Shown: one piece after another, positions 1 through 64,000 of the stretch | Numbering within the stretch: position 1 is the first letter of the stretch | How the letters are laid out: every line of letters starts with the position of its first letter | Source of the DNA: Terrimesophilobacter mesophilus | Lineage (GTDB): Bacteria; Actinomycetota; Actinomycetes; Actinomycetales; Microbacteriaceae | NCBI RefSeq assembly: GCF_014200375.1 | Contig: NZ_JACHBP010000001.1 | Span: 1,302,001 to 1,366,000, forward strand | Direction: 5' to 3' | Length of the DNA stretch: 64,000 nt | Position numbers and translations under genes: made by a program | The notes under the pieces: model-generated | The model's input: only the letters and a program-made list of their open reading frames with translations | The model's database searches: none | What the model was told of the DNA's origin: nothing

Positions 1-1521
1 GGGAGCTCCGAGCAGTCTCGCGACGGAGTGGCGTTCTCCGTACTCGCTCATGTCGATGCGGATCATGGCCTTCTCGTCGTCGAACAGGAACTCGGCGAGC
101 GCCTTCGCGAGTTCCGTCTTGCCCACGCCGGTCGGCCCGAGGAACAGGAACGACCCTGTCGGCCGCGCAGGATCCGCGATGCCGGCACGACTGCGGCGGA
201 CGGCATCCGCCACGGCACGCACGGCCGGCTTCTGCCCGACGAGGCGTTTCGCGAGTTCCGACTCGAGGTGGAGCAGCTTCTCGGTCTCGCCCTGCAGCAG
301 CCTTCCCACCGGGATGCCGGTCCAGGCGGCGATGACCGCGGCGATATCCTCCGCGCTCACCTGGTCATTGACCATGAGGGGGGTCTCCTCCTCGGACTTC
401 TCAGCGTCCGCGAGCTCCCGCTCGATGACCGGGATCTCGCCGTAGAGGAGCCGGGAGGCGAGTTCGAGGTTGCCTTCGCGCTGGGCCCGGTCGGCCTGCA
501 TGCGCAGCGTGTCGAGTTTCTCCTTCAGCTCACCGACGCGGTTGAGGGATGCGCGCTCGTGCTCCCAGCGATTCTGCAGGTCGGCGAGGGACGCGCTCTT
601 CTCCTTGAGGTCGTCGCGCAGCTTCTGCAGCCGTGCCTTGCTCGCGTCATCCTTCTCCTTCTTGAGAGCGAGCTCTTCGAGTTTCAGGCGGTCGACGCTC
701 CTCCGGAGTTCATCGATCTCCACGGGCGCGGAGTCGATCTCCATGCGCAACCGGCTCGCGGCCTCGTCGATGAGGTCGATGGCCTTGTCCGGGAGTTGCC
801 GACCGGAGATGTAGCGGTTGCTGAGCGCGGCGGCCGCGACGAGCGCCGTGTCGGCGATGGCCACCTTGTGATGCGCCTCGTACCGTTCCTTGAGGCCGCG
901 CAGGATGGCGATCGTGTCCTCGACGCTCGGCTCGCCGACGTAGACCTGCTGGAACCGACGCTCGAGCGCGGCATCCTTTTCGATGAATTCGCGGTACTCG
1001 TCGAGCGTCGTCGCGCCGATGAGGCGCAGTTCCCCACGGGCGAGCATGGGCTTGAGCATGTTCGCGGCGGCCACAGAGCCTTCCCCTCCGCCGGCGCCCA
1101 TGAGCGTGTGCAGCTCGTCGACGAACGTGATGATCTGGCCATCCGCGTCGTTGATCTCCTTGAGCACGGCCTTGAGCCGCTCCTCGAACTCGCCGCGATA
1201 CTTCGCGCCTGCGACGAGGGCCGCCAGGTCGAGGGAGACGAGCCGCTTGCCCTTGAGCGAGTCTGCGACATCCCCGGCGACGATGCGCTGGGCGAGGCCC
1301 TCGACGACAGCGGTCTTCCCGACGCCCGGCTCTCCGATGAGGACCGGATTGTTCTTCGTCCGGCGGGTCAGCACCTGGCTCACGCGCCGGATCTCCGCGT
1401 CACGTCCGATGACGGGGTCGAGTTTTCCCGTGCCCGCGATCGCCGTGAGGTCCACCCCGTACTGTTCGAGCGCGGTCTTCTGCTCCTCGCCGCTCGCCGG
1501 CGCTCCCTGCATGTTTGCCAT
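1..1521 (-). CDS. clpB: ClpB-type disaggregase, 3' end outside window
   Basis: AAA+ Hsp100 chaperone that pulls apart protein aggregates together with DnaK/DnaJ/GrpE. 507 residues are visible before the window edge. The first AAA domain has Walker A GEPGVGKT at about residues 63-70 and a FVDELHTL Walker B. A coiled-coil middle domain follows, then the second Walker [10 protein letters not shown] near the edge. The protein begins almost directly at the first AAA domain, so the usual N-terminal Clp_N repeat domain of about 140 residues is absent. Only 59 bases separate it from the hspR stop, so no upstream start could restore it. The start is ATG at 1521 after a GGGGTAGG stretch. It is the last visible gene of the dnaK-grpE-dnaJ-hspR-clpB operon and probably follows HspR control. 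ClpC lacks this middle domain and is less likely. Confidence 0.93.
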
Positions 1522-1580
1522 CGTCCTACCCCTGCACTTCCTGCGAGTGTCCGTATTTCCCGTTCGCCGTCGCTACGGGA

Positions 1581-1997
1581 TCAGTTCTTGAACGGTCGCC
1601 ACACGACGACCTGGTTGTTGCGCTGGGCGCGCGTTCCCGCGCGAAGCGAGACGACATCGCCGGATTCCCCTGCCGCGAACACGCGTCTCCCCGGGCGGGT
1701 CAGCAGTTCGTCGGCGAGCGCGGTCTCGAGTTCCCGAACCCTCAGTTCGAGTTCGGCGATGCGATTCTCCAGCTCGAGGACGCGTCGGATCCCCTCCAGG
1801 CTCACACCCTCTGCGCCGAGGCGGGCGATCTCACGCAACTGAGCGACATCCCGCATCGAGTAGCGACGGGACTGGCCGACCGTCCGCGTCGGACGCACGA
1901 GGCCGAGCCGGTCGTACTGCCGTAGCGTCTGCGGGTGGAGGCCCGTGAGTTCGGCCGCCATCGCGATGGCGAACAGTGGCGAGTTCTCGTCCATCAT
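1581..1997 (-). CDS. hspR: HspR, MerR-family heat-shock repressor
   Basis: Transcriptional repressor of the dnaK operon that binds HAIR inverted repeats, usually with DnaK as co-repressor. The 138-residue protein opens with a MerR-type helix-turn-helix ([20 protein letters not shown], about residues 9-28), then [11 protein letters not shown], and a leucine-rich helix at about 70-100 typical of MerR dimerisation. Its ATG-ATG start overlaps the dnaJ stop, so it is translationally coupled to dnaJ. Two HAIR sites lie upstream of dnaK at 5496-5579, giving a complete autoregulatory loop inside the window. Confidence 0.93.
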
Positions 1998-2968
1998 CCC
2001 CTCGCTCTGGCGATCAGGTCGGCGCGGGGATTCTCCGCCGGCATGGCCTTGTCGAACTTCTCCAGGTGCTCCTTCGCCTCCGCGGTGAGGTGTGCAGGCA
2101 CGGCGACGACGACTTCGGCCAGGAGGTCACCGGATGCCTTCGCCGTCGTGACGCCCCTCCCTTTGACGCGCAGCACGCGGCCGCTCGGAGTGCCGGGGGC
2201 GATGCGCAGTTTCACCGGGTCGCCGTCGAGCGTCGGGACCTCGATCGTCGCGCCCAGGGTCGCCTCGGCGAACGTCACGGGAACGTCCACTCGGAGGTTC
2301 AATCCGTCGCGCTCGAACACCGGATGCTTCCGCACGGTCACCGTGAGGGTGAGATCGCCGGGTGCGCCGCCGTCCAGACTCGGTTCGCCCTTGCCCTTGA
2401 GCCTGATCTTCTGGCCGTCCGCCACTCCGGCCGGGATGCGCACGCTGATCGGCTTGCCGCCGGAGGACTGGAGCCGAGCGGTGTCCCCCTTGATCGCGGT
2501 GGTGAAATCCAGGGTCGTGGATGCCGTGATGTCCCTGCCCTTCGTCGGCCCGCCCGATCCGCGAAAACCGCCGGAGGACTGGCCGAAGCCACCACCGCCG
2601 AACATGCTCCCGAAAATGTCCTCGAAGCCGCTCGACTGGTAGCTGGTCCGCTGGTTGCCGGCGCCGAACATCCCGCCGAAGACGTCCTCGAAGCCGCCAC
2701 TCTGGCCGCCGGCCGCGAACCTCGGCATCCCGGAGCCCATCGCCCGCATCTGGTCGTACTCTTTGCGCTGCTCCGGGTCGGAGAGAACGGCGTTCGCCTC
2801 GCTGATCTCCTTGAATTTCGCCTCCGCCTTCGCGTCGCCGGGGTTGGAGTCGGGATGGTACTTGCGCGCAAGCTTCCGATAGGTCTTCTTCAAATCGGCC
2901 TGGGAGACATCCTTGGAGACTCCGAGGACCTTGTAGAAGTCCTTGTCGAACCAGTCCTGACTCGCCAC
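1994..2968 (-). CDS. dnaJ: DnaJ, zinc-finger-free J-domain co-chaperone
   Basis: Hsp40 co-chaperone that stimulates DnaK ATPase and delivers clients. The 324-residue protein has an N-terminal J domain with the HPD motif at residues 38-40, a Gly/Phe-rich linker (about 80-150) and the C-terminal beta-sandwich substrate domains. The four CxxCxGxG zinc modules of classical DnaJ are missing, which makes it the type II/CbpA-like form usual for the HspR-linked actinobacterial dnaJ. In the linker the unit GFEDVFGGMFG is repeated as GFEDIFGSMFG. The start is GTG at 2968, two bases after the grpE stop. Confidence 0.93.
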   Translation of the reverse strand: MASQDWFDKDFYKVLGVSKDVSQADLKKTYRKLARKYHPDSNPGDAKAEAKFKEISEANAVLSDPEQRKEYDQMRAMGSGMPRFAAGGQSGGFEDVFGGMFGAGNQRTSYQSSGFEDIFGSMFGGGGFGQSSGGFRGSGGPTKGRDITASTTLDFTTAIKGDTARLQSSGGKPISVRIPAGVADGQKIRLKGKGEPSLDGGAPGDLTLTVTVRKHPVFERDGLNLRVDVPVTFAEATLGATIEVPTLDGDPVKLRIAPGTPSGRVLRVKGRGVTTAKASGDLLAEVVVAVPAHLTAEAKEHLEKFDKAMPAENPRADLIARARG

Positions 2969-2970
2969 CG

Positions 2971-3588
2971 TCAGGCCTCAGGAACAGCGACGGCGACCTT
3001 GGCCGGCCGCAGAAGGCGCTCGCCGAGCTGGTAGCCCGGCTGGACGACATCCGCGATCGTATCGACCGTGACATCCTTGCTCGGCAGCTGAGCGATGGCC
3101 TCATGCAGCTTCGGATCGAACGGTTCGCCGACCGCTCCCAGCTTGACGAGCCCGTAGCGCTCGAAGCCCGCGCGGAGCTTCTGCCCGACGATCTCGAGGG
3201 GGCTGCCCTCGAGGTCGCCGTGCGCGTGCGCGAGGTCGAGGTCGTCGAGCACGGGAAGCAGTCCCGTCATGAGCTCGGCGATGGCAAGCTCTCGCGCGAC
3301 ATACCGGTCCCGGTCGACCCGTTTGCGGTAGTTGGCGTATTCGGCCTGCACGCGCTTCAGGTCGTTGAGGTGTTCTGACGAACTGTCGTCGGCCGGGGGC
3401 TCCTCGAGAAGCTTCGCGAGGTCCTCATCGGTCAGCGTCTCCTCGCCCTGGTCGACGTCGTCACGACGCTCTCCGGTCTTCGGATCGATCCGCCGCTTGT
3501 CCCTCACGACCGGCTCCGGAGTGTCCTCTGAGCCGGATCCGTCTGTCGCGTCGCGGCGCTTCTTGTCCTTGTCCTTATCGGCGGCCAT
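2971..3588 (-). CDS. grpE: GrpE, DnaK nucleotide-exchange factor
   Basis: Cytosolic exchange factor that releases ADP from DnaK. The 205-residue protein has a highly charged, probably disordered N terminus (1-75), a long helix for dimerisation (about 75-125, RVQAEYANYRKRVDRDR) and the C-terminal beta domain ending in VVQPGYQLGERLLRPAKVAV, the most conserved GrpE stretch. It starts two bases after dnaK and ends two bases before dnaJ, so all three are surely cotranscribed. Confidence 0.96.
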   Translation of the reverse strand: MAADKDKDKKRRDATDGSGSEDTPEPVVRDKRRIDPKTGERRDDVDQGEETLTDEDLAKLLEEPPADDSSSEHLNDLKRVQAEYANYRKRVDRDRYVARELAIAELMTGLLPVLDDLDLAHAHGDLEGSPLEIVGQKLRAGFERYGLVKLGAVGEPFDPKLHEAIAQLPSKDVTVDTIADVVQPGYQLGERLLRPAKVAVAVPEA

Positions 3589-3590
3589 TG

Positions 3591-5456
3591 CTACTTACTG
3601 CCACCCTCTGGCTCGTCCTCGACCACTTCGGCATCCACGATGTCCTCGTCGTCGGAGGATGCGGCTTCGCCCGTCTCGGACTCCGCAGCGGTCGCCTCGG
3701 CCGTCTGGCTCTGCTGGTACAGCGCCTCGCCGATCTTCTGCTGGCTCTCGTTGAGCTTGTCGAACGCGGCGCTCACCGCGTCGTCGTCCTCGCCGGCGAG
3801 AGCCGTCTTCAGTGCGTCGACATCGGACTGGATGTCGGACTTGACGTCCTCCGGCAGCTTGTCGTCGTTGTCCTTCAGCAGAGCCTCCGTGGAGAAGACG
3901 AGCTGCTCTGCGGTGTTGCGCATCTCCGCGGTCTCGCGGCGCGCCTTGTCCTCCGCGGCGTGCTCCTCCGCTTCGCGGATCATCCGGTCGATGTCCTCCT
4001 TGGCGAGCGAAGAGCCGCCGGTGATGGTCATCGACTGCTCCTTGCCGGTGCCCTTGTCCTTGGCGGACACGTGCACGATGCCGTTCGCGTCGATGTCGAA
4101 GGTGACCTCGACCTGCGGCACTCCGCGCGGGGCCGGAGCGATTCCGGTGAGCTCGAAGGTGCCGAGCGGCTTGTTGTCCTTGGTGAACTCCCGCTCGCCC
4201 TGGAACACCTGGATCGCCACGGACGGCTGGTTGTCGTCTGCCGTCGTGAACGTCTCGCTGCGCTTAGTCGGGATGGCGGTGTTGCGCTCGATGAGCTTCG
4301 TCATGATGCCGCCCTTGGTCTCGATTCCGAGGCTCAGCGGGGTCACGTCGATGAGGAGGACATCCTTGCGCTCGCCCTTGAGGACGCCGGCCTGGAGGGC
4401 GGCGCCCACGGCGACCACCTCATCCGGGTTCACGCCCTTGTTGGGCTCCTTGCCGCCGGTCTCCTTCTTGATGAGCTCGACGACGGCGGGCATGCGGGTC
4501 GAACCACCGACGAGGACGACGTGCGCCACGTCGCCGACCTTGATACCGGCCTCCTTGATGACGTCCGCGAACGGCTTCTTCGTGCGGTCGAGCAGGTCGG
4601 AGGTCATCTTCTCGAACTGCGCGCGGGTGAGCGTCTCGTCGAGGTTCGCCGGGCCGCTCTCCGTGAGGGAGAGGTATGGCAGCTGGATGCTCGTGCTCAT
4701 TGAAGAGCTGAGCTCCTTCTTGGCCTGCTCCGCCGCCTCCTTGAGGCGCTGCTTGGCGATCTTGTCGTTGGACACATCCACACCGGTCGTCGCCTTGAAC
4801 TGCTTGATGAGGTGGTCGACGATGCGCTGGTCCCAGTCGTCGCCGCCGAGGCGGTTGTCGCCGGAGGTGGAACGGACCTGGATGGTCGAAAAGTCGTCGT
4901 CCTTGCCCACCTCGAGGAGGGAGACGTCGAACGTGCCACCACCGAGGTCGAAGACGAGAATGAGCTCGTCCTCCTTGCCCTTGTCGAGGCCGTAGGCGAG
5001 CGCGGCGGCCGTCGGCTCGTTGATGATGCGCAACACGTTGAGGCCTGCGATCTCGCCTGCCTCCTTCGTGGCCTGGCGCTCTGCGTCGTTGAAGTACGCG
5101 GGAACCGTGATGACGGCATCCGTGACCGGCTCGCCGAGGTACTGCTCCGCGTCGCGCTTGAGCTTGCCGAGGATGCGGGCGGAGATCTCCTGCGGCGTGT
5201 ACTTCTTGCCGTCGATCTCCGTCTTCCAGTCGGTGCCCATGTGGCGCTTGACGCTCGCGATGGTGCGGTCGACGTTCGTGACGGCCTGCCGCTTGGCGGT
5301 CTCTCCGACGAGTACCTCGCCGTCCTTGGTGAAGGCGACGACGGACGGTGTCGTCCGGAAGCCCTCAGCGTTCGCGATGACGGTGGGTTCTCCACCCTCC
5401 AGGACCGAGACGACTGAGTTGGTCGTTCCGAGGTCGATTCCTACTGCTCGAGCCAT
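3591..5456 (-). CDS. dnaK: DnaK, Hsp70 chaperone
   Basis: ATP-dependent Hsp70. At 621 residues it is of standard length. The nucleotide-binding domain starts with [10 protein letters not shown] and includes [12 protein letters not shown] and [10 protein letters not shown]. The substrate-binding domain and alpha-helical lid follow, and the acidic tail ([16 protein letters not shown]) is typical of DnaK. First gene of its operon; the promoter region carries two HAIR operators, so it should be repressed by HspR and induced by heat. Confidence 0.98.
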
Positions 5457-5495
5457 GCGCTCTTTTCCCCTTTTTCCGAAAGTCAGAATCCTGGA

Positions 5496-5516
5496 CTTGA
5501 GTCAGGACTACTCAAG
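5496..5516. promoter_or_regulatory. HAIR operator 1 (HspR site), perfect
   Basis: CTTGAGT at 5496-5502 and ACTCAAG at 5510-5516 form a perfect HAIR inverted repeat with a 7-base spacer, the published HspR recognition sequence. It lies 40 bases upstream of the dnaK start, just downstream of the likely promoter, so bound HspR would block initiation. Confidence 0.92.
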
Positions 5517-5543
5517 TTTTGTGCCTGTGGATAACTTTGTCAA
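5515..5543 (-). promoter_or_regulatory. likely dnaK promoter
   Basis: On the minus strand a consensus TTGACA (5538-5543) is followed after 17 bases by AAAACT (5515-5520), a weak -10. The -10 overlaps HAIR site 1 by two bases. The -35 is convincing; the -10 is an inference from spacing. Confidence 0.5.
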
Positions 5544-5558
5544 GCCCGGAGCCTGAAA

Positions 5559-5579
5559 GTTGAGTGTGAGTGACTCAAG
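5559..5579. promoter_or_regulatory. HAIR operator 2, one mismatch
   Basis: GTTGAGT, seven bases, then ACTCAAG: a HAIR site with one changed base in the left arm. It lies between dnaK and the divergent transporter gene, 45 bases before the transporter start, so HspR bound here could also affect that gene. Confidence 0.8.
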
Positions 5580-5623
5580 TATTGCCGATGCGCGCAGGCC
5601 CGGATGCCCAGTAGCCTGACTGC

Positions 5624-7033
5624 ATGACGAATGAGACACCCGACAACGACGTCGCAGTCACCACCTCCAAGAAGATTCCGGTCGCCGCGAACACGGGGGC
5701 CGTGGCCGCCGTCGGCCTGGACCTCCAGGAGGGCAAGGTCATCCCGCGCAAGCAGGTGTTCTCCTGGGCGCTGTGGGACTGGGCGACCCAGCCGTTCAAC
5801 TCGGTCATCATCACGTTCGTCTTCTCGGTCTATCTGACCAGTTCACTCTTCCTGCCCGCCGGGGTGACGCCGGATGAGAGCGGCGAGAACGCCATCCTCA
5901 CGTCCGGGCTCGGCTGGGCGGTCGGCGCCGCCGGCATCCTCATCGCCGTACTCGCACCCGTCATGGGCCAGCGCGCGGATGCCGCCGGCCGTCGCAAACT
6001 CTGGCTCGGCCTCGCGACCGGAGCCCTCGTCATCACGACGGCGCTCATGTTCTTCGTCGAGGCCGACTACTCGTTCTTCTGGTTCGGTGCGGCGCTCATC
6101 GCCATCGGCAGCGTGTTCAGCGAGCTCGCCGGCGTCAACTACAACGCGATGCTCGTGCAGGTCTCGACGCCGAAGACGGTGGGACGCATCAGCGGACTCG
6201 GCTGGGGTTTCGGCTACCTCGGCGGGATCGTCGCCCTCGCGATCGTCATCGTCATGCAGCAGAACGGATGGTTCGGCATCCCCACCGAGAGCGGGCTCAA
6301 CATCCGCGTCGTCGCTCTCGGCTGCGCGGTCTGGACGATCATCTTCGCCATCCCCATCTTCCTCAACGTGCCGGAGGCGCCCCCGGGTGCCGGCCGCGCG
6401 CGCGTGGGCTTCTTCGCGAGTTACGGCGAGCTCGGCAAGGACATCGCCCGGCTGTTCCGCGAATCGCGTCCGACATTCTGGTTCCTGCTCGCGAGCGCCG
6501 TGTTCCGCGACGGCCTCGCCGGCGTCTTCACGTTCGGGGCGATCATCGCGGCGACCGTCTTCGGGTTCAGCCCCATGCAGGTCATCATCTTCGGGATCGC
6601 TGCGAATCTCGTCGCCGGCGTGAGCACCATCCTGGCCGGCCGGCTGGACGACCGGCTGGGCGCGCGCGCCGTCATCCTGTGGGCCCTTGGCGGCCTCGTC
6701 GTGGCCGGGCTCGTGGTGTTCTTCGCCCGCGACCTCGGTACGACCGTGTTCTGGATCTTCGGACTCATCCTCTGCCTCTTCGTCGGTCCGGCGCAGGCGG
6801 CCAGCCGTTCCTTCCTCGCCCGCGTCACACCGGCCGGACGCGAAGGAGAGATCTTCGGCCTCTACGCGACGACGGGTCGCGCGGCGAGCTTCCTCTCGCC
6901 GCTCGCCTGGGCGGCGGGCATCGCGATCTTCCACTCGACGGCGTGGGGCATCCTCGGCATCGTGCTCATCCTCGCCGTCGGCTTCGTGCTCATGTACTTC
7001 GTGAAGGATGGCGGACGGACGGTGCGCTCATGA
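5624..7033 (+). CDS. MFS transporter, UMF1/Atg22-like
   Basis: Inner-membrane transporter of the major facilitator superfamily. The 469-residue protein has a cytosolic N terminus, then VFSWALWDWATQPFNSVI, a signature-like start of the UMF1/Atg22 branch, and about 12 hydrophobic segments. The GQRADAAGRRKLW loop is the MFS motif A between segments 2 and 3. The substrate cannot be told from sequence; the yeast Atg22 relative exports vacuolar amino acids. Its stop overlaps the next gene's start (ATGA), so the two form an operon. Confidence 0.85.
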   Translation: MTNETPDNDVAVTTSKKIPVAANTGAVAAVGLDLQEGKVIPRKQVFSWALWDWATQPFNSVIITFVFSVYLTSSLFLPAGVTPDESGENAILTSGLGWAVGAAGILIAVLAPVMGQRADAAGRRKLWLGLATGALVITTALMFFVEADYSFFWFGAALIAIGSVFSELAGVNYNAMLVQVSTPKTVGRISGLGWGFGYLGGIVALAIVIVMQQNGWFGIPTESGLNIRVVALGCAVWTIIFAIPIFLNVPEAPPGAGRARVGFFASYGELGKDIARLFRESRPTFWFLLASAVFRDGLAGVFTFGAIIAATVFGFSPMQVIIFGIAANLVAGVSTILAGRLDDRLGARAVILWALGGLVVAGLVVFFARDLGTTVFWIFGLILCLFVGPAQAASRSFLARVTPAGREGEIFGLYATTGRAASFLSPLAWAAGIAIFHSTAWGILGIVLILAVGFVLMYFVKDGGRTVRS

Positions 7034-7818
7034 CAACGACCGCCGACAAGGCCGAAGCGCTCCGCTCTCTCCACGTGCCGGGCGATCCGCTCATCGTCGT
7101 CAACGTGTGGGATGCCATCACGGCGCGCACTGTCGCAGCGGTTCCCGGCGTGCGGGCGCTCGCGACCGCGAGCCATTCGATCAGCTTCGCGCACGGCGTT
7201 CCCGACGGCGAAGGGCTCTCCGTCGACGAGGCGCTCGCGGCCGCGAAGGTCGTCATCGATGCGGTCGACCTGCCGGTCTCGGTCGACTTCGAACGCGGCT
7301 ACTCGCCGGATGCCGCAGGCGTCGGCGTCAACGTCGGCCGCCTCATCGAGGTGGGGGCTGCAGGCATGAACCTCGAGGACAGCTACGGCACCGGTGCCGG
7401 CGAGCTGTTCGACATCGATGACGCGGCGGAGCGGGTCGCAGCGGCCCGCACGGCCGCCGACACCGCCGGCGTCCCGATCGTCATCAATGCCCGCGTGGAC
7501 GCGCTCGCCCGCGGCGGCGAATTCGACGACGCGATCCTCCGCGGGAACCGCTACCTCGCCGCAGGCGCCGACGTGATCTTCATGCTCGGGCTCGCCACGG
7601 AAGAACTCGTCCAGGGTGCGATCGACGCGCTCGACGGGAGGCTCTCGGTCATCTCCGGGCCGACATCCGTTCCCCTCAAGCGCCTCGCAGAACTCGGTGT
7701 GAGCCGGGTGAGTTTCGGCCCCCGGCCGCTGGGACTGGTCCTGTCCCACCTGCAGGATGCGGCCGCGGTGCTGACCTCCCGCGGCGACTACCCGCCGGAG
7801 CTCGGCTTCTCGTACTAA
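7030..7818 (+). CDS. isocitrate lyase/PEP mutase family enzyme
   Basis: 262-residue TIM-barrel protein of the PEP mutase/isocitrate lyase superfamily, which makes or breaks C-C or P-C bonds next to a carboxylate using Mg2+. Visible family marks are VVNVWDAITAR near residue 25, LPVSVDFERGY (metal and phosphate region), GMNLEDSYG and VINARVDAL. It resembles the compact bacterial 2-methylisocitrate-lyase-like and oxaloacetate-hydrolase-like members, but the KKCGH-type catalytic loop of true isocitrate lyases is not present. The exact substrate is therefore unknown. It starts inside the stop codon of the transporter gene. Confidence 0.82.
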   Translation: MTTTADKAEALRSLHVPGDPLIVVNVWDAITARTVAAVPGVRALATASHSISFAHGVPDGEGLSVDEALAAAKVVIDAVDLPVSVDFERGYSPDAAGVGVNVGRLIEVGAAGMNLEDSYGTGAGELFDIDDAAERVAAARTAADTAGVPIVINARVDALARGGEFDDAILRGNRYLAAGADVIFMLGLATEELVQGAIDALDGRLSVISGPTSVPLKRLAELGVSRVSFGPRPLGLVLSHLQDAAAVLTSRGDYPPELGFSY

Positions 7819-7837
7819 CGACGGGTAGGGTTCAAGC

Positions 7838-8359
7838 ATGACCACCGAACCGGAACTCGTGGTCCTCGTCGACGAGGACGGTGTTCCCACCGGATCGGTG
7901 GAGAAGTTCGCGGTCCACACGACCGACACCCCGCTGCACCTCGCCTTCTCCTGCCACGTCTACAACGAAGCCGGCCAGGTTCTCGCCACGCGACGCGCGC
8001 TCGGAAAACTCACCTGGCCCGGCGTCTGGACGAACTCCTTCTGCGGGCATCCGGCTCCCGGAGAGTCGATGGATGACGCCCTGTCCAGGCGCGCAAGGCT
8101 CGAGCTCGGCATCTCGATCTCGCAGATCACACCGCTCCTGCCCGACTTCCGTTACCGCGCGGTCGATGCGAGCGGCATCGTCGAGAACGAGATCTGCCCG
8201 GTGTTCCGCGCCGTGACGACGGATGCCGTGGCCGCCAACCCCGGGGAGGTGGCCGAGTGGGCGTGGGTCGACCCCGCATCCCTGATCGCGGCCGTCGCTG
8301 CCGCCCCCTACGCATTCAGCCCGTGGATCGTGTTGCAGCTGGCCGAGCTCGGCCGCTGA
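7838..8359 (+). CDS. idi: isopentenyl-diphosphate delta-isomerase, type I
   Basis: Converts isopentenyl diphosphate to dimethylallyl diphosphate in isoprenoid synthesis, in the cytosol. The 173-residue protein is a Nudix-fold type I enzyme. The catalytic cysteine is C69 in TNSFCGHP, the metal-binding histidines are H27, H34 and H71, and the catalytic glutamates fall in IVENEICPVF (E116/E118). The start lies 20 bases after the previous gene, so cotranscription is likely. Confidence 0.95.
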   Translation: MTTEPELVVLVDEDGVPTGSVEKFAVHTTDTPLHLAFSCHVYNEAGQVLATRRALGKLTWPGVWTNSFCGHPAPGESMDDALSRRARLELGISISQITPLLPDFRYRAVDASGIVENEICPVFRAVTTDAVAANPGEVAEWAWVDPASLIAAVAAAPYAFSPWIVLQLAELGR

Positions 8360-8362
8360 CGT

Positions 8363-9004
8363 TCAGGGCTCGACCGCGCTCAGCGCATCCGGATCGGCGC
8401 CCGCCGCGAGGAGCCGGCCGCGCATGGCCGCTTCCGCCAGCTCGTATGCGCGATCGGTTCCGTGCAGCAGCGATCCGCTGTTGGCGGCATCCATGAGGGC
8501 GATCAATTCGAAGGCAAGAAGCCTCGGGTCGCGCAGCGCGGGCAGGTCGTCCGCCGCGAGCATGACGCACCGTTCCACGAAGGCTATCCATTCCTCATCC
8601 ACGGCGACGAGCGCGTCGTGCACCGGCCCGCTCTTGGAATCCGCCTCCGCCGCGGCGGCCCGGAAGAAGCATCCGCCCTCGAAAGTCCGGCCTCGTGAGT
8701 ACTCGAGCCAGGTGAGGCACAGGTTCCACAGGCGCGCGATCCCTCTCGGCGCGCGGAGCGTCGGTTCGATGATGCTCGCGATGTAGATCTCGCGGGCAGC
8801 ACGGATGGTCGCCAGCTGCAGGTCGAGTTTGCTCCCGAAGAGCGCGGCGACGCCACTCTTGCTCGTTCCGGTGCGCTCGGCGAGGGTGCCGATCGACACG
8901 CCGTCCAGCCCCTCGACCGAGGCGAGATTGACGGCCTCGCCCAGGACCGCGCGGCGCGAGCGCTCGCCGCGCCGTCGGCGTCCATCCGTCAGAACCGCAG
9001 CCAT
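8363..9004 (-). CDS. TetR-family regulator
   Basis: 213-residue repressor-type protein. The N-terminal helix-turn-helix spans about residues 15-60 (GVSIGTLAERTGTSKSGVAA) and the C-terminal ligand domain contains FEGGCFFRAAAAEADS, seen in the AcrR/YcdC-like branch with a TetR_C_6-type fold. ATG at 9004 is preferred over GTG at 9010 because GAGG lies five bases upstream. It is transcribed away from the alpha/beta hydrolase at 9067 across a 62-base gap and probably regulates that gene and itself. Confidence 0.88.
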   Translation of the reverse strand: MAAVLTDGRRRRGERSRRAVLGEAVNLASVEGLDGVSIGTLAERTGTSKSGVAALFGSKLDLQLATIRAAREIYIASIIEPTLRAPRGIARLWNLCLTWLEYSRGRTFEGGCFFRAAAAEADSKSGPVHDALVAVDEEWIAFVERCVMLAADDLPALRDPRLLAFELIALMDAANSGSLLHGTDRAYELAEAAMRGRLLAAGADPDALSAVEP

Positions 9005-9026
9005 TGTCACCTCACAGAATTAATTG

Positions 9027-9040
9027 TACGATCGTCCGTA
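9027..9040. promoter_or_regulatory. possible TetR operator
   Basis: TACG-N6-CGTA inverted repeat, also holding the 8-base palindrome ACGATCGT, in the 62-base gap between the divergent TetR and hydrolase genes. Position is right for an operator; the symmetry is short and could be chance. Confidence 0.3.
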
Positions 9041-9066
9041 TTGTTTTTCAACCCTGGAGAAACGAC

Positions 9067-9936
9067 ATGCCGGCTCGGCTCAAGTCCCTTCACGTTCTGG
9101 ACCAGGTCGCGCCCCGACTGGCCGCCGAGATCGTCTGGCGACTGTGGCGCACGCCCCGAAAGCCGCGACCGCTCACCGCGGAAGCCACTCCTGTCATGGA
9201 TCTGGCCGTCCACGCGATGGCGTCCATCGCCGGGAGGCGTATTGCGACCTACCGGTGGGGCTCCGGCTCCCGAGTCATCCTGCTGGTGCACGGCTGGGAG
9301 GGGCGCGCCGCCGATTTCGCACCGATCGTGCGAGAACTGCGCTCGCGGGAACGAACCATTCTCGCGATCGATGCGCCCGGGCACGGCGACTCGTCCGGCA
9401 GACGGACCACGGTCATCGACTACGCCGAGATTCTCGCAGAGGTGGCACGCCGGCACGGTCGGCTCGAAGCCGTCGTCTCACACTCGCTGGGGACGCCCTC
9501 CGTCGCCGCGGCTACCCGCCACGGGTTGCAGGCCGACCGCTTCGTCTCGCTCGGCGGGGTCGCGGATCTGGGCAGGCTCGTGCCGACGTTCTGCCAGGCC
9601 CTCGGGGTGCGCCCATCCACTGTCGAGCGGGTTCGGACCCTGATCGAGAACCGCGTCTTCAGCGGGGACAGGGAGGTGTGGACCCGGTACTCGGCCGCCG
9701 CGAGCCCCCTCCCCGCCTCGGATCCGCTTCTCGTGATCCATGATCGAGCCGACCGCGTGGTCCCCTTCGCCGATGCGTCACTGCTCGCCGACACCCACGG
9801 CCCGCTCACTCGGTCGGTCGTGACCGAGGGGCTGGGGCACTACCGGATCCTCAGCGCGGATGCCGTGCTCGATGAGGTCTCATCGTTTCTCGGTACGCCC
9901 TCCGCGGTGGAAGGCAGCGTGCCGGCGATCGCCTGA
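9067..9936 (+). CDS. alpha/beta-hydrolase
   Basis: 289-residue serine hydrolase. The oxyanion-hole motif VHGWEGRAADF lies near residue 78, the nucleophile elbow is SHSLG (serine in VVSHSLGTPS), the acid is probably the Asp in VIHDRADRVVP and the base is His in GLGHYRIL. The natural substrate is unknown. ATG at 9067 has GGAGA upstream. Divergently placed from a TetR regulator, a common pairing for inducible detoxifying hydrolases. Confidence 0.85.
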   Translation: MPARLKSLHVLDQVAPRLAAEIVWRLWRTPRKPRPLTAEATPVMDLAVHAMASIAGRRIATYRWGSGSRVILLVHGWEGRAADFAPIVRELRSRERTILAIDAPGHGDSSGRRTTVIDYAEILAEVARRHGRLEAVVSHSLGTPSVAAATRHGLQADRFVSLGGVADLGRLVPTFCQALGVRPSTVERVRTLIENRVFSGDREVWTRYSAAASPLPASDPLLVIHDRADRVVPFADASLLADTHGPLTRSVVTEGLGHYRILSADAVLDEVSSFLGTPSAVEGSVPAIA

Positions 9937-9944
9937 TCCGACCG

Positions 9945-10529
9945 CTAGTCCCGCTGCGTGCTCGTGCGGTGGAAGTTCTGGAACGACCGGCTCGCGGTCG
10001 GCCCGCGCTGCCCCTGGTAGCGGGAGCTGTACTCGCTCGACCCGTACGGCCTCTCGGCCGGTGACGACAGCCGGAAGAAGCACAGCTGCCCGATCTTCAT
10101 GCCGGGCCAGAGTTTGATCGGCAGGGTTGCGACGTTGCTCAGTTCGAGGGTGACGTGCCCCGTGAAACCCGGGTCGATGAATCCGGCGGTCGAATGGGTG
10201 AGAAGGCCGAGCCGACCGAGAGAGCTCTTGCCCTCGAGGCGGGCGGCCACATCATCCGGAAGCGTCACGAATTCGAAGGTGGAGCCGAGCACGAACTCGC
10301 CGGGATGCAGGATGAACGGCGCATCGTCCTGAGACTCGACGAGGTGCGTGAGCTCCGGCTGGTCCTCCGCCGGGTCGATGAACGGGTACTTGTGGTTGTC
10401 GAAGAGGCGGAAGAAGCGATCGAGGCGCACGTCGATGCTGGACGGCTGGATCATCGACAGGTCGAGCGGGTCGAGGCCGACCCTGCCCGCCGCGAGTTCC
10501 GCCTTGATGTCGCGGTCGGAGAGCAGCAT
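9945..10529 (-). CDS. dcd: dCTP deaminase, probably bifunctional Dcd/Dut
   Basis: Makes dUTP, or directly dUMP, from dCTP for thymidylate synthesis. The 194-residue trimeric dUTPase-fold protein carries [21 protein letters not shown] (phosphate-binding) and the catalytic-glutamate region [10 protein letters not shown]. Actinobacterial homologues such as the Mycobacterium enzyme perform both deamination and dUTP hydrolysis; whether this one does cannot be settled by eye. Convergent with the hydrolase gene, nine bases apart. Confidence 0.94.
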
Positions 10530-10598
10530 GGAACGAGACTAGCCGAGCCCGACCGCCGCTGGAGAACGACGGCCGGGCTCGGTTCACTTCGCGACGAT

Positions 10599-12092
10599 TC
10601 AGCCCTTCCGGAGCAGGGCGGCGATCTCCACCGCGTCTCCCTCAGGTACTGTCGAATTGCGTCCAGGTCGGGCGATCATCATGTAGATGACTCCGGTGAC
10701 GAGCACGAGGAACAGTCCGATGAGCACGATCCAGTCGGTGAGGAACACACCGCTCGATCCCGGCCACGCCAGCAGCAACATCGCGAGCACGCCATAGACG
10801 AGCGCGACGATGTTCACGATGAGACCCCACGCACCGAGACTGAACGGACCAGCCGGCTTCCACCCCTTGAACCGCGCAAGCAGTGAAGCGAAGACGACCG
10901 ACTGGAACGCGATGTAGATCCCGAGAACCGCGAAGGCCGTGATCTGGTTGATCAACCCTTCCTGTCCGACGTAGACCAGGACGCAGATCAGGATCGGCAC
11001 GACGCAGGCGACGATGAGCGCATTCCGTGGAACCTTCTTCCCGGACAGCTTCGACAGCCACCTGTGGCCCGGCATCATCCCGTCACGCCCGAAGGAGTAC
11101 AGGAGCCGACTTCCCGCTGCCTGCAGGCTGAGCACGCAGGAGAGGAACGCGGTGAGTGCGACGACGAGGAAGATCTTCGACCCCACCGTGCCGAGCGACG
11201 ATTCCAGGATGCCGGCGATCGGGTCGGCATCCTTTCCGCTCACAATGTCCGCCAGATCCGGGGCGGCGAGCACGTACCCGAGGAACGCGATGATGCCCGA
11301 AACACCACCAACGAGGATGGTCATGATCATCGCTCGTGGGATGGCCCTCGCCGGGTCGGAGACCTCTTCGGCGACCTCACCGCATGCCTCGAATCCGTAG
11401 AACAGGAACAGCCCGGTCAGCGCGGCCCCGATGAAGACCGCGAAGTAGCTGCCATCGCCCTGTGTTCCGAACGAGTCGAAGAGGACCGAGAAGTCGTTCT
11501 TCCGCTCGAAGATCATGAGGAAGAGTCCGACGCCGATGACGCCGATGAGCTCAGCGGCAAGCCCGATCTTGGCGACCCGTGCAAGATTCTTGGTACCACT
11601 CAGGTTCACCACCAGGGCGACGACGAGGAACGCGACGGCGAGGATGAGCGTGAGCTCCTTCGTGGGCGCAAGATCGAACAGGCTCGCGAGGAAGCTGGTC
11701 CCGTACTCGGCAACCGAGGTGACGGTGACGATGACGGCCCAGATGTAGACCCAGGCGGCCATCCAGGCGAACCGTGCGCTCGACAGCCGGCGGACCCATG
11801 GATAGATGCCTCCGGAGATCGGGTACTGGGAGACCACCTCACCGAAGACGAGAGCGACGAGGAGCTGGCCGGCACCGACGATCACGAGCCACCAGATCGA
11901 TGGAGGCCCGCCCGCCGCGATTCCGAAAGCAAAGAGCGAGTAGACGCCGACGAGGGGGGAGAGGTAGGTGAATCCGAGGGCGAAGGTACCCCACACCGAC
12001 AGCGAGCGGTCGAAGTGGCCGTCGTATCCGAGCTTCTTCAGATGAGCATCGTCTTCCAGCGATGACGTACGCGGCGAAGATTCTGTAGCCAT
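10599..12092 (-). CDS. APC-superfamily amino-acid permease (ACT-like)
   Basis: 497-residue inner-membrane transporter with about 12 hydrophobic segments. The start region (LGYDGHFDRSLSVWGTFALG) and GEVVSQYPISGGIYPW are characteristic of the amino acid/choline transporter branch of the APC superfamily. The helix 1-type Gly-rich stretch TYLSPLVGVYS is intact. Substrate not predictable; GABA, choline or amines are known for relatives. A long leader with a 7-bp closing helix precedes it (12111-12178). Confidence 0.88.
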   Translation of the reverse strand: MATESSPRTSSLEDDAHLKKLGYDGHFDRSLSVWGTFALGFTYLSPLVGVYSLFAFGIAAGGPPSIWWLVIVGAGQLLVALVFGEVVSQYPISGGIYPWVRRLSSARFAWMAAWVYIWAVIVTVTSVAEYGTSFLASLFDLAPTKELTLILAVAFLVVALVVNLSGTKNLARVAKIGLAAELIGVIGVGLFLMIFERKNDFSVLFDSFGTQGDGSYFAVFIGAALTGLFLFYGFEACGEVAEEVSDPARAIPRAMIMTILVGGVSGIIAFLGYVLAAPDLADIVSGKDADPIAGILESSLGTVGSKIFLVVALTAFLSCVLSLQAAGSRLLYSFGRDGMMPGHRWLSKLSGKKVPRNALIVACVVPILICVLVYVGQEGLINQITAFAVLGIYIAFQSVVFASLLARFKGWKPAGPFSLGAWGLIVNIVALVYGVLAMLLLAWPGSSGVFLTDWIVLIGLFLVLVTGVIYMMIARPGRNSTVPEGDAVEIAALLRKG

Positions 12093-12110
12093 GACAACCT
12101 TTCAGGGTAG

Positions 12111-12178
12111 GCACTCCGGGTAATGGGTCGGCTGCAGCGCCCTGACAAGCAGGTGGTTGCACCCCGCCCTTGGAGTGC
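12111..12178 (-). promoter_or_regulatory. structured leader of the permease gene
   Basis: On the minus strand GCACTCC (12172-12178) and GGAGTGC (12111-12117) form a perfect 7-bp closing helix around 54 bases. The interior contains further short pairings: GGTG with CACC around CAAC, and GGG with CCC around a GCTGCAGC palindrome. The 3' strand of the closing helix ends 18 bases before the ATG, next to the AAAGG ribosome-binding site. The shape is that of a cis-acting RNA element, but it matches no riboswitch class I recognise. Confidence 0.4.
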
Positions 12179-12312
12179 GATAGCCAACTGTATTGAGCGG
12201 GAAGCATCCGTGTCACTAGTTCGAGCAGAACTCTTTCGGCGCGGTCTCGGGATACCTCGGTCTTGCTAGGATTGCCGATACCGACTGAGACGTTCATCGC
12301 CTCACCGAATGC

Positions 12313-12386
12313 GCGAGTGTAGTTCAATGGCAGAACTCCAGCTTCCCAAGCTGGTAGCGCGGGTTCGATTCCCGTCACTCGCTCCA
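12313..12386 (+). tRNA. tRNA-Gly (anticodon CCC), CCA encoded
   Basis: Cloverleaf visible: acceptor GCGAGTG pairs with CACTCGC; the D arm contains TAGTTCAATGG; the anticodon stem CCAGC/GCTGG encloses TTCCCAA, anticodon CCC; the T arm has CGGGTTCGATTCCCG. Discriminator T is followed by encoded CCA (12384-12386). It decodes GGG. Confidence 0.95.
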
Positions 12387-12422
12387 CGCCTGTTCCGTTC
12401 CCGTCACTCGCTCCACGCCTGT
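12369..12422. repeat. tandem copy of tRNA-Gly 3' end
   Basis: The last part of the tRNA plus flank (12369-12393, 25 bases starting TTCCCGTCACTCGC) is repeated without change at 12398-12422, 29 bases later. A duplicated tRNA 3' end is what integrase-mediated insertion and excision at a tRNA att site leaves behind, but slipped replication would do the same. No integrase gene is near. Confidence 0.8.
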
Positions 12423-12513
12423 CCCGTCGATTGTGCCGGATTCGGACGGGTGTGCCCGTCTGGGCGCCATCACTCGTCCGTTTGACGCACAATCATCGGC
12501 GGCGCTGCTTCAC

Positions 12514-13038
12514 CTAGCGGCCGGCAGGCTCGGCGAAGTCACCGGCACCGAGGCGGAACCGCGCGAGGATGTCCACGAGGGCGGTGCGGTCATCCGCTTC
12601 CAGGCCGACATCGCCGAAGAATTCGCGGTTGATGACCTCGGTCGCCGCGTCGACGACCGCGCGACCGGCCGGCGTGATCCGGATGAGCGTCGCCCTGCCA
12701 TCCGTCGGATGCGCGGTTCGAAGGAGCAGGCCGGCCGCCTCCAGCCGATCGGTCGTGTTCGTCACACTCGTCGGATGCACCTGCAGGCGCGCGCTCGCTG
12801 ACGCCATCGGCAGGGCGCCATCCCGCGTGAAGCTCAGCAGCCGCAGCATCTCATAGCGCGCGAACGTCAGCTTGAACGGCTTCAGCAGTGCCTCCACCCG
12901 CGCGAGCATGAGCTGCTGCGCCCGCATGATCGACGTCACGACCGCCATGCCATCGGCCTCCGCACCCCACCCGTGCTGGGTCCACTGGCGATGCGCCTCG
13001 GCGATCGGATCCCACGGCAGCGGCTTCTTCTGCACCAT
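12514..13038 (-). CDS. MarR-family regulator
   Basis: 174-residue winged-helix regulator. The recognition region ASARLQVHPTSVTNTTDRLE and the wing around TDGRATLIRITPAG are typical of MarR proteins; the flanking helices form the dimer. ATG at 13038 has GGAGA upstream and gives the normal family length; longer upstream readings would add an unrelated basic tail. Ligand and targets unknown. Confidence 0.87.
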   Translation of the reverse strand: MVQKKPLPWDPIAEAHRQWTQHGWGAEADGMAVVTSIMRAQQLMLARVEALLKPFKLTFARYEMLRLLSFTRDGALPMASASARLQVHPTSVTNTTDRLEAAGLLLRTAHPTDGRATLIRITPAGRAVVDAATEVINREFFGDVGLEADDRTALVDILARFRLGAGDFAEPAGR

Positions 13039-13105
13039 GCGCTCTCCGTTTCGCGCTCGACCAGTCATCCCACAGTACTCGGGCCGCACAGCATCCTCCC
13101 GCGGA

Positions 13106-14428
13106 TCAACCCCCGAAGAGTTCGGCGGGATGTGTGATCCGCCACCACGCGTCCGGCTCCTCGAGCGTGCCCGCCAACACGAGGAGCACGGTCTGGGTGC
13201 CGCCTTCGCCGGTGAACGTCGCACTGCCGACCGACATTCGAGCCTTGCCCGGACCGACAACCTTGGCGTGGGACGTCACGGTGATGGGCGAATCGGACCA
13301 GGTGAGGAGACTCGCGCTCCGCTCGGCGACGATGTCCGCCCTCTCGCCCCACACCGTTGTGTAGTGGCCGAGCACGTCATCCGCCTTCACGAGCGTCACA
13401 GCGTGAAATCCTTCCCGGATGTCGTTGATGACGGTCGCCGCGTCGGCAGCCACCGCCGAATGATGGAGGCCGCCGAGGATGATCCCCGTCACGGTGATGG
13501 GCTGTGTCGCACCCACGCCGAAGGTTGCGGAGTAGAGCAGGCATGAGCCTGCCTCGTCGAGGGTCCCGGTCTTGATTCCGTCGACGTCGGACGAGCCGAG
13601 CAGCGTGTTGGTGTTCGGCATCCCGGAGAACCCCGGCACATCGGTCGTCTGGAGCCCCACGAGTGAGGCGACCAGCGGGTTCGCCATCGCCAGCCGGCCG
13701 AGCGTCAGAAGATCCGTCGGGGTGCTCGTGTTGCGCGGGTCGATGCCCGACGGGTCGACGAACGTCGTGCCCTTCATGCCGTTCTTCGCAAGCCAACTGT
13801 GGGCCGCAGCGAGGAAGTTCGCCTGGGAACCGAACGCCCACGTGGAGACCGCCTCGGCGTAGTTGCTCGCCGAAACGACGAGCATGAGTTCGAGTGCATC
13901 GTGCAGCGACATCGTGGACCCGGTGTCCATCGGCTGGATGGTCGCCCCGCGCACGTAGTAGCTGTCGTACAGCTTGTGGTCGGCCTTCGTGAACGTGATG
14001 ATCGGTCCGGGTTCGTCGGCTGCGAGGGGCTTCCGGTCGAGAATGACGAGCGTCGTGATGACTTTGCTGATGCTCGCGATCGGCCTCGCCGCGTTCCCGC
14101 CGCTGGAAGCGAGGACTCCGTCCTTGCCCTTCGTGCCGGCGAACTCGTCGGCTCCGCTCACGCTCACCGCGCTCGCGCCGGTCTCAGGAAGCGTGATGGC
14201 GACGGGAGGCGTCGCCGGGGGAACGATGGGGACCATGACCGCTGCGGCCTTCGGCAGTGGAGCGTTGAGCACCACCCCGATGTATGACCCGAGAGCGACG
14301 GCGATGACGAGCGCGATGGCCCCCACCGCGATCCACGCACGCCTGCGTCGTCGTCGACGCTGCTCATCCGAATCGTCGCGCTCCACGGTTCCACGATATG
14401 CCGAGGAAGGCTCCGCCATCGCCACCAT
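13106..14428 (-). CDS. D-alanyl-D-alanine carboxypeptidase family protein
   Basis: Penicillin-binding-fold protein of the peptidase S11 type that trims pentapeptides in peptidoglycan. A cytosolic basic stretch (R24-R30) precedes one membrane anchor (about 31-53), so the enzyme faces outward. The catalytic S119-x-x-K122 motif (SISK) and a KTGT box (in DGIKTGT) are clear. The second motif, normally S-x-N, reads S186-A-S-N, so Asn at its third position is replaced. Activity may be altered, or Asn189 may stand in. Start uncertain among GTG 14437, ATG 14428 (AGG eight bases upstream, chosen) and ATG 14419. It lies back to back with the oxygenase gene, 49 bases apart. Confidence 0.88.
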   Translation of the reverse strand: MVAMAEPSSAYRGTVERDDSDEQRRRRRRRAWIAVGAIALVIAVALGSYIGVVLNAPLPKAAAVMVPIVPPATPPVAITLPETGASAVSVSGADEFAGTKGKDGVLASSGGNAARPIASISKVITTLVILDRKPLAADEPGPIITFTKADHKLYDSYYVRGATIQPMDTGSTMSLHDALELMLVVSASNYAEAVSTWAFGSQANFLAAAHSWLAKNGMKGTTFVDPSGIDPRNTSTPTDLLTLGRLAMANPLVASLVGLQTTDVPGFSGMPNTNTLLGSSDVDGIKTGTLDEAGSCLLYSATFGVGATQPITVTGIILGGLHHSAVAADAATVINDIREGFHAVTLVKADDVLGHYTTVWGERADIVAERSASLLTWSDSPITVTSHAKVVGPGKARMSVGSATFTGEGGTQTVLLVLAGTLEEPDAWWRITHPAELFGG

Positions 14429-14477
14429 CGCGCGCACCTAGGCTGGGATGACATCAGCACCAGAACAGGACACCACC

Positions 14478-15443
14478 ATGACGACACCCCTCACCGTTCC
14501 CACCATCAGCATCGATCGCGATCCGGCGGTCGTCGGCCGCGAGTTCGATGAGGTCCTGCGCAACGTCGGATTCTTCCAGATCATCGACCACGGGGTTCCG
14601 GATGACGTGGCCGACCGCTGCTGGAACGTCTCGCACTCCTTCTTCGACCTGCCCCTGGAGGCGAAGCTCAGCGTCGAACGACCACAGGGTGGACTGTACG
14701 GGTACTTCCCCATGCTCGCGGAATCCCTCGCGCAGTCCCGAGACGGCATGGCCCCCGGCGACCTCAAGGAGTCCTTCAACATGGGGCCGGGAGTCGTCAC
14801 CGGCCACACGCCCGTCGACGAGACGGAGGCCGGCCTGTTCTCACCCAACCGCTGGCCGGCCGCCATGCCGGAACTCAAGCCGTCCTGGGAGGACTACTAC
14901 CGGGAGATGTCGGCCCTCGCGAACCGACTCATGGCGATGTTCGCACACGGTCTCGACCTTCCCGGCGACTTCTTCGCGGACAAGATCGACCGCAGCCCGA
15001 GCGCCCTGCGCGCCATCAACTACCCGGAGCAGGATGCGCCACCGGCCGACGGGCAGCTGCGCGCCGGCGCCCACACCGACTACGGCACGCTCACGATCCT
15101 GCGCCAGGAGCTGGGCCGAGCCGGGCTGCAGGTGCGCGACGACCACTCGGATTCCTGGGTCGACATCCCGCCGACCGCCGGCGCCTTCGTCATCAACATC
15201 GGCGACCTCATGGCCCGCTGGACGAACGACCGCTGGACGTCGACGCTTCACCGCGTCGTGAACCCGGATGCCGGTTCGGCCGTATCCACCCGTCGCCAGA
15301 GCATGCCGTTCTTCCACAACGCGAACTATTCGACGCTCGTCGAATGCCTGCCGTCGGCCCTCGCCGCGGGCGAGACCCCGAGGTACGAACCCGTGCTCGC
15401 CGGACCCCACCTCGCAGGCAAGTCGCACAAAGCGGTCGGGTAG
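14478..15443 (+). CDS. 2-oxoglutarate/Fe(II)-dependent oxygenase
   Basis: 321-residue enzyme of the isopenicillin N synthase-like oxygenase family. The N-terminal DIOX_N part shows GFFQIIDHGVP; the iron-binding H-x-D is in AGAHTDYGTLT, the distal His in STLHRVVNP, and the 2-oxoglutarate-binding Arg in RRQSMPFF. Relatives hydroxylate or desaturate small molecules; substrate unknown. ATG at 14478 is chosen because AGGA lies seven bases upstream; ATG at 14448 would leave only 19 bases to the divergent gene. Confidence 0.87.
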   Translation: MTTPLTVPTISIDRDPAVVGREFDEVLRNVGFFQIIDHGVPDDVADRCWNVSHSFFDLPLEAKLSVERPQGGLYGYFPMLAESLAQSRDGMAPGDLKESFNMGPGVVTGHTPVDETEAGLFSPNRWPAAMPELKPSWEDYYREMSALANRLMAMFAHGLDLPGDFFADKIDRSPSALRAINYPEQDAPPADGQLRAGAHTDYGTLTILRQELGRAGLQVRDDHSDSWVDIPPTAGAFVINIGDLMARWTNDRWTSTLHRVVNPDAGSAVSTRRQSMPFFHNANYSTLVECLPSALAAGETPRYEPVLAGPHLAGKSHKAVG

Positions 15444-15450
15444 CGTCGCG

Positions 15451-15705
15451 CTAGAACCACCGATTCTGCGGAGGCACCACGAGCTTGCGTACGCGAACCT
15501 TGCCGCGCGGCACGTCCGCACACGCGGCGAGCGCAGGGTCGAGTTCCCACCATTCGCCGATGAGCAACCACCGCCCGTCCGGGTATTTCAGCCGGCGGGC
15601 ACGGTAGCGGGTCTCCCCGGCGACCTTGATCTCGTCGACGTAGCCGGCAACCTCGCCGTCCACCTTCACTTGCCAGAACCGCTGGTCCAGCGCGGTGACA
15701 TCCAC
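15451..15705 (-). CDS. small hypothetical protein
   Basis: 84 residues, rich in Trp and charged residues (RFWQVKVDGEVAGYVDEI, WLLIGEWWELDP), probably a small soluble beta protein. The start is set by the ribosome-binding site: GAGGAGG at 15711-15717, five bases before GTG at 15705. An upstream GTG at 15741 has no such site. Convergent with the oxygenase gene, seven bases apart. Family not recognised. Confidence 0.7.
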   Translation of the reverse strand: MDVTALDQRFWQVKVDGEVAGYVDEIKVAGETRYRARRLKYPDGRWLLIGEWWELDPALAACADVPRGKVRVRKLVVPPQNRWF

Positions 15706-15836
15706 CCGTTCCTCCTCGGTGCAACCAGAATTCGCGATCACAGCCGGCCCTGTCTGCCGAGTCTAGGCAACCGCTACCGACAACGCGGCCCGGCGCGCGC
15801 AGCCGGCGTGAGCCACAATGGAGGTTTGGAGGAACC

Positions 15837-16592
15837 ATGAAACCGGATGCGTACCTGACCCGCGACCCGGAGATCCGCACGGCGATCGAGCTGGAGCGGG
15901 AGGGTGCCGCCTACTACGACAGGACTCTCGACGCGCTGCGCGATGACGAACTGGATGCTCCGTCGATCCTCCCCGGCTGGAGCCGCCGACACGTGGTCTC
16001 GCACGTCGCCTTCAACGCTCAGGCCCTCCGCAGGCTCGTGAACTGGGCTGCCACCGGTATCGAGTCGCGCATGTACGAATCCACCGAAGCTCGTGACGCG
16101 CAGATCGAAGACGGTGCCCGGCTGCCGGCGAGTGAGTTGAGAGCCCTTCACCGCCGATCGGCTGCAGAGCTGGACGCGTCCTGGCGGGACTTGGCGGACC
16201 CGGCGTGGCACGCCCAGGTCCGGATGACCGATGGCCCGCTCATCCCTGCGACATCCACGATCTGGCTGCGCACGCGCGAGGTCTGGCTGCACGCCGTCGA
16301 TCTCGACAGCGGCGCGAGTTACGACGACTTCCCCGCCGGCCTCGTCGACCACCTGCTGGCGAACGTGCTGTCGTCCTGGCGCGGCCGCCGCGAGGCGGAG
16401 AACATCCCGAACTTCATCCTGTCTCCCACCGACCGGGGCATCCCGAGGGGCGTCGGTGCCGCCGACGACGCGGATGCCGTCGTCCTGCACGGTTCTGCCG
16501 TCGATCTGACCAGGTGGGCCACCGGCCGCGGCTTCCTCGGAGTCCTGTCCGAGTCCGGGGAGCCGGTCCCCGTCGCCCCCCGCTGGATCTGA
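15837..16592 (+). CDS. maleylpyruvate isomerase family protein (mycothiol type)
   Basis: 251-residue protein of the MDMPI/DinB-like four-helix fold. The metal site of mycothiol-dependent maleylpyruvate isomerase is conserved: H52 and H56 in RHVVSHVAFN, E148 and H152 in REVWLHAVDL. LPGWSRRHVVSH is the family start motif. The characterised enzyme isomerises maleylpyruvate in gentisate breakdown, but most homologues have other thiol-transfer roles and there are no gentisate genes here. GGAGG lies five bases before the ATG. Confidence 0.85.
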   Translation: MKPDAYLTRDPEIRTAIELEREGAAYYDRTLDALRDDELDAPSILPGWSRRHVVSHVAFNAQALRRLVNWAATGIESRMYESTEARDAQIEDGARLPASELRALHRRSAAELDASWRDLADPAWHAQVRMTDGPLIPATSTIWLRTREVWLHAVDLDSGASYDDFPAGLVDHLLANVLSSWRGRREAENIPNFILSPTDRGIPRGVGAADDADAVVLHGSAVDLTRWATGRGFLGVLSESGEPVPVAPRWI

Positions 16593-16601
16593 CGCGCTAC
16601 C

Positions 16602-16907
16602 GTGGATGCCGTGCCGACCTTCTCCTCCGATGTCATCGCCGCCGTGCTCCGTCACATGAACGATGACCACGCCGCCGACAACCAGCTCATCGCCCGCGCG
16701 TTCGGGCATCCGGATGCGGTGGACGCCGTCATGACCGGTCTCGACGACACGGCAGGCTTCTGGAACTACACGCTCGACGGTGTGGTCAGGCGGCTCGACG
16801 TGCCATGGTCGGTGAGGATCAGCGAGCGCGCGGAGATCCGCAGAGAGGTCGTCGTCGTGTACGACGCCGCGTGCGCTCGACTCGGCGTGGAGCCGCGCCC
16901 GCACTGA
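16602..16907 (+). CDS. DUF2470 domain protein, heme-linked
   Basis: 98-101 residues. The start LRHMNDDHAADNQLIARAF is the mark of the DUF2470 fold, which in HugZ-type heme oxygenases forms the heme-side domain and which also occurs alone. Start is GTG at 16602 or GTG at 16611. It sits 89 bases upstream of a heme oxygenase gene on the same strand, which supports a role in heme handling, though the DtxR-type box between them suggests a separate promoter for the latter. Confidence 0.8.
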   Translation: MDAVPTFSSDVIAAVLRHMNDDHAADNQLIARAFGHPDAVDAVMTGLDDTAGFWNYTLDGVVRRLDVPWSVRISERAEIRREVVVVYDAACARLGVEPRPH

Positions 16908-16969
16908 CCACGGGCGCAGCATGCGCGGGCTCACGCAGCCCTCGCGCCCGAGGGCCCCGTGCTGTAAAG

Positions 16970-16988
16970 TTAGGTAATCCTTACCTGA
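16970..16988. promoter_or_regulatory. DtxR/IdeR-type iron box
   Basis: TTAGGTAATCCTTACCTGA, a 19-base interrupted palindrome matching the actinobacterial iron-box consensus (TTAGGTTAG centre CTAACCTAA) in both outer arms. It ends eight bases before the heme oxygenase start and overlaps the likely transcription start, so iron-loaded DtxR should repress the gene. Confidence 0.85.
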
Positions 16989-16996
16989 CTTCTGAG

Positions 16997-17650
16997 ATGA
17001 GCCTGATGACCGTCGTCCCGTTCTCCGATGCTCTGCGCGAGCGCACCCGGTCGATTCACGGCCGGGCCGAGGGCGCAACGTTCATGCACGACCTCATGAG
17101 CGGCAAGGGCTCCCGTGACGATTACATCGCGCTCGTCGCGCAGCACTTCTACATCTACGAGGCACTTGAGGCGGTCGAGGCGACCATGGCCGGCGACCCT
17201 GTGGCCCGCCCGTTCATCACGCCTCAGCTCACCCGGCTGCCTGCCTTGCGCGCCGACCTCGAATTCCTGATCGGCCCCGACTGGGAGGCCGAGTCATCCC
17301 CCCTGCCATCCACCATCCGCTACGTCGACCGGATCACGGCAGTCTCCGGCTGGGCCGGTGGCTTCATCGCTCACCACTACACGCGATACCTCGGCGACCT
17401 GTCGGGGGGACAGCACATCTACAAGGTCATGCAGAAGCGGTTCGGGTTCGACACGAACGGAATCGGCTTCTACCTCTTCGATCAGATCGCCGACCCGAAG
17501 GACTTCAAGAACGTCTACCGCGACCAACTCGATGCCACCGGGTGGGATGAAGTGGAACGCGAGCGCGTCATCGACGAGGTCATGATCGCCTACCGCCTCA
17601 ACACCGAGGTCTTCGAGGATCTCAGCGAAGCGAAGCTCGCCGTCGCGTAG
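16997..17650 (+). CDS. hmuO: biliverdin-producing heme oxygenase
   Basis: Opens heme to biliverdin, CO and free iron in the cytosol. 217 residues, the normal size. The proximal heme ligand is H21 in RSIHGRAEG and the distal glycine helix is YLGDLSGGQ; QHFYIYEALE and FIAHHYTRYLGDL are family signatures as in corynebacterial HmuO. ATG at 16997 (or 17006) follows closely after the iron box, leaving a short leader. Expression on iron starvation is expected. Confidence 0.95.
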   Translation: MSLMTVVPFSDALRERTRSIHGRAEGATFMHDLMSGKGSRDDYIALVAQHFYIYEALEAVEATMAGDPVARPFITPQLTRLPALRADLEFLIGPDWEAESSPLPSTIRYVDRITAVSGWAGGFIAHHYTRYLGDLSGGQHIYKVMQKRFGFDTNGIGFYLFDQIADPKDFKNVYRDQLDATGWDEVERERVIDEVMIAYRLNTEVFEDLSEAKLAVA

Positions 17651-17671
17651 TCCGTGGCAATACTCCTCGGA

Positions 17672-18961
17672 TCAGGACGCCTGAATACCCGGGATCGGCG
17701 CCACGTTCGCCATGAAGCGGCGCACGTTCTCGTCGACGATGATGTCGGATGGCCGCAGCGGCCTCGTGAGGTAGAGCCCCTCGAGTTCGGTGATGCGGCT
17801 GAGCGCGACATAGGTCTGCCCAGGGGCGAACGAACGCTGCCCGAGGTCGACGATCGCACGGTCGTAGGTCTTCCCCTGAGATTTGTGGATCGTCACCGCC
17901 CAGGCGAGCCGCAACGGGAATTGGGTGAACTCGGCGACTATGTCCCGGCGCAACTGCTTCGTCGCCGCTGAGTAGGAGTACTTGTACTTCTCCCACACCG
18001 CGGGCTCCACCTCGTGCGTCTCGCCGTCGACGTCCACGAACACGGTCGAGGTGATCTTGCGCACCGTGCCGACCGTTCCATTGACCCAGCGCTGGTCGCT
18101 GTCGTTGCGCAGGAACATGACCCGCGCTCCGACCTTGAGTTCGAGGGATTCGTCTGCCGGATACGCCCGTCCGCCGAAATCGCCGGTGATCTCCGCTCGG
18201 GCGGTGAGCGCGCGGCCGGGGAGCTTCGCCAACTCCGCAGCGTTGATGCGGTTCACGGTGTCGTTTCGCGTGGCGAGGGTGATCGCATCCGACCCCGGCG
18301 CCGGACGCGCTCCGACTCCGTTCAGCCTCTCAGCGATCTCCGCCGTCACCGTCCCGTGGCGAACGGCGTTCAGCATCGCCTTGAACTCCTCCTCGTGTTG
18401 ACGGTGGATCGTGTTGAGCTCGAAGATGCGCAGATCCGTGTCGTTCCACACCTTCGCGTCGAAGAACCACATCGAACGGTACTGGTCGTCGAAGTATGCG
18501 CGCTCGTCCGCATCTCCCGGCACCGGCGCGAGTTGGTACGGATCGCCGAACAAGACGACCTGGACGCCCCCGAACGCCTCGTCCTTCCGCTGCCTCGCCT
18601 GGCGCAGGCTGCGGTCCACGGCATCCAGCAGGTCGGCGTTGACCATCGACACCTCATCGATCACGAGCGTGTCGATCGTGTTCAGGAGCTTGCGCAGTTC
18701 GGCGTTCTGCTCGATGTCGTGGTCGGCGATCACGCCGATCGGCAGGCGGAACAGGGAGTGGATCGTCTGCCCGCCCACGTTGAGCGCGGCGACCCCGGTC
18801 GGGGCGGCGATCACGAGCTGCTTCGAGGTGTTCCAGGAGAGGTGATTGAGGAGCGTCGACTTGCCGGTGCCCGCGCGGCCGGTCACAAAGATGTTCTCGC
18901 GCGTGCCCTCGATCGTCGCGTAGACGGCGGCCTGTTCGGCGGAGAGCTCGTGCGCAGTCAC
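17672..18961 (-). CDS. PIF1-like/RecD-like helicase
   Basis: 429-residue SF1B DNA helicase. Walker A is VTGRAGTGKSTLL (about 26-38), TLVIDEVSMVNADLLD is motif II, LFGDPYQLAPV is motif III, and the C-terminal SQGKTYDRAIVDLG...TYVALSRI block is the UvrD_C_2 motif V/VI region. This compact PIF1-type form is widespread in bacteria. Start GTG at 18961 with AGGA five bases upstream. No partner genes nearby; a role in DNA repair or fork progress is inferred from the family. Confidence 0.88.
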   Translation of the reverse strand: MTAHELSAEQAAVYATIEGTRENIFVTGRAGTGKSTLLNHLSWNTSKQLVIAAPTGVAALNVGGQTIHSLFRLPIGVIADHDIEQNAELRKLLNTIDTLVIDEVSMVNADLLDAVDRSLRQARQRKDEAFGGVQVVLFGDPYQLAPVPGDADERAYFDDQYRSMWFFDAKVWNDTDLRIFELNTIHRQHEEEFKAMLNAVRHGTVTAEIAERLNGVGARPAPGSDAITLATRNDTVNRINAAELAKLPGRALTARAEITGDFGGRAYPADESLELKVGARVMFLRNDSDQRWVNGTVGTVRKITSTVFVDVDGETHEVEPAVWEKYKYSYSAATKQLRRDIVAEFTQFPLRLAWAVTIHKSQGKTYDRAIVDLGQRSFAPGQTYVALSRITELEGLYLTRPLRPSDIIVDENVRRFMANVAPIPGIQAS

Positions 18962-19077
18962 GAAGATCCTTTGCGTATCGGATGCCGGCCCAGGCGTGTC
19001 GATGGAATGTCCAATCTATCGCCTCCCGCCCGTCGCTTCGGCGCGTTGTGGCAGGACCTCGAGCCTAGGATTGTGGC

Positions 19078-20076
19078 ATGGTGCCGAGCGACGATGACCC
19101 CTCTTCGACCGCTGTCCGGCACACTGTCGTCATCTGGGTCGTCCTGCTCGGCCTGATCATCGGCGCCTTCGCGACGACCGTCATCGCCCTCAACTCGAGC
19201 GTCTACAGTGCCGGCGGCTTCGTCAACTCGTACCTCGTCGCACTGCAACGACACGACCTGGCGGGCGCGCTCGCGACGCCCGGCGTTCTCGGCACGACGA
19301 CCGCGAGCAGCGAACTGCTGACGCCGGCGGCGCTCGGGGAGATCGACGACGTGAGCATCACATCCGATGTCGATCAGGGCGGTGGGCTCCACTACGTCAG
19401 CTACACGGCAACCCTCGACGGTTCACCGGGCGGCGGCACGTTCCAGGTGCAGCAGGGGGCCAACCGGTTCGGTGTCTTCTCCACCTGGTCGTTCATCCAG
19501 AGCCCGATGAGCGTCCTGCGCATCACGCCGCTGCACGATGCGAACTTCGCGGCCAACGGTGTCGAGGTCACGGCGAAGAGCGGCCCCAGCATTGCCGCGG
19601 CGTACCAGGTGCTGACACCCGGAGTCTTCACCCTCACGCACGACTCGGGCTACCTCACGGCGACGCCGACGACGGCGGTCGTGACCGCACCCGGCAGCAC
19701 GGTTGCGGCGTCGCTGGACATCCAGGCTTCGCCCCGCTTCGTGTCCGAAGTGCAGAAGGAGGTGGATGCCTTCCTCGACGACTGCACGAAGCAGCAGGTC
19801 CTGTTCCCGACCGGATGCCCGTTCGGGCAGGAGCTCTCCAACCGGGTCGAGAGCGTGCCCGCCTGGTCGATGTCCCGATATCCGGAGGTCACGATCGAGC
19901 CCGGCAGCGATCTCGGAACGTGGGTCGTGCCGAAGGCACAGGGCGCGGCGCACCTCAAGGTCGATGTGCGTTCCCTGTTCGACGGAACTCTCTCCACCTT
20001 CGACGAGGACGTCCAGTTCGCTCTCACCTGGGTGATGACTCTGAGCGGCGATCGTATCGACATCCAGGCCCAGTAG
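19078..20076 (+). CDS. membrane-anchored hypothetical protein
   Basis: 332 residues. One N-terminal membrane segment (about 16-38, VVIWVVLLGLIIGAFATTVI) followed by an outward-facing part: an NTF2/DUF4878-like stretch (FVNSYLVALQRHDLAGALAT), then beta-rich sequence with one cysteine pair (DDCTKQQVLFPTGCPFG). No catalytic motif seen. It is the last gene before the accessory island. Function unknown. Confidence 0.75.
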   Translation: MVPSDDDPSSTAVRHTVVIWVVLLGLIIGAFATTVIALNSSVYSAGGFVNSYLVALQRHDLAGALATPGVLGTTTASSELLTPAALGEIDDVSITSDVDQGGGLHYVSYTATLDGSPGGGTFQVQQGANRFGVFSTWSFIQSPMSVLRITPLHDANFAANGVEVTAKSGPSIAAAYQVLTPGVFTLTHDSGYLTATPTTAVVTAPGSTVAASLDIQASPRFVSEVQKEVDAFLDDCTKQQVLFPTGCPFGQELSNRVESVPAWSMSRYPEVTIEPGSDLGTWVVPKAQGAAHLKVDVRSLFDGTLSTFDEDVQFALTWVMTLSGDRIDIQAQ

Positions 20077-20397
20077 TTGGGACCCCACGGGGTTGCAACT
20101 GGACACTGCTGATGACGTCGGCTGCCGCGGTGCTCGGTAGACCAGAACCTTTTCCATCGACTTCTGCCCCAGGTCAAGCTTGGGGGCGCCGATCTACCCC
20201 TGGCGTCATGGCTCTAGAAAGGCCGGCGTGATTCACCGGCTCGCTCCTTCAACTCACTCGGATACTGCTTTGTCATGACTCTCATCGCAGGTCGCGCTCT
20301 CAGTAATGTTGCCCTACCGACGTCGGCGGCTCGGCCGCGCAATCGACTACGGCGACCTCCAGGCCGGCGAAGCAGCCGCCTTCATCTGGCCGACTGA
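20077..20397. other. gene-free left edge of the accessory island
   Basis: No complete gene. It contains a minus-strand stub of an IS3-type orfA (20214-20276) and, on the plus strand from ATG 20306, a 31-codon open stretch (YRRRRLGRAIDYGDLQAGEA and onward) that looks like the tail of a lost protein and ends at TAA 20399-20401, overlapping the stop of the HEAT gene. The remainder shows nothing I can assign. Confidence 0.5.
20214..20276 (-). pseudogene. IS3-family orfA stub
   Basis: ATG at 20276 opens MTKQYPSELKERAGESRRPF and stops. The first 13 residues match the invariant start of IS3-family OrfA transposase subunits (M-x-K-x-Y-x-x-E-x-K-E-R-A); the rest of the helix-turn-helix is gone. This is a short remnant, supported only by that motif. 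Confidence 0.45.
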
Positions 20398-20988
20398 CTA
20401 ACCCAGCGCCGTCAACGCTCGCTGTGCCTCCTTGCGCACCCAAGCCCGGTCATCGTCGAGCATCCGCTCCAGCCCCTTTCGTGCCCGTGGGTCCTTGAGC
20501 TTTCGCAACGCCTTGACGGCGTGGCCGCTCACCACGGGGTCGTCGAGCAGTTCAATGGCCACGCTGCCAGCTTCCGGCTTCTTCGAGCGCCCTAGACCAA
20601 GCACGACCATCTCGCGCGCCTTGCCGAACGACTCATCGAGAACCAGCGCCACCAGCTCCTCGAACCTCGCGTCATCCCACAAGACCTCGAGGGCGTTCCC
20701 GACCGTCCAGCGCAGCCCCATGCCGGTCTCGTCCTCAACCTGTTTGAACTCCTCGATGAGCGGTCCCGTGGCTGCTGGCTTGGCCCACGGAACACTCAAC
20801 GCCCTCACGATCTCGCCTTTGACCTTCGGGTCCTGTGTGCGCTGCAGGCCCGAGAGCAGCGCCGGGATGGCGTCTCGATACCTGACGCCCGAAGTTCGCA
20901 GATCGGCCACGGACTCGACCTCGTATCCCACCTCGGCGAGCTCCCGCATGATCTCGCTCTCGCCGGGCGCCGGAGCTGCACCCATCAT
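20398..20988 (-). CDS. HEAT-repeat protein, possible immunity protein
   Basis: 196 residues of alpha-helical repeats. At least three HEAT/PBS-lyase-like units are visible, for example AIPALLSGLQRTQDPKVKGEIVRALS, GSVAIELLDDPVVSGHAVKALRKL and ARKGLERMLDDDRAWVRKEAQRAL (each written here only to show the A-L-x-D-P pattern). Its ATG overlaps the stop of the 60-residue gene upstream (ATGA), so the two are coupled. HEAT proteins of this size are frequent last genes in Rhs and other polymorphic-toxin immunity arrays; an immunity role is inferred from position only. Confidence 0.75.
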   Translation of the reverse strand: MMGAAPAPGESEIMRELAEVGYEVESVADLRTSGVRYRDAIPALLSGLQRTQDPKVKGEIVRALSVPWAKPAATGPLIEEFKQVEDETGMGLRWTVGNALEVLWDDARFEELVALVLDESFGKAREMVVLGLGRSKKPEAGSVAIELLDDPVVSGHAVKALRKLKDPRARKGLERMLDDDRAWVRKEAQRALTALG

Positions 20989-21167
20989 GGCCCCACCCTG
21001 ATCGATTCGAGGACGATCCGCCCGGCGTTGATCTCAACCTGCAGGGTGCTGGAGAACGTCGTCGAGCCCCGGTGTACAGCGTGAAAGTCAAACCCTCCTG
21101 GCGAGCGCAAGCCGCGAAATCGCGCAATTGGCTCGTGTAGTTCAGGTGGCTGACGTTCTTCACTCAT
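20985..21167 (-). CDS. 60-residue protein, candidate immunity partner
   Basis: Short gene with a strong ribosome-binding site: AGGAGG at 21174-21179, six bases before ATG 21167. That site is itself the end of the decayed toxin frame, whose TGA (21170-21172) is two bases away. The protein (ending INAGRIVLESIRVGP) is not recognised and may be either complete or the stump of a longer one. Coupling to the HEAT gene by ATGA overlap puts it in a toxin tail - small gene - HEAT gene series. Confidence 0.6.
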   Translation of the reverse strand: MSEERQPPELHEPIARFRGLRSPGGFDFHAVHRGSTTFSSTLQVEINAGRIVLESIRVGP

Positions 21168-21169
21168 TG

Positions 21170-21548
21170 TCAGCCTCCTAAAGTCGGGCTGCCGTGGAGA
21201 GGAATGCGCTCAACTTTGCCATCACGAACGATCTTGACATATGGACCAGCGTGAAGAGGATCAACCTGCCCTGGCCACCCACCCTCGATAGAAATAGATT
21301 CGCCAGGCCGCTCGGGACTAAAGAAAGGCGTGGTTGGCCTTCTTCGCGCCGCCGAATCCTAGGACCCCACAAAACCCGGGACACGTCACTCCACTAAACC
21401 CGGGGCGATTCATCGCGTACTTCCGTGCGTTATAGCCGTCCCAACCGGCGATCGCACTCACGGCCTCGTAAGCACTATCCACCAACACCTGTGACGTCTG
21501 CGTCAGTTGCTACATACTGAATGTCGACAGCATCGCGAAAGCGAGCAT
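21170..21548 (-). pseudogene. decayed Rhs pre-toxin plus toxin 3' end
   Basis: Reading from ATG 21548 the frame has an in-frame TAG at 21510-21512, continues as QVLVDSAYEAVSAIAG, WDGYNARKYAMNRPGFSG and GFGGAKKANHAF, and hits TAG at 21318-21320. A shift of frame in the T-rich stretch near 21320 continues it as FSPERPGESISIEGGWPGQ, HAGPYVKIVRDGKVERIPLHG, ending SPTLGG at 21170. WDGYNARKYA matches WDGFTARKMA of the Rhs pre-toxin region at 22830. So this is a dead copy of an Rhs pre-toxin followed by a different toxin tip. Both breaks could in principle be sequencing errors, but two in 380 bases argues for decay. Confidence 0.65.
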
Positions 21549-21600
21549 GGCGATCCTCGATCGACGCACTGCCTTGGCCCCGATCTAACGGCCACCACTA

Positions 21601-21876
21601 CTATTCGCTACAGTCCAACGCGAACTGCCACCCGGCGAAATCGAACGCACGCCGAAGCCGATCTAGGACCTCCGCATGCGGCCGCTCGGGAGTGTCGGGC
21701 AACGAGCGAAGGTAGACGACTACTTCGTTCCAGGGCGACGACATGGCTTCAGCATCGATCCGAATATGGCCGTGTTCATCGCGATAATCGACACCCGTGC
21801 GCCCGAGCATCCGCTCCGCATAGCCGTCGGAAGATTTAACCCACCCGCGCCACGACTTGGTAAATGTCTCACTCAT
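21601..21876 (-). CDS. Imm74-like immunity protein
   Basis: 91 residues. The middle stretch HGHIRIDAEAMSSPWNEVVV and the end DRLRRAFDFAGWQF resemble Imm74-type immunity proteins (pattern hRIDsE...VVY...h..RhRRAhxFxGhxh). Its ATG overlaps the stop of the preceding small frame (ATGA) and has no ribosome-binding site of its own, so it relies on coupling. It lies inside the array of small genes behind the Rhs toxin. It need not protect against the toxin now at 22271; it may belong to a lost one. Confidence 0.6.
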   Translation of the reverse strand: MSETFTKSWRGWVKSSDGYAERMLGRTGVDYRDEHGHIRIDAEAMSSPWNEVVVYLRSLPDTPERPHAEVLDRLRRAFDFAGWQFALDCSE

Positions 21877-22055
21877 GGCGCGTCCAAAAAGTGCTGGACG
21901 ATTGGGTTGCCTTGGCGATATAAGATTGGCCCCTCAATTCGCGCAAAGACCGAGCCAGGGCGAGGAGCACCGGGCCCGAAGAAAACGTTAGCTTCTCCCT
22001 TTGACGTTATGAGACCACTTGCCCCAACCTTCAGCGGCTCGCCGGTATCAGTCAA
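21873..22055 (-). CDS. 60-residue orphan protein tail
   Basis: Open frame from TTG 22055 (overlapping the stop of the gene before) or GTG 22106, ending VFARIEGPILYRQGNPIV and onward at the ATG of the Imm74-like gene. Possible readings: a small intact gene, or the 3' end of a lost toxin whose immunity gene follows directly. The second fits its lack of a convincing start and the ATGA coupling. Not recognised. Confidence 0.4.
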   Translation of the reverse strand: MTDTGEPLKVGASGLITSKGEANVFFGPGAPRPGSVFARIEGPILYRQGNPIVQHFLDAP

Positions 22056-22278
22056 CGTCTCGGATTCGCGCTCTGGCGGCCGCCACGAGCTGGCGATAAT
22101 CCTCACGCAGAGGCTCGGTCAACACCGACTCCAGAGCCGACTCCAAGTTCCACAGCACCCGCTGCTCAGCCTGATCCTCGAACACCGCCGGCTGCTCACC
22201 AGCGCCCGTCCGCGCCAACCACTCGAACAACACCAAAGCCTGCTCGCGCGATAACCCGATCGAAATCTCGTCAACCAC
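22048..22278 (-). CDS. predicted cognate immunity protein of the Rhs toxin
   Basis: 76 residues (GTG 22278, with GGAG eight bases upstream; TTG 22284 is the alternative). Acidic and helical: LSREQALVLFEWLAR, FEDQAEQRVLWNLESALE, EPLREDYRQLV. Small proteins with this LVLFEWL...DQAEQRVLW...LE pattern are common behind actinobacterial toxin genes. It overlaps the toxin stop, as expected for a toxin-immunity pair. Colicin D immunity is likewise a small acidic helical protein, but no direct sequence relation is claimed. Confidence 0.6.
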   Translation of the reverse strand: MVDEISIGLSREQALVLFEWLARTGAGEQPAVFEDQAEQRVLWNLESALESVLTEPLREDYRQLVAAARARIRDVD

Positions 22279-23761
22279 CGCCAAGGCTCCCGTTCCTGAG
22301 CACGTTGGCGAGTTGATCAGGACTCAACTTCCAGCCGCTGACGAACTCACCATTGCGTAAGATGACGTTGAGTCTAGTCGACGAGTCCAGATAGTGCGTG
22401 ACCGACTGGCCTCGATAGGTGCCTTGGATCGCGCGCGTCCCAGCAGAGTTGATGTGCTGATTGAGCGCAGCGCTAAACTCAGCCGCATTCGCCTTGCTGT
22501 AGTTCCCCGCGACACCGAAGTCGCTCGCATGCTTGAACTTCGACTGCAACTGTCTCGGCGAGGTCATAATTATCCGACTGAAGTCGCCTCCAGCGTTTGC
22601 GGCGACGGTGACTGCTTCTTCGGCGGCCTTCACCCCGCGGACACCTTTCAACACCCCACCACCGGGGATCGCGAAAGTTCCTACCGTGACCAGAGTGCCA
22701 CCGAGGGCATGACCAGGATTATTTGCCCAGTCATCAACAATTGGTTTCGTGATCGCATCCCACACCGCCCCCGGACCAGCGGCAAACAACGCCTGCTGCG
22801 CCTGAGCCTCCGCCATCTTCCTCGCCGTGAAGCCGTCCCAGTCGGTGAACATGTCGAAGTTCTCCACCGTCGACTGCACCGTCGTGCACAGCACACACGT
22901 CATCCACAGAAGCGCCCCGATACCCTCAGCGATACCACCAAACATTTGAACCTGGAAACCCACCAACCACGACGCCCGACACGACACGTCCGGGCACTGC
23001 TGCAACGCTGCCGGAGATGTCGACGCCGGCACGGTGGTACCCGTCTTCTTCTTCACCCCAGAACTTGACGAAGCCGCTGGCGCATCACTCCGCCACTGCC
23101 CGCCCTGCCACAATGTCCCCGACGGATCCGACCACGTCGCCGGGTTGTTACCCGAATACACGTACGCATTGAATTGGGCCGGCAACCCCGGATCCAACAC
23201 CGGATCCACTGAAATGAACCGACCCACCGATTCGTCATAGTAGCGAGCACCCAACAAGGTCAGGCCAGAACTGGTATCACGCACCGCACCCAGGAACTGG
23301 TGACCACCAGACCCGGTCGCATCCGAACCCTCACGCACCGCCCCAAACGGATCCGAGAACACCCGCTTCACACTACCCGCAGTCCACACCGTGTTCGGCA
23401 CCGACGCGACCACCGACCCGTGCGCGTCACACACCAGAGAAGACACCCCGCCCATCCCCGGGCCAGTGCGCACCGCAACACTGGTGCCCCCGAACGAGTA
23501 ATACCGCATCGCCGACACCGACGTGCCCACAATCAGAATCTCCTGACCACCCGGCAGAAACACCCTCGTCCCGGCCGCGTCCGTGCGAACCAGACGCTGG
23601 CCGGACGCATCATAAACGTACTCACCGTTCTGGTCCGGGTCCCCCGTCACCGCGGACAACAAACCCTCGGCATCCCACGAATAATCTGCTATCGCGCCCG
23701 CCGCGCTCTTGGATGCGCGGTTGCCCGCGGTGTCGTAGGTGTAACTACTTGCCGTCGTCAC
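22271..23761 (-). CDS. 5'-truncated Rhs protein with colicin-D-like tRNase tip
   Basis: 496 residues from the first usable start (GTG 23761). Order: end of YD repeats (YTYDTAGNRASK, YVYDASGQRLV), Rhs core (about 160-212, LGARYYDESVGRFISVDPV...YVYSGNNPATWSDPSG), pre-toxin region (about 262-372) with two hydrophobic stretches, then a C-terminal toxin (about 400-496). The toxin keeps K408-x-K410-H411 in SKFKHASDFG, THYLD with H457, and S475-x-W477 in FVSGWKL. This is the residue set and spacing described for the colicin D anticodon nuclease, which cuts tRNA-Arg. The open frame runs back to the ctaG stop at 23837 without a better start, so the secretion-bearing N-terminal part is missing. Confidence 0.8.
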   Translation of the reverse strand: MTTASSYTYDTAGNRASKSAAGAIADYSWDAEGLLSAVTGDPDQNGEYVYDASGQRLVRTDAAGTRVFLPGGQEILIVGTSVSAMRYYSFGGTSVAVRTGPGMGGVSSLVCDAHGSVVASVPNTVWTAGSVKRVFSDPFGAVREGSDATGSGGHQFLGAVRDTSSGLTLLGARYYDESVGRFISVDPVLDPGLPAQFNAYVYSGNNPATWSDPSGTLWQGGQWRSDAPAASSSSGVKKKTGTTVPASTSPAALQQCPDVSCRASWLVGFQVQMFGGIAEGIGALLWMTCVLCTTVQSTVENFDMFTDWDGFTARKMAEAQAQQALFAAGPGAVWDAITKPIVDDWANNPGHALGGTLVTVGTFAIPGGGVLKGVRGVKAAEEAVTVAANAGGDFSRIIMTSPRQLQSKFKHASDFGVAGNYSKANAAEFSAALNQHINSAGTRAIQGTYRGQSVTHYLDSSTRLNVILRNGEFVSGWKLSPDQLANVLRNGSLGGG

Positions 23762-23836
23762 AGTCCTCAGGGTAACGCGACTACCGGGCCTGACGCGGTG
23801 GGCAACGCGGCCGCTACCCAGGATGCGACTGGCTTG

Positions 23837-25801
23837 TCAGGGCTGCTTCTGCAACTTCGCGAGCATGTCGTTGTAGTCGCTCAGTTCGGCGTCGCCGTCC
23901 CGGTCGGCCTTGCGATCGAGCCGCTTCGCCAGGGCCGTGTCGCTCCTCGCCCACATCACGACGACGGCGAGCGCAAGGACCAGCGTCGGGATCTCACCGA
24001 TGCTCCACGCGATGCCGCCGCCGGTCTGCTGGTCGACGATGGCGCTCGGTCCCCAGGTCCGCCCCATCGCGCCGTACCAGTCCGCGGCCAGGAGTCCGGT
24101 TCCCATCATGAGCGAAACGCCGAAGAACGCGTGGAAGGCCATCGTGGCGAGGAGCGCCAGGAGCCGCATCGGGTACGGCGAGCGATACGGCATCGGGTCG
24201 ACCCCGATGAGCGTCTGGACCAGCAGGTATCCGGTGATCAGGAAGTGCACGATCATGAGGGTGTGCCCGATGTGGTCCTCGACGGCGAACCGGAACAGCG
24301 GGGTGTAGTAGAAGATCCACAGCGAACCGACGAAGACGACCGCTGCCACGACCGGTCTCGCGAAGACCGACGCGATCCGGGAGTGGACGGCGAGGAGAAT
24401 CCACTCTCGCGCTCCACGGCTGCCATCCGTTCTCTTGCGGATCGCCCTCATGGCGAGCGTCACAGGGGCGCCTGGCACGAGGAGAACGGGAATCGCCATC
24501 CCGAGGGTCATGTGCGCGAGCATGTGCACGCTGAACAGGTACTTGTGGTACTCGTTCACCCCACCGTTCGTGATGTAGAAGAGGCCGAGGAGCCCCGCCA
24601 GGAACGAGATCGTGCGAAGAATCGGCCAGCGGTCACCGCGCCGATGCAGCCGCCACACTCCGGCAAGATAGAAGAACGCCGCGAATCCGATGATGACGAT
24701 CCAGAGGATGTCGAACTTCCACTCGGTGATGAACCGGATGGGGGTGAGCTCGGGCGGGAGCGATTCGCCGGTGAGGATGTACGCCGGTGTCGTCGTGACG
24801 CGTTCCTGCGGGATCGGGGTCCTCGTGCGGGCGAGCGCGGCGGCGACCCCGGACGCGATCCCCATGAAGGCGAGTTCCGCGGAGACGAACCACCAGAAGA
24901 ACCCGGATCCGGCGTTCTCCTTCTGTTGCATCCGCCGAATCAGGAATCGGCGTTGCACGGCACCGAACGTGCCGAGTGCGCCGAGCGCCAGCACCTTGAC
25001 GACCACGAGGATGCCGTACGGCGTCGTGACGAGGTTCTCCAGCGTTCCCACCCGCAGCGCGGCATTCACGATCCCCGACGCTGCGACGATGACGAAGCAC
25101 ATGATCGCGAGCGAGGAGTAACGGCTCAGCACGGGCCCGACCCGACCGCCCTCGAGTGTGCGACGAGTGGCGACGATCGTGAGAAGACCCCCGAGCCAGA
25201 TCGCCGCGAACACGATGTGGAGGCCGAAACTGCTCACCGCCTCGTCGTGACCCGATGTCCCCGCCGCGTGACCCTCGAGCGCCATCGGGACGAGCCCGAC
25301 GGCGGCGAAGATCGTGACGAACACGAGGGCGGTGCGGTTGCGCACCGCGAAGCACAGCACCGTCGTGATCGCGGGAATGAGTGTGGAGACGAGCGCAGCC
25401 TGACCGATCGGGATGTTGGTCAGGTAGCTTCCGAACAGCTGGCCGAAGTTGTCGTCGAACGTCACCGGCTGCAGGTAGACGCTCATGAACGTCAGGAACC
25501 CGGTGGCTGCAGCGCAGATCGTCCAGAACGCTGCTGCCCCGGCCGCGAAGTCCAGGCTCGCGTTGAACTCGGGCCGGCCGGCATCCATGGCGAAGCACAC
25601 GAGAACGAGCGCGCCGATCGTGCCCGCCGCCCCGATGTTGAAGAGCAACTGTGCGATCGGGAGCCCGAAGCGCACGACGGTGCCCGGGTCGGCGAGCTGA
25701 GGGGCATCCGCTCCGCCGCCGAAGCTCAAGGCCGCCAGCAGAGAGAGCAGTGCGACGACCAGCAGGAGGGCTGGCCCGGCGATCCTCACGAGCCTCGGCA
25801 C
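23837..25801 (-). CDS. ctaG: CopD-CtaG fusion, copper/cytochrome oxidase assembly membrane protein
   Basis: 654-residue polytopic membrane protein. The N-terminal half (to about 330) is CopD-like, with copper-resistance segment SSFGLHIVFAAIWLGGLLTI. The C-terminal half is a caa3-type CtaG domain with HKYLFSVHMLAHM, GHTLMIVHFLITGYLL and MRLLALLATMAFHAFFGVSL, whose histidines probably handle copper. The fusion is typical of actinobacteria. Start GTG at 25801; GGAGG is rather close, so a slightly later start is possible. The gene ends at a single TGA, after which the Rhs fragment continues in the same frame. Confidence 0.88.
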   Translation of the reverse strand: MPRLVRIAGPALLLVVALLSLLAALSFGGGADAPQLADPGTVVRFGLPIAQLLFNIGAAGTIGALVLVCFAMDAGRPEFNASLDFAAGAAAFWTICAAATGFLTFMSVYLQPVTFDDNFGQLFGSYLTNIPIGQAALVSTLIPAITTVLCFAVRNRTALVFVTIFAAVGLVPMALEGHAAGTSGHDEAVSSFGLHIVFAAIWLGGLLTIVATRRTLEGGRVGPVLSRYSSLAIMCFVIVAASGIVNAALRVGTLENLVTTPYGILVVVKVLALGALGTFGAVQRRFLIRRMQQKENAGSGFFWWFVSAELAFMGIASGVAAALARTRTPIPQERVTTTPAYILTGESLPPELTPIRFITEWKFDILWIVIIGFAAFFYLAGVWRLHRRGDRWPILRTISFLAGLLGLFYITNGGVNEYHKYLFSVHMLAHMTLGMAIPVLLVPGAPVTLAMRAIRKRTDGSRGAREWILLAVHSRIASVFARPVVAAVVFVGSLWIFYYTPLFRFAVEDHIGHTLMIVHFLITGYLLVQTLIGVDPMPYRSPYPMRLLALLATMAFHAFFGVSLMMGTGLLAADWYGAMGRTWGPSAIVDQQTGGGIAWSIGEIPTLVLALAVVVMWARSDTALAKRLDRKADRDGDAELSDYNDMLAKLQKQP

Positions 25802-25889
25802 CCCTCCAGCCTATGCTCCGGCGAGCGGCCATGGGACGACGAAGGGTGCAGTGCCGAAGCACCGCACCCTTGGTCGACTACCGGTTGGT

Positions 25890-26180
25890 TCAGCCCTTGG
25901 CGGCAGCCTTGAGCTTGCTGCCCGCGCTCACCTTGACGCCGTAGCCCGCAGCGATCTGGATCGCAGCACCCGTGGAGGGGTTGCGGCCCATGCGTGCTGC
26001 CCGGTGCGTGCGCTCGACGGAGAGCCAGCCCGGGATCGAAACCTTGGTGCCATTGCCCACCGACGTGGCGAGCGTGTCGAACATCGCCTCGAGCACACCG
26101 TTGACAGTTGCCTGGGTCTGCCCGGAGTGCGCGGCAATGGCCGCGACGAGTTCGGTACGGTTTAGTGACTTGTCAGCCAT
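25890..26180 (-). CDS. hup: HU-family DNA-binding protein
   Basis: 96-residue nucleoid protein. MADKSLNRTELVAAIAAHSG is the usual HU start; the beta-arm part reads GWLSVERTHRAARMGRNPSTG, with the Pro at its tip that intercalates into DNA. It lacks the Lys/Ala-rich tail of mycobacterial HupB, ending LKAAAKG. Single-gene unit. Confidence 0.94.
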   Translation of the reverse strand: MADKSLNRTELVAAIAAHSGQTQATVNGVLEAMFDTLATSVGNGTKVSIPGWLSVERTHRAARMGRNPSTGAAIQIAAGYGVKVSAGSKLKAAAKG

Positions 26181-26222
26181 TGGGGGTCCTCCTCGGACAT
26201 CGTTCTTGCAATAACGCCGAAT

Positions 26223-26528
26223 TTACCAGCTTGACTTGGTGATTCCGGGCAATTCGCCTCGGTGCGCCATATCCCGGAATCGAACGCGCGAAACGCCGAA
26301 CTGCTTCAGGAAACCACGGGGACGGCCGTCGATCGCGTCGCGTCCGCGCACGCGCACCGGCGAAGCATCGCGCGGAAGCTTCTGCAGGCCCAGCCGGGCG
26401 GCTTCGCGCTGCTCGTCGGTCGACGCAGGGTCGACGAGCGCCTTCTTCAGCTCGAGGCGCTTCGCCGCGTAGCGCTCGACGATGACCTTCCGCTGCTCGT
26501 TCTTGGCAATCTTGCTCTTCTTGGCCAT
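26223..26528 (-). CDS. rpsN: 30S ribosomal protein S14, zinc-free type
   Basis: 101-residue S14 of the long form without the CxxC zinc ribbon; [34 protein letters not shown] end is the conserved S14 tail (shown only in part: [15 protein letters not shown]). It lies directly after rpmG and rpmB of the same zinc-free type. In many actinobacteria such paralogues replace zinc proteins under zinc starvation and are repressed by Zur. Confidence 0.95.
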
Positions 26529-26531
26529 GCT

Positions 26532-26699
26532 TTAGCGCTCCTCGCGGAATTCGACGTGCTTGCGTACGACCGGGTCGTACTTCTTCAGCACGAGGCGGTC
26601 AGGATTGTTGCGGCGGTTCTTGCGGGTCACGTAGGTGTACCCGGTGCCGGCCGTTGAACGGAGTTTGATGATCGGACGAACGTCCTGCTGCTTTGCCAT
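26532..26699 (-). CDS. rpmG: 50S ribosomal protein L33, zinc-free type
   Basis: 55 residues, [20 protein letters not shown] at the start and [20 protein letters not shown] near the end. The two CxxC pairs of zinc-type L33 are absent. Its ATG overlaps the rpmB stop (ATGA), and rpsN starts three bases after its own stop, so the three genes form one unit. Confidence 0.94.
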
Positions 26700-26935
26700 C
26701 AGATCTTCTCCCCACGGGCCAGGAGATCCTTGACCACGGATTCGATGCCGCGGGCGTCGATGACCTTGATGCCCTTGGCGCTCAGGGTGAGCGTGACGTT
26801 ACGGCGCAGGGACGGCACGTAGTACGTCTTCTTCTGGATGTTCGGATCGAACCGCCGCTTCGTGCGACGGTGCGAGTGTGAGATGTTGTGTCCGAAGCCT
26901 GGAACGGCTCCGGTCACCTGGCACACTGCGGCCAT
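26699..26935 (-). CDS. rpmB: 50S ribosomal protein L28, zinc-free type
   Basis: 78 residues. [20 protein letters not shown] is the family start; only one Cys remains, so the zinc ribbon of the CxxC type is absent. First gene of rpmB-rpmG-rpsN. Its leader holds a GTAGGG/CCCTAC hairpin (26954-26971) just before the ribosome-binding site GGAGGAAG. Confidence 0.95.
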
Positions 26936-26953
26936 GGTTCTTCCTCCAATACC

Positions 26954-26971
26954 GTAGGGACGTCGCCCTAC
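26954..26971 (-). promoter_or_regulatory. hairpin in the rpmB leader
   Basis: GTAGGG-N6-CCCTAC perfect 6-bp inverted repeat ending a few bases before GGAGGAAG. It could form an RNA stem limiting access to the ribosome-binding site, or be a protein operator. No Zur-type box (TGAAAAT-x-ATTTTCA pattern) was seen in this gap. Confidence 0.4.
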
Positions 26972-27117
26972 CCAAGGTCACTTGTCGGCGCGCACGCATC
27001 CACCGAAAGTTCTGGTGGTGGAGGTGCGCACATGCGGAGCGGAAATGCTCAACCGGTCAAGTGTACGTGGAGTTACCGAGTGCGGCAAGCCGGCCGCGGG
27101 CTGACTACGCTCGGTGC

Positions 27118-28230
27118 ATGCGCATCGGATACGCGACCGGGTACTGGAAGCAGGGTCCGCCGCCAGGCGCCCTGAAGGCGATCCGGGCGGCGGAGCGTCT
27201 CGGTTACGAATCGGTGTGGACGGCGGAGGCCTACGGTTCGGATGCCTTCACTCCGCTGGCCTGGTGGGGATCCCGCACCAAGCGCGTCAAGCTCGGCACC
27301 GGTATCGCCCAGCTCTCCGCCCGCACCCCGACCGCCACAGCGATGGCGGCGCTCACGCTCGACCACCTCTCGGGCGGCCGGGCCATTCTCGGGCTCGGAG
27401 CATCCGGACCCCAGGTTGTCGAGGGCTGGTACGGGCAGCCGTTCCCGAAGCCGCTCGCCCGCACGCGCGAATACGTCGACATCGTACGGAAGGTGCTCGC
27501 GCGGGACGAACCGGTCACCGCGACCGGCCCGCACTATCCGCTGCCGTATGCGCCGCCGGCGAGTGGCGGTCCGGCTGCCACCGGGCTCGGCAAGCCGCTG
27601 CGCTCGACAGTGCATCCGCTGCGCCCCGACCTGCCGATCTACCTCGCGGCGGAGGGCCCGAAGAATGTCGCGCTCGCCGCCGAGATCGCCGACGGATGGC
27701 TGCCGTTCCTGTTCTCGCCGAGCGCGAACGCCGAGTTCGCCGGCTACCTCGCCGAGGGCTTCGCCCTGCGCGACCCTTCCCTGCGGCCGCGGGAGGAGTT
27801 CGAGGTGGCCGTGCAACTGGCCGTCATCCCGCATCCGGATGTCGAGGCCGCAGCAGACCTCGTCCGCCCGACGATCGCGCTGTACGTGGGCGGAATGGGC
27901 GCGAAGAGCGCGAACTTCCACCGCAATGTGATCGACCGTCTCGGATACTTGGATGCCTGCGACCGTATCCAGGAGCTCTACCTCGCCGGCCACAAGAAGG
28001 AGGCCATCGCCGCGGTGCCGACCGCACTGGTCGAAGAAGTCGCACTCATCGGCCCGCCCGAGAAGATCCGCGACGAGCTCACAGCATGGGAGGAGTCGGT
28101 CGTGACGACGATGCTCGTGCAGGGGCCGGCGTTCGCCCTGCGCGCCATCCGGGATGTCGTCACGGGCACGGGCTCGCTCGCCTACGCGCGAATGGCGGCG
28201 CGGATGTTCGCTCGCTCGACCCGTAGCTGA
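27118..28230 (+). CDS. LLM-class F420-dependent oxidoreductase
   Basis: 370-residue TIM-barrel flavin/F420 enzyme of the luciferase-like superfamily. Visible marks: AAERLGYESVWTAEAYGSDA, TPLAWWGSRTKRVKLGTGI (the ALA/GT motif at the cofactor site), LDHLSGGRAILGLGASGPQV and PIYLAAEGPKNVALAAEIADGW (split across the barrel). F420 use is typical for actinobacterial members of this group; substrate unknown. ATG at 27118 is the family start; longer upstream readings overlap the rpmB promoter region. Confidence 0.87.
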   Translation: MRIGYATGYWKQGPPPGALKAIRAAERLGYESVWTAEAYGSDAFTPLAWWGSRTKRVKLGTGIAQLSARTPTATAMAALTLDHLSGGRAILGLGASGPQVVEGWYGQPFPKPLARTREYVDIVRKVLARDEPVTATGPHYPLPYAPPASGGPAATGLGKPLRSTVHPLRPDLPIYLAAEGPKNVALAAEIADGWLPFLFSPSANAEFAGYLAEGFALRDPSLRPREEFEVAVQLAVIPHPDVEAAADLVRPTIALYVGGMGAKSANFHRNVIDRLGYLDACDRIQELYLAGHKKEAIAAVPTALVEEVALIGPPEKIRDELTAWEESVVTTMLVQGPAFALRAIRDVVTGTGSLAYARMAARMFARSTRS

Positions 28231-28269
28231 CCGCGAGGCCACCTTCGAGACACCACCGTTGGCGGTTCC

Positions 28270-28662
28270 TCAGGGAGCGGGCTTCGAGCAGTCTGCGCAC
28301 AGCCCGAAGACGTCGACGACGTGCTCCGGCTGGGTGAAGCCATTCTCGGCGGCCACCTTCCGCGCCCACTGCTCCACGGCATCCGCCTCGATCTCGACCG
28401 TGAGACCGCAATTGCGGCAGATGAGGTGATGGTGGTGCTGGCCGGGCGTGCACGCGCGGTAGAGCGCCTCGCCCTCGGTCGACTGAAGCGAGTCGGCCTG
28501 GCCGCTCTCCGCGAGATCGGCGAGCGCACGATACACGGTCGCGAGGCCGATGCCGGTGCCGTCGTCGCGGAGTGCGGAGTGCAACTGCTGGGCGCTCACG
28601 AACGCATCCTGCGTGTCGAGCGCGGACTTGACCGCTTCGCGCTGCCAGGTGTTCCGCTTCAT
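28270..28662 (-). CDS. zur: Zur, Fur-family zinc regulator
   Basis: 130-residue metalloregulator. DNA-binding helix region LATVYRALADLAESG, metal site with H76-H79 (GQHHHHLICRNC), structural zinc cysteines C82/C85 and C122/C125. Placement nine bases after znuB makes zinc, not iron, the likely metal. It would repress its own operon via the box at 31407. Confidence 0.92.
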   Translation of the reverse strand: MKRNTWQREAVKSALDTQDAFVSAQQLHSALRDDGTGIGLATVYRALADLAESGQADSLQSTEGEALYRACTPGQHHHHLICRNCGLTVEIEADAVEQWARKVAAENGFTQPEHVVDVFGLCADCSKPAP

Positions 28663-28671
28663 GCCAGCATC

Positions 28672-29553
28672 CTAAGCCGCCGCTTTCGAGAGGCGGGCCC
28701 GAGGACCGGGGCCGGACTTCTCCCTGCGCCATCCGACAAGCCGGCAGACGAGATAGATGAGGAAGGAGATCGTCGTGACGTACGGGCTGATCGGCAGCCC
28801 GCCGCCGAGCGCGAGCAGGATGCCGCCGACAACCGACACGACGGCGAAGACGACACTCAGGACCGGCGTCAGTAGGGGTGAGGAGGTGACCCGCATCGCT
28901 GCCGCCGCCGGTGTGACGAGGAGTGCGAGCACGAGCAGCGCCCCCACGATCTGGATCGAGACCGCCGTCGCGAGGCCGAGAAGCACCATGAAGACGAGCG
29001 AAAGCGTGCGCACGGGAACACCCCTGGCGGTAGCGACATCCTCGTCGACGCTCGCGAAGGTGAGCGGTCTCCAGATGACGAGGAGCCCGGCGATCACCAC
29101 GATGGACACCACCACGAGCCACAACAGCTGCGGGTTGTCGACCGACACGATCTGGCCGGTCAGCAGACCGAACTTGTTCACGCTGCGCCCACCGTAGAGC
29201 GAGAGGAACAGGATGCCGAGGCCGAGTCCGAACGGCATGAGCACGGCGATGATCGAGTTGCGCTCTCGCGCCTTCGCTCCGAGGATGCCGATGAGGATCG
29301 CCGCCGCCAGCGACCCCGCGATGGACCCAGCGACGACATTGACGCCGAACAGCAACGCTGCCGATGCCCCGGCGAACGAGAGCTCACTCACTCCGTGCAC
29401 CGCGAAGGCGAGGTCCCGGGTCATGACGAATGGTCCGATGAGACCGCCGACCACCCCGAGCAGCGCCCCCGCCAGGATCGAGTTCTTCACGAGCCACAAC
29501 AACTCGCCGTAGTCGGCGAACCCGAAGATCTGGGACCAGAAGTCGCCGCCCAT
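28672..29553 (-). CDS. znuB: ZnuB, zinc ABC transporter permease
   Basis: 293-residue permease of the ABC-3 family with 8-9 membrane segments. VMTRDLAFAVHGVSELSFAG near residue 43 and the cytosolic coupling loop around ERNSIIAVLMPFGLGLGILF are typical. Start ATG at 29553 shares one base with the znuC stop (TGATG). Confidence 0.93.
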   Translation of the reverse strand: MGGDFWSQIFGFADYGELLWLVKNSILAGALLGVVGGLIGPFVMTRDLAFAVHGVSELSFAGASAALLFGVNVVAGSIAGSLAAAILIGILGAKARERNSIIAVLMPFGLGLGILFLSLYGGRSVNKFGLLTGQIVSVDNPQLLWLVVVSIVVIAGLLVIWRPLTFASVDEDVATARGVPVRTLSLVFMVLLGLATAVSIQIVGALLVLALLVTPAAAAMRVTSSPLLTPVLSVVFAVVSVVGGILLALGGGLPISPYVTTISFLIYLVCRLVGWRREKSGPGPRARLSKAAA

Positions 29554-30392
29554 CAGCCCAGCACCCCCGAAGGCCGTTCGTGGTGTTCGAGATGATCGTG
29601 GACGCCGTAGCCCTCCGGCGCGCCGAGCACCGCGACCCGTCCGCGCGACCGGATGACCTCGACCGGCGTGTCGTACATGTAGGAGAGCACCTCGGAGCGC
29701 AGCACCTCGTCGGGCGTTCCCACCCTGAAGCGGCCGCCCGCCAGATACAGCACGCGATCGACGAAGGGGAGGATCGGATTCACGTCGTGCGTCACGAACA
29801 CGACCGCCGTGCCGAGTGCCGTCCGCTGCTCGTCGATGAGCTCGCTCACACTGCGTTGGTGGTGCAGGTCGAGGGAGAGCAGCGGCTCATCGCACAACAG
29901 CAGTCTCGGCCTGGCTGCGATCGACTGGCCCACCCGGATGCGCTGCTGCTCTCCGCCGGACAGCATCGCGACCGGCACGTTCCCGTAGTCGGTGGCACCC
30001 ACCGATTCGAGCACCTCATCCACCCTCGCCTTCACCGCGCGGGAGGACACCGGCAGCCCCCACCGGTGGCCGTCGACACCGAGAGCGACGACATCGCGCG
30101 CGCGCAACGGTGTACTCCGGTCGAGCAGCTTCTGCTGCGGAATGTAACCGATCTGCCTGCTCCCCCGCGCCACAGGTCTTCCGAGGAACTCGACGGTCCC
30201 CCCGGTCAGCTGCTGTTGCCCGAGGATCGCCTTGATGAGGCTGGTCTTCCCCGTGCCGTTCGGCCCGAGGACGGCCAGGAACTCGCCCGGCTGCACCTCG
30301 AGGTTGAGGTTGTGCCACAGCTGGCGCTCCCCGAACGACAGCGACGCCGCGCTGAGGCTGAGGACCGGGGTCGAGTTCCGGCCACCGGTCAC
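29553..30392 (-). CDS. znuC: ZnuC, zinc ABC transporter ATPase
   Basis: 279-residue ABC ATPase powering zinc uptake. Walker A GPNGTGKTSL, Q-loop YIPQQK, signature LSGGEQQR, Walker B LLLCDEPLLSLD, switch His in FVTHDVN. Start GTG at 30392 overlaps the znuA stop by four bases (GTGA). The tail is rich in His (GVHDHLEHHE), perhaps zinc-sensing. Confidence 0.93.
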   Translation of the reverse strand: MTGGRNSTPVLSLSAASLSFGERQLWHNLNLEVQPGEFLAVLGPNGTGKTSLIKAILGQQQLTGGTVEFLGRPVARGSRQIGYIPQQKLLDRSTPLRARDVVALGVDGHRWGLPVSSRAVKARVDEVLESVGATDYGNVPVAMLSGGEQQRIRVGQSIAARPRLLLCDEPLLSLDLHHQRSVSELIDEQRTALGTAVVFVTHDVNPILPFVDRVLYLAGGRFRVGTPDEVLRSEVLSYMYDTPVEVIRSRGRVAVLGAPEGYGVHDHLEHHERPSGVLG

Positions 30393-31318
30393 GAGAGCGC
30401 CTGCCCGATCGCGCGGATGACGGATCCCATCCACTCCACGTAGCCCTGCCCGTCGGTGATGGTCTCGGTGACTCCGACGGTCGGCACTCCGGCCAGTTTC
30501 GCCGCCGCACGAAGCTGCGTCGTCTCGGGGCCCGCTGTCTGCTCGTTGTAGACGAAGAGGGAGACGGAATGATCCTCGAGGAGGGCGAGGGCGCGTTCGA
30601 GGACCGCGGGAGGCACGCCGTTTCCGTTCTCGACCGCTGTGCTCAGTTCGTCCGGGGTTGCATTCACGAACCCGGCGGATTCGAGCAGGTAAAGAGGAAC
30701 GGGTTCCGTCACCATGACGGACTCGCCCGCGTGGTCATCGGCGATCGTCGAGACCTCGCCCTGCAAGCGGGTGATCGACGCGTCGAACCGCTCGAGATTG
30801 CTGCGGTAGTCGCTCGCGTGAGGCGGATCCAGACGCTCGAGCGCGTCGGCGAGCGAGGATGCCACGCGGCGTACGACATCCAGGTCGTACCAGACGTGTT
30901 CATTCGCGGCGACCTGGTCGGGGGCGAGGCCCGATACGTCCACGGCGGAGATGACCACGGCGCCGTCATTGCCCGTTCCGGTGAGCAACCGGCCCATGAA
31001 GTCGTCGTATCCGCCGCCGTTGTCGACCACGACATCCGCGCGGGAGAGTTCGAGTTGCACGCGGGCGCTGGCCTCGAAGGAGTGGGGGTCCTGCTCCGGG
31101 CTCTCGATGATGCTCGTCACGTCGGCATGATCCCCGGCGACCTCCGCGGCGATGCTCCCATAGACGTTCGTCGAGGCGACGATGCTCAGGCGGTCGGGGT
31201 TCTCCGTCGTCGTCGAGCACGCTGCGAGAGCCAGAGAGGCGACGACGAGTACGAGGCCGAGGCGGAACCCGGCCTTGGGCCGAAGGCTCCGGCGGGGACG
31301 GGGAGCGCGAGACGTCAC
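30389..31318 (-). CDS. znuA: ZnuA, zinc-binding lipoprotein
   Basis: 309-residue solute-binding lipoprotein. Signal peptide with lipobox LALAAC (Cys34), then the cluster A-I fold: VASTNVYGSIAAEVAG, PEQDPHSFE (metal His), NEHVWYDLD (metal His) and VYNEQTAGPET. It lacks the long His-rich loop of many ZnuA proteins. Manganese specificity cannot be excluded, but the adjoining Fur-type regulator and zinc-free ribosomal genes favour zinc. GTG 31318 is chosen because it gives a normal signal peptide. Confidence 0.9.
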   Translation of the reverse strand: MTSRAPRPRRSLRPKAGFRLGLVLVVASLALAACSTTTENPDRLSIVASTNVYGSIAAEVAGDHADVTSIIESPEQDPHSFEASARVQLELSRADVVVDNGGGYDDFMGRLLTGTGNDGAVVISAVDVSGLAPDQVAANEHVWYDLDVVRRVASSLADALERLDPPHASDYRSNLERFDASITRLQGEVSTIADDHAGESVMVTEPVPLYLLESAGFVNATPDELSTAVENGNGVPPAVLERALALLEDHSVSLFVYNEQTAGPETTQLRAAAKLAGVPTVGVTETITDGQGYVEWMGSVIRAIGQALS

Positions 31319-31392
31319 GAAACCAACCTGACTGTGATTGACGAGCGACCCACGACGGGCCCGGCGCACGCGGTGTCGCGCGCGATCGCCCC

Positions 31393-31422
31393 ACACTAAT
31401 CCTTATTGATAATGATTGTCAA
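31393..31422 (-). promoter_or_regulatory. znuA promoter with Zur-type box
   Basis: Minus-strand TTGACA (31417-31422), 18 bases, TAGTGT (31393-31398). Between and overlapping them is TGATAATGATTGTCA (31407-31421), a near-palindrome close to the actinobacterial Zur consensus TGAAAATGATTTTCA. A repressor here would cover the -35 and spacer. Confidence 0.8.
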
Positions 31423-31467
31423 CATCATCACTCGGTAGCGAGGATGCGCACCGCTACCGCCGCGAAG

Positions 31468-32562
31468 TCAGGAGGCCCTGAGCGACGGGAACCGCTCCGC
31501 GAGCTCCTCCGTCGCGGCGAGGAGCCCCGCCACCGACTCCGCCTCGCCGATCGAGACGCGGATGCCATCCGGAAGCAGGGCGCGCGCCACGATTCCGTGG
31601 GCGAGCAGGATGTCGTTCGCCTCGCTCGTGTCGGCGCCCGTCGCGAGCCACAGGAAGTTCGCCTGGGACCGCGGGACCGCGAGGCCCTGCGCGAGGACGG
31701 CGCCGAGGACCTCGTCTCGACGCCGGGTTATCACCGCGACCCTCTGCAGGAGCGCCTCTTCATGATCCAGCGCCGCAATCGCCGCCCGCTGTGCCGGCTC
31801 CGTGACCGACAGCGGGATCGCGGTGGCCCTTGCGGCGTCGAGGATGCGCTCCGGACCGACCGCGTATCCGACGCGCAACCCTGCGAGGCCGAACGCCTTC
31901 GAGAACGTGCGCAGCACCACGAGATTCGGGTAGCGGCCGATCAGGTCGCGTCCGTCGACCGCGGCCGGGTCGGTCACGAACTCGACGTACGCCTCGTCGA
32001 GCAGGACGAGCAGGTCGCTCGGGACCGCGGCCATGAACGCGGCGAACTCCTCCGCCGTCACGATCGTGCCGGTGGGGTTGTTCGGCGTGCAGACGATCGC
32101 CACGCGAGTCCGGTCGGTGACGGCGGCAGCCATGGCGGGGAGATCATGCCGCTGGTCCGGCAGGTTCGGCACGGCGACACTCGACGCCCCCGCGACTGTC
32201 ACGAGACCCGGGTATGCCTCGAAGGAGCGCCACGAGTAGAGCGCCTCGTCGCCGGGGCCGGCTGCCGCCTGGATCAGCTGGGCGAGGATCGACACGGACC
32301 CCGACCCGACGTGCACGTTGCCTCGCTCAACGCCGAACCGCGTGGCGAGACGCTCGCTGAGTGCTGTCGCGGCGGCATCCGGATACCGGTTCACGGCAGC
32401 TGCCGCGATCGCGTCGACGATCTCCGGCAGGGGGTCGAACGGGTTCTCGTTCGAGGAGAGCTTGAACGACTCCGCGGGTGCAGGTCGACCCTGCCGATAG
32501 GGCGCCGTCGCCAGGATCTCGGGGCGGAGTCGGACGGAGGGGGCTTCTGCGGAATCTGTCAC
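31468..32562 (-). CDS. hisC: histidinol-phosphate/aromatic aminotransferase
   Basis: 364-residue fold type I PLP enzyme. [30 protein letters not shown] and the PLP-lysine motif [13 protein letters not shown] are the HisC/Pat pattern. It stands away from other his genes, so it may act mainly as phenylalanine/aromatic transaminase (Pat), as known for corynebacterial relatives. Start GTG 32562 (TTG 32571 possible). Confidence 0.85.
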
Positions 32563-32643
32563 GGATTCCAACCTAGTGCGCCGACGCCCGCACCACCGAG
32601 GTGTTCATTGCGCACGACCCCTGACGGCGGGCATAGTGGTGGA

Positions 32644-33042
32644 ATGTCACGACTCCTGATCCGCCTCATCATCAATGCTCTCGCGCTCTGGCTGACGACC
32701 CTCATCGTTCCGGGTGTCACCGTCACGGCGTTCCCGCCCGGTGACACGCTCGCGGTGGTCCTGACCTACCTCCTCGTGGCTCTCATCTTCGGTGTCGTGA
32801 ACGGCGTGATCGGCAACTTCATCCGCATTGTGGCGTTCCCGATCTACATCCTGACCCTCGGCCTCATCGCACTCGTCGTGAACGCGCTCCTCCTGCTTCT
32901 CGTGAGCTGGATCTCCGGTCTCCTCGGCTTCGGGCTCCACGTCGACAACTTCCTGTGGGCCGGCGTGCTCGGTGCGCTCGTGCTGGCGCTCCTCAGCTGG
33001 CTCATCGGCATCATCCTGCGACCGTTCGTCAAGAGCCGCTGA
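32644..33042 (+). CDS. phage-holin-family small membrane protein
   Basis: 132 residues, four membrane segments, matching the 4TM family named after phage holins (PF04020) but chromosomal and widespread. Conserved bits: VPGVTVTAF, FGVVNGVIGNFIRI, FPIYILTLGLIALVVNALLL. Role unknown; nothing around suggests a phage. Confidence 0.88.
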   Translation: MSRLLIRLIINALALWLTTLIVPGVTVTAFPPGDTLAVVLTYLLVALIFGVVNGVIGNFIRIVAFPIYILTLGLIALVVNALLLLLVSWISGLLGFGLHVDNFLWAGVLGALVLALLSWLIGIILRPFVKSR

Positions 33043-33049
33043 GTCGCCA

Positions 33050-34474
33050 TCAGCGGTCCAGCCGCTGCGCGAGGTAGATCGTCGAGGAGACGCTGCCGGC
33101 ATGGGGTTGCCCGAGGCGTGCGAGCAGGTCGGCGATCCTGAGGTTGGTCGACCGATCCACGATGCCCGCGGTCTCGATGTAGTTCGAGAGCTGGTGGGCC
33201 GGCAGCATGACGCTCGTCTCCGGAGGCGGCCCGTCGAACAGTTGCCGCCGGACCACGAGTGGTTCGGATGACGCGAACGTCCCGCCGAGCGCCGGGACGA
33301 GGTCGTTCGTGTGCTCGATCGCGAGGTACGGGATGTCGTGCGGCACCTCCACCTGCCCGGCCGGCGCACCGACCGTCACGAGCCCCTCGATCGAATACTG
33401 CCCGGATGCCGCCAGCTGCGCGGCGATGAGCCCACCCTGCGAATACCCGGTCAGGGTCACGGGCGACGTGGAATCGATCCCCGCGCTCGCCATGGCAGCG
33501 ACGACGGCCCGGTATGAGCCCGCCCCGCTCCCGTCTGATCCGCCCGCCATCGCGGCGAGGTTGCTCGTCATGTCCCAGGGGTTCGCGTCGCCGTCGAGGG
33601 CGAGCTCCGCCGTCCCGGCCACGTACACCTCGAAGCGATCGGCCTGCCCGGGCGTCGAATACCGGTCGATGCGGATCTGCTCCGGCTCCGCGGGAATCCG
33701 CTCGATCCGGTCCCGGATGCCGTCGGCGCCGCGCACCTCCTGCGTCGCGGACGGGCGGACCGCCACCGCGCTCTCGCGCGCGAGGCCGAGCCCGGCGAGA
33801 CCTCCCGCCACGACGGCGGCGGACGTGTCGACGCCGAGAATACCGAGCCCCTCATCGCCCAGAAGCTGGGCGACCTGCGGAGGAAGGTGCAGCATCCCGG
33901 CCCCTGCGTCGTCCGCGCTCATGACGCCGTATCGGACCGCCGTCACGAATGCCGGATCGGACAGCGCGGAGCTGTTGCTGCGCAGCCATCCGCCGGCCAT
34001 CCCGAAGACGGCGTCGCGGGATCCCTGCGGCAGGGTCGCGAGGAACGCGGCGACCCCCGCGCCGGCGATGACCGCTCCCGGAAGGAACACGGCCGCGAGA
34101 AGCGGGGCAATGGATCCCACGAAGTAGCCGAGTGTGGCCGCGAGTTGCTGGCCGAGGCCGTCGACGACCCGGTCGGCGAGCTCGTAGCCCCCCGCTGCGC
34201 CGCGAAGCCCCATGGCGAGGCGATCGGCGTCCTCTCGCGCCGCGGCCAGTGCCCTCACGGCGTCATCGATCGCCTCCTCCGCCTGGAGGGCGCTGAGCGG
34301 AGCATCGGCGGCACCGAGGATGCCGTTCCCGATGATCCGGTCGAGCCAGACCAGTCCACTGCGGCACGCGTCGAGCTCGATCCCCAGCAGCGCGACATAG
34401 CCGGCTTCGTCGCGAAGCTCTGTCGTGAGCACCGAGGTGGTCCCCGGCCCGCCGACGGCGAGGTCATCCGACAC
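33050..34474 (-). CDS. lipase-like alpha/beta-hydrolase with helical N-terminal part
   Basis: 474 residues. Residues 1-110 are helical and charged, 115-147 hydrophobic (possible membrane segment), and 260-474 form a hydrolase domain with the nucleophile S345 in TGYSQGG. This layout resembles actinobacterial WXG/ESX-linked lipases or effectors. GTG start at 34474 lies inside the end of the WXG-like gene (11-base overlap), so the two work as a pair. Substrate unknown. Confidence 0.75.
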   Translation of the reverse strand: MSDDLAVGGPGTTSVLTTELRDEAGYVALLGIELDACRSGLVWLDRIIGNGILGAADAPLSALQAEEAIDDAVRALAAAREDADRLAMGLRGAAGGYELADRVVDGLGQQLAATLGYFVGSIAPLLAAVFLPGAVIAGAGVAAFLATLPQGSRDAVFGMAGGWLRSNSSALSDPAFVTAVRYGVMSADDAGAGMLHLPPQVAQLLGDEGLGILGVDTSAAVVAGGLAGLGLARESAVAVRPSATQEVRGADGIRDRIERIPAEPEQIRIDRYSTPGQADRFEVYVAGTAELALDGDANPWDMTSNLAAMAGGSDGSGAGSYRAVVAAMASAGIDSTSPVTLTGYSQGGLIAAQLAASGQYSIEGLVTVGAPAGQVEVPHDIPYLAIEHTNDLVPALGGTFASSEPLVVRRQLFDGPPPETSVMLPAHQLSNYIETAGIVDRSTNLRIADLLARLGQPHAGSVSSTIYLAQRLDR

Positions 34475-34784
34475 GACCGGCCAGTGTCGCTGCTGCCCGC
34501 GCGCTGCAGTGCTCGGCCAGTTCGAGAGCGTCGCGGGCGCCGGTCAACGCCTGCTGCATCCGCTCTGCGAGCGCGTCGTGGGCATCGCGCGCGCGGCCGG
34601 ACCACGACACCGGCGCGGTCTCACGCCGGGACCGGTGGCGTGCACCATCCAGCCGCGCGGCAATCCGCCGGAGCCCGGCGCCCTGCTGCTCGAGAAGCTG
34701 CCGCAGGCATTCGGTCGTGAGGGGATCGTTCGCCTCCACGCCAGTGCTCCCTTCCACCACGGGTTCCCGTGCTGACCGTCCCAT
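34464..34784 (-). CDS. WXG100-like small helical protein
   Basis: 106 residues: helix, W-S-G turn in PVSWSGRARDAHDAL, helix. The W-x-G between two helices and the size are those of type VII secretion partner proteins, though no ESX machinery is in the window. ATG 34784 with GGAGG just upstream. Coupled to the downstream hydrolase. Confidence 0.65.
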   Translation of the reverse strand: MGRSAREPVVEGSTGVEANDPLTTECLRQLLEQQGAGLRRIAARLDGARHRSRRETAPVSWSGRARDAHDALAERMQQALTGARDALELAEHCSARAAATLAGRVG

Positions 34785-34906
34785 GCTCCCTCCGGTTCGC
34801 TTCATGCGGTGCCCGGACGAGGATTTCGGCGAGATCGAACCCTCCGGATGCGGTTGTGGAGGACAGGCACCGCCCGGCTTCGGCGAATCTGCGGGAGAAT
34901 GGAGCC

Positions 34907-35431
34907 ATGAGCTTCGATCGCACCCTCGACGAATCCGCTCTCTTCCGCATCTGCTTCGTCTGCACCGGCAACATCTGCCGGTCCCCGATGGCTGAGGCGG
35001 TCTTCCAGCAACTCATCAGGCGGTCGGGCTTCTCCGGCTCGATCGTCGTGCTCTCGGCGGGCACCGGCGACTGGCACGTGGGGGAGAATTCCGACACGAG
35101 GACCCTCGCCGCTCTCGCCGCCCGGGGATACAACGGCGCAGGTCACCGCGCCAAGCAGTTCGACCCCGAGTGGTTCGACCATCTCGACCTCGTCGTCGTC
35201 TTCGACCGCAGTCAGGAGCGCATCCTCAAGTCCTGGGCGACGACCGACCAGGACCGCGGAAAGGTTCAGCTCCTCCTGGGCTTCGATCCGGACCCGTCGG
35301 GGTCCCTGGAGGTTCCGGACCCGTACTATTCGGATGCGGCGATGTTCGACTCCGTCCTCGGAATGATCGAGCACGCCTGCACCGCACTCTTCCACCAGAT
35401 CGAACCGGGAATCCGACGGAGCGCCTCATGA
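34907..35431 (+). CDS. low-molecular-weight protein tyrosine phosphatase
   Basis: 174 residues. The P-loop CTGNICRS near residue 19 is the C-x5-R-S active site with the catalytic Cys, and the acid is Asp in VPDPYY. FVCTGNICRSPMAEAVFQ is diagnostic. Arsenate reductases of this fold lack the DPYY loop. Its TGA overlaps the purB ATG (ATGA). Confidence 0.93.
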   Translation: MSFDRTLDESALFRICFVCTGNICRSPMAEAVFQQLIRRSGFSGSIVVLSAGTGDWHVGENSDTRTLAALAARGYNGAGHRAKQFDPEWFDHLDLVVVFDRSQERILKSWATTDQDRGKVQLLLGFDPDPSGSLEVPDPYYSDAAMFDSVLGMIEHACTALFHQIEPGIRRSAS

Positions 35432-36810
35432 CCACCCTGTCGAACCAGCCCCTGAGCCCCCTCGACGGGCGCTACCGGGAAGCCGTCGCCGAACTCGGCG
35501 AGCACCTCTCCGAGGCCGCGCTGAACCGTGCGCGCGTCAACGTCGAGATCGAGTGGCTCCTCTTCCTCACCGATCGGCGGATGTTCGGAACGACCCCGCT
35601 CACGGATGTCCGGAAGACCGAGCTTCGCCGCATCGTCGGCGAATTCGGAGACGCGGACATCCGCGAACTCGCCGAACTCGAGGCGACGACACGCCACGAT
35701 GTCAAGGCGGTCGAATACCTCCTCCGTCGGCGCCTGGACTCACTCGGGATCAGGGGCGTGTCCGAGCTCGTGCACTTCGCCGCCACGAGCGAGGACATCA
35801 ACAACATCGCCTACGCGCTGTGCATCGATTCGGCGCTGCGCTCGGTGTGGCTGCCGAAGTTCCGCGGCGTCATCCGGACGCTCCGTACCCTCGCGCTCGA
35901 GAACCGGTCGCTGCCGATGCTCGCCCACACCCACGGCCAGCCGGCGACTCCGACGACCGTGGGGAAGGAATTCGCGGTGTTCGTGCACCGTCTCGACCGG
36001 CTCGCGCGCCAGATCGACGCGACGGAGTCGCTTGCGAAATTCAGCGGTGCGACGGGCACGTACGCCGCCCACCTCGCCGCGGCACCGGATGCCGACTGGC
36101 CGGCAATGTCCCGCTCCTTCGTGGAGTCGCTCGGCCTCGCATGGAACCCGCTGACGACCCAGATCGAGTCCCACGACTGGCAGGCGGAGCTGTACTCGAG
36201 GATGAGCCACGCGAACCGCGTCCTGCACAACCTCTGCACCGACATCTGGGCGTACATCTCGATGGGGTACATCACCCAGGTCCCGGTCGCCGGCGCCACC
36301 GGGTCGTCGACCATGCCCCACAAGGTCAACCCGATCCGCTTCGAGAACGCGGAGGCCAATCTCGAGCTGTCGAGCGCCGTTCTCGACTCGCTTGTGGCCA
36401 CGCTCGTCACCTCGCGGCTGCAGCGCGACCTGACCGACTCCAGCGCCCAGCGCAATATCGGAGTCGGGTTCGGACATTCTGTGCTCGCCCTCGACAACAT
36501 CCAGCGCGGGCTGGGGGAGATCGCCCTCAATCCGCAGCGTCTGGCGCAGGATCTCGACGCGAACTGGGAGGTTCTGGCCGAGGCCATCCAGACCGTCATC
36601 CGGGCAGAGATCACCGCGGGCAGGAGTTCGATCTCCGACCCCTACGCGCTCCTCAAAGAACTCACCCGGGGCCGCAGGGTCGGGCCCGATGAGCTCGCAG
36701 AATTCATCGGGACTCTCGACATCGGTGCCGACGCGAAGGTGCGGCTGAGCGAACTCGTACCGTCGACCTACATCGGCATCGCGGATCGACTGGTCGACTA
36801 CCTGGATTGA
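35428..36810 (+). CDS. purB: adenylosuccinate lyase
   Basis: 460-residue fumarase/aspartase-superfamily enzyme with two steps in purine synthesis. LSPLDGRYREAV at the start marks the longer E. coli-type PurB; TSEDINN, HTHGQPATPTTVGKE and the flexible-loop signature GSSTMPHKVNPIRFENAE carry the catalytic residues. Coupled to the phosphatase gene in front. Confidence 0.97.
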   Translation: MTTLSNQPLSPLDGRYREAVAELGEHLSEAALNRARVNVEIEWLLFLTDRRMFGTTPLTDVRKTELRRIVGEFGDADIRELAELEATTRHDVKAVEYLLRRRLDSLGIRGVSELVHFAATSEDINNIAYALCIDSALRSVWLPKFRGVIRTLRTLALENRSLPMLAHTHGQPATPTTVGKEFAVFVHRLDRLARQIDATESLAKFSGATGTYAAHLAAAPDADWPAMSRSFVESLGLAWNPLTTQIESHDWQAELYSRMSHANRVLHNLCTDIWAYISMGYITQVPVAGATGSSTMPHKVNPIRFENAEANLELSSAVLDSLVATLVTSRLQRDLTDSSAQRNIGVGFGHSVLALDNIQRGLGEIALNPQRLAQDLDANWEVLAEAIQTVIRAEITAGRSSISDPYALLKELTRGRRVGPDELAEFIGTLDIGADAKVRLSELVPSTYIGIADRLVDYLD

Positions 36811-36823
36811 GGCCGCGGCCTCA
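36808..36823. terminator. palindrome at two convergent stop codons
   Basis: TGAGGCCGCGGCCTCA is a perfect 16-base palindrome whose ends are the purB stop (TGA) and the stop of the opposite small gene. It may act as a bidirectional terminator stem, but no T run follows. Confidence 0.35.
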
Positions 36824-37063
36824 GTGGGTGGTGCGGTTCTGCTCGTCGAGATCTTCGCGCTCGTCGGCGTTCGGTTTTGCCGACAGGGCGAGCAGCGCGA
36901 TCATCATGACGGCGAGGATGAACGCGACCCCGAAGCCGATGCCGGCGAGCCACCACTCCCGCGTCGTGTAGAGGATCACGAGCCCCGTGAACCCGCCGAT
37001 CACCGCGGAGATCGTCAGGAGTTCGAGCGGCCGCAGCCGGTCGCGAAGGCTTGGGGTTTCCAT
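36821..37063 (-). CDS. small two-segment membrane protein
   Basis: 80 residues: LELLTISAVIGGFTGLVILY and the following hydrophobic stretch form two membrane helices, the end is acidic (ADEREDLDEQNRTTH). Starts two bases after the stop of the membrane protein upstream, so cotranscribed with it. Not recognised beyond being common in Microbacteriaceae-like genomes. Confidence 0.75.
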   Translation of the reverse strand: METPSLRDRLRPLELLTISAVIGGFTGLVILYTTREWWLAGIGFGVAFILAVMMIALLALSAKPNADEREDLDEQNRTTH

Positions 37064-37065
37064 GG

Positions 37066-37698
37066 TCACTGTCCTGTCGCTGGAGTTGGTGTGGCTGCGT
37101 CTTCCCGCGCAGCCCACCGTGTGGAGAGTCCGCCGATGACGAGGTAGACGCCGAGGAGGATGGCGTAGGCCCCGAAGACGCCCACGACGATGATCTGCGC
37201 GGTGAGGGTGCCGCTCGCGGTCACGCCCTTGTCGTCCACGGCCCACGGCACCGCGTAGTCCGCGGGAACCAGGAGCACGGCGAGAGCGAGCAGGGCGGTG
37301 AGCACACCGACTGTCACCCAGTCCCTGGACAGCGCGAGCCTGCCTCGTGACCGCAGGCCGAGGTACAGCTCCAGAAGGCCGGTGACGGCCGCGAAGGTGA
37401 TGAGGAGCAGGAAGAGCGCGCCTGCGCCGGTCGAGTTGAGCACGACGGCGGCGATTCCGGATGCCACGGCGACGACCGCCTGCACGAGGGTCAGAATGCG
37501 CGGTGTCCGGCCGTCGAGCCGGAGTGAGCCCCACGCGAGTACGGCCCCGCTGACGATGGCGAACGCCCCGAACACCAGAAGGCCGAAGGTCGAGGAGTGG
37601 TCAGCGGAGAAGGTGATGACGAGTCCGACGATGAGTGCGGGCACCGCTCGTGCGAGCTGCACCGGCCAGTAGCCGGTCCGCGCGGGTACTGCGGGCAC
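37066..37698 (-). CDS. DUF308/HdeD-like membrane protein
   Basis: 210 residues with six to seven hydrophobic segments in two similar halves (ALIVGLVITFSADHSSTFGL; LALLALAVLLVP). Start GTG 37698 is set by the purine-rich GGAGGAAAGAGG four bases upstream. HdeD relatives are linked to acid stress, but function here is unknown. Confidence 0.75.
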   Translation of the reverse strand: MPAVPARTGYWPVQLARAVPALIVGLVITFSADHSSTFGLLVFGAFAIVSGAVLAWGSLRLDGRTPRILTLVQAVVAVASGIAAVVLNSTGAGALFLLLITFAAVTGLLELYLGLRSRGRLALSRDWVTVGVLTALLALAVLLVPADYAVPWAVDDKGVTASGTLTAQIIVVGVFGAYAILLGVYLVIGGLSTRWAAREDAATPTPATGQ

Positions 37699-37731
37699 GC
37701 GACCTCTTTCCTCCGGAAGAACCACTCCAGC

Positions 37732-38349
37732 TTACGCGCTGACCGCACCCCGGATCATGCTGACGAGAGAACCGACCACGGTGGGCAGGCCCTCATCGTC
37801 CGGATCCTGCGACAGCATCCACAGGTCCATCGCCTCGCCCATGCCCAGCACGACGGCGATCAGGAGCGAGGCCGGCAGGTCCTTGCGCACCGCATCCACC
37901 CTCTGGCCCGCTGCGACGGCCTGTTCGATCCAGGGAACGGATGCCTGCTCGAGTTCTCCCTGAGCGCGCTGGAAGGCGGGGTCCTTCGACGCCGTCGCCC
38001 ACCCGCGAAACAGCGCGGCACGCTGCGGAGATGCGAGGAGGGCCTTCATGAGGCGCAGGTAGTAGTCCTCGATCACGCTCCAGAATCTGTCGGCATCTCC
38101 GGTATCCAGTTGTGGGGGCGGTCCGACCTGCGCGAACAGCTCGCCGATCTGCGTGCTCGCCACGTGCGCGTAGAGCTCCGCCTTGCCGTCGAAGTAGTAG
38201 TACATCGACCCCTTGGAGATCCCGGCGGTCTCGATCACCCGGTTGAGCGATGCGTCGTGGAACCCGTGCCGCGCGAACTCGTCCAGAGCCGCCTGCAGGA
38301 TCGCCTGCTGCTGGGCGGGAGGCAGCTTCGCGAAGCGGGGTCGAACCAT
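37732..38349 (-). CDS. TetR-family regulator
   Basis: 205 residues. Helix-turn-helix LNRVIETAGISKGSMYYYFDGK near residue 45 (the GSMYYYF run is classic TetR). It starts four bases after the stop of the FAD monooxygenase gene, so the two are one operon; the big palindrome at 39559 in front of the operon is the likely operator for autoregulation. Confidence 0.9.
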   Translation of the reverse strand: MVRPRFAKLPPAQQQAILQAALDEFARHGFHDASLNRVIETAGISKGSMYYYFDGKAELYAHVASTQIGELFAQVGPPPQLDTGDADRFWSVIEDYYLRLMKALLASPQRAALFRGWATASKDPAFQRAQGELEQASVPWIEQAVAAGQRVDAVRKDLPASLLIAVVLGMGEAMDLWMLSQDPDDEGLPTVVGSLVSMIRGAVSA

Positions 38350-38353
38350 GCGA

Positions 38354-39538
38354 TCAGCGTACAGAGGGACTTTCCGGGAACGGCGGTAACTCCACCGCAT
38401 CGTGGAAACTGCGGCCCATGACGAGGTCGGCGACCCCGGGCAGCGCCATCATGCGCATGGCGGTGTTCCGGATGAAGAGCTCCCAGCCGTTCTTCGGGGC
38501 GAAGGCCAGCCCGAGACCGACCGCGGCATCCTGCTTCGACCGGATGAGCGGTGCGAGTCGTTCCTCGTAGCGCGCGAACGCCTCGGTGTGGTCGCCGGTG
38601 CGCGCGAGCTCGGCGCCGAGCGTGTACGCGCCCACCATCGCGAGGGCAGAGCCCTGCCCGGCCAGGAACGAGGGAGCAGCCCCTGCGTCGCCGACAAGCA
38701 CCACCCGTCCTCTCGACCACGACGGCATCCGGATCTGGCTCACCGCGTCGAAGAAGAACTCCTTCGCCTTCGGCAGCAGTTCGAGGATGGCCGGGACCTC
38801 CCAGCCGGCCTCCTTGAGCACCGTGCGCAGAAGTCGCTCCTGCGCCGGGCGTTCTTCTGGGACGGCCCCCTCGTGCCGGGCGGAGACGAGGAAGAGCGCG
38901 TTGTCGTCGTCGAGGGAGAGTCGAAGGACCTGGAAGCCGATCTCGGCGTACATCATCGCGACGAGTTCATCGCGCGGTCGATACCCTCGTGACTCGAATG
39001 CCGCGAAGACGATACCCAGGTATCTCTCGAACTGTTCGTCCGGGCCGAACGCGAGCCTGCGGACACCGGAGTGAAGACCGTCCGCGCCCACGACGAGGTC
39101 GAACTCCCTGACCGGGCCGCTCTCGAAGCCCACGCGAACCACGGTGCCGTCATCCTCGAGGGAGTCGACCGAGTCGTCGAGGATCAGTTCGGCTCCGCCC
39201 TGGAGAGACTCGTAGATCACCGCGGAGAGCTCCGAGCGCACGATGCTGAGGTAGTTCTCACCCGACTTCATGATCGTGGCGGGTTTGATGGAGGCGATGC
39301 GTCTGCCGCCCCGATCGATTGCCATGGCGTCGGTGAACACGTAGCCCCGACGGCGCAGCTCCGGCACGATGCCCATGCGCTCGGCCACCTCGAAGCCGGC
39401 TCCCCAGAAGTCGACGAGATAGCCGCCGCTGCGCAGCGCAGGTGCGCGCTCGACGATGGTCACCTCGTGGCCGGACCTGAGCAGCCAGTACGCGAGCGTC
39501 GGTCCGGCGATGCCCGCACCGGAAATGAGCACTCTCAT
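38354..39538 (-). CDS. FAD-dependent monooxygenase
   Basis: 394-residue group A flavin hydroxylase of the PHBH/TetX-like family. GxGxxG in ISGAGIAGPTLAYWL, DG motif in VGADGLHSGVRRLAF, GD motif in VLVGDAGAAPSFLAGQGSAL. Substrates of relatives are phenolics, tetracyclines and other xenobiotics; here it is unknown. Its TetR partner suggests induction by the substrate. Confidence 0.9.
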   Translation of the reverse strand: MRVLISGAGIAGPTLAYWLLRSGHEVTIVERAPALRSGGYLVDFWGAGFEVAERMGIVPELRRRGYVFTDAMAIDRGGRRIASIKPATIMKSGENYLSIVRSELSAVIYESLQGGAELILDDSVDSLEDDGTVVRVGFESGPVREFDLVVGADGLHSGVRRLAFGPDEQFERYLGIVFAAFESRGYRPRDELVAMMYAEIGFQVLRLSLDDDNALFLVSARHEGAVPEERPAQERLLRTVLKEAGWEVPAILELLPKAKEFFFDAVSQIRMPSWSRGRVVLVGDAGAAPSFLAGQGSALAMVGAYTLGAELARTGDHTEAFARYEERLAPLIRSKQDAAVGLGLAFAPKNGWELFIRNTAMRMMALPGVADLVMGRSFHDAVELPPFPESPSVR

Positions 39539-39558
39539 CGGATGTCCTTCCTGACGTG

Positions 39559-39590
39559 ATTCGACCACCAGTCTAGACCGGTGGTCGAAT
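39559..39590. promoter_or_regulatory. 32-base palindromic operator at the monooxygenase promoter
   Basis: ATTCGACCACC (39559-39569) and GGTGGTCGAAT (39580-39590) are perfect inverted arms, and the centre GTCTAGAC is itself palindromic; only one base pair (39570/39579) breaks full symmetry. It covers the -10-like TAGACT (39570-39575) and reaches within two bases of TTGACG (39592-39597), 16-base spacing, on the minus strand. Very likely the TetR binding site. Confidence 0.85.
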
Positions 39591-39601
39591 TCGTCAAGAG
39601 G

Positions 39602-40978
39602 CTAGGCCGATGCCATGTCCTTGAACCGCGAGAAGTGGCCCTGGAACGCGACCGTGATCGTGCGGGTCGGGCCGTTCCTGTGCTTCGCGACGATGAAGTC
39701 CGCCTCGCCTGCACGCGGATTGTCCTTTTCGTATGCGCTCTCGCGGTGCAGGAGGATGACGACGTCGGCATCCTGCTCAAGGGAGCCTGACTCCCGCAGG
39801 TCGGAGAGAGCAGGCATCTTGTCCGAGCGCTGCTCCGGTCCACGGTTCAGCTGCGACAGGGCGATCACCGGGACCTGGAGTTCCTTCGCGAGGAGTTTGA
39901 GCGCCCGGGAGAACTCGCTCACCTCCTGTTGCCGCGACTCGACGCGCTTGCCGCTCGTCATGAGCTGGAGATAGTCGATCACGACGAGCTTGAGGCCCAC
40001 CCGCTGCTTGAGCCTTCTGCACTTCGCCCGGATCTCGACGAGCGTCATGTTCGGACTGTCGTCGATGTACAGCGGAGCGTCATTGATGCGCCCTCGTGTC
40101 TGTGCGATCGTGATCCAGTCGCGGCTGTCGACCGTGCCCTTGCGCATGTTCTGCAGTGGGACAGATGCCTCCGCCGACAGCAACCGCATGGCGATCTCGC
40201 TTCGACCCATCTCGAGGGAGAACACGATCGACGGCAGGTCGTGCTTGATGGATGCCGCGCGGGCGAAGTCGAGTGCCAGCGTCGACTTGCCGAGGGCGGG
40301 GCGCGCCGCGACGATGATGAGCTGGCCGGGGTGAAGGCCGTTCGTGAGATCGTCGAGCTCCTCGAAGCCCGTCGGGATACCCGTCATGACACCGTCGCGG
40401 CCCTTCGCGGCCTCGATCTCGTCCATCGCGGACTCGACGGCGGTCGTGAGCGGGACGAAGTCCTCGGAGTCCACTCCGCCGGTGACGTTGTAGATCTCCG
40501 CCTGCGCGTTGTTGACGAGGTCCACGACCTCGCCCTCGCTCGCGTACCCCATCTGGACGATACGGGTCCCGGCCTCGACCAGCCGGCGCAGCACCGCCTT
40601 CTCGGCGACGATGCTCGCGTAGTATCCCGCATTCGCCGCGGTCGGAACGAGCCCCGTGAGGGTGTGAAGGTACTCCGCACCGCCCGCACGGCCGATCTCA
40701 CCGGACTTCGTGAGCTCGTCGGTGACGGCGATGACATCCGTCGGCTCCCCGTGGGAGTACAGGGTCAGGATCGCGTCGAAGATGATCTCGTGCTTCGGGA
40801 TGTAGAAGTCGAGCGCGCGGACGGTCTCGATGACGTCGGCGACGGCATCCTTGCTCAGAAGCATCCCGCCGATCGCGCTCTGCTCCGCCAGGAGGTCGTG
40901 GGGCGGCGTGCGATCGTTCTGTCTCGAGTCGGTCGCGGCGTGCTGGTCACCGGCGAGTCCGAGATGGGCTATCGACAT
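39602..40978 (-). CDS. dnaB: replicative DNA helicase DnaB
   Basis: 458-residue hexameric helicase. N-terminal collar domain (PPHDLLAEQSAIGGMLLSKD), linker, RecA-like core with Walker A ARPALGKSTLALDF, LKLVVIDYLQLM (Walker B), and SQLNRGPEQR. No intein interrupts it, unlike in many mycobacteria. ATG 40978 has AGGGG seven bases upstream. Confidence 0.97.
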   Translation of the reverse strand: MSIAHLGLAGDQHAATDSRQNDRTPPHDLLAEQSAIGGMLLSKDAVADVIETVRALDFYIPKHEIIFDAILTLYSHGEPTDVIAVTDELTKSGEIGRAGGAEYLHTLTGLVPTAANAGYYASIVAEKAVLRRLVEAGTRIVQMGYASEGEVVDLVNNAQAEIYNVTGGVDSEDFVPLTTAVESAMDEIEAAKGRDGVMTGIPTGFEELDDLTNGLHPGQLIIVAARPALGKSTLALDFARAASIKHDLPSIVFSLEMGRSEIAMRLLSAEASVPLQNMRKGTVDSRDWITIAQTRGRINDAPLYIDDSPNMTLVEIRAKCRRLKQRVGLKLVVIDYLQLMTSGKRVESRQQEVSEFSRALKLLAKELQVPVIALSQLNRGPEQRSDKMPALSDLRESGSLEQDADVVILLHRESAYEKDNPRAGEADFIVAKHRNGPTRTITVAFQGHFSRFKDMASA

Positions 40979-41193
40979 TCACGAACCCCTTCGGTTGACG
41001 AGCGCGCACGCGCGTGATCCAGCTGTTGCGCCGGGCGCGCCGATTACTGAATCAGTGGCGCGAATTCGACGAGCCGCCTGATCTCAGGTGTACTGCACAC
41101 CGACGACAATCGGGCGAACCCTGGCCCGGAATGTCCTGTCCGTGTCGGTGAGCCTCAACACTAGGAAGATCGGGACGAAGCCTCAACCCACCC

Positions 41194-41202
41194 TGTGGAT
41201 AA
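41194..41202 (+). promoter_or_regulatory. DnaA box in the dnaB upstream region
   Basis: TGTGGATAA, exact match to the DnaA consensus read in this direction. About 18 kb from oriC and 216 bases before dnaB on the opposite strand; could link dnaB expression to DnaA. Confidence 0.55.
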
Positions 41203-41438
41203 AACTGTGGACTATGTGCGGGAAACGCCGCGCGGTTTGTTGGCAAGCTGTGGAGAAGCCTGTGCAATGCGAACTATTTTTGAAGTGAATAGTGGCTCTG
41301 ACCTGCTATTTCGATGAACGGCGTCGGTGTGTAGAAACATGTTTATAGTCGTGGTTGAGAGTTGCGGTGCCGCCTCGACGACTGTGTACAACATGCCTCC
41401 CTTCGCCACCCCCCAAACGAGGGTCGCGAGCACGAGAA

Positions 41439-41474
41439 AGCGGCAAGAGCGGATCCGGATCCGCTCTTGCCGCT
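41439..41474 (-). terminator. perfect 36-base palindrome, rplI terminator
   Basis: Two 18-base arms meet with no loop (AGCGGCAAGAGCGGATCC and its complement). It lies 12 bases past the rplI stop; on the minus strand TTCTC follows. Best read as the terminator of the rpsF-ssb-rpsR-rplI operon. Confidence 0.75.
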
Positions 41475-41486
41475 GTCGTGAAACAC

Positions 41487-41939
41487 CTACTTGGCTGCGA
41501 CCACCTTGATGGTGATCGTCGCGACGAGGTCGTCCCTCAGCCGCACGGTCGCTTCATGCTCTCCGGTCGCCTTGATGGGCGCGGACAGCTCGATCTTCCG
41601 CTTGTCGACGGTGCCCAGTCCGGCGGCCGCCACGGCATCCGCGACGTCGGATGTCTTCACAGAACCGAACAGGCGTCCGCCGCCGCCCGCCTTGACGGTG
41701 AGGGTGACCGGAGTCGCCTGCAGCCTGGCCTTCAGGTCCTGTGCTTCTTCGACCGTCGCGTGCTCGCGGGCGGCGCGGGCGGCCTTGATCTGATCGATCT
41801 GCTTCTCGCCGCCGCGTGTCCACATCACCGCCCAGCCCTGGGGAATGAGGTAGTTGCGGGCGAACCCGTTCTTGACCTCGACGACATCGCCTGGCGCACC
41901 GAGGCCGGTGACCTCGTGCGTGAGAATGAGCTTTGACAT
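41487..41939 (-). CDS. rplI: 50S ribosomal protein L9
   Basis: 150 residues: [35 protein letters not shown] is the L9 signature, long connecting helix, C-terminal domain with [19 protein letters not shown]. Last gene of the rpsF-ssb-rpsR-rplI operon. Confidence 0.97.
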
Positions 41940-41950
41940 TTCAGGTGCTC

Positions 41951-42214
41951 CTAACGGCCTGAGCCCGCGTACGGCAGCAGAGCCATCTCGCGCGCGTTCT
42001 TGACTGCACGGGCGATGAGGCGCTGCTCCTGCACGGAGACACCGGTGATTCGGCGAGCGCGGATCTTGCCCCGCTCGGAGATGAACTTGCGAAGGGTTGC
42101 GACATCCTTGTAGTCGATGACGCCGACCCTGATCGCCTTCGCGGGGGCGAGGTTCTTACCGCCCTTGGCTCCGCGCAGTGGCTTGCGGCGGTCGCCGCTG
42201 GACTTTCCTGCCAT
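41951..42214 (-). CDS. rpsR: 30S ribosomal protein S18
   Basis: 87 residues. [19 protein letters not shown] and the [20 protein letters not shown] core are the S18 signature. No zinc-binding cysteines. It sits between ssb and rplI; S18 partners S6 in the ribosome platform. Confidence 0.97.
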
Positions 42215-42247
42215 GATTTCCTGCTTTCTGAAGTAGTGGGGGAGCCG

Positions 42248-42745
42248 TTAGAACGGCGTCTCGTCGTTGAAGTTGCCCGGGGAGTTCCAGACATCGCCGG
42301 ATGCGGAGTCCGAAGCCGGTGCAGAAGCCCACGGCTCGTCGCCACCCTGGCCGCCGCCCTGGCCGCCACGGGGGCCGCTGGACGTGGCACGGGTGACCTG
42401 CGCGGTCGCATAGCGGAGACTCGGGCCGATCTCATCGACCTCGATCTCGAAGCTCGTGCGCTTCTCGCCCTCTTTCGTCTCGTAGCTGCGCTGCTTCAGG
42501 CGACCGGTCGCGATGACCCGGGATCCCTTGCTGAGCGAGCCTGCGACGTGCTCGGCGAACTCGCGCCAGACGGATGCGCGCAGGAACAGTGCCTCGCCAT
42601 CCTTCCAGTCGTTCGTCGCACGGTCGAAGTTGCGCGGCGTCGAGGCGATCGTGAAGTTGGCTACCGCGAGCCCGTTCTGCGTGTAGCGCAGCTCGGGGTC
42701 TGCCGTGAGGTTCCCCACCACGGTGATGACTGTTTCACCGGCCAT
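42248..42745 (-). CDS. ssb: single-stranded DNA-binding protein
   Basis: 165 residues. OB fold at 1-110 ([32 protein letters not shown]), Gly-rich linker, acidic tip DETPF which binds partner proteins. Start three bases after rpsF. Confidence 0.97.
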
Positions 42746-42748
42746 GAC

Positions 42749-43183
42749 CTACTCCGCATCCTTCTCGGCGGAGGCATCCTCTGTGGCCTTCTCCGCAGCC
42801 TTGGCGGGGGCCTTCACCGACGACTTCGGCGCGGCAGCGGCCTTGCGGGCCGCCTTCTCCGCCGAGAGCTTCGCGGCCTCTGCGACCTGCGCGATGGCCT
42901 CCTCGGCCCGCAGGACCTTGGTGCGCATGACGGCCTCGCTGAGCTTCAACTGGCGGTCGAGCTCGATCGTCGACGCTGGCGTCGCGGTCATGTCGACGAC
43001 GGCATAGATGCCTTCGGTCTTCTTGTTGATCTCGTAGGCGAGGCGACGCTTGCCCCAGATGTCGACCTTGTCGATCGTGCCGCCATCCGCGCGGATGACG
43101 CCCAGGAACTTGTCGAGACTCGGAGCGACGGTGCGCTCGTCGATCTCGGGATCCAGGATCACCATGAGTTCGTACTGATGCAT
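42749..43183 (-). CDS. rpsF: 30S ribosomal protein S6
   Basis: 144 residues: S6 domain at 1-95 ([34 protein letters not shown]), then an Ala/Lys/Glu-rich extension of about 49 residues common in actinobacteria. AAAGGAGGTGGG upstream is a very strong ribosome-binding site. First gene of its operon. Confidence 0.97.
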
Positions 43184-43212
43184 AACTAACCCACCTCCTT
43201 TGGACTAGAACG

Positions 43213-43231
43213 GTTACAGACGGTCTGTAAC
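43213..43231 (-). promoter_or_regulatory. rpsF leader hairpin with CCG loop
   Basis: On the minus strand GTTACAGA-CCG-TCTGTAAC: an 8-bp stem closed by CCG, 29 bases before the rpsF start. Known rpsF leaders bind the S6:S18 pair through an exposed CCG, so this may be the autoregulatory site. A role as a plain operator is not excluded. Confidence 0.45.
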
Positions 43232-43328
43232 AGGAGGGTTGTGGCATCGTGCCACCCGGTCAGCAGACCGAGGGCAACCTGCCTAGTGTAGTCATTGTCC
43301 CCGTTCACATTCAAGGAGCTGCTTATCC

Positions 43329-44399
43329 ATGCCCATTCGGGTTGCCATTGCCGGTGTCGGAAACTGCGCGAACGCGCTCATTCAGGGGATCACGTTCTAC
43401 CGTGACGCCGTGGAGCACGAGGTCATCCCCGGCCTCATGCACAACCGCCTCGGAGGCTTCGCGGTGAGCGACCTCGAGCTCGTCGCAGCGTTCGACGTCG
43501 ACGCGCTCAAAGTCGGAATCGAACTCTCCGAGGCCATCTGGGCGAGCCAGAACGACACGCTACGTTTCGCCGAGGTCGCGCCGACCGGTGTCGTCGTCCA
43601 GCGGGGTCCGACGCTCGATGGCCTGGGGGAGTACTACCGCGACACCATCGAGGAGTCGGATGCGCCCGCCGTCGACGTCGCTCAGGCGCTGCGCGACGCG
43701 AAGGTCGATGTGTTCGTGTGCTACCTCCCGGTGGGCTCCGACGCGGCCGTCAAGTTCTATGCCCAGGCGGCTATCGACTCGAAGGTCGCCTTCGTCAACG
43801 CGCTCCCCGTGTTCGTCGCGAGCGATCCGGAGTGGGCGGCGCGGTTCACCGACGCCGGCGTGCCGATCGTCGGAGACGACGTCAAGAGCCAGCTCGGAGC
43901 GACGATCACCCACCGGGTCCTCGCGCGGCTCTTCGAGCAGCGCGGCCTCGTGCTCGACCGCACATACCAGTTGAACGTCGGCGGCAACATGGACTTCAAG
44001 AACATGCTCGAACGCTCACGTCTCGAGTCGAAGAAGATCTCCAAGACCCAGGCCGTCACCAGCAACATCAGCGCCCACCTGGACCCGAAGAACGTGCACG
44101 TCGGCCCGAGCGACCACGTGCCGTGGCTCATCGACCGCAAGTTCGCGTTCGTGCGCCTCGAGGGCCACGGGTTCGGCAACGCGCCGACGAGCCTCGAGTA
44201 CAAGCTCGAGGTGTGGGACTCTCCGAACTCCGCCGGCGTCGTGATCGACGCCATCCGCGTCGCGAAGCTCGCCCTGGATGCCGGTGTCGGCGGGCCGCTC
44301 GTTGCGGCATCCGCCTACCTCATGAAGTCGCCGCCGGTCCAGCACCCGGACGAGGAGGCCCGCAGCCTGCTCGAGGAGTTCATCCGCAATCCCGACTAG
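43329..44399 (+). CDS. ino1: inositol-3-phosphate synthase
   Basis: 356-residue NAD-dependent enzyme making inositol-3-phosphate from glucose-6-phosphate, the first step to phosphatidylinositol and mycothiol. [14 protein letters not shown] (NAD loop), [31 protein letters not shown] and a [13 protein letters not shown] stretch are typical of the actinobacterial short form (about 360 residues). Its place beside rpsF matches mycobacteria. Confidence 0.95.
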
Positions 44400-45820
44400 C
44401 GGGCTGCCCACCAGGCCCGGAGCCTGCGCTCTGCCTCCTCCTCGCCGAGCGGGCCATCCGACAGGCGCAGTTCGAGCAGGAACCGGTACGCCTCACCCAC
44501 CTCCCGGCCGGGCGAGAGCCCGAGAATCGCCATGATCTGCTCCCCGTCCAGGTCCGGGCGGATGGAGGCGAGCTCCTCTTCCTCGCCGAGCGCGGCGATG
44601 CGGTCCTCGAGATCGTCGTACGCGAAGGACAACCGGTCGGATTTCCGGCGATTCCGCGTCGTGACGTCGGCACGGGTCAGGATGTGCAGCCGCTCCAGCA
44701 GTGGCCCGGCGTCGCGCACGTAGCGGCGCACGGCGGAGTCTGTCCACGCGCCCTCCGTGTATCCGAAGAATCTCAGGTGCAGTTCGATGAGTCTCGCCAC
44801 GCCGGCCGTGCGATCCTTGTCGAACCGCAGTTCGCGCATCCGCTTCGCGGCGAGCTTCGCGCCCACGACGTCATGGTGGTGGAACGTGACCACCCCGCCC
44901 GGCTCCATGCGCTTAGTGGCCGGCTTGCCGATGTCGTGCAGGAGGGCGGCGATGCGCAGCGTGAGGTCCGGCGGCTCGCCCGGATGCCGCTCCCGTTCGA
45001 GCTGGATGGCCTGCTCGAGCACGGTGAGGCTGTGCTCGTAGACATCCTTGTGGTGGTGGTGCTCATCCACCTGGAGGCGCAGGGCCGGCAGCTCGGGCAG
45101 CACGATCTGGGCGATCCCCGAATCGACCATCAACTGCAGGCCGGCGCGAGGGGCCGGGGTGCACAGGAGTTTCGAGAACTCGTCTCTCACCCGCTCGCCC
45201 GACACGATCGAGAGGCGGTCGGCGAGGCCCTGCATCGCGTCGACGACCCGGTCGGTGACCTCGAATCCGAGTTGCGAGGTGAATCGCGCTGCCCGCATCA
45301 TCCGCAGCGGGTCGTCGCCGAACGAGGTCTCCGGCGCGCCGGGGGTGTCGAGCCTGCGCGCCAGGATGTCCTCGATTCCGCCCGAGGGGTCGACGAGCAC
45401 GAGCTCGGGGATCCGCAGTGCCATGGCGTTGACCGTGAAATCCCGGCGCACCAGGTCGCCTTCGAGTGTGTCGCCGAACTCGACCATCGGTTTGCGGGTC
45501 GCGCCGTCGTAGGCGTCGGTGCGATACGTCGTGATCTCGACCGTGTGCCCCTCGATGACCGCACCGATGGTTCCGAAGGCGCGACCGACATCCCAGTGCG
45601 CTTCGGCGAGCGGGCTGACGATGGCGAGGATGCGGTCGGGGTCGGCGGTCGTGGTGAAGTCAAGGTCGTTGAGGGGCGCACCGAGGAATGCGTCGCGAAC
45701 CGACCCGCCGACGAGCGCCAGTTCCTCGCCCGCCGCAGCGAACGCGTCCGCCATCCGGCTCACGTGGGATGAGGCTGCCAGCGACCCGAGCTGGGCGAGG
45801 GCCGCGGCGGCGCTTTCCAT
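44396..45820 (-). CDS. cca: CCA-adding tRNA nucleotidyltransferase
   Basis: 474-residue class II nucleotidyltransferase. [20 protein letters not shown] holds the G(G/S)xxR and DxD motifs; [11 protein letters not shown] and [13 protein letters not shown] complete the head; an HD domain ([19 protein letters not shown]) lies in the C-terminal half. Often labelled pcnA in this position of actinobacterial genomes. The stop overlaps the convergent ino1 stop. Confidence 0.94.
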
Positions 45821-45898
45821 GGCTTCAAGACTACTCAGCCGGTGGCCAATAGAATCGCTTCAAGCCGTCCGGGGAAACGCCAGGGCCGGCGTCCACCT

Positions 45899-47956
45899 AT
45901 GAGACTCATTCCATTCCTGCTTGCGCTCGGCCTCGCCGTCGGTGGGGCCGCCGTGCCCGCCGCACCGGCGCCGATCGATGATGGTGGCGTGACGATCGTG
46001 GCGGCGGCGAGCGACCCCACCGGCGTGCACCGGGGACAAGCGCTCCGGGTGTCCGGCACAATCACGAATTCCAGCAAGCAGGCCATGGATGCCGGCACGG
46101 CGACCGTGTACCTGTCCACCATTCCGCTCACGACAAGAGCGAGCGTCGAGCACTGGCTCGCCTCCGACGACTCAGACGCCGACCAGTCGCTCGGAGCCGC
46201 CGTCGCCACGCTCGCGATCGGGGAGCTCGCTCCCGGCCAGGTCAGGTCGTTCACGCTGAGCGTTCCCCCGTCATCCGTCAAACTCCCCGGGGGAGGAATC
46301 GGGGTGTTTCCCGCCGCCGTGCGCCTCTCGACCGGTTCGGTCGTCCTCGACACGTCCAGGAGTGTGGTCGTCGGCGTCCCCACCGACACCGAGGCGCAGG
46401 TGAAGCTCGCGATCGCGACGTCGATCGTCGCGCCGTCGACCCCGACAGGACTTCTGGATGCTGCAACGCTCGAGACGCTGACCGCACCGGGTGGGATGCT
46501 CTACCGCGAGCTCGACGTCGCTCTGGAACATCCGGTGGCGATCGGAGTCGACCCGATGATCGTCGCGTCGATCAGGCTCCTCGGCGACACGGCATCCGAG
46601 TCTGCGCGCGACTGGCTGCTGAGACTCGAGTCGGCATCGAATGACCTGTTCCTGCTGCCGTACGCCGACGCGGACCCCGTGCTCGAGCGACAGGCCGGAG
46701 CCCGTACGCCGCTCGTCCCCCTGTCGTTCCCCATCGACGGGTCGCGATTCCCCGAACCGCCCTCCGGCACCGCGCAACCGACCGACCCTGCCGCGCCACC
46801 GGCCACAGGCATCCCCACCGCCCAGGATCTCGTCGCGCTGCCGTCCGCGATCGACGGGATCGCGTGGCCGGCCGGGACGGTGACGGAGAAGGACCTCGAT
46901 TTCCTCGCCGCGGGAGGCTATTCCCGGACCATCGTCCCCTCATCGAATCTGACCGCGTTGCCCGTCTCGTCTCCCAACGTGACGATCGGCTCCCACGCGC
47001 TCACCGTCTCGGATGCCGAGGTGTCAGAACTGCTGGGCGACGCCGCCGGAGCCACGAACGAGGGCGAGTGGGCTCATGCCGCATCCTCGCTCGCGGGAGT
47101 CCTCGCGGTCACGGCGGCGCACAGCCCCGGCGCCACCGTGTTCGCCGCCCTCGATCGGTACCCGGCGTCATCCGCCACCAGGCTCGGTGCGAGCCTCAGT
47201 GCCATCGAGTCGCTTCCCTGGGTCGCATCGACGGCGCTCGGCGAAGCGCTGGCCCTCCCTGCAGCCAAGGCGAAGCTCGCGAGTGTCGACCCGGGTACCG
47301 ACCGAGTCGCTCTTTCCGCCCGCATGCTCGAATCCGAACAGGACACGACGAGTTTCTCGTCCGTCGCCAACGACCCGGCTCTCATCACCGGACCGCAACG
47401 TCTGGCCCTGCTCTCGCTGTTCTCGTCCTCCACGGTCGCCGACCCCGCATCCTGGGAGTCCGCAGCGGACGCGTTCCTGCAGCAGAACGATGCGCTGCGG
47501 TCCTCGGTGCACATCCCCGAGAGCAGCACCATAAATTTCCCCCAGGAAAAGGGCAACCTTCCGATCGCCGTCCGTAATGAGCTGGATGTGCCGGTGACGG
47601 TCTACGTCACCGTCCAGCCCGAGCGGGCGATCCTCGATGTCCTGAACACGCGCGTCAAACTGACGATCGAAGCCAACTCTCAGGCGAAGGCATCCGTGCC
47701 TGTGCAGTCGATCGCCAACGGGGAGGTGCTCACGAGGGTGAGCCTGTCGAGCGGGACCGGCGCGCAGATCTCGATGCCGACGTACGTGGTGTTGAATGTC
47801 CAGGCCGGTTGGGAAGCCGTCCTGACCGTCATTCTCGCCGTCATCGTCGTCATCCTGTTCGCCGCCGGCATCTGGCGCACTGTGCTTCGCCGACGCAGGG
47901 CGCGCGCGCAACGACTCGAATCGAGCCTGCCTGAAACCGAGGGGGGCACGGCGTGA
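45899..47956 (+). CDS. DUF6049 membrane-anchored exported protein
   Basis: 685 residues. Signal peptide (MRLIPFLLALGLAVGGAAVP), long extracellular part starting with an Ig-like or NPCBM-like segment (LRVSGTITNSSKQAMDAG), C-terminal membrane helix (VLTVILAVIVVILFAAGIW) and a basic cytosolic tail. Orthologue by position of mycobacterial Rv3909, in front of murJ. Function unknown; its coupling to murJ (GTGA overlap) suggests envelope assembly. GTG 45842 would add 19 residues. Confidence 0.85.
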   Translation: MRLIPFLLALGLAVGGAAVPAAPAPIDDGGVTIVAAASDPTGVHRGQALRVSGTITNSSKQAMDAGTATVYLSTIPLTTRASVEHWLASDDSDADQSLGAAVATLAIGELAPGQVRSFTLSVPPSSVKLPGGGIGVFPAAVRLSTGSVVLDTSRSVVVGVPTDTEAQVKLAIATSIVAPSTPTGLLDAATLETLTAPGGMLYRELDVALEHPVAIGVDPMIVASIRLLGDTASESARDWLLRLESASNDLFLLPYADADPVLERQAGARTPLVPLSFPIDGSRFPEPPSGTAQPTDPAAPPATGIPTAQDLVALPSAIDGIAWPAGTVTEKDLDFLAAGGYSRTIVPSSNLTALPVSSPNVTIGSHALTVSDAEVSELLGDAAGATNEGEWAHAASSLAGVLAVTAAHSPGATVFAALDRYPASSATRLGASLSAIESLPWVASTALGEALALPAAKAKLASVDPGTDRVALSARMLESEQDTTSFSSVANDPALITGPQRLALLSLFSSSTVADPASWESAADAFLQQNDALRSSVHIPESSTINFPQEKGNLPIAVRNELDVPVTVYVTVQPERAILDVLNTRVKLTIEANSQAKASVPVQSIANGEVLTRVSLSSGTGAQISMPTYVVLNVQAGWEAVLTVILAVIVVILFAAGIWRTVLRRRRARAQRLESSLPETEGGTA

Positions 47957-49617
47957 CGGAGCCGGGCGATGAGATCCGACCCTCACGGCTCGGAGCGGCG
48001 AGCGTCGTGCTCGCCTCCGGAACCATCGTGTCCCGGATCCTCGGGTTCGTCCGCGTCGTCGTCCTCGCGGCCGCCATCGGGCAGGTGGCGAGTGCCAGCG
48101 CAGATGCGTTCGCGATCGCGAACCAACTCCCGAACAGCATCTACGCGCTCACCGTCGGTGGACTGCTGAGCGCCGTTCTCGTGCCGCAGATCGTGCGCGC
48201 GGGCAAGAATCCGGATGGCGGGGCCGCCTACATCAACAAGGTCATCACCCTCGGTATCCTCGTCTTCGCCACGGTCACCATCATCGCCGTCATCGCGGCG
48301 CCGGCGCTCGTCGAGCTGTACTCGCATTCCTCCGACAGCGGCCGGGGATTCAGTCCGGAGACGCTCGCGCTCGCCACGACGTTCGCGTACCTGTGCCTCC
48401 CTCAGGTCTTCTTCTATGCCCTGTACAGCCTGCTGAGCGAGACGCTCAATGCGCGGAACGTCTTCGGACCGTTCGCCTGGGCACCCGTCATCAACAACGT
48501 CGTCTCGATTGCGGGCATCGTCGTGTTCATGATCCTGTTCGGTGATGCGCAGCAGAACCGCATGGTCGACGTCTGGTCGGGTGACCGCATCCTGCTGCTC
48601 GCCGGCACCGCGACACTCGGCGTGGCCGCGCAGGCCATAGTGGTCGTCGGATTCTGGAAGCGGGCCGGCCTGCGGTATCGCCCGGATTTCCGGTGGCGCG
48701 GAGTCGGGCTTGCGACGACGGGAAAGGCCACCGGCTGGCTGTTCGGGATGATCATCGTCACGCAGCTCGCCGCGATCGTGCAGAGCCAGGTGGCGACGCT
48801 CGCCTCCGGCACGGCGGCATCGATCGCCGCGCTGCAGTACTCGTGGTTGATCTTCATGCTGCCGCACTCCGTCGTGGCCGTCTCCATCGCGACCGCCTAC
48901 TTCACGAGGATGAGCGGGCACGCAGCGCGGAGCGACCTGCTGTCGCTGCGGAGCGACCTCTCCGCGTCACTGCGCGGAATCGGGTTGATCATGGTGTTCT
49001 CCACGGTCGCGCTCGCCGTCGTCGCCTACCCGTTCGCCCGTTTCTTCGAATCGCGTTTCGACAATGTTCAGGCGATGGGCAACGTCATCCTCGGATTCCT
49101 GCCCGGTCTCGTGCTGTTCAGCGCGCTGTTCGTGGTGCAGAGGGTGTTCTACTCCCTCGGGGATACGAGGACGCCGTTCTTCCTGCAGCTCCTGCAGTCG
49201 GTCATCTTCGCGGGCGGCTCGCTCGCCTGCATCCTCCTCCCCAGCGAATGGATCGCGGTGGGTATCGCCGTCGCCACGAGCGTCGCCGGCGGTTCCCAGG
49301 CGATCGTCGCGCTCGTGCTCGTGCGCAGGAGGCTCGGCGGCCATGGCGGCCTTCGGGTCGTCAGACGCCACGTCCAGTACCTCGGCCTGGCGGTCGTCGC
49401 CGCGGCCGCCGGCCTTGTCGTCCTGCTGTTGCTCGGCGGGCTGAACGCCGGCGGCTTCGCACAGTCGGGGCAGCTCGCGGCGTTCCTGTCGATCATGGCG
49501 ATCGGCGCCGTCATGGCCGCCGTGTACGGGGGTCTCCTGCTCCTGTTCCGCAACCCGGAACTCTCCGTCGTGCAGCGGGCGCTCGTGCGGCGGTTCGCGC
49601 GGAGGGCTGAGGAATAG
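47953..49617 (+). CDS. murJ: MurJ, lipid II flippase
   Basis: 554-residue MOP-superfamily transporter with about 14 membrane segments. VSRILGFVRVVVLAAAIG and NQLPNSIYALTVGGLLSAVLVP carry the conserved Arg and Pro/Gly of MurJ helices. Lacks the long pseudokinase extension of the mycobacterial protein. GTG start overlaps the previous stop. Confidence 0.93.
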   Translation: MTEPGDEIRPSRLGAASVVLASGTIVSRILGFVRVVVLAAAIGQVASASADAFAIANQLPNSIYALTVGGLLSAVLVPQIVRAGKNPDGGAAYINKVITLGILVFATVTIIAVIAAPALVELYSHSSDSGRGFSPETLALATTFAYLCLPQVFFYALYSLLSETLNARNVFGPFAWAPVINNVVSIAGIVVFMILFGDAQQNRMVDVWSGDRILLLAGTATLGVAAQAIVVVGFWKRAGLRYRPDFRWRGVGLATTGKATGWLFGMIIVTQLAAIVQSQVATLASGTAASIAALQYSWLIFMLPHSVVAVSIATAYFTRMSGHAARSDLLSLRSDLSASLRGIGLIMVFSTVALAVVAYPFARFFESRFDNVQAMGNVILGFLPGLVLFSALFVVQRVFYSLGDTRTPFFLQLLQSVIFAGGSLACILLPSEWIAVGIAVATSVAGGSQAIVALVLVRRRLGGHGGLRVVRRHVQYLGLAVVAAAAGLVVLLLLGGLNAGGFAQSGQLAAFLSIMAIGAVMAAVYGGLLLLFRNPELSVVQRALVRRFARRAEE

Positions 49618-49670
49618 GCGCCGAATAGGATGTGTTGTAGCCAGTGGCAACAGCAAAGGGGACACCAACA

Positions 49671-50639
49671 GTGCGCCAACTCATCATCGTCGGGTCGGGT
49701 CCGGCCGGATACACGGCCGCGATCTATGCGGCCCGTGCCAACCTCTCGCCCCTGCTCATCGCGAGTTCTGTCACGGCGGGCGGTGAGCTCATGAACACGA
49801 CGGATGTCGAAAACTACCCCGGATTCCCCGACGGAGTCCAGGGGCCGGAACTCATGGACCTGTTCCAGAAGCAGGCCGAGCGGTTCGGCACCGAGGTCGT
49901 GCTGGACGATGTCGTGAAGTTCGAGCTCGAGGGGGACGTCAAGCGGGTCACCCTCGGCTCCGGCGCCGTCGAGGAGGCACTCGCCGTCATCTACGCGACC
50001 GGTTCCGCCTACCGCAAGCTCGGCATCGAGGGTGAGGATCGACTGAGCGGTCACGGTGTCTCCTGGTGTGCGACCTGTGACGGGTTCTTCTTCCGCGAGA
50101 AGGTCATCGCCGTCGTCGGAGGTGGCGATTCCGCCATGGAGGAGGCCACCTTCCTCACAAAGTTCGCCTCGAAGGTGTACGTGATCCACCGGAGCGACAG
50201 TTTCCGCGCATCCGAGATCATGCTCGATCGTGCGAAGGAGAATCCGAAGATCGAATTCCTCACCAACAAGGTCGTCGAGAGGATCGACGGGGACGAACTG
50301 GTCTCCCACATCGTCCTGCGCGACACGGTCGACGGGACCGAGTCCACGCTCGATCTCAACGGGCTGTTCATCGCCGTCGGGAGCGACCCGCGCGTGCACC
50401 TCGTCCATGGGCAGCTCGCCCTGACCGAGCACGGGACGATCGCGGTCGACGGACGCACATCCCGCACGAACATCCCCGGCGTCTTCGCCGCGGGGGACGT
50501 GCTCGACCCGACCTACCGCCAGGCGGTCACCGCCGCAGGATCCGGTACGGTCGCCGCACTCGACGCGGAGCACTACCTCGCGTCGCTTCCTCGTGAGGTC
50601 GTGGCGAAGGCGGCGGAATCCGCTTCCGTTCCGGCCTGA
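49671..50639 (+). CDS. trxB: thioredoxin-disulfide reductase
   Basis: 322-residue FAD/NADPH enzyme. FAD loop GSGPAGYTAAIYAARANL, redox pair in WCATCDG, NADPH loop VVGGGDSAMEEA. GTG 49671 is preferred, with AAAGGGGA upstream; GTG 49644 would add nine residues. Followed by trxA after 33 bases. Confidence 0.95.
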   Translation: MRQLIIVGSGPAGYTAAIYAARANLSPLLIASSVTAGGELMNTTDVENYPGFPDGVQGPELMDLFQKQAERFGTEVVLDDVVKFELEGDVKRVTLGSGAVEEALAVIYATGSAYRKLGIEGEDRLSGHGVSWCATCDGFFFREKVIAVVGGGDSAMEEATFLTKFASKVYVIHRSDSFRASEIMLDRAKENPKIEFLTNKVVERIDGDELVSHIVLRDTVDGTESTLDLNGLFIAVGSDPRVHLVHGQLALTEHGTIAVDGRTSRTNIPGVFAAGDVLDPTYRQAVTAAGSGTVAALDAEHYLASLPREVVAKAAESASVPA

Positions 50640-50672
50640 ACCACCATCAGAACAACAAGGAGAGAACCACTC

Positions 50673-50999
50673 ATGTCAACAGCCACCGATGTCACCGATG
50701 CCACCTTCGACGAGGAGGTGCTCCAGTCGACGACCCCCGTCCTCGTGGACTTCTGGGCGGACTGGTGCGGCCCGTGTCGCGCGGTGTCTCCCATCCTCGA
50801 CCAGATCGCGGCCGAGAACCCGGACAAGATCCGACTCGTCAAGGTCGACGTCGACGCGAACCCGCAGGTCGCGATGAAGTACCAGATCACGTCCATCCCG
50901 GCCATGAAGGTGTACCAGGGCGGCGAGGTCGTCAAGACCGTCATCGGTGCGATGCCGAAGCCGGCTCTCGAGGCGCAGCTCGCCGACTTCCTCAAGTAG
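50673..50999 (+). CDS. trxA: thioredoxin
   Basis: 108 residues, the full family length. DFWADWCGPCRAVSPIL has the active-site pair, the cis-Pro is in TSIPAMKVY. AAGGAGAG precedes the ATG. Reduced by the TrxB encoded in front of it. Confidence 0.97.
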   Translation: MSTATDVTDATFDEEVLQSTTPVLVDFWADWCGPCRAVSPILDQIAAENPDKIRLVKVDVDANPQVAMKYQITSIPAMKVYQGGEVVKTVIGAMPKPALEAQLADFLK

Positions 51000-51056
51000 G
51001 TCGCGGCCTCGTCGATGCGGCGAGAGGGCACGGCCGATGCCCTTTATCCTTGAGGG

Positions 51057-52298
51057 ATGGCTGGACGCCCGATCGGAGACAGCGACCCCGACCCCTGGAA
51101 GGGTCGCTATGCGGCGCGCACGGCCGGCCTGAGCGCCTCCGAGGTGCGCGCCCTGTTCGCCGTCGCCTCCAGGCCCGAGGTCGTTTCTCTCGCCGGCGGT
51201 ATGCCCTTCGTCTCCGCACTCCCGACCGAACTCGTGACGGGTTCGGTCGACCGGGTCCTGCGCGAGCGCGGACCGGTGGCGCTCCAGTACGGGTCCGGCC
51301 AGGGTGACCCGACCCTTCGGGAACAGATCCTCGAGGTCATGGCGCTCGAGGGCATCCGGGGACGCGCAGCGGATGTCGTGGTCACGACGGGGTCGCAGCA
51401 CGCCCTCGAACTGCTCGCGAAGCTGTTCCTCGACCCCGGAGACGTCGTGCTCGCCGAGGGGCCGAGCTATGTCACGGCGCTCGTCGTGTTCCGTTCGTTC
51501 CAGGCCGACGTGAGCCACGTGCTCATGGATGAGCACGGGCTGGTTCCCGACGCCCTCCGCGAGCGCATCGCTGCCCTGGCGGCGGCTGGACGCGTTCCGA
51601 AGCTCCTGTACACCGTCCCGACCTTCAACAACCCGGCCGGCGTGACGCTCTCTGCGGATCGGCGCCGCGAGATCCTTCAGATCGCACGGGAGAACGGCAT
51701 CCTCGTGATCGAGGACAACCCGTATGGCCTTCTCTACTTTGGTTCGCCGCCCCCGGACGCGCTGCGCTCGATCGACGATGGCATCGTCTACCTCGGGACC
51801 TTCTCGAAGACCCTCGCTCCCGGACTTCGGGTCGGCTGGGCTCTCGCTCCCTCCGATATCAGAGATAAACTCATCTTAGCGAACGAGGCGGCCGTCCTGT
51901 CGCCGAGCTCGTTCACCCAGCTCGTCGTCTCGGAGTACCTGGACACCGCCGACTGGCGCGCCCAGATCGCGACTTTCCGCGGCGTGTACGAGGCGAGAAG
52001 GGATGCGCTCCTCGCCGCCCTCGCCGAGTTCCTCCCCGACCTTCACTGGACGATTCCAGATGGCGGTTTCTACGTATGGCTGACGCTCCCGGAGGCGTTG
52101 GATGCCAGCGCGATGCTCCCTCGTGCCGTGGCCGACCTCGTCGCCTACACTCCTGGATCCGCGTTCTTCGCCGACGGGAACGGCCGCAACAACATCCGGC
52201 TTTCCTTCTCCTACCCGACGCCCGAGTTCATCCGCGAAGGCATCCGCAGGCTTGCCTCGGTCATCGACGCCGAGAAGGCCGCGTTCGCCAGGGGGTGA
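51057..52298 (+). CDS. PLP-dependent aminotransferase (2-aminoadipate/MocR type)
   Basis: 413-residue fold type I aminotransferase. VSLAGGMPF, YGSGQGDPTLREQI, TVPTFNNPAGVTLS and the PLP-lysine motif LGTFSKTLAPGLRVGW belong to the group with LysN/2-aminoadipate transaminases and MocR C-domains. The MocR-type winged helix is absent. It takes the place where mycobacteria have cwlM. Substrate unknown. Confidence 0.88.
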   Translation: MAGRPIGDSDPDPWKGRYAARTAGLSASEVRALFAVASRPEVVSLAGGMPFVSALPTELVTGSVDRVLRERGPVALQYGSGQGDPTLREQILEVMALEGIRGRAADVVVTTGSQHALELLAKLFLDPGDVVLAEGPSYVTALVVFRSFQADVSHVLMDEHGLVPDALRERIAALAAAGRVPKLLYTVPTFNNPAGVTLSADRRREILQIARENGILVIEDNPYGLLYFGSPPPDALRSIDDGIVYLGTFSKTLAPGLRVGWALAPSDIRDKLILANEAAVLSPSSFTQLVVSEYLDTADWRAQIATFRGVYEARRDALLAALAEFLPDLHWTIPDGGFYVWLTLPEALDASAMLPRAVADLVAYTPGSAFFADGNGRNNIRLSFSYPTPEFIREGIRRLASVIDAEKAAFARG

Positions 52299-52304
52299 AG
52301 CCGC

Positions 52305-53261
52305 TCAGGAGTAGCCGTGCTCTCCGAGTTCCCCGAGAACCCGGTTGAGATCGGAAATGCTCGCGAAATCGATCGCGATGGTCCCCTTGCTCGCCCCGAG
52401 CGAGATCCTGACGCGCGTGTTCAGCCGATCCCCGAGGCGTTCCGCGATCTCGTCGAGCTGTGCCTGGCGCTTGCCCCTGGTCGGGCGCGCGGGTCGCGCC
52501 GGCTTCACCGAAACGAGCCCCGCCGCCGCCTCCGCACCCCGGACGGTGAGATCCTCGTTGACGATCTTGTCGGCGAGCTTCTCCATCGCGGCGTCATCGC
52601 CTGCAGCAAGGACGGCGCGCGCGTGACCGGCGCTCAGCACGCCTGACGCCACCCGCTTCTGGACAGACGCCGGCAGCTTCAGCAGGCGAATGGTGTTGGT
52701 GATCTGCGGACGGGACCGCCCGATCCTGGTGGCGAGCTGTTCCTGGGTGATGCCGAAGTCTGCCAGAAGCTGCTGGTAGGCCGACGCCTCCTCGAGAGGG
52801 TTGAGGTCGGCTCGGTGCAGGTTCTCCAGGAGCGCATCACGCAGCATCGCGTCGTCGGCGGTGTTCTTGATGACGGCAGGGATCGAGGAGAGCCCGAGCT
52901 CCTTCGTCGCCCGCAGGCGGCGCTCGCCCATGATGAGTTCGAACTTCGCCGCACCGGCTCCGACCGCGCCGGCCTCCCCGGCGATCGGACGGACCACGAT
53001 CGGCTGCAGTACTCCGACCTCGCGGATCGAGGCGACGAGCTCATCGAGCTTCTCCCGGGAGAAGTCGGTCCTCGGCTGCACAGCGTTCGGCACGATGTCG
53101 TCCGGCGAGAGGTTGACCAGTCTCGCGCCCGGGACCGCGAGCAGCCCGGTGCTGCCCTCGGCCGGGAAGAACACGTCGACCGGTCGCTGAGGGGACCTTT
53201 CATCCGTCGGGATCAGCGCGCCGATCCCTCGCCCGAGTCCGGTTCTCTTCGCTGCAGCCAT
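52305..53261 (-). CDS. parB: ParB, chromosome partition protein
   Basis: 318-residue CTP-dependent clamp. RTGLGRGIGALIP start, GERRLRATKELGLSSIPAVI is the CTP-binding GERRxRA motif, helix-turn-helix ITQEQLATRIGRSRPQITN, C-terminal dimer part. Start overlaps the parA stop (TGATG). Its parS sites are at 54174 and 54906. Confidence 0.96.
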   Translation of the reverse strand: MAAAKRTGLGRGIGALIPTDERSPQRPVDVFFPAEGSTGLLAVPGARLVNLSPDDIVPNAVQPRTDFSREKLDELVASIREVGVLQPIVVRPIAGEAGAVGAGAAKFELIMGERRLRATKELGLSSIPAVIKNTADDAMLRDALLENLHRADLNPLEEASAYQQLLADFGITQEQLATRIGRSRPQITNTIRLLKLPASVQKRVASGVLSAGHARAVLAAGDDAAMEKLADKIVNEDLTVRGAEAAAGLVSVKPARPARPTRGKRQAQLDEIAERLGDRLNTRVRISLGASKGTIAIDFASISDLNRVLGELGEHGYS

Positions 53262-54181
53262 CAGTGCTGGACTCCTCTGTGTGCGATCTCTGCGGCCGCC
53301 TCTCGATATGAGAGCGCCCCGGTCGAATTCATGTCGTAGCTGATGACGCTCTGCCCGTAACTCGGCGCCTCGGAGATGCGCACGGAACGCGGAATGAGAG
53401 CGTCGAGGACCTCCCTCGGGAAGTGCTCCCTGACATCCGCAACGACCTGGTTGGCGAGATTCGTGCGCGAGTCGTACATCGTCATGAGGATCGTCGAGAC
53501 GGCGAGGTTCGGATTCAGGTGGCGTTCGATGAGGCTGATGTTGGACAGCAGCTGGCTGAGACCCTCGAGCGCGTAGTACTCGCACTGGATCGGGATGAGG
53601 ACTTCCGTCGCGGCGACGAACGCGTTGATCGTGAGCAGTCCGAGCGATGGCGGACAGTCGATGAAGACGTAGTGGAACGGCTCGGCGGACTCCTCGAGGT
53701 ATTTCTCGAGCGCCGTGTGCAGCCGCTGCTCCCTCGCCACGAGGGAAACGAGCTCGATCTCCGCTCCGGCGAGGTGAATAGTCGCCGGTGCGCAGTACAG
53801 CGTCTCGAACTCCGGGCTCCTCTGGACGACTCCCGCCATCGGCTCATCGTTGATGATGACGTCGTAGACGCTCGGCGTCTCGGCTCGGTGTTCTACCCCG
53901 AGCGCCGTGGATGCGTTGCCCTGCGGGTCGAGGTCGATCACGAGGACCCGCGCGCCGGAGGCCGCGAGCGCAGCGGCCAGGTTCACGGTCGTCGTCGTCT
54001 TGCCGACTCCGCCCTTCTGGTTGGCCACGGTGAAGACCCGCGTCGTCGGAGGGAGCGGAAGCACCTGCGCCGAGAGCGCGCGGCGGCGGCGAGTGAGGTC
54101 GGCGATCTCGCGCGCGAGTGGTGCGGAGTCATCCGAGAGCGCGGGGTCGACCACGTCGGTCGCCTCGTCAGGATGTTTCAC
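53261..54181 (-). CDS. parA: ParA, chromosome partition ATPase
   Basis: 306-residue Walker-type ATPase. Deviant Walker A VANQKGGVGKTTTTVNLAA, VLVIDLDPQGNAS, FIDCPPSLGLLT. The only possible start is GTG 54181, since a stop lies 15 bases upstream in frame; this GTG is the centre of a parS site. Confidence 0.95.
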   Translation of the reverse strand: MKHPDEATDVVDPALSDDSAPLAREIADLTRRRRALSAQVLPLPPTTRVFTVANQKGGVGKTTTTVNLAAALAASGARVLVIDLDPQGNASTALGVEHRAETPSVYDVIINDEPMAGVVQRSPEFETLYCAPATIHLAGAEIELVSLVAREQRLHTALEKYLEESAEPFHYVFIDCPPSLGLLTINAFVAATEVLIPIQCEYYALEGLSQLLSNISLIERHLNPNLAVSTILMTMYDSRTNLANQVVADVREHFPREVLDALIPRSVRISEAPSYGQSVISYDMNSTGALSYREAAAEIAHRGVQH

Positions 54182-54189
54182 GTGAAACC
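54174..54189. promoter_or_regulatory. parS site 1, over the parA start
   Basis: TGTTTCACGTGAAACC, 15 of 16 bases as the universal parS TGTTTCACGTGAAACA. The central GTG is the parA start codon, so ParB bound here may also repress parAB. Confidence 0.92.
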
Positions 54190-54256
54190 TCGCTCAATGG
54201 GATGCGGGTGGTGCGTCGCGTTCGGCGCCGATGGCCAATGTCGTCAACAAAAACGA

Positions 54257-54889
54257 TCAGTCCACTGTAGCCCGAAACACCCGGGTCTCTTCCGTGCCGA
54301 ACTCGGCGCCGAGCGTGACCACTTCGACGTTCGACAGCCTGGCCTTCCGGACCGCCTTTTCGGCGGCGTCGATCTCTCGACCCACCCCTTCCCCCTTCAT
54401 CAGGAGGAGCTCTCCGCCCGACCGAGCCAGCGCTGCGGTGATCGGAATGAGCCTGGACAGCGCGCTGACTGCGCGCGCCGTGACCTGGTCGAATGCCGGA
54501 AGCACCGTGGCATCCTCGGCTCTCGAACGCACGACCTCCACATTCATGAGACCGAGCTCGTGAACCTCTGACTCCAGCCACTCGACCCGGCGCTCCATCG
54601 GCTCGATGAGCACGAACTCGACGTCCGGCCTGGCGATCGCGAGGACGAGTCCCGGCAGTCCAGCGCCACTCCCGACATCCGCCACCCGACCTGGGGACAG
54701 AAGAGGGGCCACCAGAACGCAATTGATGATGTGTCTGGTCCACAGCCGGGGAAGCTCGATGGGGCCGATGAGTCCCAGCTCGACACCCCTCCGCGCGAGC
54801 GCACTGGTGTAGGCCCGCGCAGGCTCGATACGATCTCCGAAGAGCGTCGCCGCGAGGGCGGGTTCGGGTTCTCTCGTCGAATCGATCAT
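54257..54889 (-). CDS. rsmG: 16S rRNA (guanine-N7) methyltransferase RsmG
   Basis: 210-residue SAM methyltransferase modifying G527 of 16S rRNA. RLWTRHIINCVLV, the SAM loop VADVGSGAGLPGLVLAIARP and VTARAVSALSRLI are GidB/RsmG marks. Between jag and parA as in most actinobacteria. Confidence 0.95.
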   Translation of the reverse strand: MIDSTREPEPALAATLFGDRIEPARAYTSALARRGVELGLIGPIELPRLWTRHIINCVLVAPLLSPGRVADVGSGAGLPGLVLAIARPDVEFVLIEPMERRVEWLESEVHELGLMNVEVVRSRAEDATVLPAFDQVTARAVSALSRLIPITAALARSGGELLLMKGEGVGREIDAAEKAVRKARLSNVEVVTLGAEFGTEETRVFRATVD

Positions 54890-54905
54890 CAGTACGTGGC
54901 CTTAA

Positions 54906-54921
54906 TGTTTCACGTGAAACG
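54906..54921. promoter_or_regulatory. parS site 2
   Basis: TGTTTCACGTGAAACG, 15 of 16 bases of the parS consensus, in the gap between jag and rsmG, 732 bases from site 1. Confidence 0.92.
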
Positions 54922-55010
54922 TCGATCGAGACGGCCGGCGGCGCCGGCCTCGCCCGGAAGGGCAGAGGCGGCCTTCCCTCCACGCTCGCGCGCGTTCAGG
55001 TGAGCCATCT

Positions 55011-55616
55011 CTACCGCGTGATGACCGTGTGACGGTCCCTGCCCTCGCCCTCGGACTCCGAGACCAGTCCCTTCGCGGCGACCAGGTCGTGGACCAGCTT
55101 GCGCTCGTACGACGACATCGGCGGCAGATCCACCGAGGCGGCGCCGCCTTCGATCCGCTCCGCTGCCCGCTCGACGAGCTTGGCGAGCTCTCCCTCGCGC
55201 GCCTCCCTGGACCCTCCGACGTCCAGGATCAGGCGCGAGAAGTTCCCCGTCTTCGTCTGCACCGCGATGCGCGCCAGCTCCTGCAGGGCCGTCACCGTGT
55301 CGGGCCGCGACAGTAGTCGAAGGTTCGAATCGCTGCTCGAGTTCACGGACACGTACGCCCGTCCGTCACGAGCGTCGATGTCGATGTCCCCGTCGAGATC
55401 GGTGATGTCGAGCAGCTCTTCGATGTAGTCGGCCGCGATGTCGCCCTCGGCCTCCAGTTGCTCGATCGAGCGCTGGACGTCGCGCCCGGACTCGTGCTCG
55501 GAAGCGTGGGAATCGTCCGCGTCGGGTATCGACACGTCGAGGACCGGGCTCGCGTCGACATCGCCCGCGAGGGCATCGTCATCGGGAGTGTTCGTGATGG
55601 GGGAGGGCTCGGACAA
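55011..55616 (-). CDS. jag: Jag/KhpB-type RNA-binding protein
   Basis: 201 residues: acidic N-terminal part instead of the Jag_N domain, KH domain at about 70-135, R3H domain at 136-201 (LPPMSSYERKLVHDLVAAKG). Start TTG 55616 follows AGAGG by six bases and lies four bases after the yidC stop. RNA-binding partner in division or envelope control in relatives. Confidence 0.92.
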   Translation of the reverse strand: MSEPSPITNTPDDDALAGDVDASPVLDVSIPDADDSHASEHESGRDVQRSIEQLEAEGDIAADYIEELLDITDLDGDIDIDARDGRAYVSVNSSSDSNLRLLSRPDTVTALQELARIAVQTKTGNFSRLILDVGGSREAREGELAKLVERAAERIEGGAASVDLPPMSSYERKLVHDLVAAKGLVSESEGEGRDRHTVITR

Positions 55617-55619
55617 CTG

Positions 55620-56573
55620 CTACCTCTTCTTTTTCTTCTTGCGATTCTTCGGATTGACCGGCTGCGCTCGCTGCGTGGTCTTGGGTTCTTCCGGCTCTGC
55701 CTCGGGCGCCTCATCCTCGATGATGGTGATTCCCCGCCGCTGGTTCTTCTTGGCCACGCGCGCTTCCCGTGCCAGCGCCGCTTCGCTGCCGGGAGTCGGC
55801 ATGTTCCGGATGACGATGAACTGCTGCGCCATCGTCCAGATGTTGGAGACGAGCCAGTAGAACATGACGCCGAGCGGGAACGTGAAGCCGGAGAACAGGA
55901 ACACGAAGGGGAGCACGTAGAGCAGCATCCGCTGCTGCTTGTACATCGGGCTCGCCTTCATCTCGGGCGACTGGTTCTTCGACATGATCTGCAGCTGCGT
56001 GATGAACTGCGACGCGGTCATGAGCACGACCATGACGGAGGCGATCACGATGACGGAGACGTTGCCATCCGCCGTGCTGATCGCGAGCTTCAGCGGTGCT
56101 CCGAAGAAGACCGACTCGCCGAAGGAGTGCGACAGCCCCTTGCTGAGGAGGCCGACCCCGATTCCCTCGTGCTGGGCATTCTGCAGCACGGAGAAGAGCC
56201 CGAAGAAGATCGGCATCTGCAGCAGGAGCGGAAGGCAAGAGCTCAGCGGATTCGTACCCGTCTTCTTATACATCTCCATGGTCTCGCGTGACATCGCCTC
56301 ACGGGAGAACTGGTCCTTCTTGCCCTTGTACTTGTCCTGGATCTTCTTGAGCTGCGGTGCGACCTCGAGCATCCGACGCTGGCTCTTGATCTGCCGCACG
56401 AAGATCGGGATGAGCGCGGCGCGAACGACGAGCACGAGCCCGACGATCGAGAGCACCCAGGTGGTGCCGGCATCCTTATCCATGCCGATGCTCGTGAAGA
56501 CCCCGTGGAACGCGACGAGAATCGCCTCGATGATCCACTTGATGGGCCAGAGGATTGTGCCGATGAAGTCCAT
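55620..56573 (-). CDS. yidC: YidC membrane protein insertase
   Basis: 317 residues, five core membrane segments. The conserved Arg in the hydrophilic groove is in VLVVRAALIPIFVRQ; cytosolic helical hairpin KIQDKYKGKKDQFSREAM; tail strongly basic (NPKNRKKKKKR), for ribosome contact. Short Gram-positive form without the periplasmic domain. Confidence 0.96.
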   Translation of the reverse strand: MDFIGTILWPIKWIIEAILVAFHGVFTSIGMDKDAGTTWVLSIVGLVLVVRAALIPIFVRQIKSQRRMLEVAPQLKKIQDKYKGKKDQFSREAMSRETMEMYKKTGTNPLSSCLPLLLQMPIFFGLFSVLQNAQHEGIGVGLLSKGLSHSFGESVFFGAPLKLAISTADGNVSVIVIASVMVVLMTASQFITQLQIMSKNQSPEMKASPMYKQQRMLLYVLPFVFLFSGFTFPLGVMFYWLVSNIWTMAQQFIVIRNMPTPGSEAALAREARVAKKNQRRGITIIEDEAPEAEPEEPKTTQRAQPVNPKNRKKKKKR

Positions 56574-56580
56574 TCGGGCG

Positions 56581-56889
56581 TCAGGCCTTTCCCTGTGACG
56601 GGACCACGAAACCAGCTCGCGTGACACCGTACGTTGTTCGGATATTGCGGGGAACGTCGTCGACACCGCCGGCGGCCCAGGGGTGGCACCGCGCAATGCG
56701 TCGCGACCCGAGCCAGATGCCCTTCATGACACCGTGCTGCTGGATGGCGTGCAGGGCATAGTGCGAGCAGGACGGGTAGTACCGGCAGACATCCCCGTAG
56801 AGGGGAGAGATCACGACGCGGTACACGCGCAGGATGGCGATGCAGACGTTGCGCGGAAGAAGGAAGAGCACGGTCGCCACTGCCTTCAT
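56581..56889 (-). CDS. yidD: membrane insertion efficiency factor YidD
   Basis: 102 residues: VYRVVISPLYGDVCRYYPSC is the diagnostic core, with three conserved cysteines, then IARCHPWAAGG. Start overlaps the rnpA stop (ATGA). Confidence 0.95.
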   Translation of the reverse strand: MKAVATVLFLLPRNVCIAILRVYRVVISPLYGDVCRYYPSCSHYALHAIQQHGVMKGIWLGSRRIARCHPWAAGGVDDVPRNIRTTYGVTRAGFVVPSQGKA

Positions 56890-57224
56890 CGCCCGTCACT
56901 TCCTTCCACAACCGATCTCAGTTCATCACGAAGAGCAGCCCAGCCGGCATCGACCGACGCTGGCAGCGGGCGCACAACGACATCGATACCGCGGACTCCG
57001 CCATCCACCAGCTCGCGGGCGACGGCCTTCAGCCGCCGTCGTACGAGGTTGCGGATCACAGCGTTTCCCACTTTCTTGGTGACGACGAATCCGAACCGCG
57101 CAGGATCACCGGGTGACGAGGGCGCCACACTGACGACCATGGTCTCGCGTGAATCCCGTCGGCCACGTCGAAGAGTGGTGCGGAAGTCCGCTGGCGTGAC
57201 CAGGCGATTCGCTCTCGCCAGCAC
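56886..57224 (-). CDS. rnpA: RNase P protein component
   Basis: 112 residues. FGFVVTKKVGNAVIRNLVRR contains the RNR-type motif (here RNLVRRRLK) that binds the P RNA. Start GTG 57224, seven bases after rpmH. Confidence 0.95.
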   Translation of the reverse strand: MLARANRLVTPADFRTTLRRGRRDSRETMVVSVAPSSPGDPARFGFVVTKKVGNAVIRNLVRRRLKAVARELVDGGVRGIDVVVRPLPASVDAGWAALRDELRSVVEGSDGR

Positions 57225-57231
57225 ACGCGAC

Positions 57232-57369
57232 TCAGGCGGAGAGTTCGGAACGGCCCTTGCGACGGCGTGCGCTCAGGATGGCGCGCCCAGCGCGGGTGCG
57301 CATCCGAAGTCGGAATCCGTGAACCTTGGCCCGGCGGCGGTTGTTCGGCTGGAACGTTCTCTTGCTCAT
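57232..57369 (-). CDS. rpmH: 50S ribosomal protein L34
   Basis: 45 residues: [20 protein letters not shown] and the [18 protein letters not shown] end. First gene of rpmH-rnpA-yidD-yidC-jag. Confidence 0.97.
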
Positions 57370-57640
57370 CGCTTTTTCTCCACAGTGTCGTGAACTCCAC
57401 TGGGCAATCAGCAATACAAGCGCTGGGCCCCGGGAAGCAGGTGCCTAATCGGCAGAAGTCAACTGATTAAAGGTACGGGCTTAACGGCGCAGGGTCAAAC
57501 TGTACGCATCAGTCCGACACCGGTTCTCCCCAGTCTGAAACAGGGGTTGTCCACACACGTCCTCGACAAACTAAGGTGGTCTCACTGCACAGTCGGTGGA
57601 TAACCCTGTGAATAACCGGTTGGCCGAATCAAAGGGAACC
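57370..57640. promoter_or_regulatory. rpmH-dnaA gap with DnaA boxes
   Basis: Divergent promoter region. DnaA-box-like sites: TTGTCCACA (57547-57555), GGTGGATAA (57595-57603) and TGTGAATAA (57607-57615), the last two with one mismatch each. They probably serve dnaA autoregulation and may form part of the origin. Confidence 0.7.
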
Positions 57641-59050
57641 ATGGACGAGAGCGTTGATCCCACTCGGGAACTCTGGCATTCGGTGCTCGAAGCCCTCCGT
57701 TCGGACGATCGCATCACGCCACAGCTCGAGGGATTCCTCTCTCTCGTCGAACCCAAGGGTGTCATGGCGGGAACCCTCTACCTCGAGGTTCCGAACGACC
57801 TGACCCGCGGCATGCTCGAGCAACGCATCCGCCTCCCGCTTCTGAACGCGATCGCCGCCCTGAGCGAAGACCAGTCGGTCTCCACCTTCGCGATCGTCGT
57901 CAATCCCGACATCGTCCACGACTACCTGGAACCGCCGGAGCAGACCGACCAGCCGTACATCGAGCAGCAGCTGAACCCCACCCCGGTGGACTCCGGCAAG
58001 CGATCGGACTCCCGCCTGAACCCGAAGTACAGCTTCGACAACTTCGTCATCGGCGGCTCGAATCGTTTCGCGCACGCCGCGGCCGTCGCCGTCGCGGAAG
58101 CCCCGGCCAAGGCCTACAACCCGCTCTTCATCTACGGGGAGTCCGGGCTCGGCAAGACCCACCTGCTCCACGCGATCGGCCACTACGCGGAGAGTCTCTA
58201 CCCCGGCATCCGCATCCGGTATGTGAGCTCCGAGGAGTTCACCAACGACTTCATCAACTCGATCGCCAACAACCGCGCCTCGGTGTTCCAGTCCCGCTAT
58301 CGCGAGATCGACATCCTGCTCATCGACGACATCCAGTTCCTCCAGGGCAAGGATTCGACGCAGGAGGCCTTCTTCCACACCTTCAACACCCTTCACGACC
58401 ACAACAAGCAGGTCGTCATCACGAGCGACCTGCCGCCGAAACACCTCACCGGGTTCGAAGACCGGATGCGGTCGCGCTTCGAGTGGGGCCTCATCACGGA
58501 TGTCCAGGCCCCTGACCTGGAGACCCGCATCGCCATCCTGCGCAAGAAGGCGCAGAGCGAGCGTCTCCAGGTCCCCGACGACATCCTCGAATACATGGCC
58601 TCGAAGGTGTCCTCGAACATCCGTGAACTCGAGGGGACGCTCATCCGCGTCACCGCCTTCTCCAGCCTCAACAAAACGCCGGTCGACCTTTCACTCGTGC
58701 AGACGGTTCTGAAAGACCTCATCACGCTCGACGAGGACAATGTGATCGCTCCGGTCGACATCATCAATCACACGGCCGACTACTTCAAGCTCACGATCGA
58801 CGACCTGTATGGTTCATCGCGATCCCAGGCTGTTGCGACCGCCCGCCAGATCGCCATGTACCTGTGCCGGGAACTCACGAACCTCTCGCTGCCGAAGATC
58901 GGTCAGCTCTTCGGCAATCGGGATCACACGACAGTCATGTACGCGAACAAGAAGATCAGCGAACTCATGAAGGAGCGTCGCTCGATCTACAACCAGGTGA
59001 CAGAACTCACGAGCCGGATCAAACAGAACCATCGCTACAACAAGAACTGA
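57641..59050 (+). CDS. dnaA: DnaA, replication initiator
   Basis: 469 residues. N-terminal domain I at 1-90, linker, AAA+ core with Walker [13 protein letters not shown] and [13 protein letters not shown], and the DNA-binding domain IV with [19 protein letters not shown] 57641 has AAAGGGA upstream; GTG 57596 would add 15 unusual residues. Confidence 0.97.
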
Positions 59051-59374
59051 CAGGCCAACTACCCACATGTGGATAACTTGTGGATAATCGCCCCGATCCT
59101 TGTGGGCAAGTACGGGAGCCTTGTGAGTTCACTTCCCTCGGAGAGCACGACCCCAGCTCCTCCACGCCATCCCACCCACATCATCTGCACATCTCACACC
59201 GGTGTAGTTTCCCCACGATGTCGAGGATTCGATGACCTGTCCACAGTTCACACAGCGGTTAATGTCATTAGTTCTTTAAAGAATCATGATGGGGGAGGAT
59301 AACCCTAGAGGCCGGCTCTTGCGCCGTGTGCCAGTATTAAGACCCGGACCGCACTCGGATCGACAGAGGTGACC
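59051..59374. other. oriC: replication origin oriC
   Basis: Gap between dnaA and dnaN, the usual actinobacterial oriC site. Two exact DnaA boxes TGTGGATAA at 59068-59076 and 59079-59087, spaced 11 bases (one helical turn); CTGTCCACA at 59237-59245; several TGTGG or CCACA half sites; and an AT-rich stretch at 59257-59290 (TTAATGTCATTAGTTCTTTA) that could be the unwinding element. Confidence 0.85.
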
Positions 59375-60523
59375 ATGAAGTTCCAAGTCAATCGTGACGT
59401 CTTCAGCGAGGCCGTGTCCTTCGCGGTGAAGCTCCTGCCTCAACGCACGACACTCCCGATCCTGAGCGGAGTTCTCGTGGACGCCACCGCTGACGGCCTG
59501 ACCCTGTCGTCCTTCGACTACGAGGTGTCGACGCAGACCACGATCACGGCCGACATCGAGGAGACCGGCCGTGTCCTGGTCTCCGGCCGACTGCTCGCCG
59601 ATATCGCCAGCAGGCTTCCTGCTGCTCCGGTCCATGTCTCCACGGAGGGATCGAAGATCATCGTGAAGTGCGGTACGGCGAACTTCACACTCCTCAGCAT
59701 GCCGGTGGAGGAATACCCGACGCTCCCCGTCATCGCGGAACAGTCCGGACTGCTTCCGGCCGAGGCGTTCTCCACGGCGGTATCCCAGGTGGCCGTGGCC
59801 GCGAGCCGCGACGATGTCACCCCGGTCATCACCGGCGTCCAGCTCGAAGTGAGTGAGAACAGCCTGAGCCTCGTGGCGACCGACCGCTACCGGGTGGCCA
59901 TTCGCGAAGTGGACTGGGAGTCTTCCGGCAAGGCGTCCGCCGACGCGGTCACCGCCCTGGTCCCGGCGCGCACGCTCATGGAGATCGGGAAGACGTTCGG
60001 CCACAGCGGAACGATCTCCGTGTCGATCACGAACAGTGACGAGCGCGAGCTCATCGCCTTCAGCGCGGACAAGAAGACCGTGACGTCGCTGCTCATCAAG
60101 GGGAATTTCCCTCCCGTGCGTCGCCTCTTCCCGGATGTTGCGGAGAACTACGCGGTCGTGAACACCGCAGATCTCATGGAGGCCGTCCGTCGCGTCTCAC
60201 TCGTCCTGGAGCGAGAGGCCGCCCTGCGCTTCACCTTCACGATCGACGGCGTCACCCTCGAAGCGATCGGATCCGAGCAGGCCCAGGCATCCGAAACCAT
60301 CGATGGACACCTCAACGGCGACGACACCATCGTGTCCCTCAAACCGCAGTTCCTGCTCGATGGACTCGGCGCAGTCCACTCCGAGTTTGTGCGGATATCC
60401 TTCACGAAGACGGACAATCCGAACAAGCCCGGCCCGGTTCTCATCACGAGCCAGTCATCGAAGGATCAGCCCGGCGCAGACAACTACAAGTACTTGCTGC
60501 AGCCGAATCTTCTGTTGCGTTGA
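59375..60523 (+). CDS. dnaN: DNA polymerase III beta clamp
   Basis: 382 residues in three similar folds. MKFQVNRDVFSEAVSFAVKL at the start and LLQPNLLLR at the end match the actinobacterial clamp. ATG 59375 follows AGAGG by five bases. Confidence 0.97.
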   Translation: MKFQVNRDVFSEAVSFAVKLLPQRTTLPILSGVLVDATADGLTLSSFDYEVSTQTTITADIEETGRVLVSGRLLADIASRLPAAPVHVSTEGSKIIVKCGTANFTLLSMPVEEYPTLPVIAEQSGLLPAEAFSTAVSQVAVAASRDDVTPVITGVQLEVSENSLSLVATDRYRVAIREVDWESSGKASADAVTALVPARTLMEIGKTFGHSGTISVSITNSDERELIAFSADKKTVTSLLIKGNFPPVRRLFPDVAENYAVVNTADLMEAVRRVSLVLEREAALRFTFTIDGVTLEAIGSEQAQASETIDGHLNGDDTIVSLKPQFLLDGLGAVHSEFVRISFTKTDNPNKPGPVLITSQSSKDQPGADNYKYLLQPNLLLR

Positions 60524-60562
60524 TGCCTTGACGCACTGCAGGGAGTAGGAAGAAGGATTTCG

Positions 60563-61453
60563 ATGCACATCGGGTTGGTCGGTCTCGGCAGGATGGGCAG
60601 CAACATGCGGACCAGGCTGAGGGATCATCACATCACCGTGACCGGCTTCGACAAGAATCCGGATGTCACCGACGTGGCTACCCTCAAGGATCTCGTGAAG
60701 GCGATTCCCGCGCCCCGCATCGTGTGGGTCATGGTCCCAGCCGGCGACATCACGCACTCGGTGGTCACGGAACTGGCTGGTCTGCTCGACAAGGGGGATC
60801 TCATCATCGACGGTGGGAACTCACGATTCACGGAGGATGCGCGGCACGGCGTTCTCGCCGACAAGCACGGAGTCGGCTTCATGGATGCCGGGGTCTCCGG
60901 AGGAGTGTGGGGCCTCGCCAACGGTTACGGCCTCATGGTCGGAGGATCGGACGAGCACGTGGAGCGGGCCATGCCGATCTTCGATGCGCTGCGTCCGGAG
61001 GGCCCGCGCGAGGAGGGTTTCGTCCACGTCGGACCCGTGGGCGCCGGCCACTACGCCAAGATGGTGCACAACGGGATCGAATACGGCATCATGCAGTCGT
61101 TCGCCGAGGGCTACGAACTCCTCGACACGCGAGAAGATCTCATCAAAGATGTGACGGGAACCTTCAAAGCGTGGCAGCGGGGCACCGTCGTGCGGTCCTG
61201 GCTCCTCGAACTGCTCGTTCGCGCCCTCGAGCAGGATCCGGAATTCGAGGAGATCGAAGGATACGTCGACGATTCGGGAGAGGGCCGGTGGACTCTTGAA
61301 GAGGCCATCGACCACGCCGTACCGATGCCGGTGATCTCGGCCTCCATCTTCGCGCGCTTCGTGTCGCGCCAGGGCGATGAGTCACCGGCCATGAAGGCGG
61401 TTGCCGCACTTCGGCACCAGTTCGGCGGGCACGCCGTCAAGAAGTCGGATTGA
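60563..61453 (+). CDS. gnd: 6-phosphogluconate dehydrogenase, short type
   Basis: 296 residues, the NAD-preferring short form. GLVGLGRMGSNM (nucleotide loop), DGGNSRFTED, GVSGGVWGLANG and KMVHNGIEYGIMQ contain the catalytic Lys and Asn. Its place between dnaN and recF is standard in actinobacteria. Confidence 0.95.
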   Translation: MHIGLVGLGRMGSNMRTRLRDHHITVTGFDKNPDVTDVATLKDLVKAIPAPRIVWVMVPAGDITHSVVTELAGLLDKGDLIIDGGNSRFTEDARHGVLADKHGVGFMDAGVSGGVWGLANGYGLMVGGSDEHVERAMPIFDALRPEGPREEGFVHVGPVGAGHYAKMVHNGIEYGIMQSFAEGYELLDTREDLIKDVTGTFKAWQRGTVVRSWLLELLVRALEQDPEFEEIEGYVDDSGEGRWTLEEAIDHAVPMPVISASIFARFVSRQGDESPAMKAVAALRHQFGGHAVKKSD

Positions 61454-61483
61454 TCGGATGAGCGCCAGACCTCCCCTGCGGCC

Positions 61484-62701
61484 GTGATCGTCACCCGCCT
61501 GAGCCTCACAGACTTTCGGAACTACCGATCCGTCGACCTCGACTTGGCACCGGGACCCAATCTCTTCGTCGGCAGGAATGGGCAGGGCAAGACCAATCTC
61601 GTCGAATCGCTCGGATATCTGGGAACCCTGGGTAGTCACCGCGTGTCGAGCGAGCAGGCAATGATCCGACAGGGCGCCGACGCGGCCATCATTCGTGCGC
61701 GGGTGTCGCACGAGGACAAGGAGCTGCTCCTCGAGGTCCAGTTGAACCGAACCGGCGCGAACCGAGCGCAGGTGAACAGACACCAGGTCAAGGTACGGGA
61801 ACTGCCTGGCTACTTCTCCACCGTGCTCTTCGCCCCGGAGGATCTCGCACTCGTCCGCGGAGAGCCTTCTCTTCGTCGTCGGTTCCTCGACGAGTTGCTC
61901 GTCCTGCGCAATCCACGTCTCTCCGCAGTGCTCTCTGACTACGACCGGGTCCTGCGGCAGCGGAACACGCTCCTCAAATCGGCTCGGGCGGCGGGGGTGC
62001 GCGGAAACGACCTCTCGACCCTCGACGTATGGGACGAACGGTTGATCACGCTCGGCTCAGAACTCATCGAGGCACGGGGACGACTCGTCGCCGAGCTGCA
62101 ACCGCGCGTGGCCGAGGCATACGTCTCGGTCGCGGGCGACGACCACCATGCGATGCTCGCGAGCCGGCTGAGCGTGCTCGCCGGCGACCCGGATGCCGAA
62201 TCAGATGAGCAGGACATCCGTACGGTCATGGCGGCGGAGGAGGTCATGGCGCGATTTCGCGAGTCTCTCGACCGGCTTCGCCGGAGCGAACTGGACCGCG
62301 GCATGACGCTCGTCGGACCGCACCGGGATGATCTCGTGCTCGAACTCAATGGCATGCCGGCCAGGGGCTACGCGAGTCACGGAGAGTCATGGTCGTTCGC
62401 CTTAGCGCTCAAACTCGCATCCGCCGGGGTGCTGCGGGCAGAGTCCAGGGTGGGAGATCCCGTGCTCGTTCTCGACGACGTGTTCGCGGAACTCGACGAG
62501 TCGCGGCGGGGGCGACTGGGAGCAGCGGTCGACGACTTCGAGCAGGTCCTCATCACGGCCGCGGTCTTCGGGGATGTTCCCCCTGCGCTGGCGAGGAATA
62601 CGGTGCAGATCGAGCGCGGCACGATCGTCGACGCGAGAAATCCGACCGGCGACACCGAACCCACGCCTGTGGAGGAGAGGATGTCGGATGTCGCCGACTG
62701 A
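61484..62701 (+). CDS. recF: RecF, gap-repair ATPase
   Basis: 405 residues. Walker A FVGRNGQGKTNLVES, signature-like region around HGESWSFALALKLA, and VLVLDDVFAELDESRR as Walker B. GTG start at 61484. Confidence 0.96.
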   Translation: MIVTRLSLTDFRNYRSVDLDLAPGPNLFVGRNGQGKTNLVESLGYLGTLGSHRVSSEQAMIRQGADAAIIRARVSHEDKELLLEVQLNRTGANRAQVNRHQVKVRELPGYFSTVLFAPEDLALVRGEPSLRRRFLDELLVLRNPRLSAVLSDYDRVLRQRNTLLKSARAAGVRGNDLSTLDVWDERLITLGSELIEARGRLVAELQPRVAEAYVSVAGDDHHAMLASRLSVLAGDPDAESDEQDIRTVMAAEEVMARFRESLDRLRRSELDRGMTLVGPHRDDLVLELNGMPARGYASHGESWSFALALKLASAGVLRAESRVGDPVLVLDDVFAELDESRRGRLGAAVDDFEQVLITAAVFGDVPPALARNTVQIERGTIVDARNPTGDTEPTPVEERMSDVAD

Positions 62702-63188
62702 CCCGGGTTCCTCCGAACACATCGCGGTGTTCCAGAGGTTCCGCGAGATCTTCGGCAACCGGGCCGCGACGTCATCCGACGCTCGCAAACGCGCGAAGCG
62801 GGAACCGGGAGCGACAACGCCGTTCGGTGCCGGCAGGGAACCTCACGGTCTCGGCGATGTCGTCGACGCGCTGACTGCCAGGCTGGGCTGGAACTCCTCG
62901 CTCGCCAGGTCGGAGCTCATCGACTCCTGGGCCGAACTCGTGGGAGAGGAGACGGCAGGGCACTCGACGCCGGTCGGCATCGAAGGAGGCCTCCTGACGG
63001 TGTCGTGCGACTCGACGGCGTGGGCCACCCAGCTGCGGCTGATGCGGTCGCAGATCCTGACCAGGATCGCCCAGCGGTACCCGGATGCCGGCATCGAGAC
63101 ACTCCGCTTCGACGGGCCAGGTGTTCCCTCGTGGAAAAAGGGCCCCAGATCAGTTCCAGGGCGTGGTCCGCGCGATACTTACGGCTGA
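62688..63188 (+). CDS. DUF721 family protein
   Basis: 166 residues. The C-terminal DUF721 domain (LGWNSSLARSELIDSWAELV, LLTVSCDSTAWATQLRLM) is the same one always found between recF and gyrB. N terminus variable and basic. Start ATG 62688 overlaps recF by 14 bases. Function unknown. Confidence 0.92.
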   Translation: MSPTDPGSSEHIAVFQRFREIFGNRAATSSDARKRAKREPGATTPFGAGREPHGLGDVVDALTARLGWNSSLARSELIDSWAELVGEETAGHSTPVGIEGGLLTVSCDSTAWATQLRLMRSQILTRIAQRYPDAGIETLRFDGPGVPSWKKGPRSVPGRGPRDTYG

Positions 63189-63345
63189 ATAGGCAAAAGA
63201 GGTGCCCGGAACGAAATAAAGTCCCCAGAAGGCCGAATCCGGGTTTTCGGGCGGCGTCCTTTGATAGAATCGAAGTGTCGTCGAGGCAGCTACTGGCACA
63301 GGAGCGGAGCCCGAAGAAACCACCAGGCAGGAGCTCGATCCATAC
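63189..63345 (+). promoter_or_regulatory. gyrB upstream region
   Basis: 157-base gap. TAGAAT at 63265-63270 is a good -10; no clear -35 is placed 16-18 bases before it (TTTT-containing stretch at 63243-63247). No other gene seen. Confidence 0.5.
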
Positions 63346-64000
63346 ATGTCGCAAAAGCCGAAGACCTCCGAGCCTGATGACACATACGGCGCAGACCAGA
63401 TCCAGGTTCTCGAGGGTCTCGAGGCGGTGCGCAAACGCCCTGGCATGTACATCGGCTCCACCGGACCCCGCGGGCTCCACCACCTCGTCTACGAAGTCGT
63501 CGACAACTCGGTCGACGAGGCGCTCGCCGGGCACTGCGACCAGATCGACGTCATCATGCGGAAGGATGGCGGCATCCGGGTGACCGACAACGGCCGCGGC
63601 ATCCCGGTGGCGATGAACAAGCAGGAGAAGAAGTCCAGCGTCGAGGTCGTCATGACGATCCTCCACGCGGGCGGCAAGTTCGGCGGCGGCGGATACTCGG
63701 TCTCCGGCGGTCTTCACGGCGTCGGCGTCTCGGTCGTCAACGCGCTGTCGAGCCGGCTGGATGTCGAGGTCCACCGCATGGGGCACGCCTGGCGCCAGGA
63801 GTACCGGCACGGCGTGCCGCAGGCTCCTCTCGCGCAGGAGGAAGCGGTCGAGGGCACCGGCACGATCATCACGTTCTGGCCGAGCCAGGACACCTTCGAG
63901 ACGATCGAGTTCGACTTCGAGACGCTGCGGGCGCGGTTCCAGCAGGTCGCGTTCCTGAACAAGGGCCTGTCGATCGCGCTGCGCGACGAGCGGGACCTCG
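63346..64000 (+). CDS. gyrB: DNA gyrase subunit B, 3' end outside window
   Basis: 218 codons visible. [20 protein letters not shown] is the GHKL start, [13 protein letters not shown] the Mg-binding Asn, [10 protein letters not shown] and [19 protein letters not shown] the ATP lid. The rest lies beyond the window edge. Confidence 0.97.

Follow-up and report, generated by a model that had tools for sequence, protein, structure and literature searches.

Behind main genes, orphan rhs-CT/rhsI and cdiA-CT/cdiI modules are found lined up in arrays, in which most of the orphan tips have no start signals and some members are broken by insertion sequence (IS) elements; an orphan immunity gene can be expressed and can confer protection (PMC3150448). 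C-terminal displacement is named by PMC2935791 as the way in which rhs genes diversify, selection of orphan Rhs toxin expression was reported for evolved Salmonella (PMC3967940), and Imm-HEAT was listed by Zhang et al. as an immunity protein of Tox-REase-7 (PMC3482391).

Analysis of the 64,000-nt window (the whole stretch of DNA analysed, to which plain coordinates refer) indicated that the minus-strand stretch at 21170-21548 is very probably a module of an orphan Rhs-CT/immunity array, presumably built by C-terminal displacement. The phenomenon is known and largely ordinary, and the locus is another instance of it. The features are as follows.

20077-23836, no strand: island with the whole array (flanking-gene tblastn against congener loci; junction sequences)
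22271-23761, minus: headless Rhs ORF with RHS repeats, Rhs-associated core, pre-toxin and colicin-D toxin tip (PF11429, TIGR03696)
22048-22284, minus: probable immunity gene of the colicin-D tip, beginning at the toxin ORF end (role judged from position)
21876-21998, minus: tip B, what is left of the C-terminus of another toxin, within ORF 21873-22106 (68% identity to the end of a protein of locus L007)
21601-21876, minus: putative immunity gene of tip B, open (62% homologue in L007)
21413-21508, minus: pre-toxin fragment ending WDGYNARKYA (resembles both other pre-toxins of the genome; codon usage)
21389-21412, minus: 24-nt terminal repeat, all that is left of an IS3-type element of about 1.33 kb (inverted pairs in five related genomes)
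21356-21388, minus: probably the end of another IS (two contig ends of genome G605 match it at 84%)
21178-21336, minus: candidate tip C (...HAGPYVKIVRDGKVERIPLHGSPTL), an open frame that stops directly before tip D (codon usage neutral)
20988-21163, minus: tip D, the end of a Tox-REase-7 toxin with a truncation and a frameshift, including the "small gene" 20985-21167 (aligned to an Aeromicrobium toxin)
20398-20988, minus: HEAT-repeat gene, predicted immunity gene of tip D, open (PF13646; 69% identity to the NZ_CP045736 homologue)
20204-20398, plus: C-terminal remnant of a convergent gene, also present behind HEAT in Aeromicrobium (tblastn 48% over 66 aa)
20238-20286, minus: stub of an IS3-type OrfA (13/16 aa and 87.5% of 48 nt against the own genome near 775.3 kb)

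The locus resembled the arrays of PMC3150448, in which start-less toxin ends stand in a row with an immunity ORF behind each, some ends have no immunity gene and some are IS-broken. An Rhs core and pre-toxin with a toxin tip stood at the head (22271-23761), though headless, and was followed by start-less toxin fragments of unrelated families (tips B and D, with C unproven). A cognate immunity ORF lay behind B and D, in the order kept in the homologous pairs, and none lay behind C. Unlike in the described arrays, which are from Enterobacteriaceae, the host is actinobacterial and the Rhs ORF in front has lost its head as well, a frame of only 521 codons standing in the place of a full-length main rhs gene. 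The locus also shares with rhs C-terminal displacement (PMC2935791) that related pre-toxin sequence is followed by different tips; the difference is that displacement in the window is deduced from the array of a single genome.

In such arrays, recombination would line up toxin tips, each with its antidote gene, behind an Rhs gene. Displaced tips with neither a start nor an Rhs shell would be undeliverable and would decay as truncations, frameshifts and IS insertions accumulate. The immunity genes that follow them would stay open and, if expressed and protective, could still guard against neighbours with intact toxins. Broken toxin ends next to open immunity genes, an IS scar, and intact relatives of pairs B and D elsewhere were all observed. 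The points against the array reading were that no working main gene lies ahead of the array and that tip C has neither a relative nor a cognate immunity gene.

The pre-toxin fragment and the insertion sequence ends

The minus-strand frame at 21413-21508 read LTQTSQVLVDSAYEAVSAIAGWDGYNARKYA, with the motif WDGYNARKYA at 21413-21442 and, just 5' of the fragment, the TAG at 21510-21512 that the earlier note had reported as an in-frame stop. Compared with the pre-toxin of ORF 22271-23761, the fragment gave a protein score of 50, and with a second pre-toxin of the same genome (G000:C1:776434-777114) a closer match with a score of 74; in both cases 0 of 2000 shuffles scored as high. The DNA score against the second pre-toxin was 51, with a shuffle maximum of 33 (0/500 reached 51), and 10 of 10 motif residues were the same (87% of 38 nt; BLAST E 6e-6). 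The DNA score against ORF 22271-23761 was no better than chance in the shuffle test. Codon usage marked the LTQTSQVLVDSAYEAVSAIAGWDGYNARKYA frame, and no other at that site, as coding. The likeness was confined to about 23 aa; for the residues 5' of VDSAYE it was at chance level, being equalled by 8-30% of shuffles. The relic of a second Rhs pre-toxin which had been read on this strand was thereby borne out, and the Rhs homology expected of the translated pieces was present for the LTQTSQVLVDSAYEAVSAIAGWDGYNARKYA piece.

A chance resemblance, with the stretch being intergenic sequence and no Rhs relic, is extremely improbable. Tip C taken alone would fit it, having no relatives and neutral codon usage, but for the pre-toxin piece it is refuted by matches above all shuffles at the protein and DNA levels, and both neighbours (tips B and D) are proven toxin-immunity debris.

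Homology to the second pre-toxin stopped at 21414, 1-2 nt short of the 24-nt IS3-type terminal repeat, TGAATCGCCCCGGGTTTAGTGGAG, which begins at 21412 on the minus strand. The toxin-tip turnover in this actinobacterium thus has readable breakpoints. The repeat was found in five related genomes (G137, G618, G019, G018 and G130) as inverted pairs about 1.32-1.33 kb apart, and in G137 the pair flanked a transposase frame of the kind seen in IS3-type elements. The full G137 copy has terminal inverted repeats around a DDE transposase while the window keeps one end, the family being assigned by inspection rather than by a model run. The adjacent 21356-21388 resembled two G605 contig ends, as expected for a second repeated element.

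The pre-toxin is cut off by IS ends, with the tip frame at 21178-21336 sitting behind them. What the earlier note took for a frameshift near 21320 is a junction: the IS ends, at about 21356-21412, separate the pre-toxin from the tip frame, and a simple frameshift joining the two was ruled out on that ground. Since the pieces are joined across IS ends, a common gene origin is not required. It is nevertheless possible, and tentatively entertained at somewhat below an even chance, that one Rhs gene held both the pre-toxin and the HAGPYVK tip, and that an IS insertion disrupted it, most of the IS being lost later, as was the second half of the pre-toxin. The strand and order are as expected for this and the tip frame comes immediately after the IS ends; such a history would also fit the main explanation, as it touches module C only. 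Against it, both other pre-toxin copies run on for about 75 residues past the motif and these are absent from the fragment; a deletion running through the IS could thus have brought together pieces from different sources. Tip C is also without relatives.

The candidate tip C

The tip C reading HAGPYVKIVRDGKVERIPLHG was found in a different frame from the pre-toxin fragment, and its open frame was TTPFFSPERPGESISIEGGWPGQVDPLHAGPYVKIVRDGKVERIPLHGSPTLGG. No relatives were found in Pfam, NCBIfam, PADLOC, PDB, plasmids, phages, viral contigs or genome contigs, nor among 199 genomes of the bacterial family. Codon usage showed no preference for the frame, which was also the case for the proven tip B. 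No cognate immunity gene was found behind it. The unrelated tip which the earlier note saw at the end of the relic therefore stands in part: the open frame HAGPYVK...IPLHG is there and is a candidate toxin tip, while relatives and codon usage gave it no support.

Two weak tip C family matches (L004 and L005) overlapped unrelated genes and looked like chance, a PHROG match was set aside as weak (E 0.065), and weak order-level matches of the 60-aa ORF were treated as chance. At 21164-21177, precisely where candidate tip C gives way to tip D, stood an AGGAGG followed by an ATG, as if it were the leftover start of a lost tip C immunity gene, which is unproven.

The headless Rhs ORF and the displaced pairs B and D

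ORF 22271-23761 demonstrated a clear domain match at its end to the colicin-D-type Rhs toxin tip (PF11429, E 1.5e-21) and a match to TIGR03696 (E 4e-18). Its open frame of only 521 codons started within the repeats, and neither another Rhs core nor a full-length Rhs gene was found in the 2.41-Mb genome. The pre-toxin of this ORF, earlier taken as intact, belongs to a frame that is itself headless, with most of the Rhs protein missing. Unlike in colicin-D-type Rhs toxins, the N-terminal part is gone, so delivery of its toxin is only putative. The probable immunity gene 22048-22284 had a 46% homologue on plasmid pAO1. That homologue (L095, NZ_CP089294.1 9894-16091) lay amid small hypothetical genes and no toxin was seen near it, so that the locus may consist of immunity genes alone.

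For tip B, the last 41 residues of a 289-aa protein in L007 were 68% identical to window 21998-21876, and the 62% homologue of ORF 21601-21876 lay directly 3' of this toxin relative. More homologues of the ORF were found in L008 and L009; all came from the whole-genome search only, and peptide patterns of the immunity gene found nothing in genome contigs, viral contigs or plasmids. The toxin family had no name in Pfam or NCBIfam. The region 21601-21998, absent from the earlier note, is on this homology a further displaced tip followed by a predicted immunity gene of its own.

The HEAT gene 20398-20988 matched PF13646 (E 9.9e-17), and its protein was 69% identical to a homologue on Aeromicrobium yanjiei plasmid p001 (NZ_CP045736), where the homologue lies directly 3' of an annotated putative toxin. 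This toxin is a Tox-REase-7 (PF15649, E 4.6e-18, measured on the intact Aeromicrobium relative, to which tip D is tied by alignment). It aligned to the window in two frames, 21163-21074 and 21086-20988; joined through an X, the two frame pieces showed 55% identity across 60 aa. Codon usage supported both pieces. The second half of ORF 20985-21167 was the Tox-REase-7 end and its first half was out of frame, in agreement with codon usage. At the DNA level the Aeromicrobium and window sequences were colinear over 853 nt (67.8%), the end of the convergent gene included; a toxin-antidote cassette is thus colinear with a plasmid relative in a different actinobacterial order. The convergent-gene remnant has an in-frame stop.

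As in the Tox-REase-7/Imm-HEAT pair (PF15649; PMC3482391), a toxin end is followed directly downstream by a HEAT-repeat gene, with 55% and 69% identity to the Aeromicrobium pair. Unlike in an intact pair, the toxin copy is frameshifted and truncated on its N side, the first 31 residues of the Aeromicrobium toxin having no counterpart. On the strength of the intact Aeromicrobium pair in the same order and of the published pairing, HEAT is predicted to be the immunity protein of tip D and not the partner of the HAGPYVK tip. The earlier note had set the relic before a small gene and a HEAT gene; the HEAT gene is real, while the small gene is part of the frameshifted toxin tip. ORF 20985-21167 was accordingly ruled out as the immunity gene of the HAGPYVK tip, being half Tox-REase-7 end and half out of frame. 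The proposed tip replacement, with old tips moved downstream together with their immunity genes, would account for the displaced pairs B and D, with HEAT assigned to tip D.

The Aeromicrobium plasmid region (L074, NZ_CP045736.1 38760-51304) contained, besides the Tox-REase-7/HEAT pair, a barstar-family gene and a transposase, with repeated sequence preceding the cassettes, and looks like another toxin-immunity cassette array. A partial HEAT homologue (L077, G194:C148; 72% over 74 aa) near a transposase frame seems to be what remains of the same immunity gene as the window HEAT.

The island and the second pre-toxin locus

Genes matching 19078-20076 and the CtaG/CopD-like 23837-25801 were direct neighbours in 6 congeners on tblastn, and in the window they were separated by 3.76 kb holding the whole array, the convergent-gene remnant and the IS OrfA stub. 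The island was absent from this site in all congeners (6/6). Direct repeats at the borders amounted to a 9-nt match only, which is not informative, and no tRNA was found near the island as an integration site.

The flanking genes aligned to the congeners over their full length without breaks, which argues against poor assembly. Errors of assembly or sequencing in a working second Rhs module, mimicking the breaks, are very unlikely. In favour of such errors, the genome is one contig of unstated sequencing quality and the breaks in tip D are small; against them, base errors cannot produce IS ends or truncations and no Rhs shell lies ahead of the module.

Within the displacement reading, horizontal transfer of at least part of the array is favoured by the absence of the island from the congeners at this site and by the plasmid-borne relative of cassette D. 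The pre-toxin being headless and the island absent from congeners, any "pushing downstream" may have preceded the arrival of the island and taken place at another site. Retention of the island as an antidote bank against neighbours, with tip C as the end of an undescribed toxin family, is a rather unlikely extension; it draws on the immunity ORFs 22048-22284, 21601-21876 and 20398-20988 being open while every toxin part is decayed or shell-less. If the antidote genes are expressed, the locus would be a small case of immunity genes outlasting their toxins.

The second headless orphan pre-toxin of the genome (G000:C1:775372-777114; L002, L023) shared 84% identity with the window copy across 108 aa and had a different tip, apparently frameshifted. 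An immunity-like ORF lay behind it (775944-776393), with IS OrfA fragments close by.
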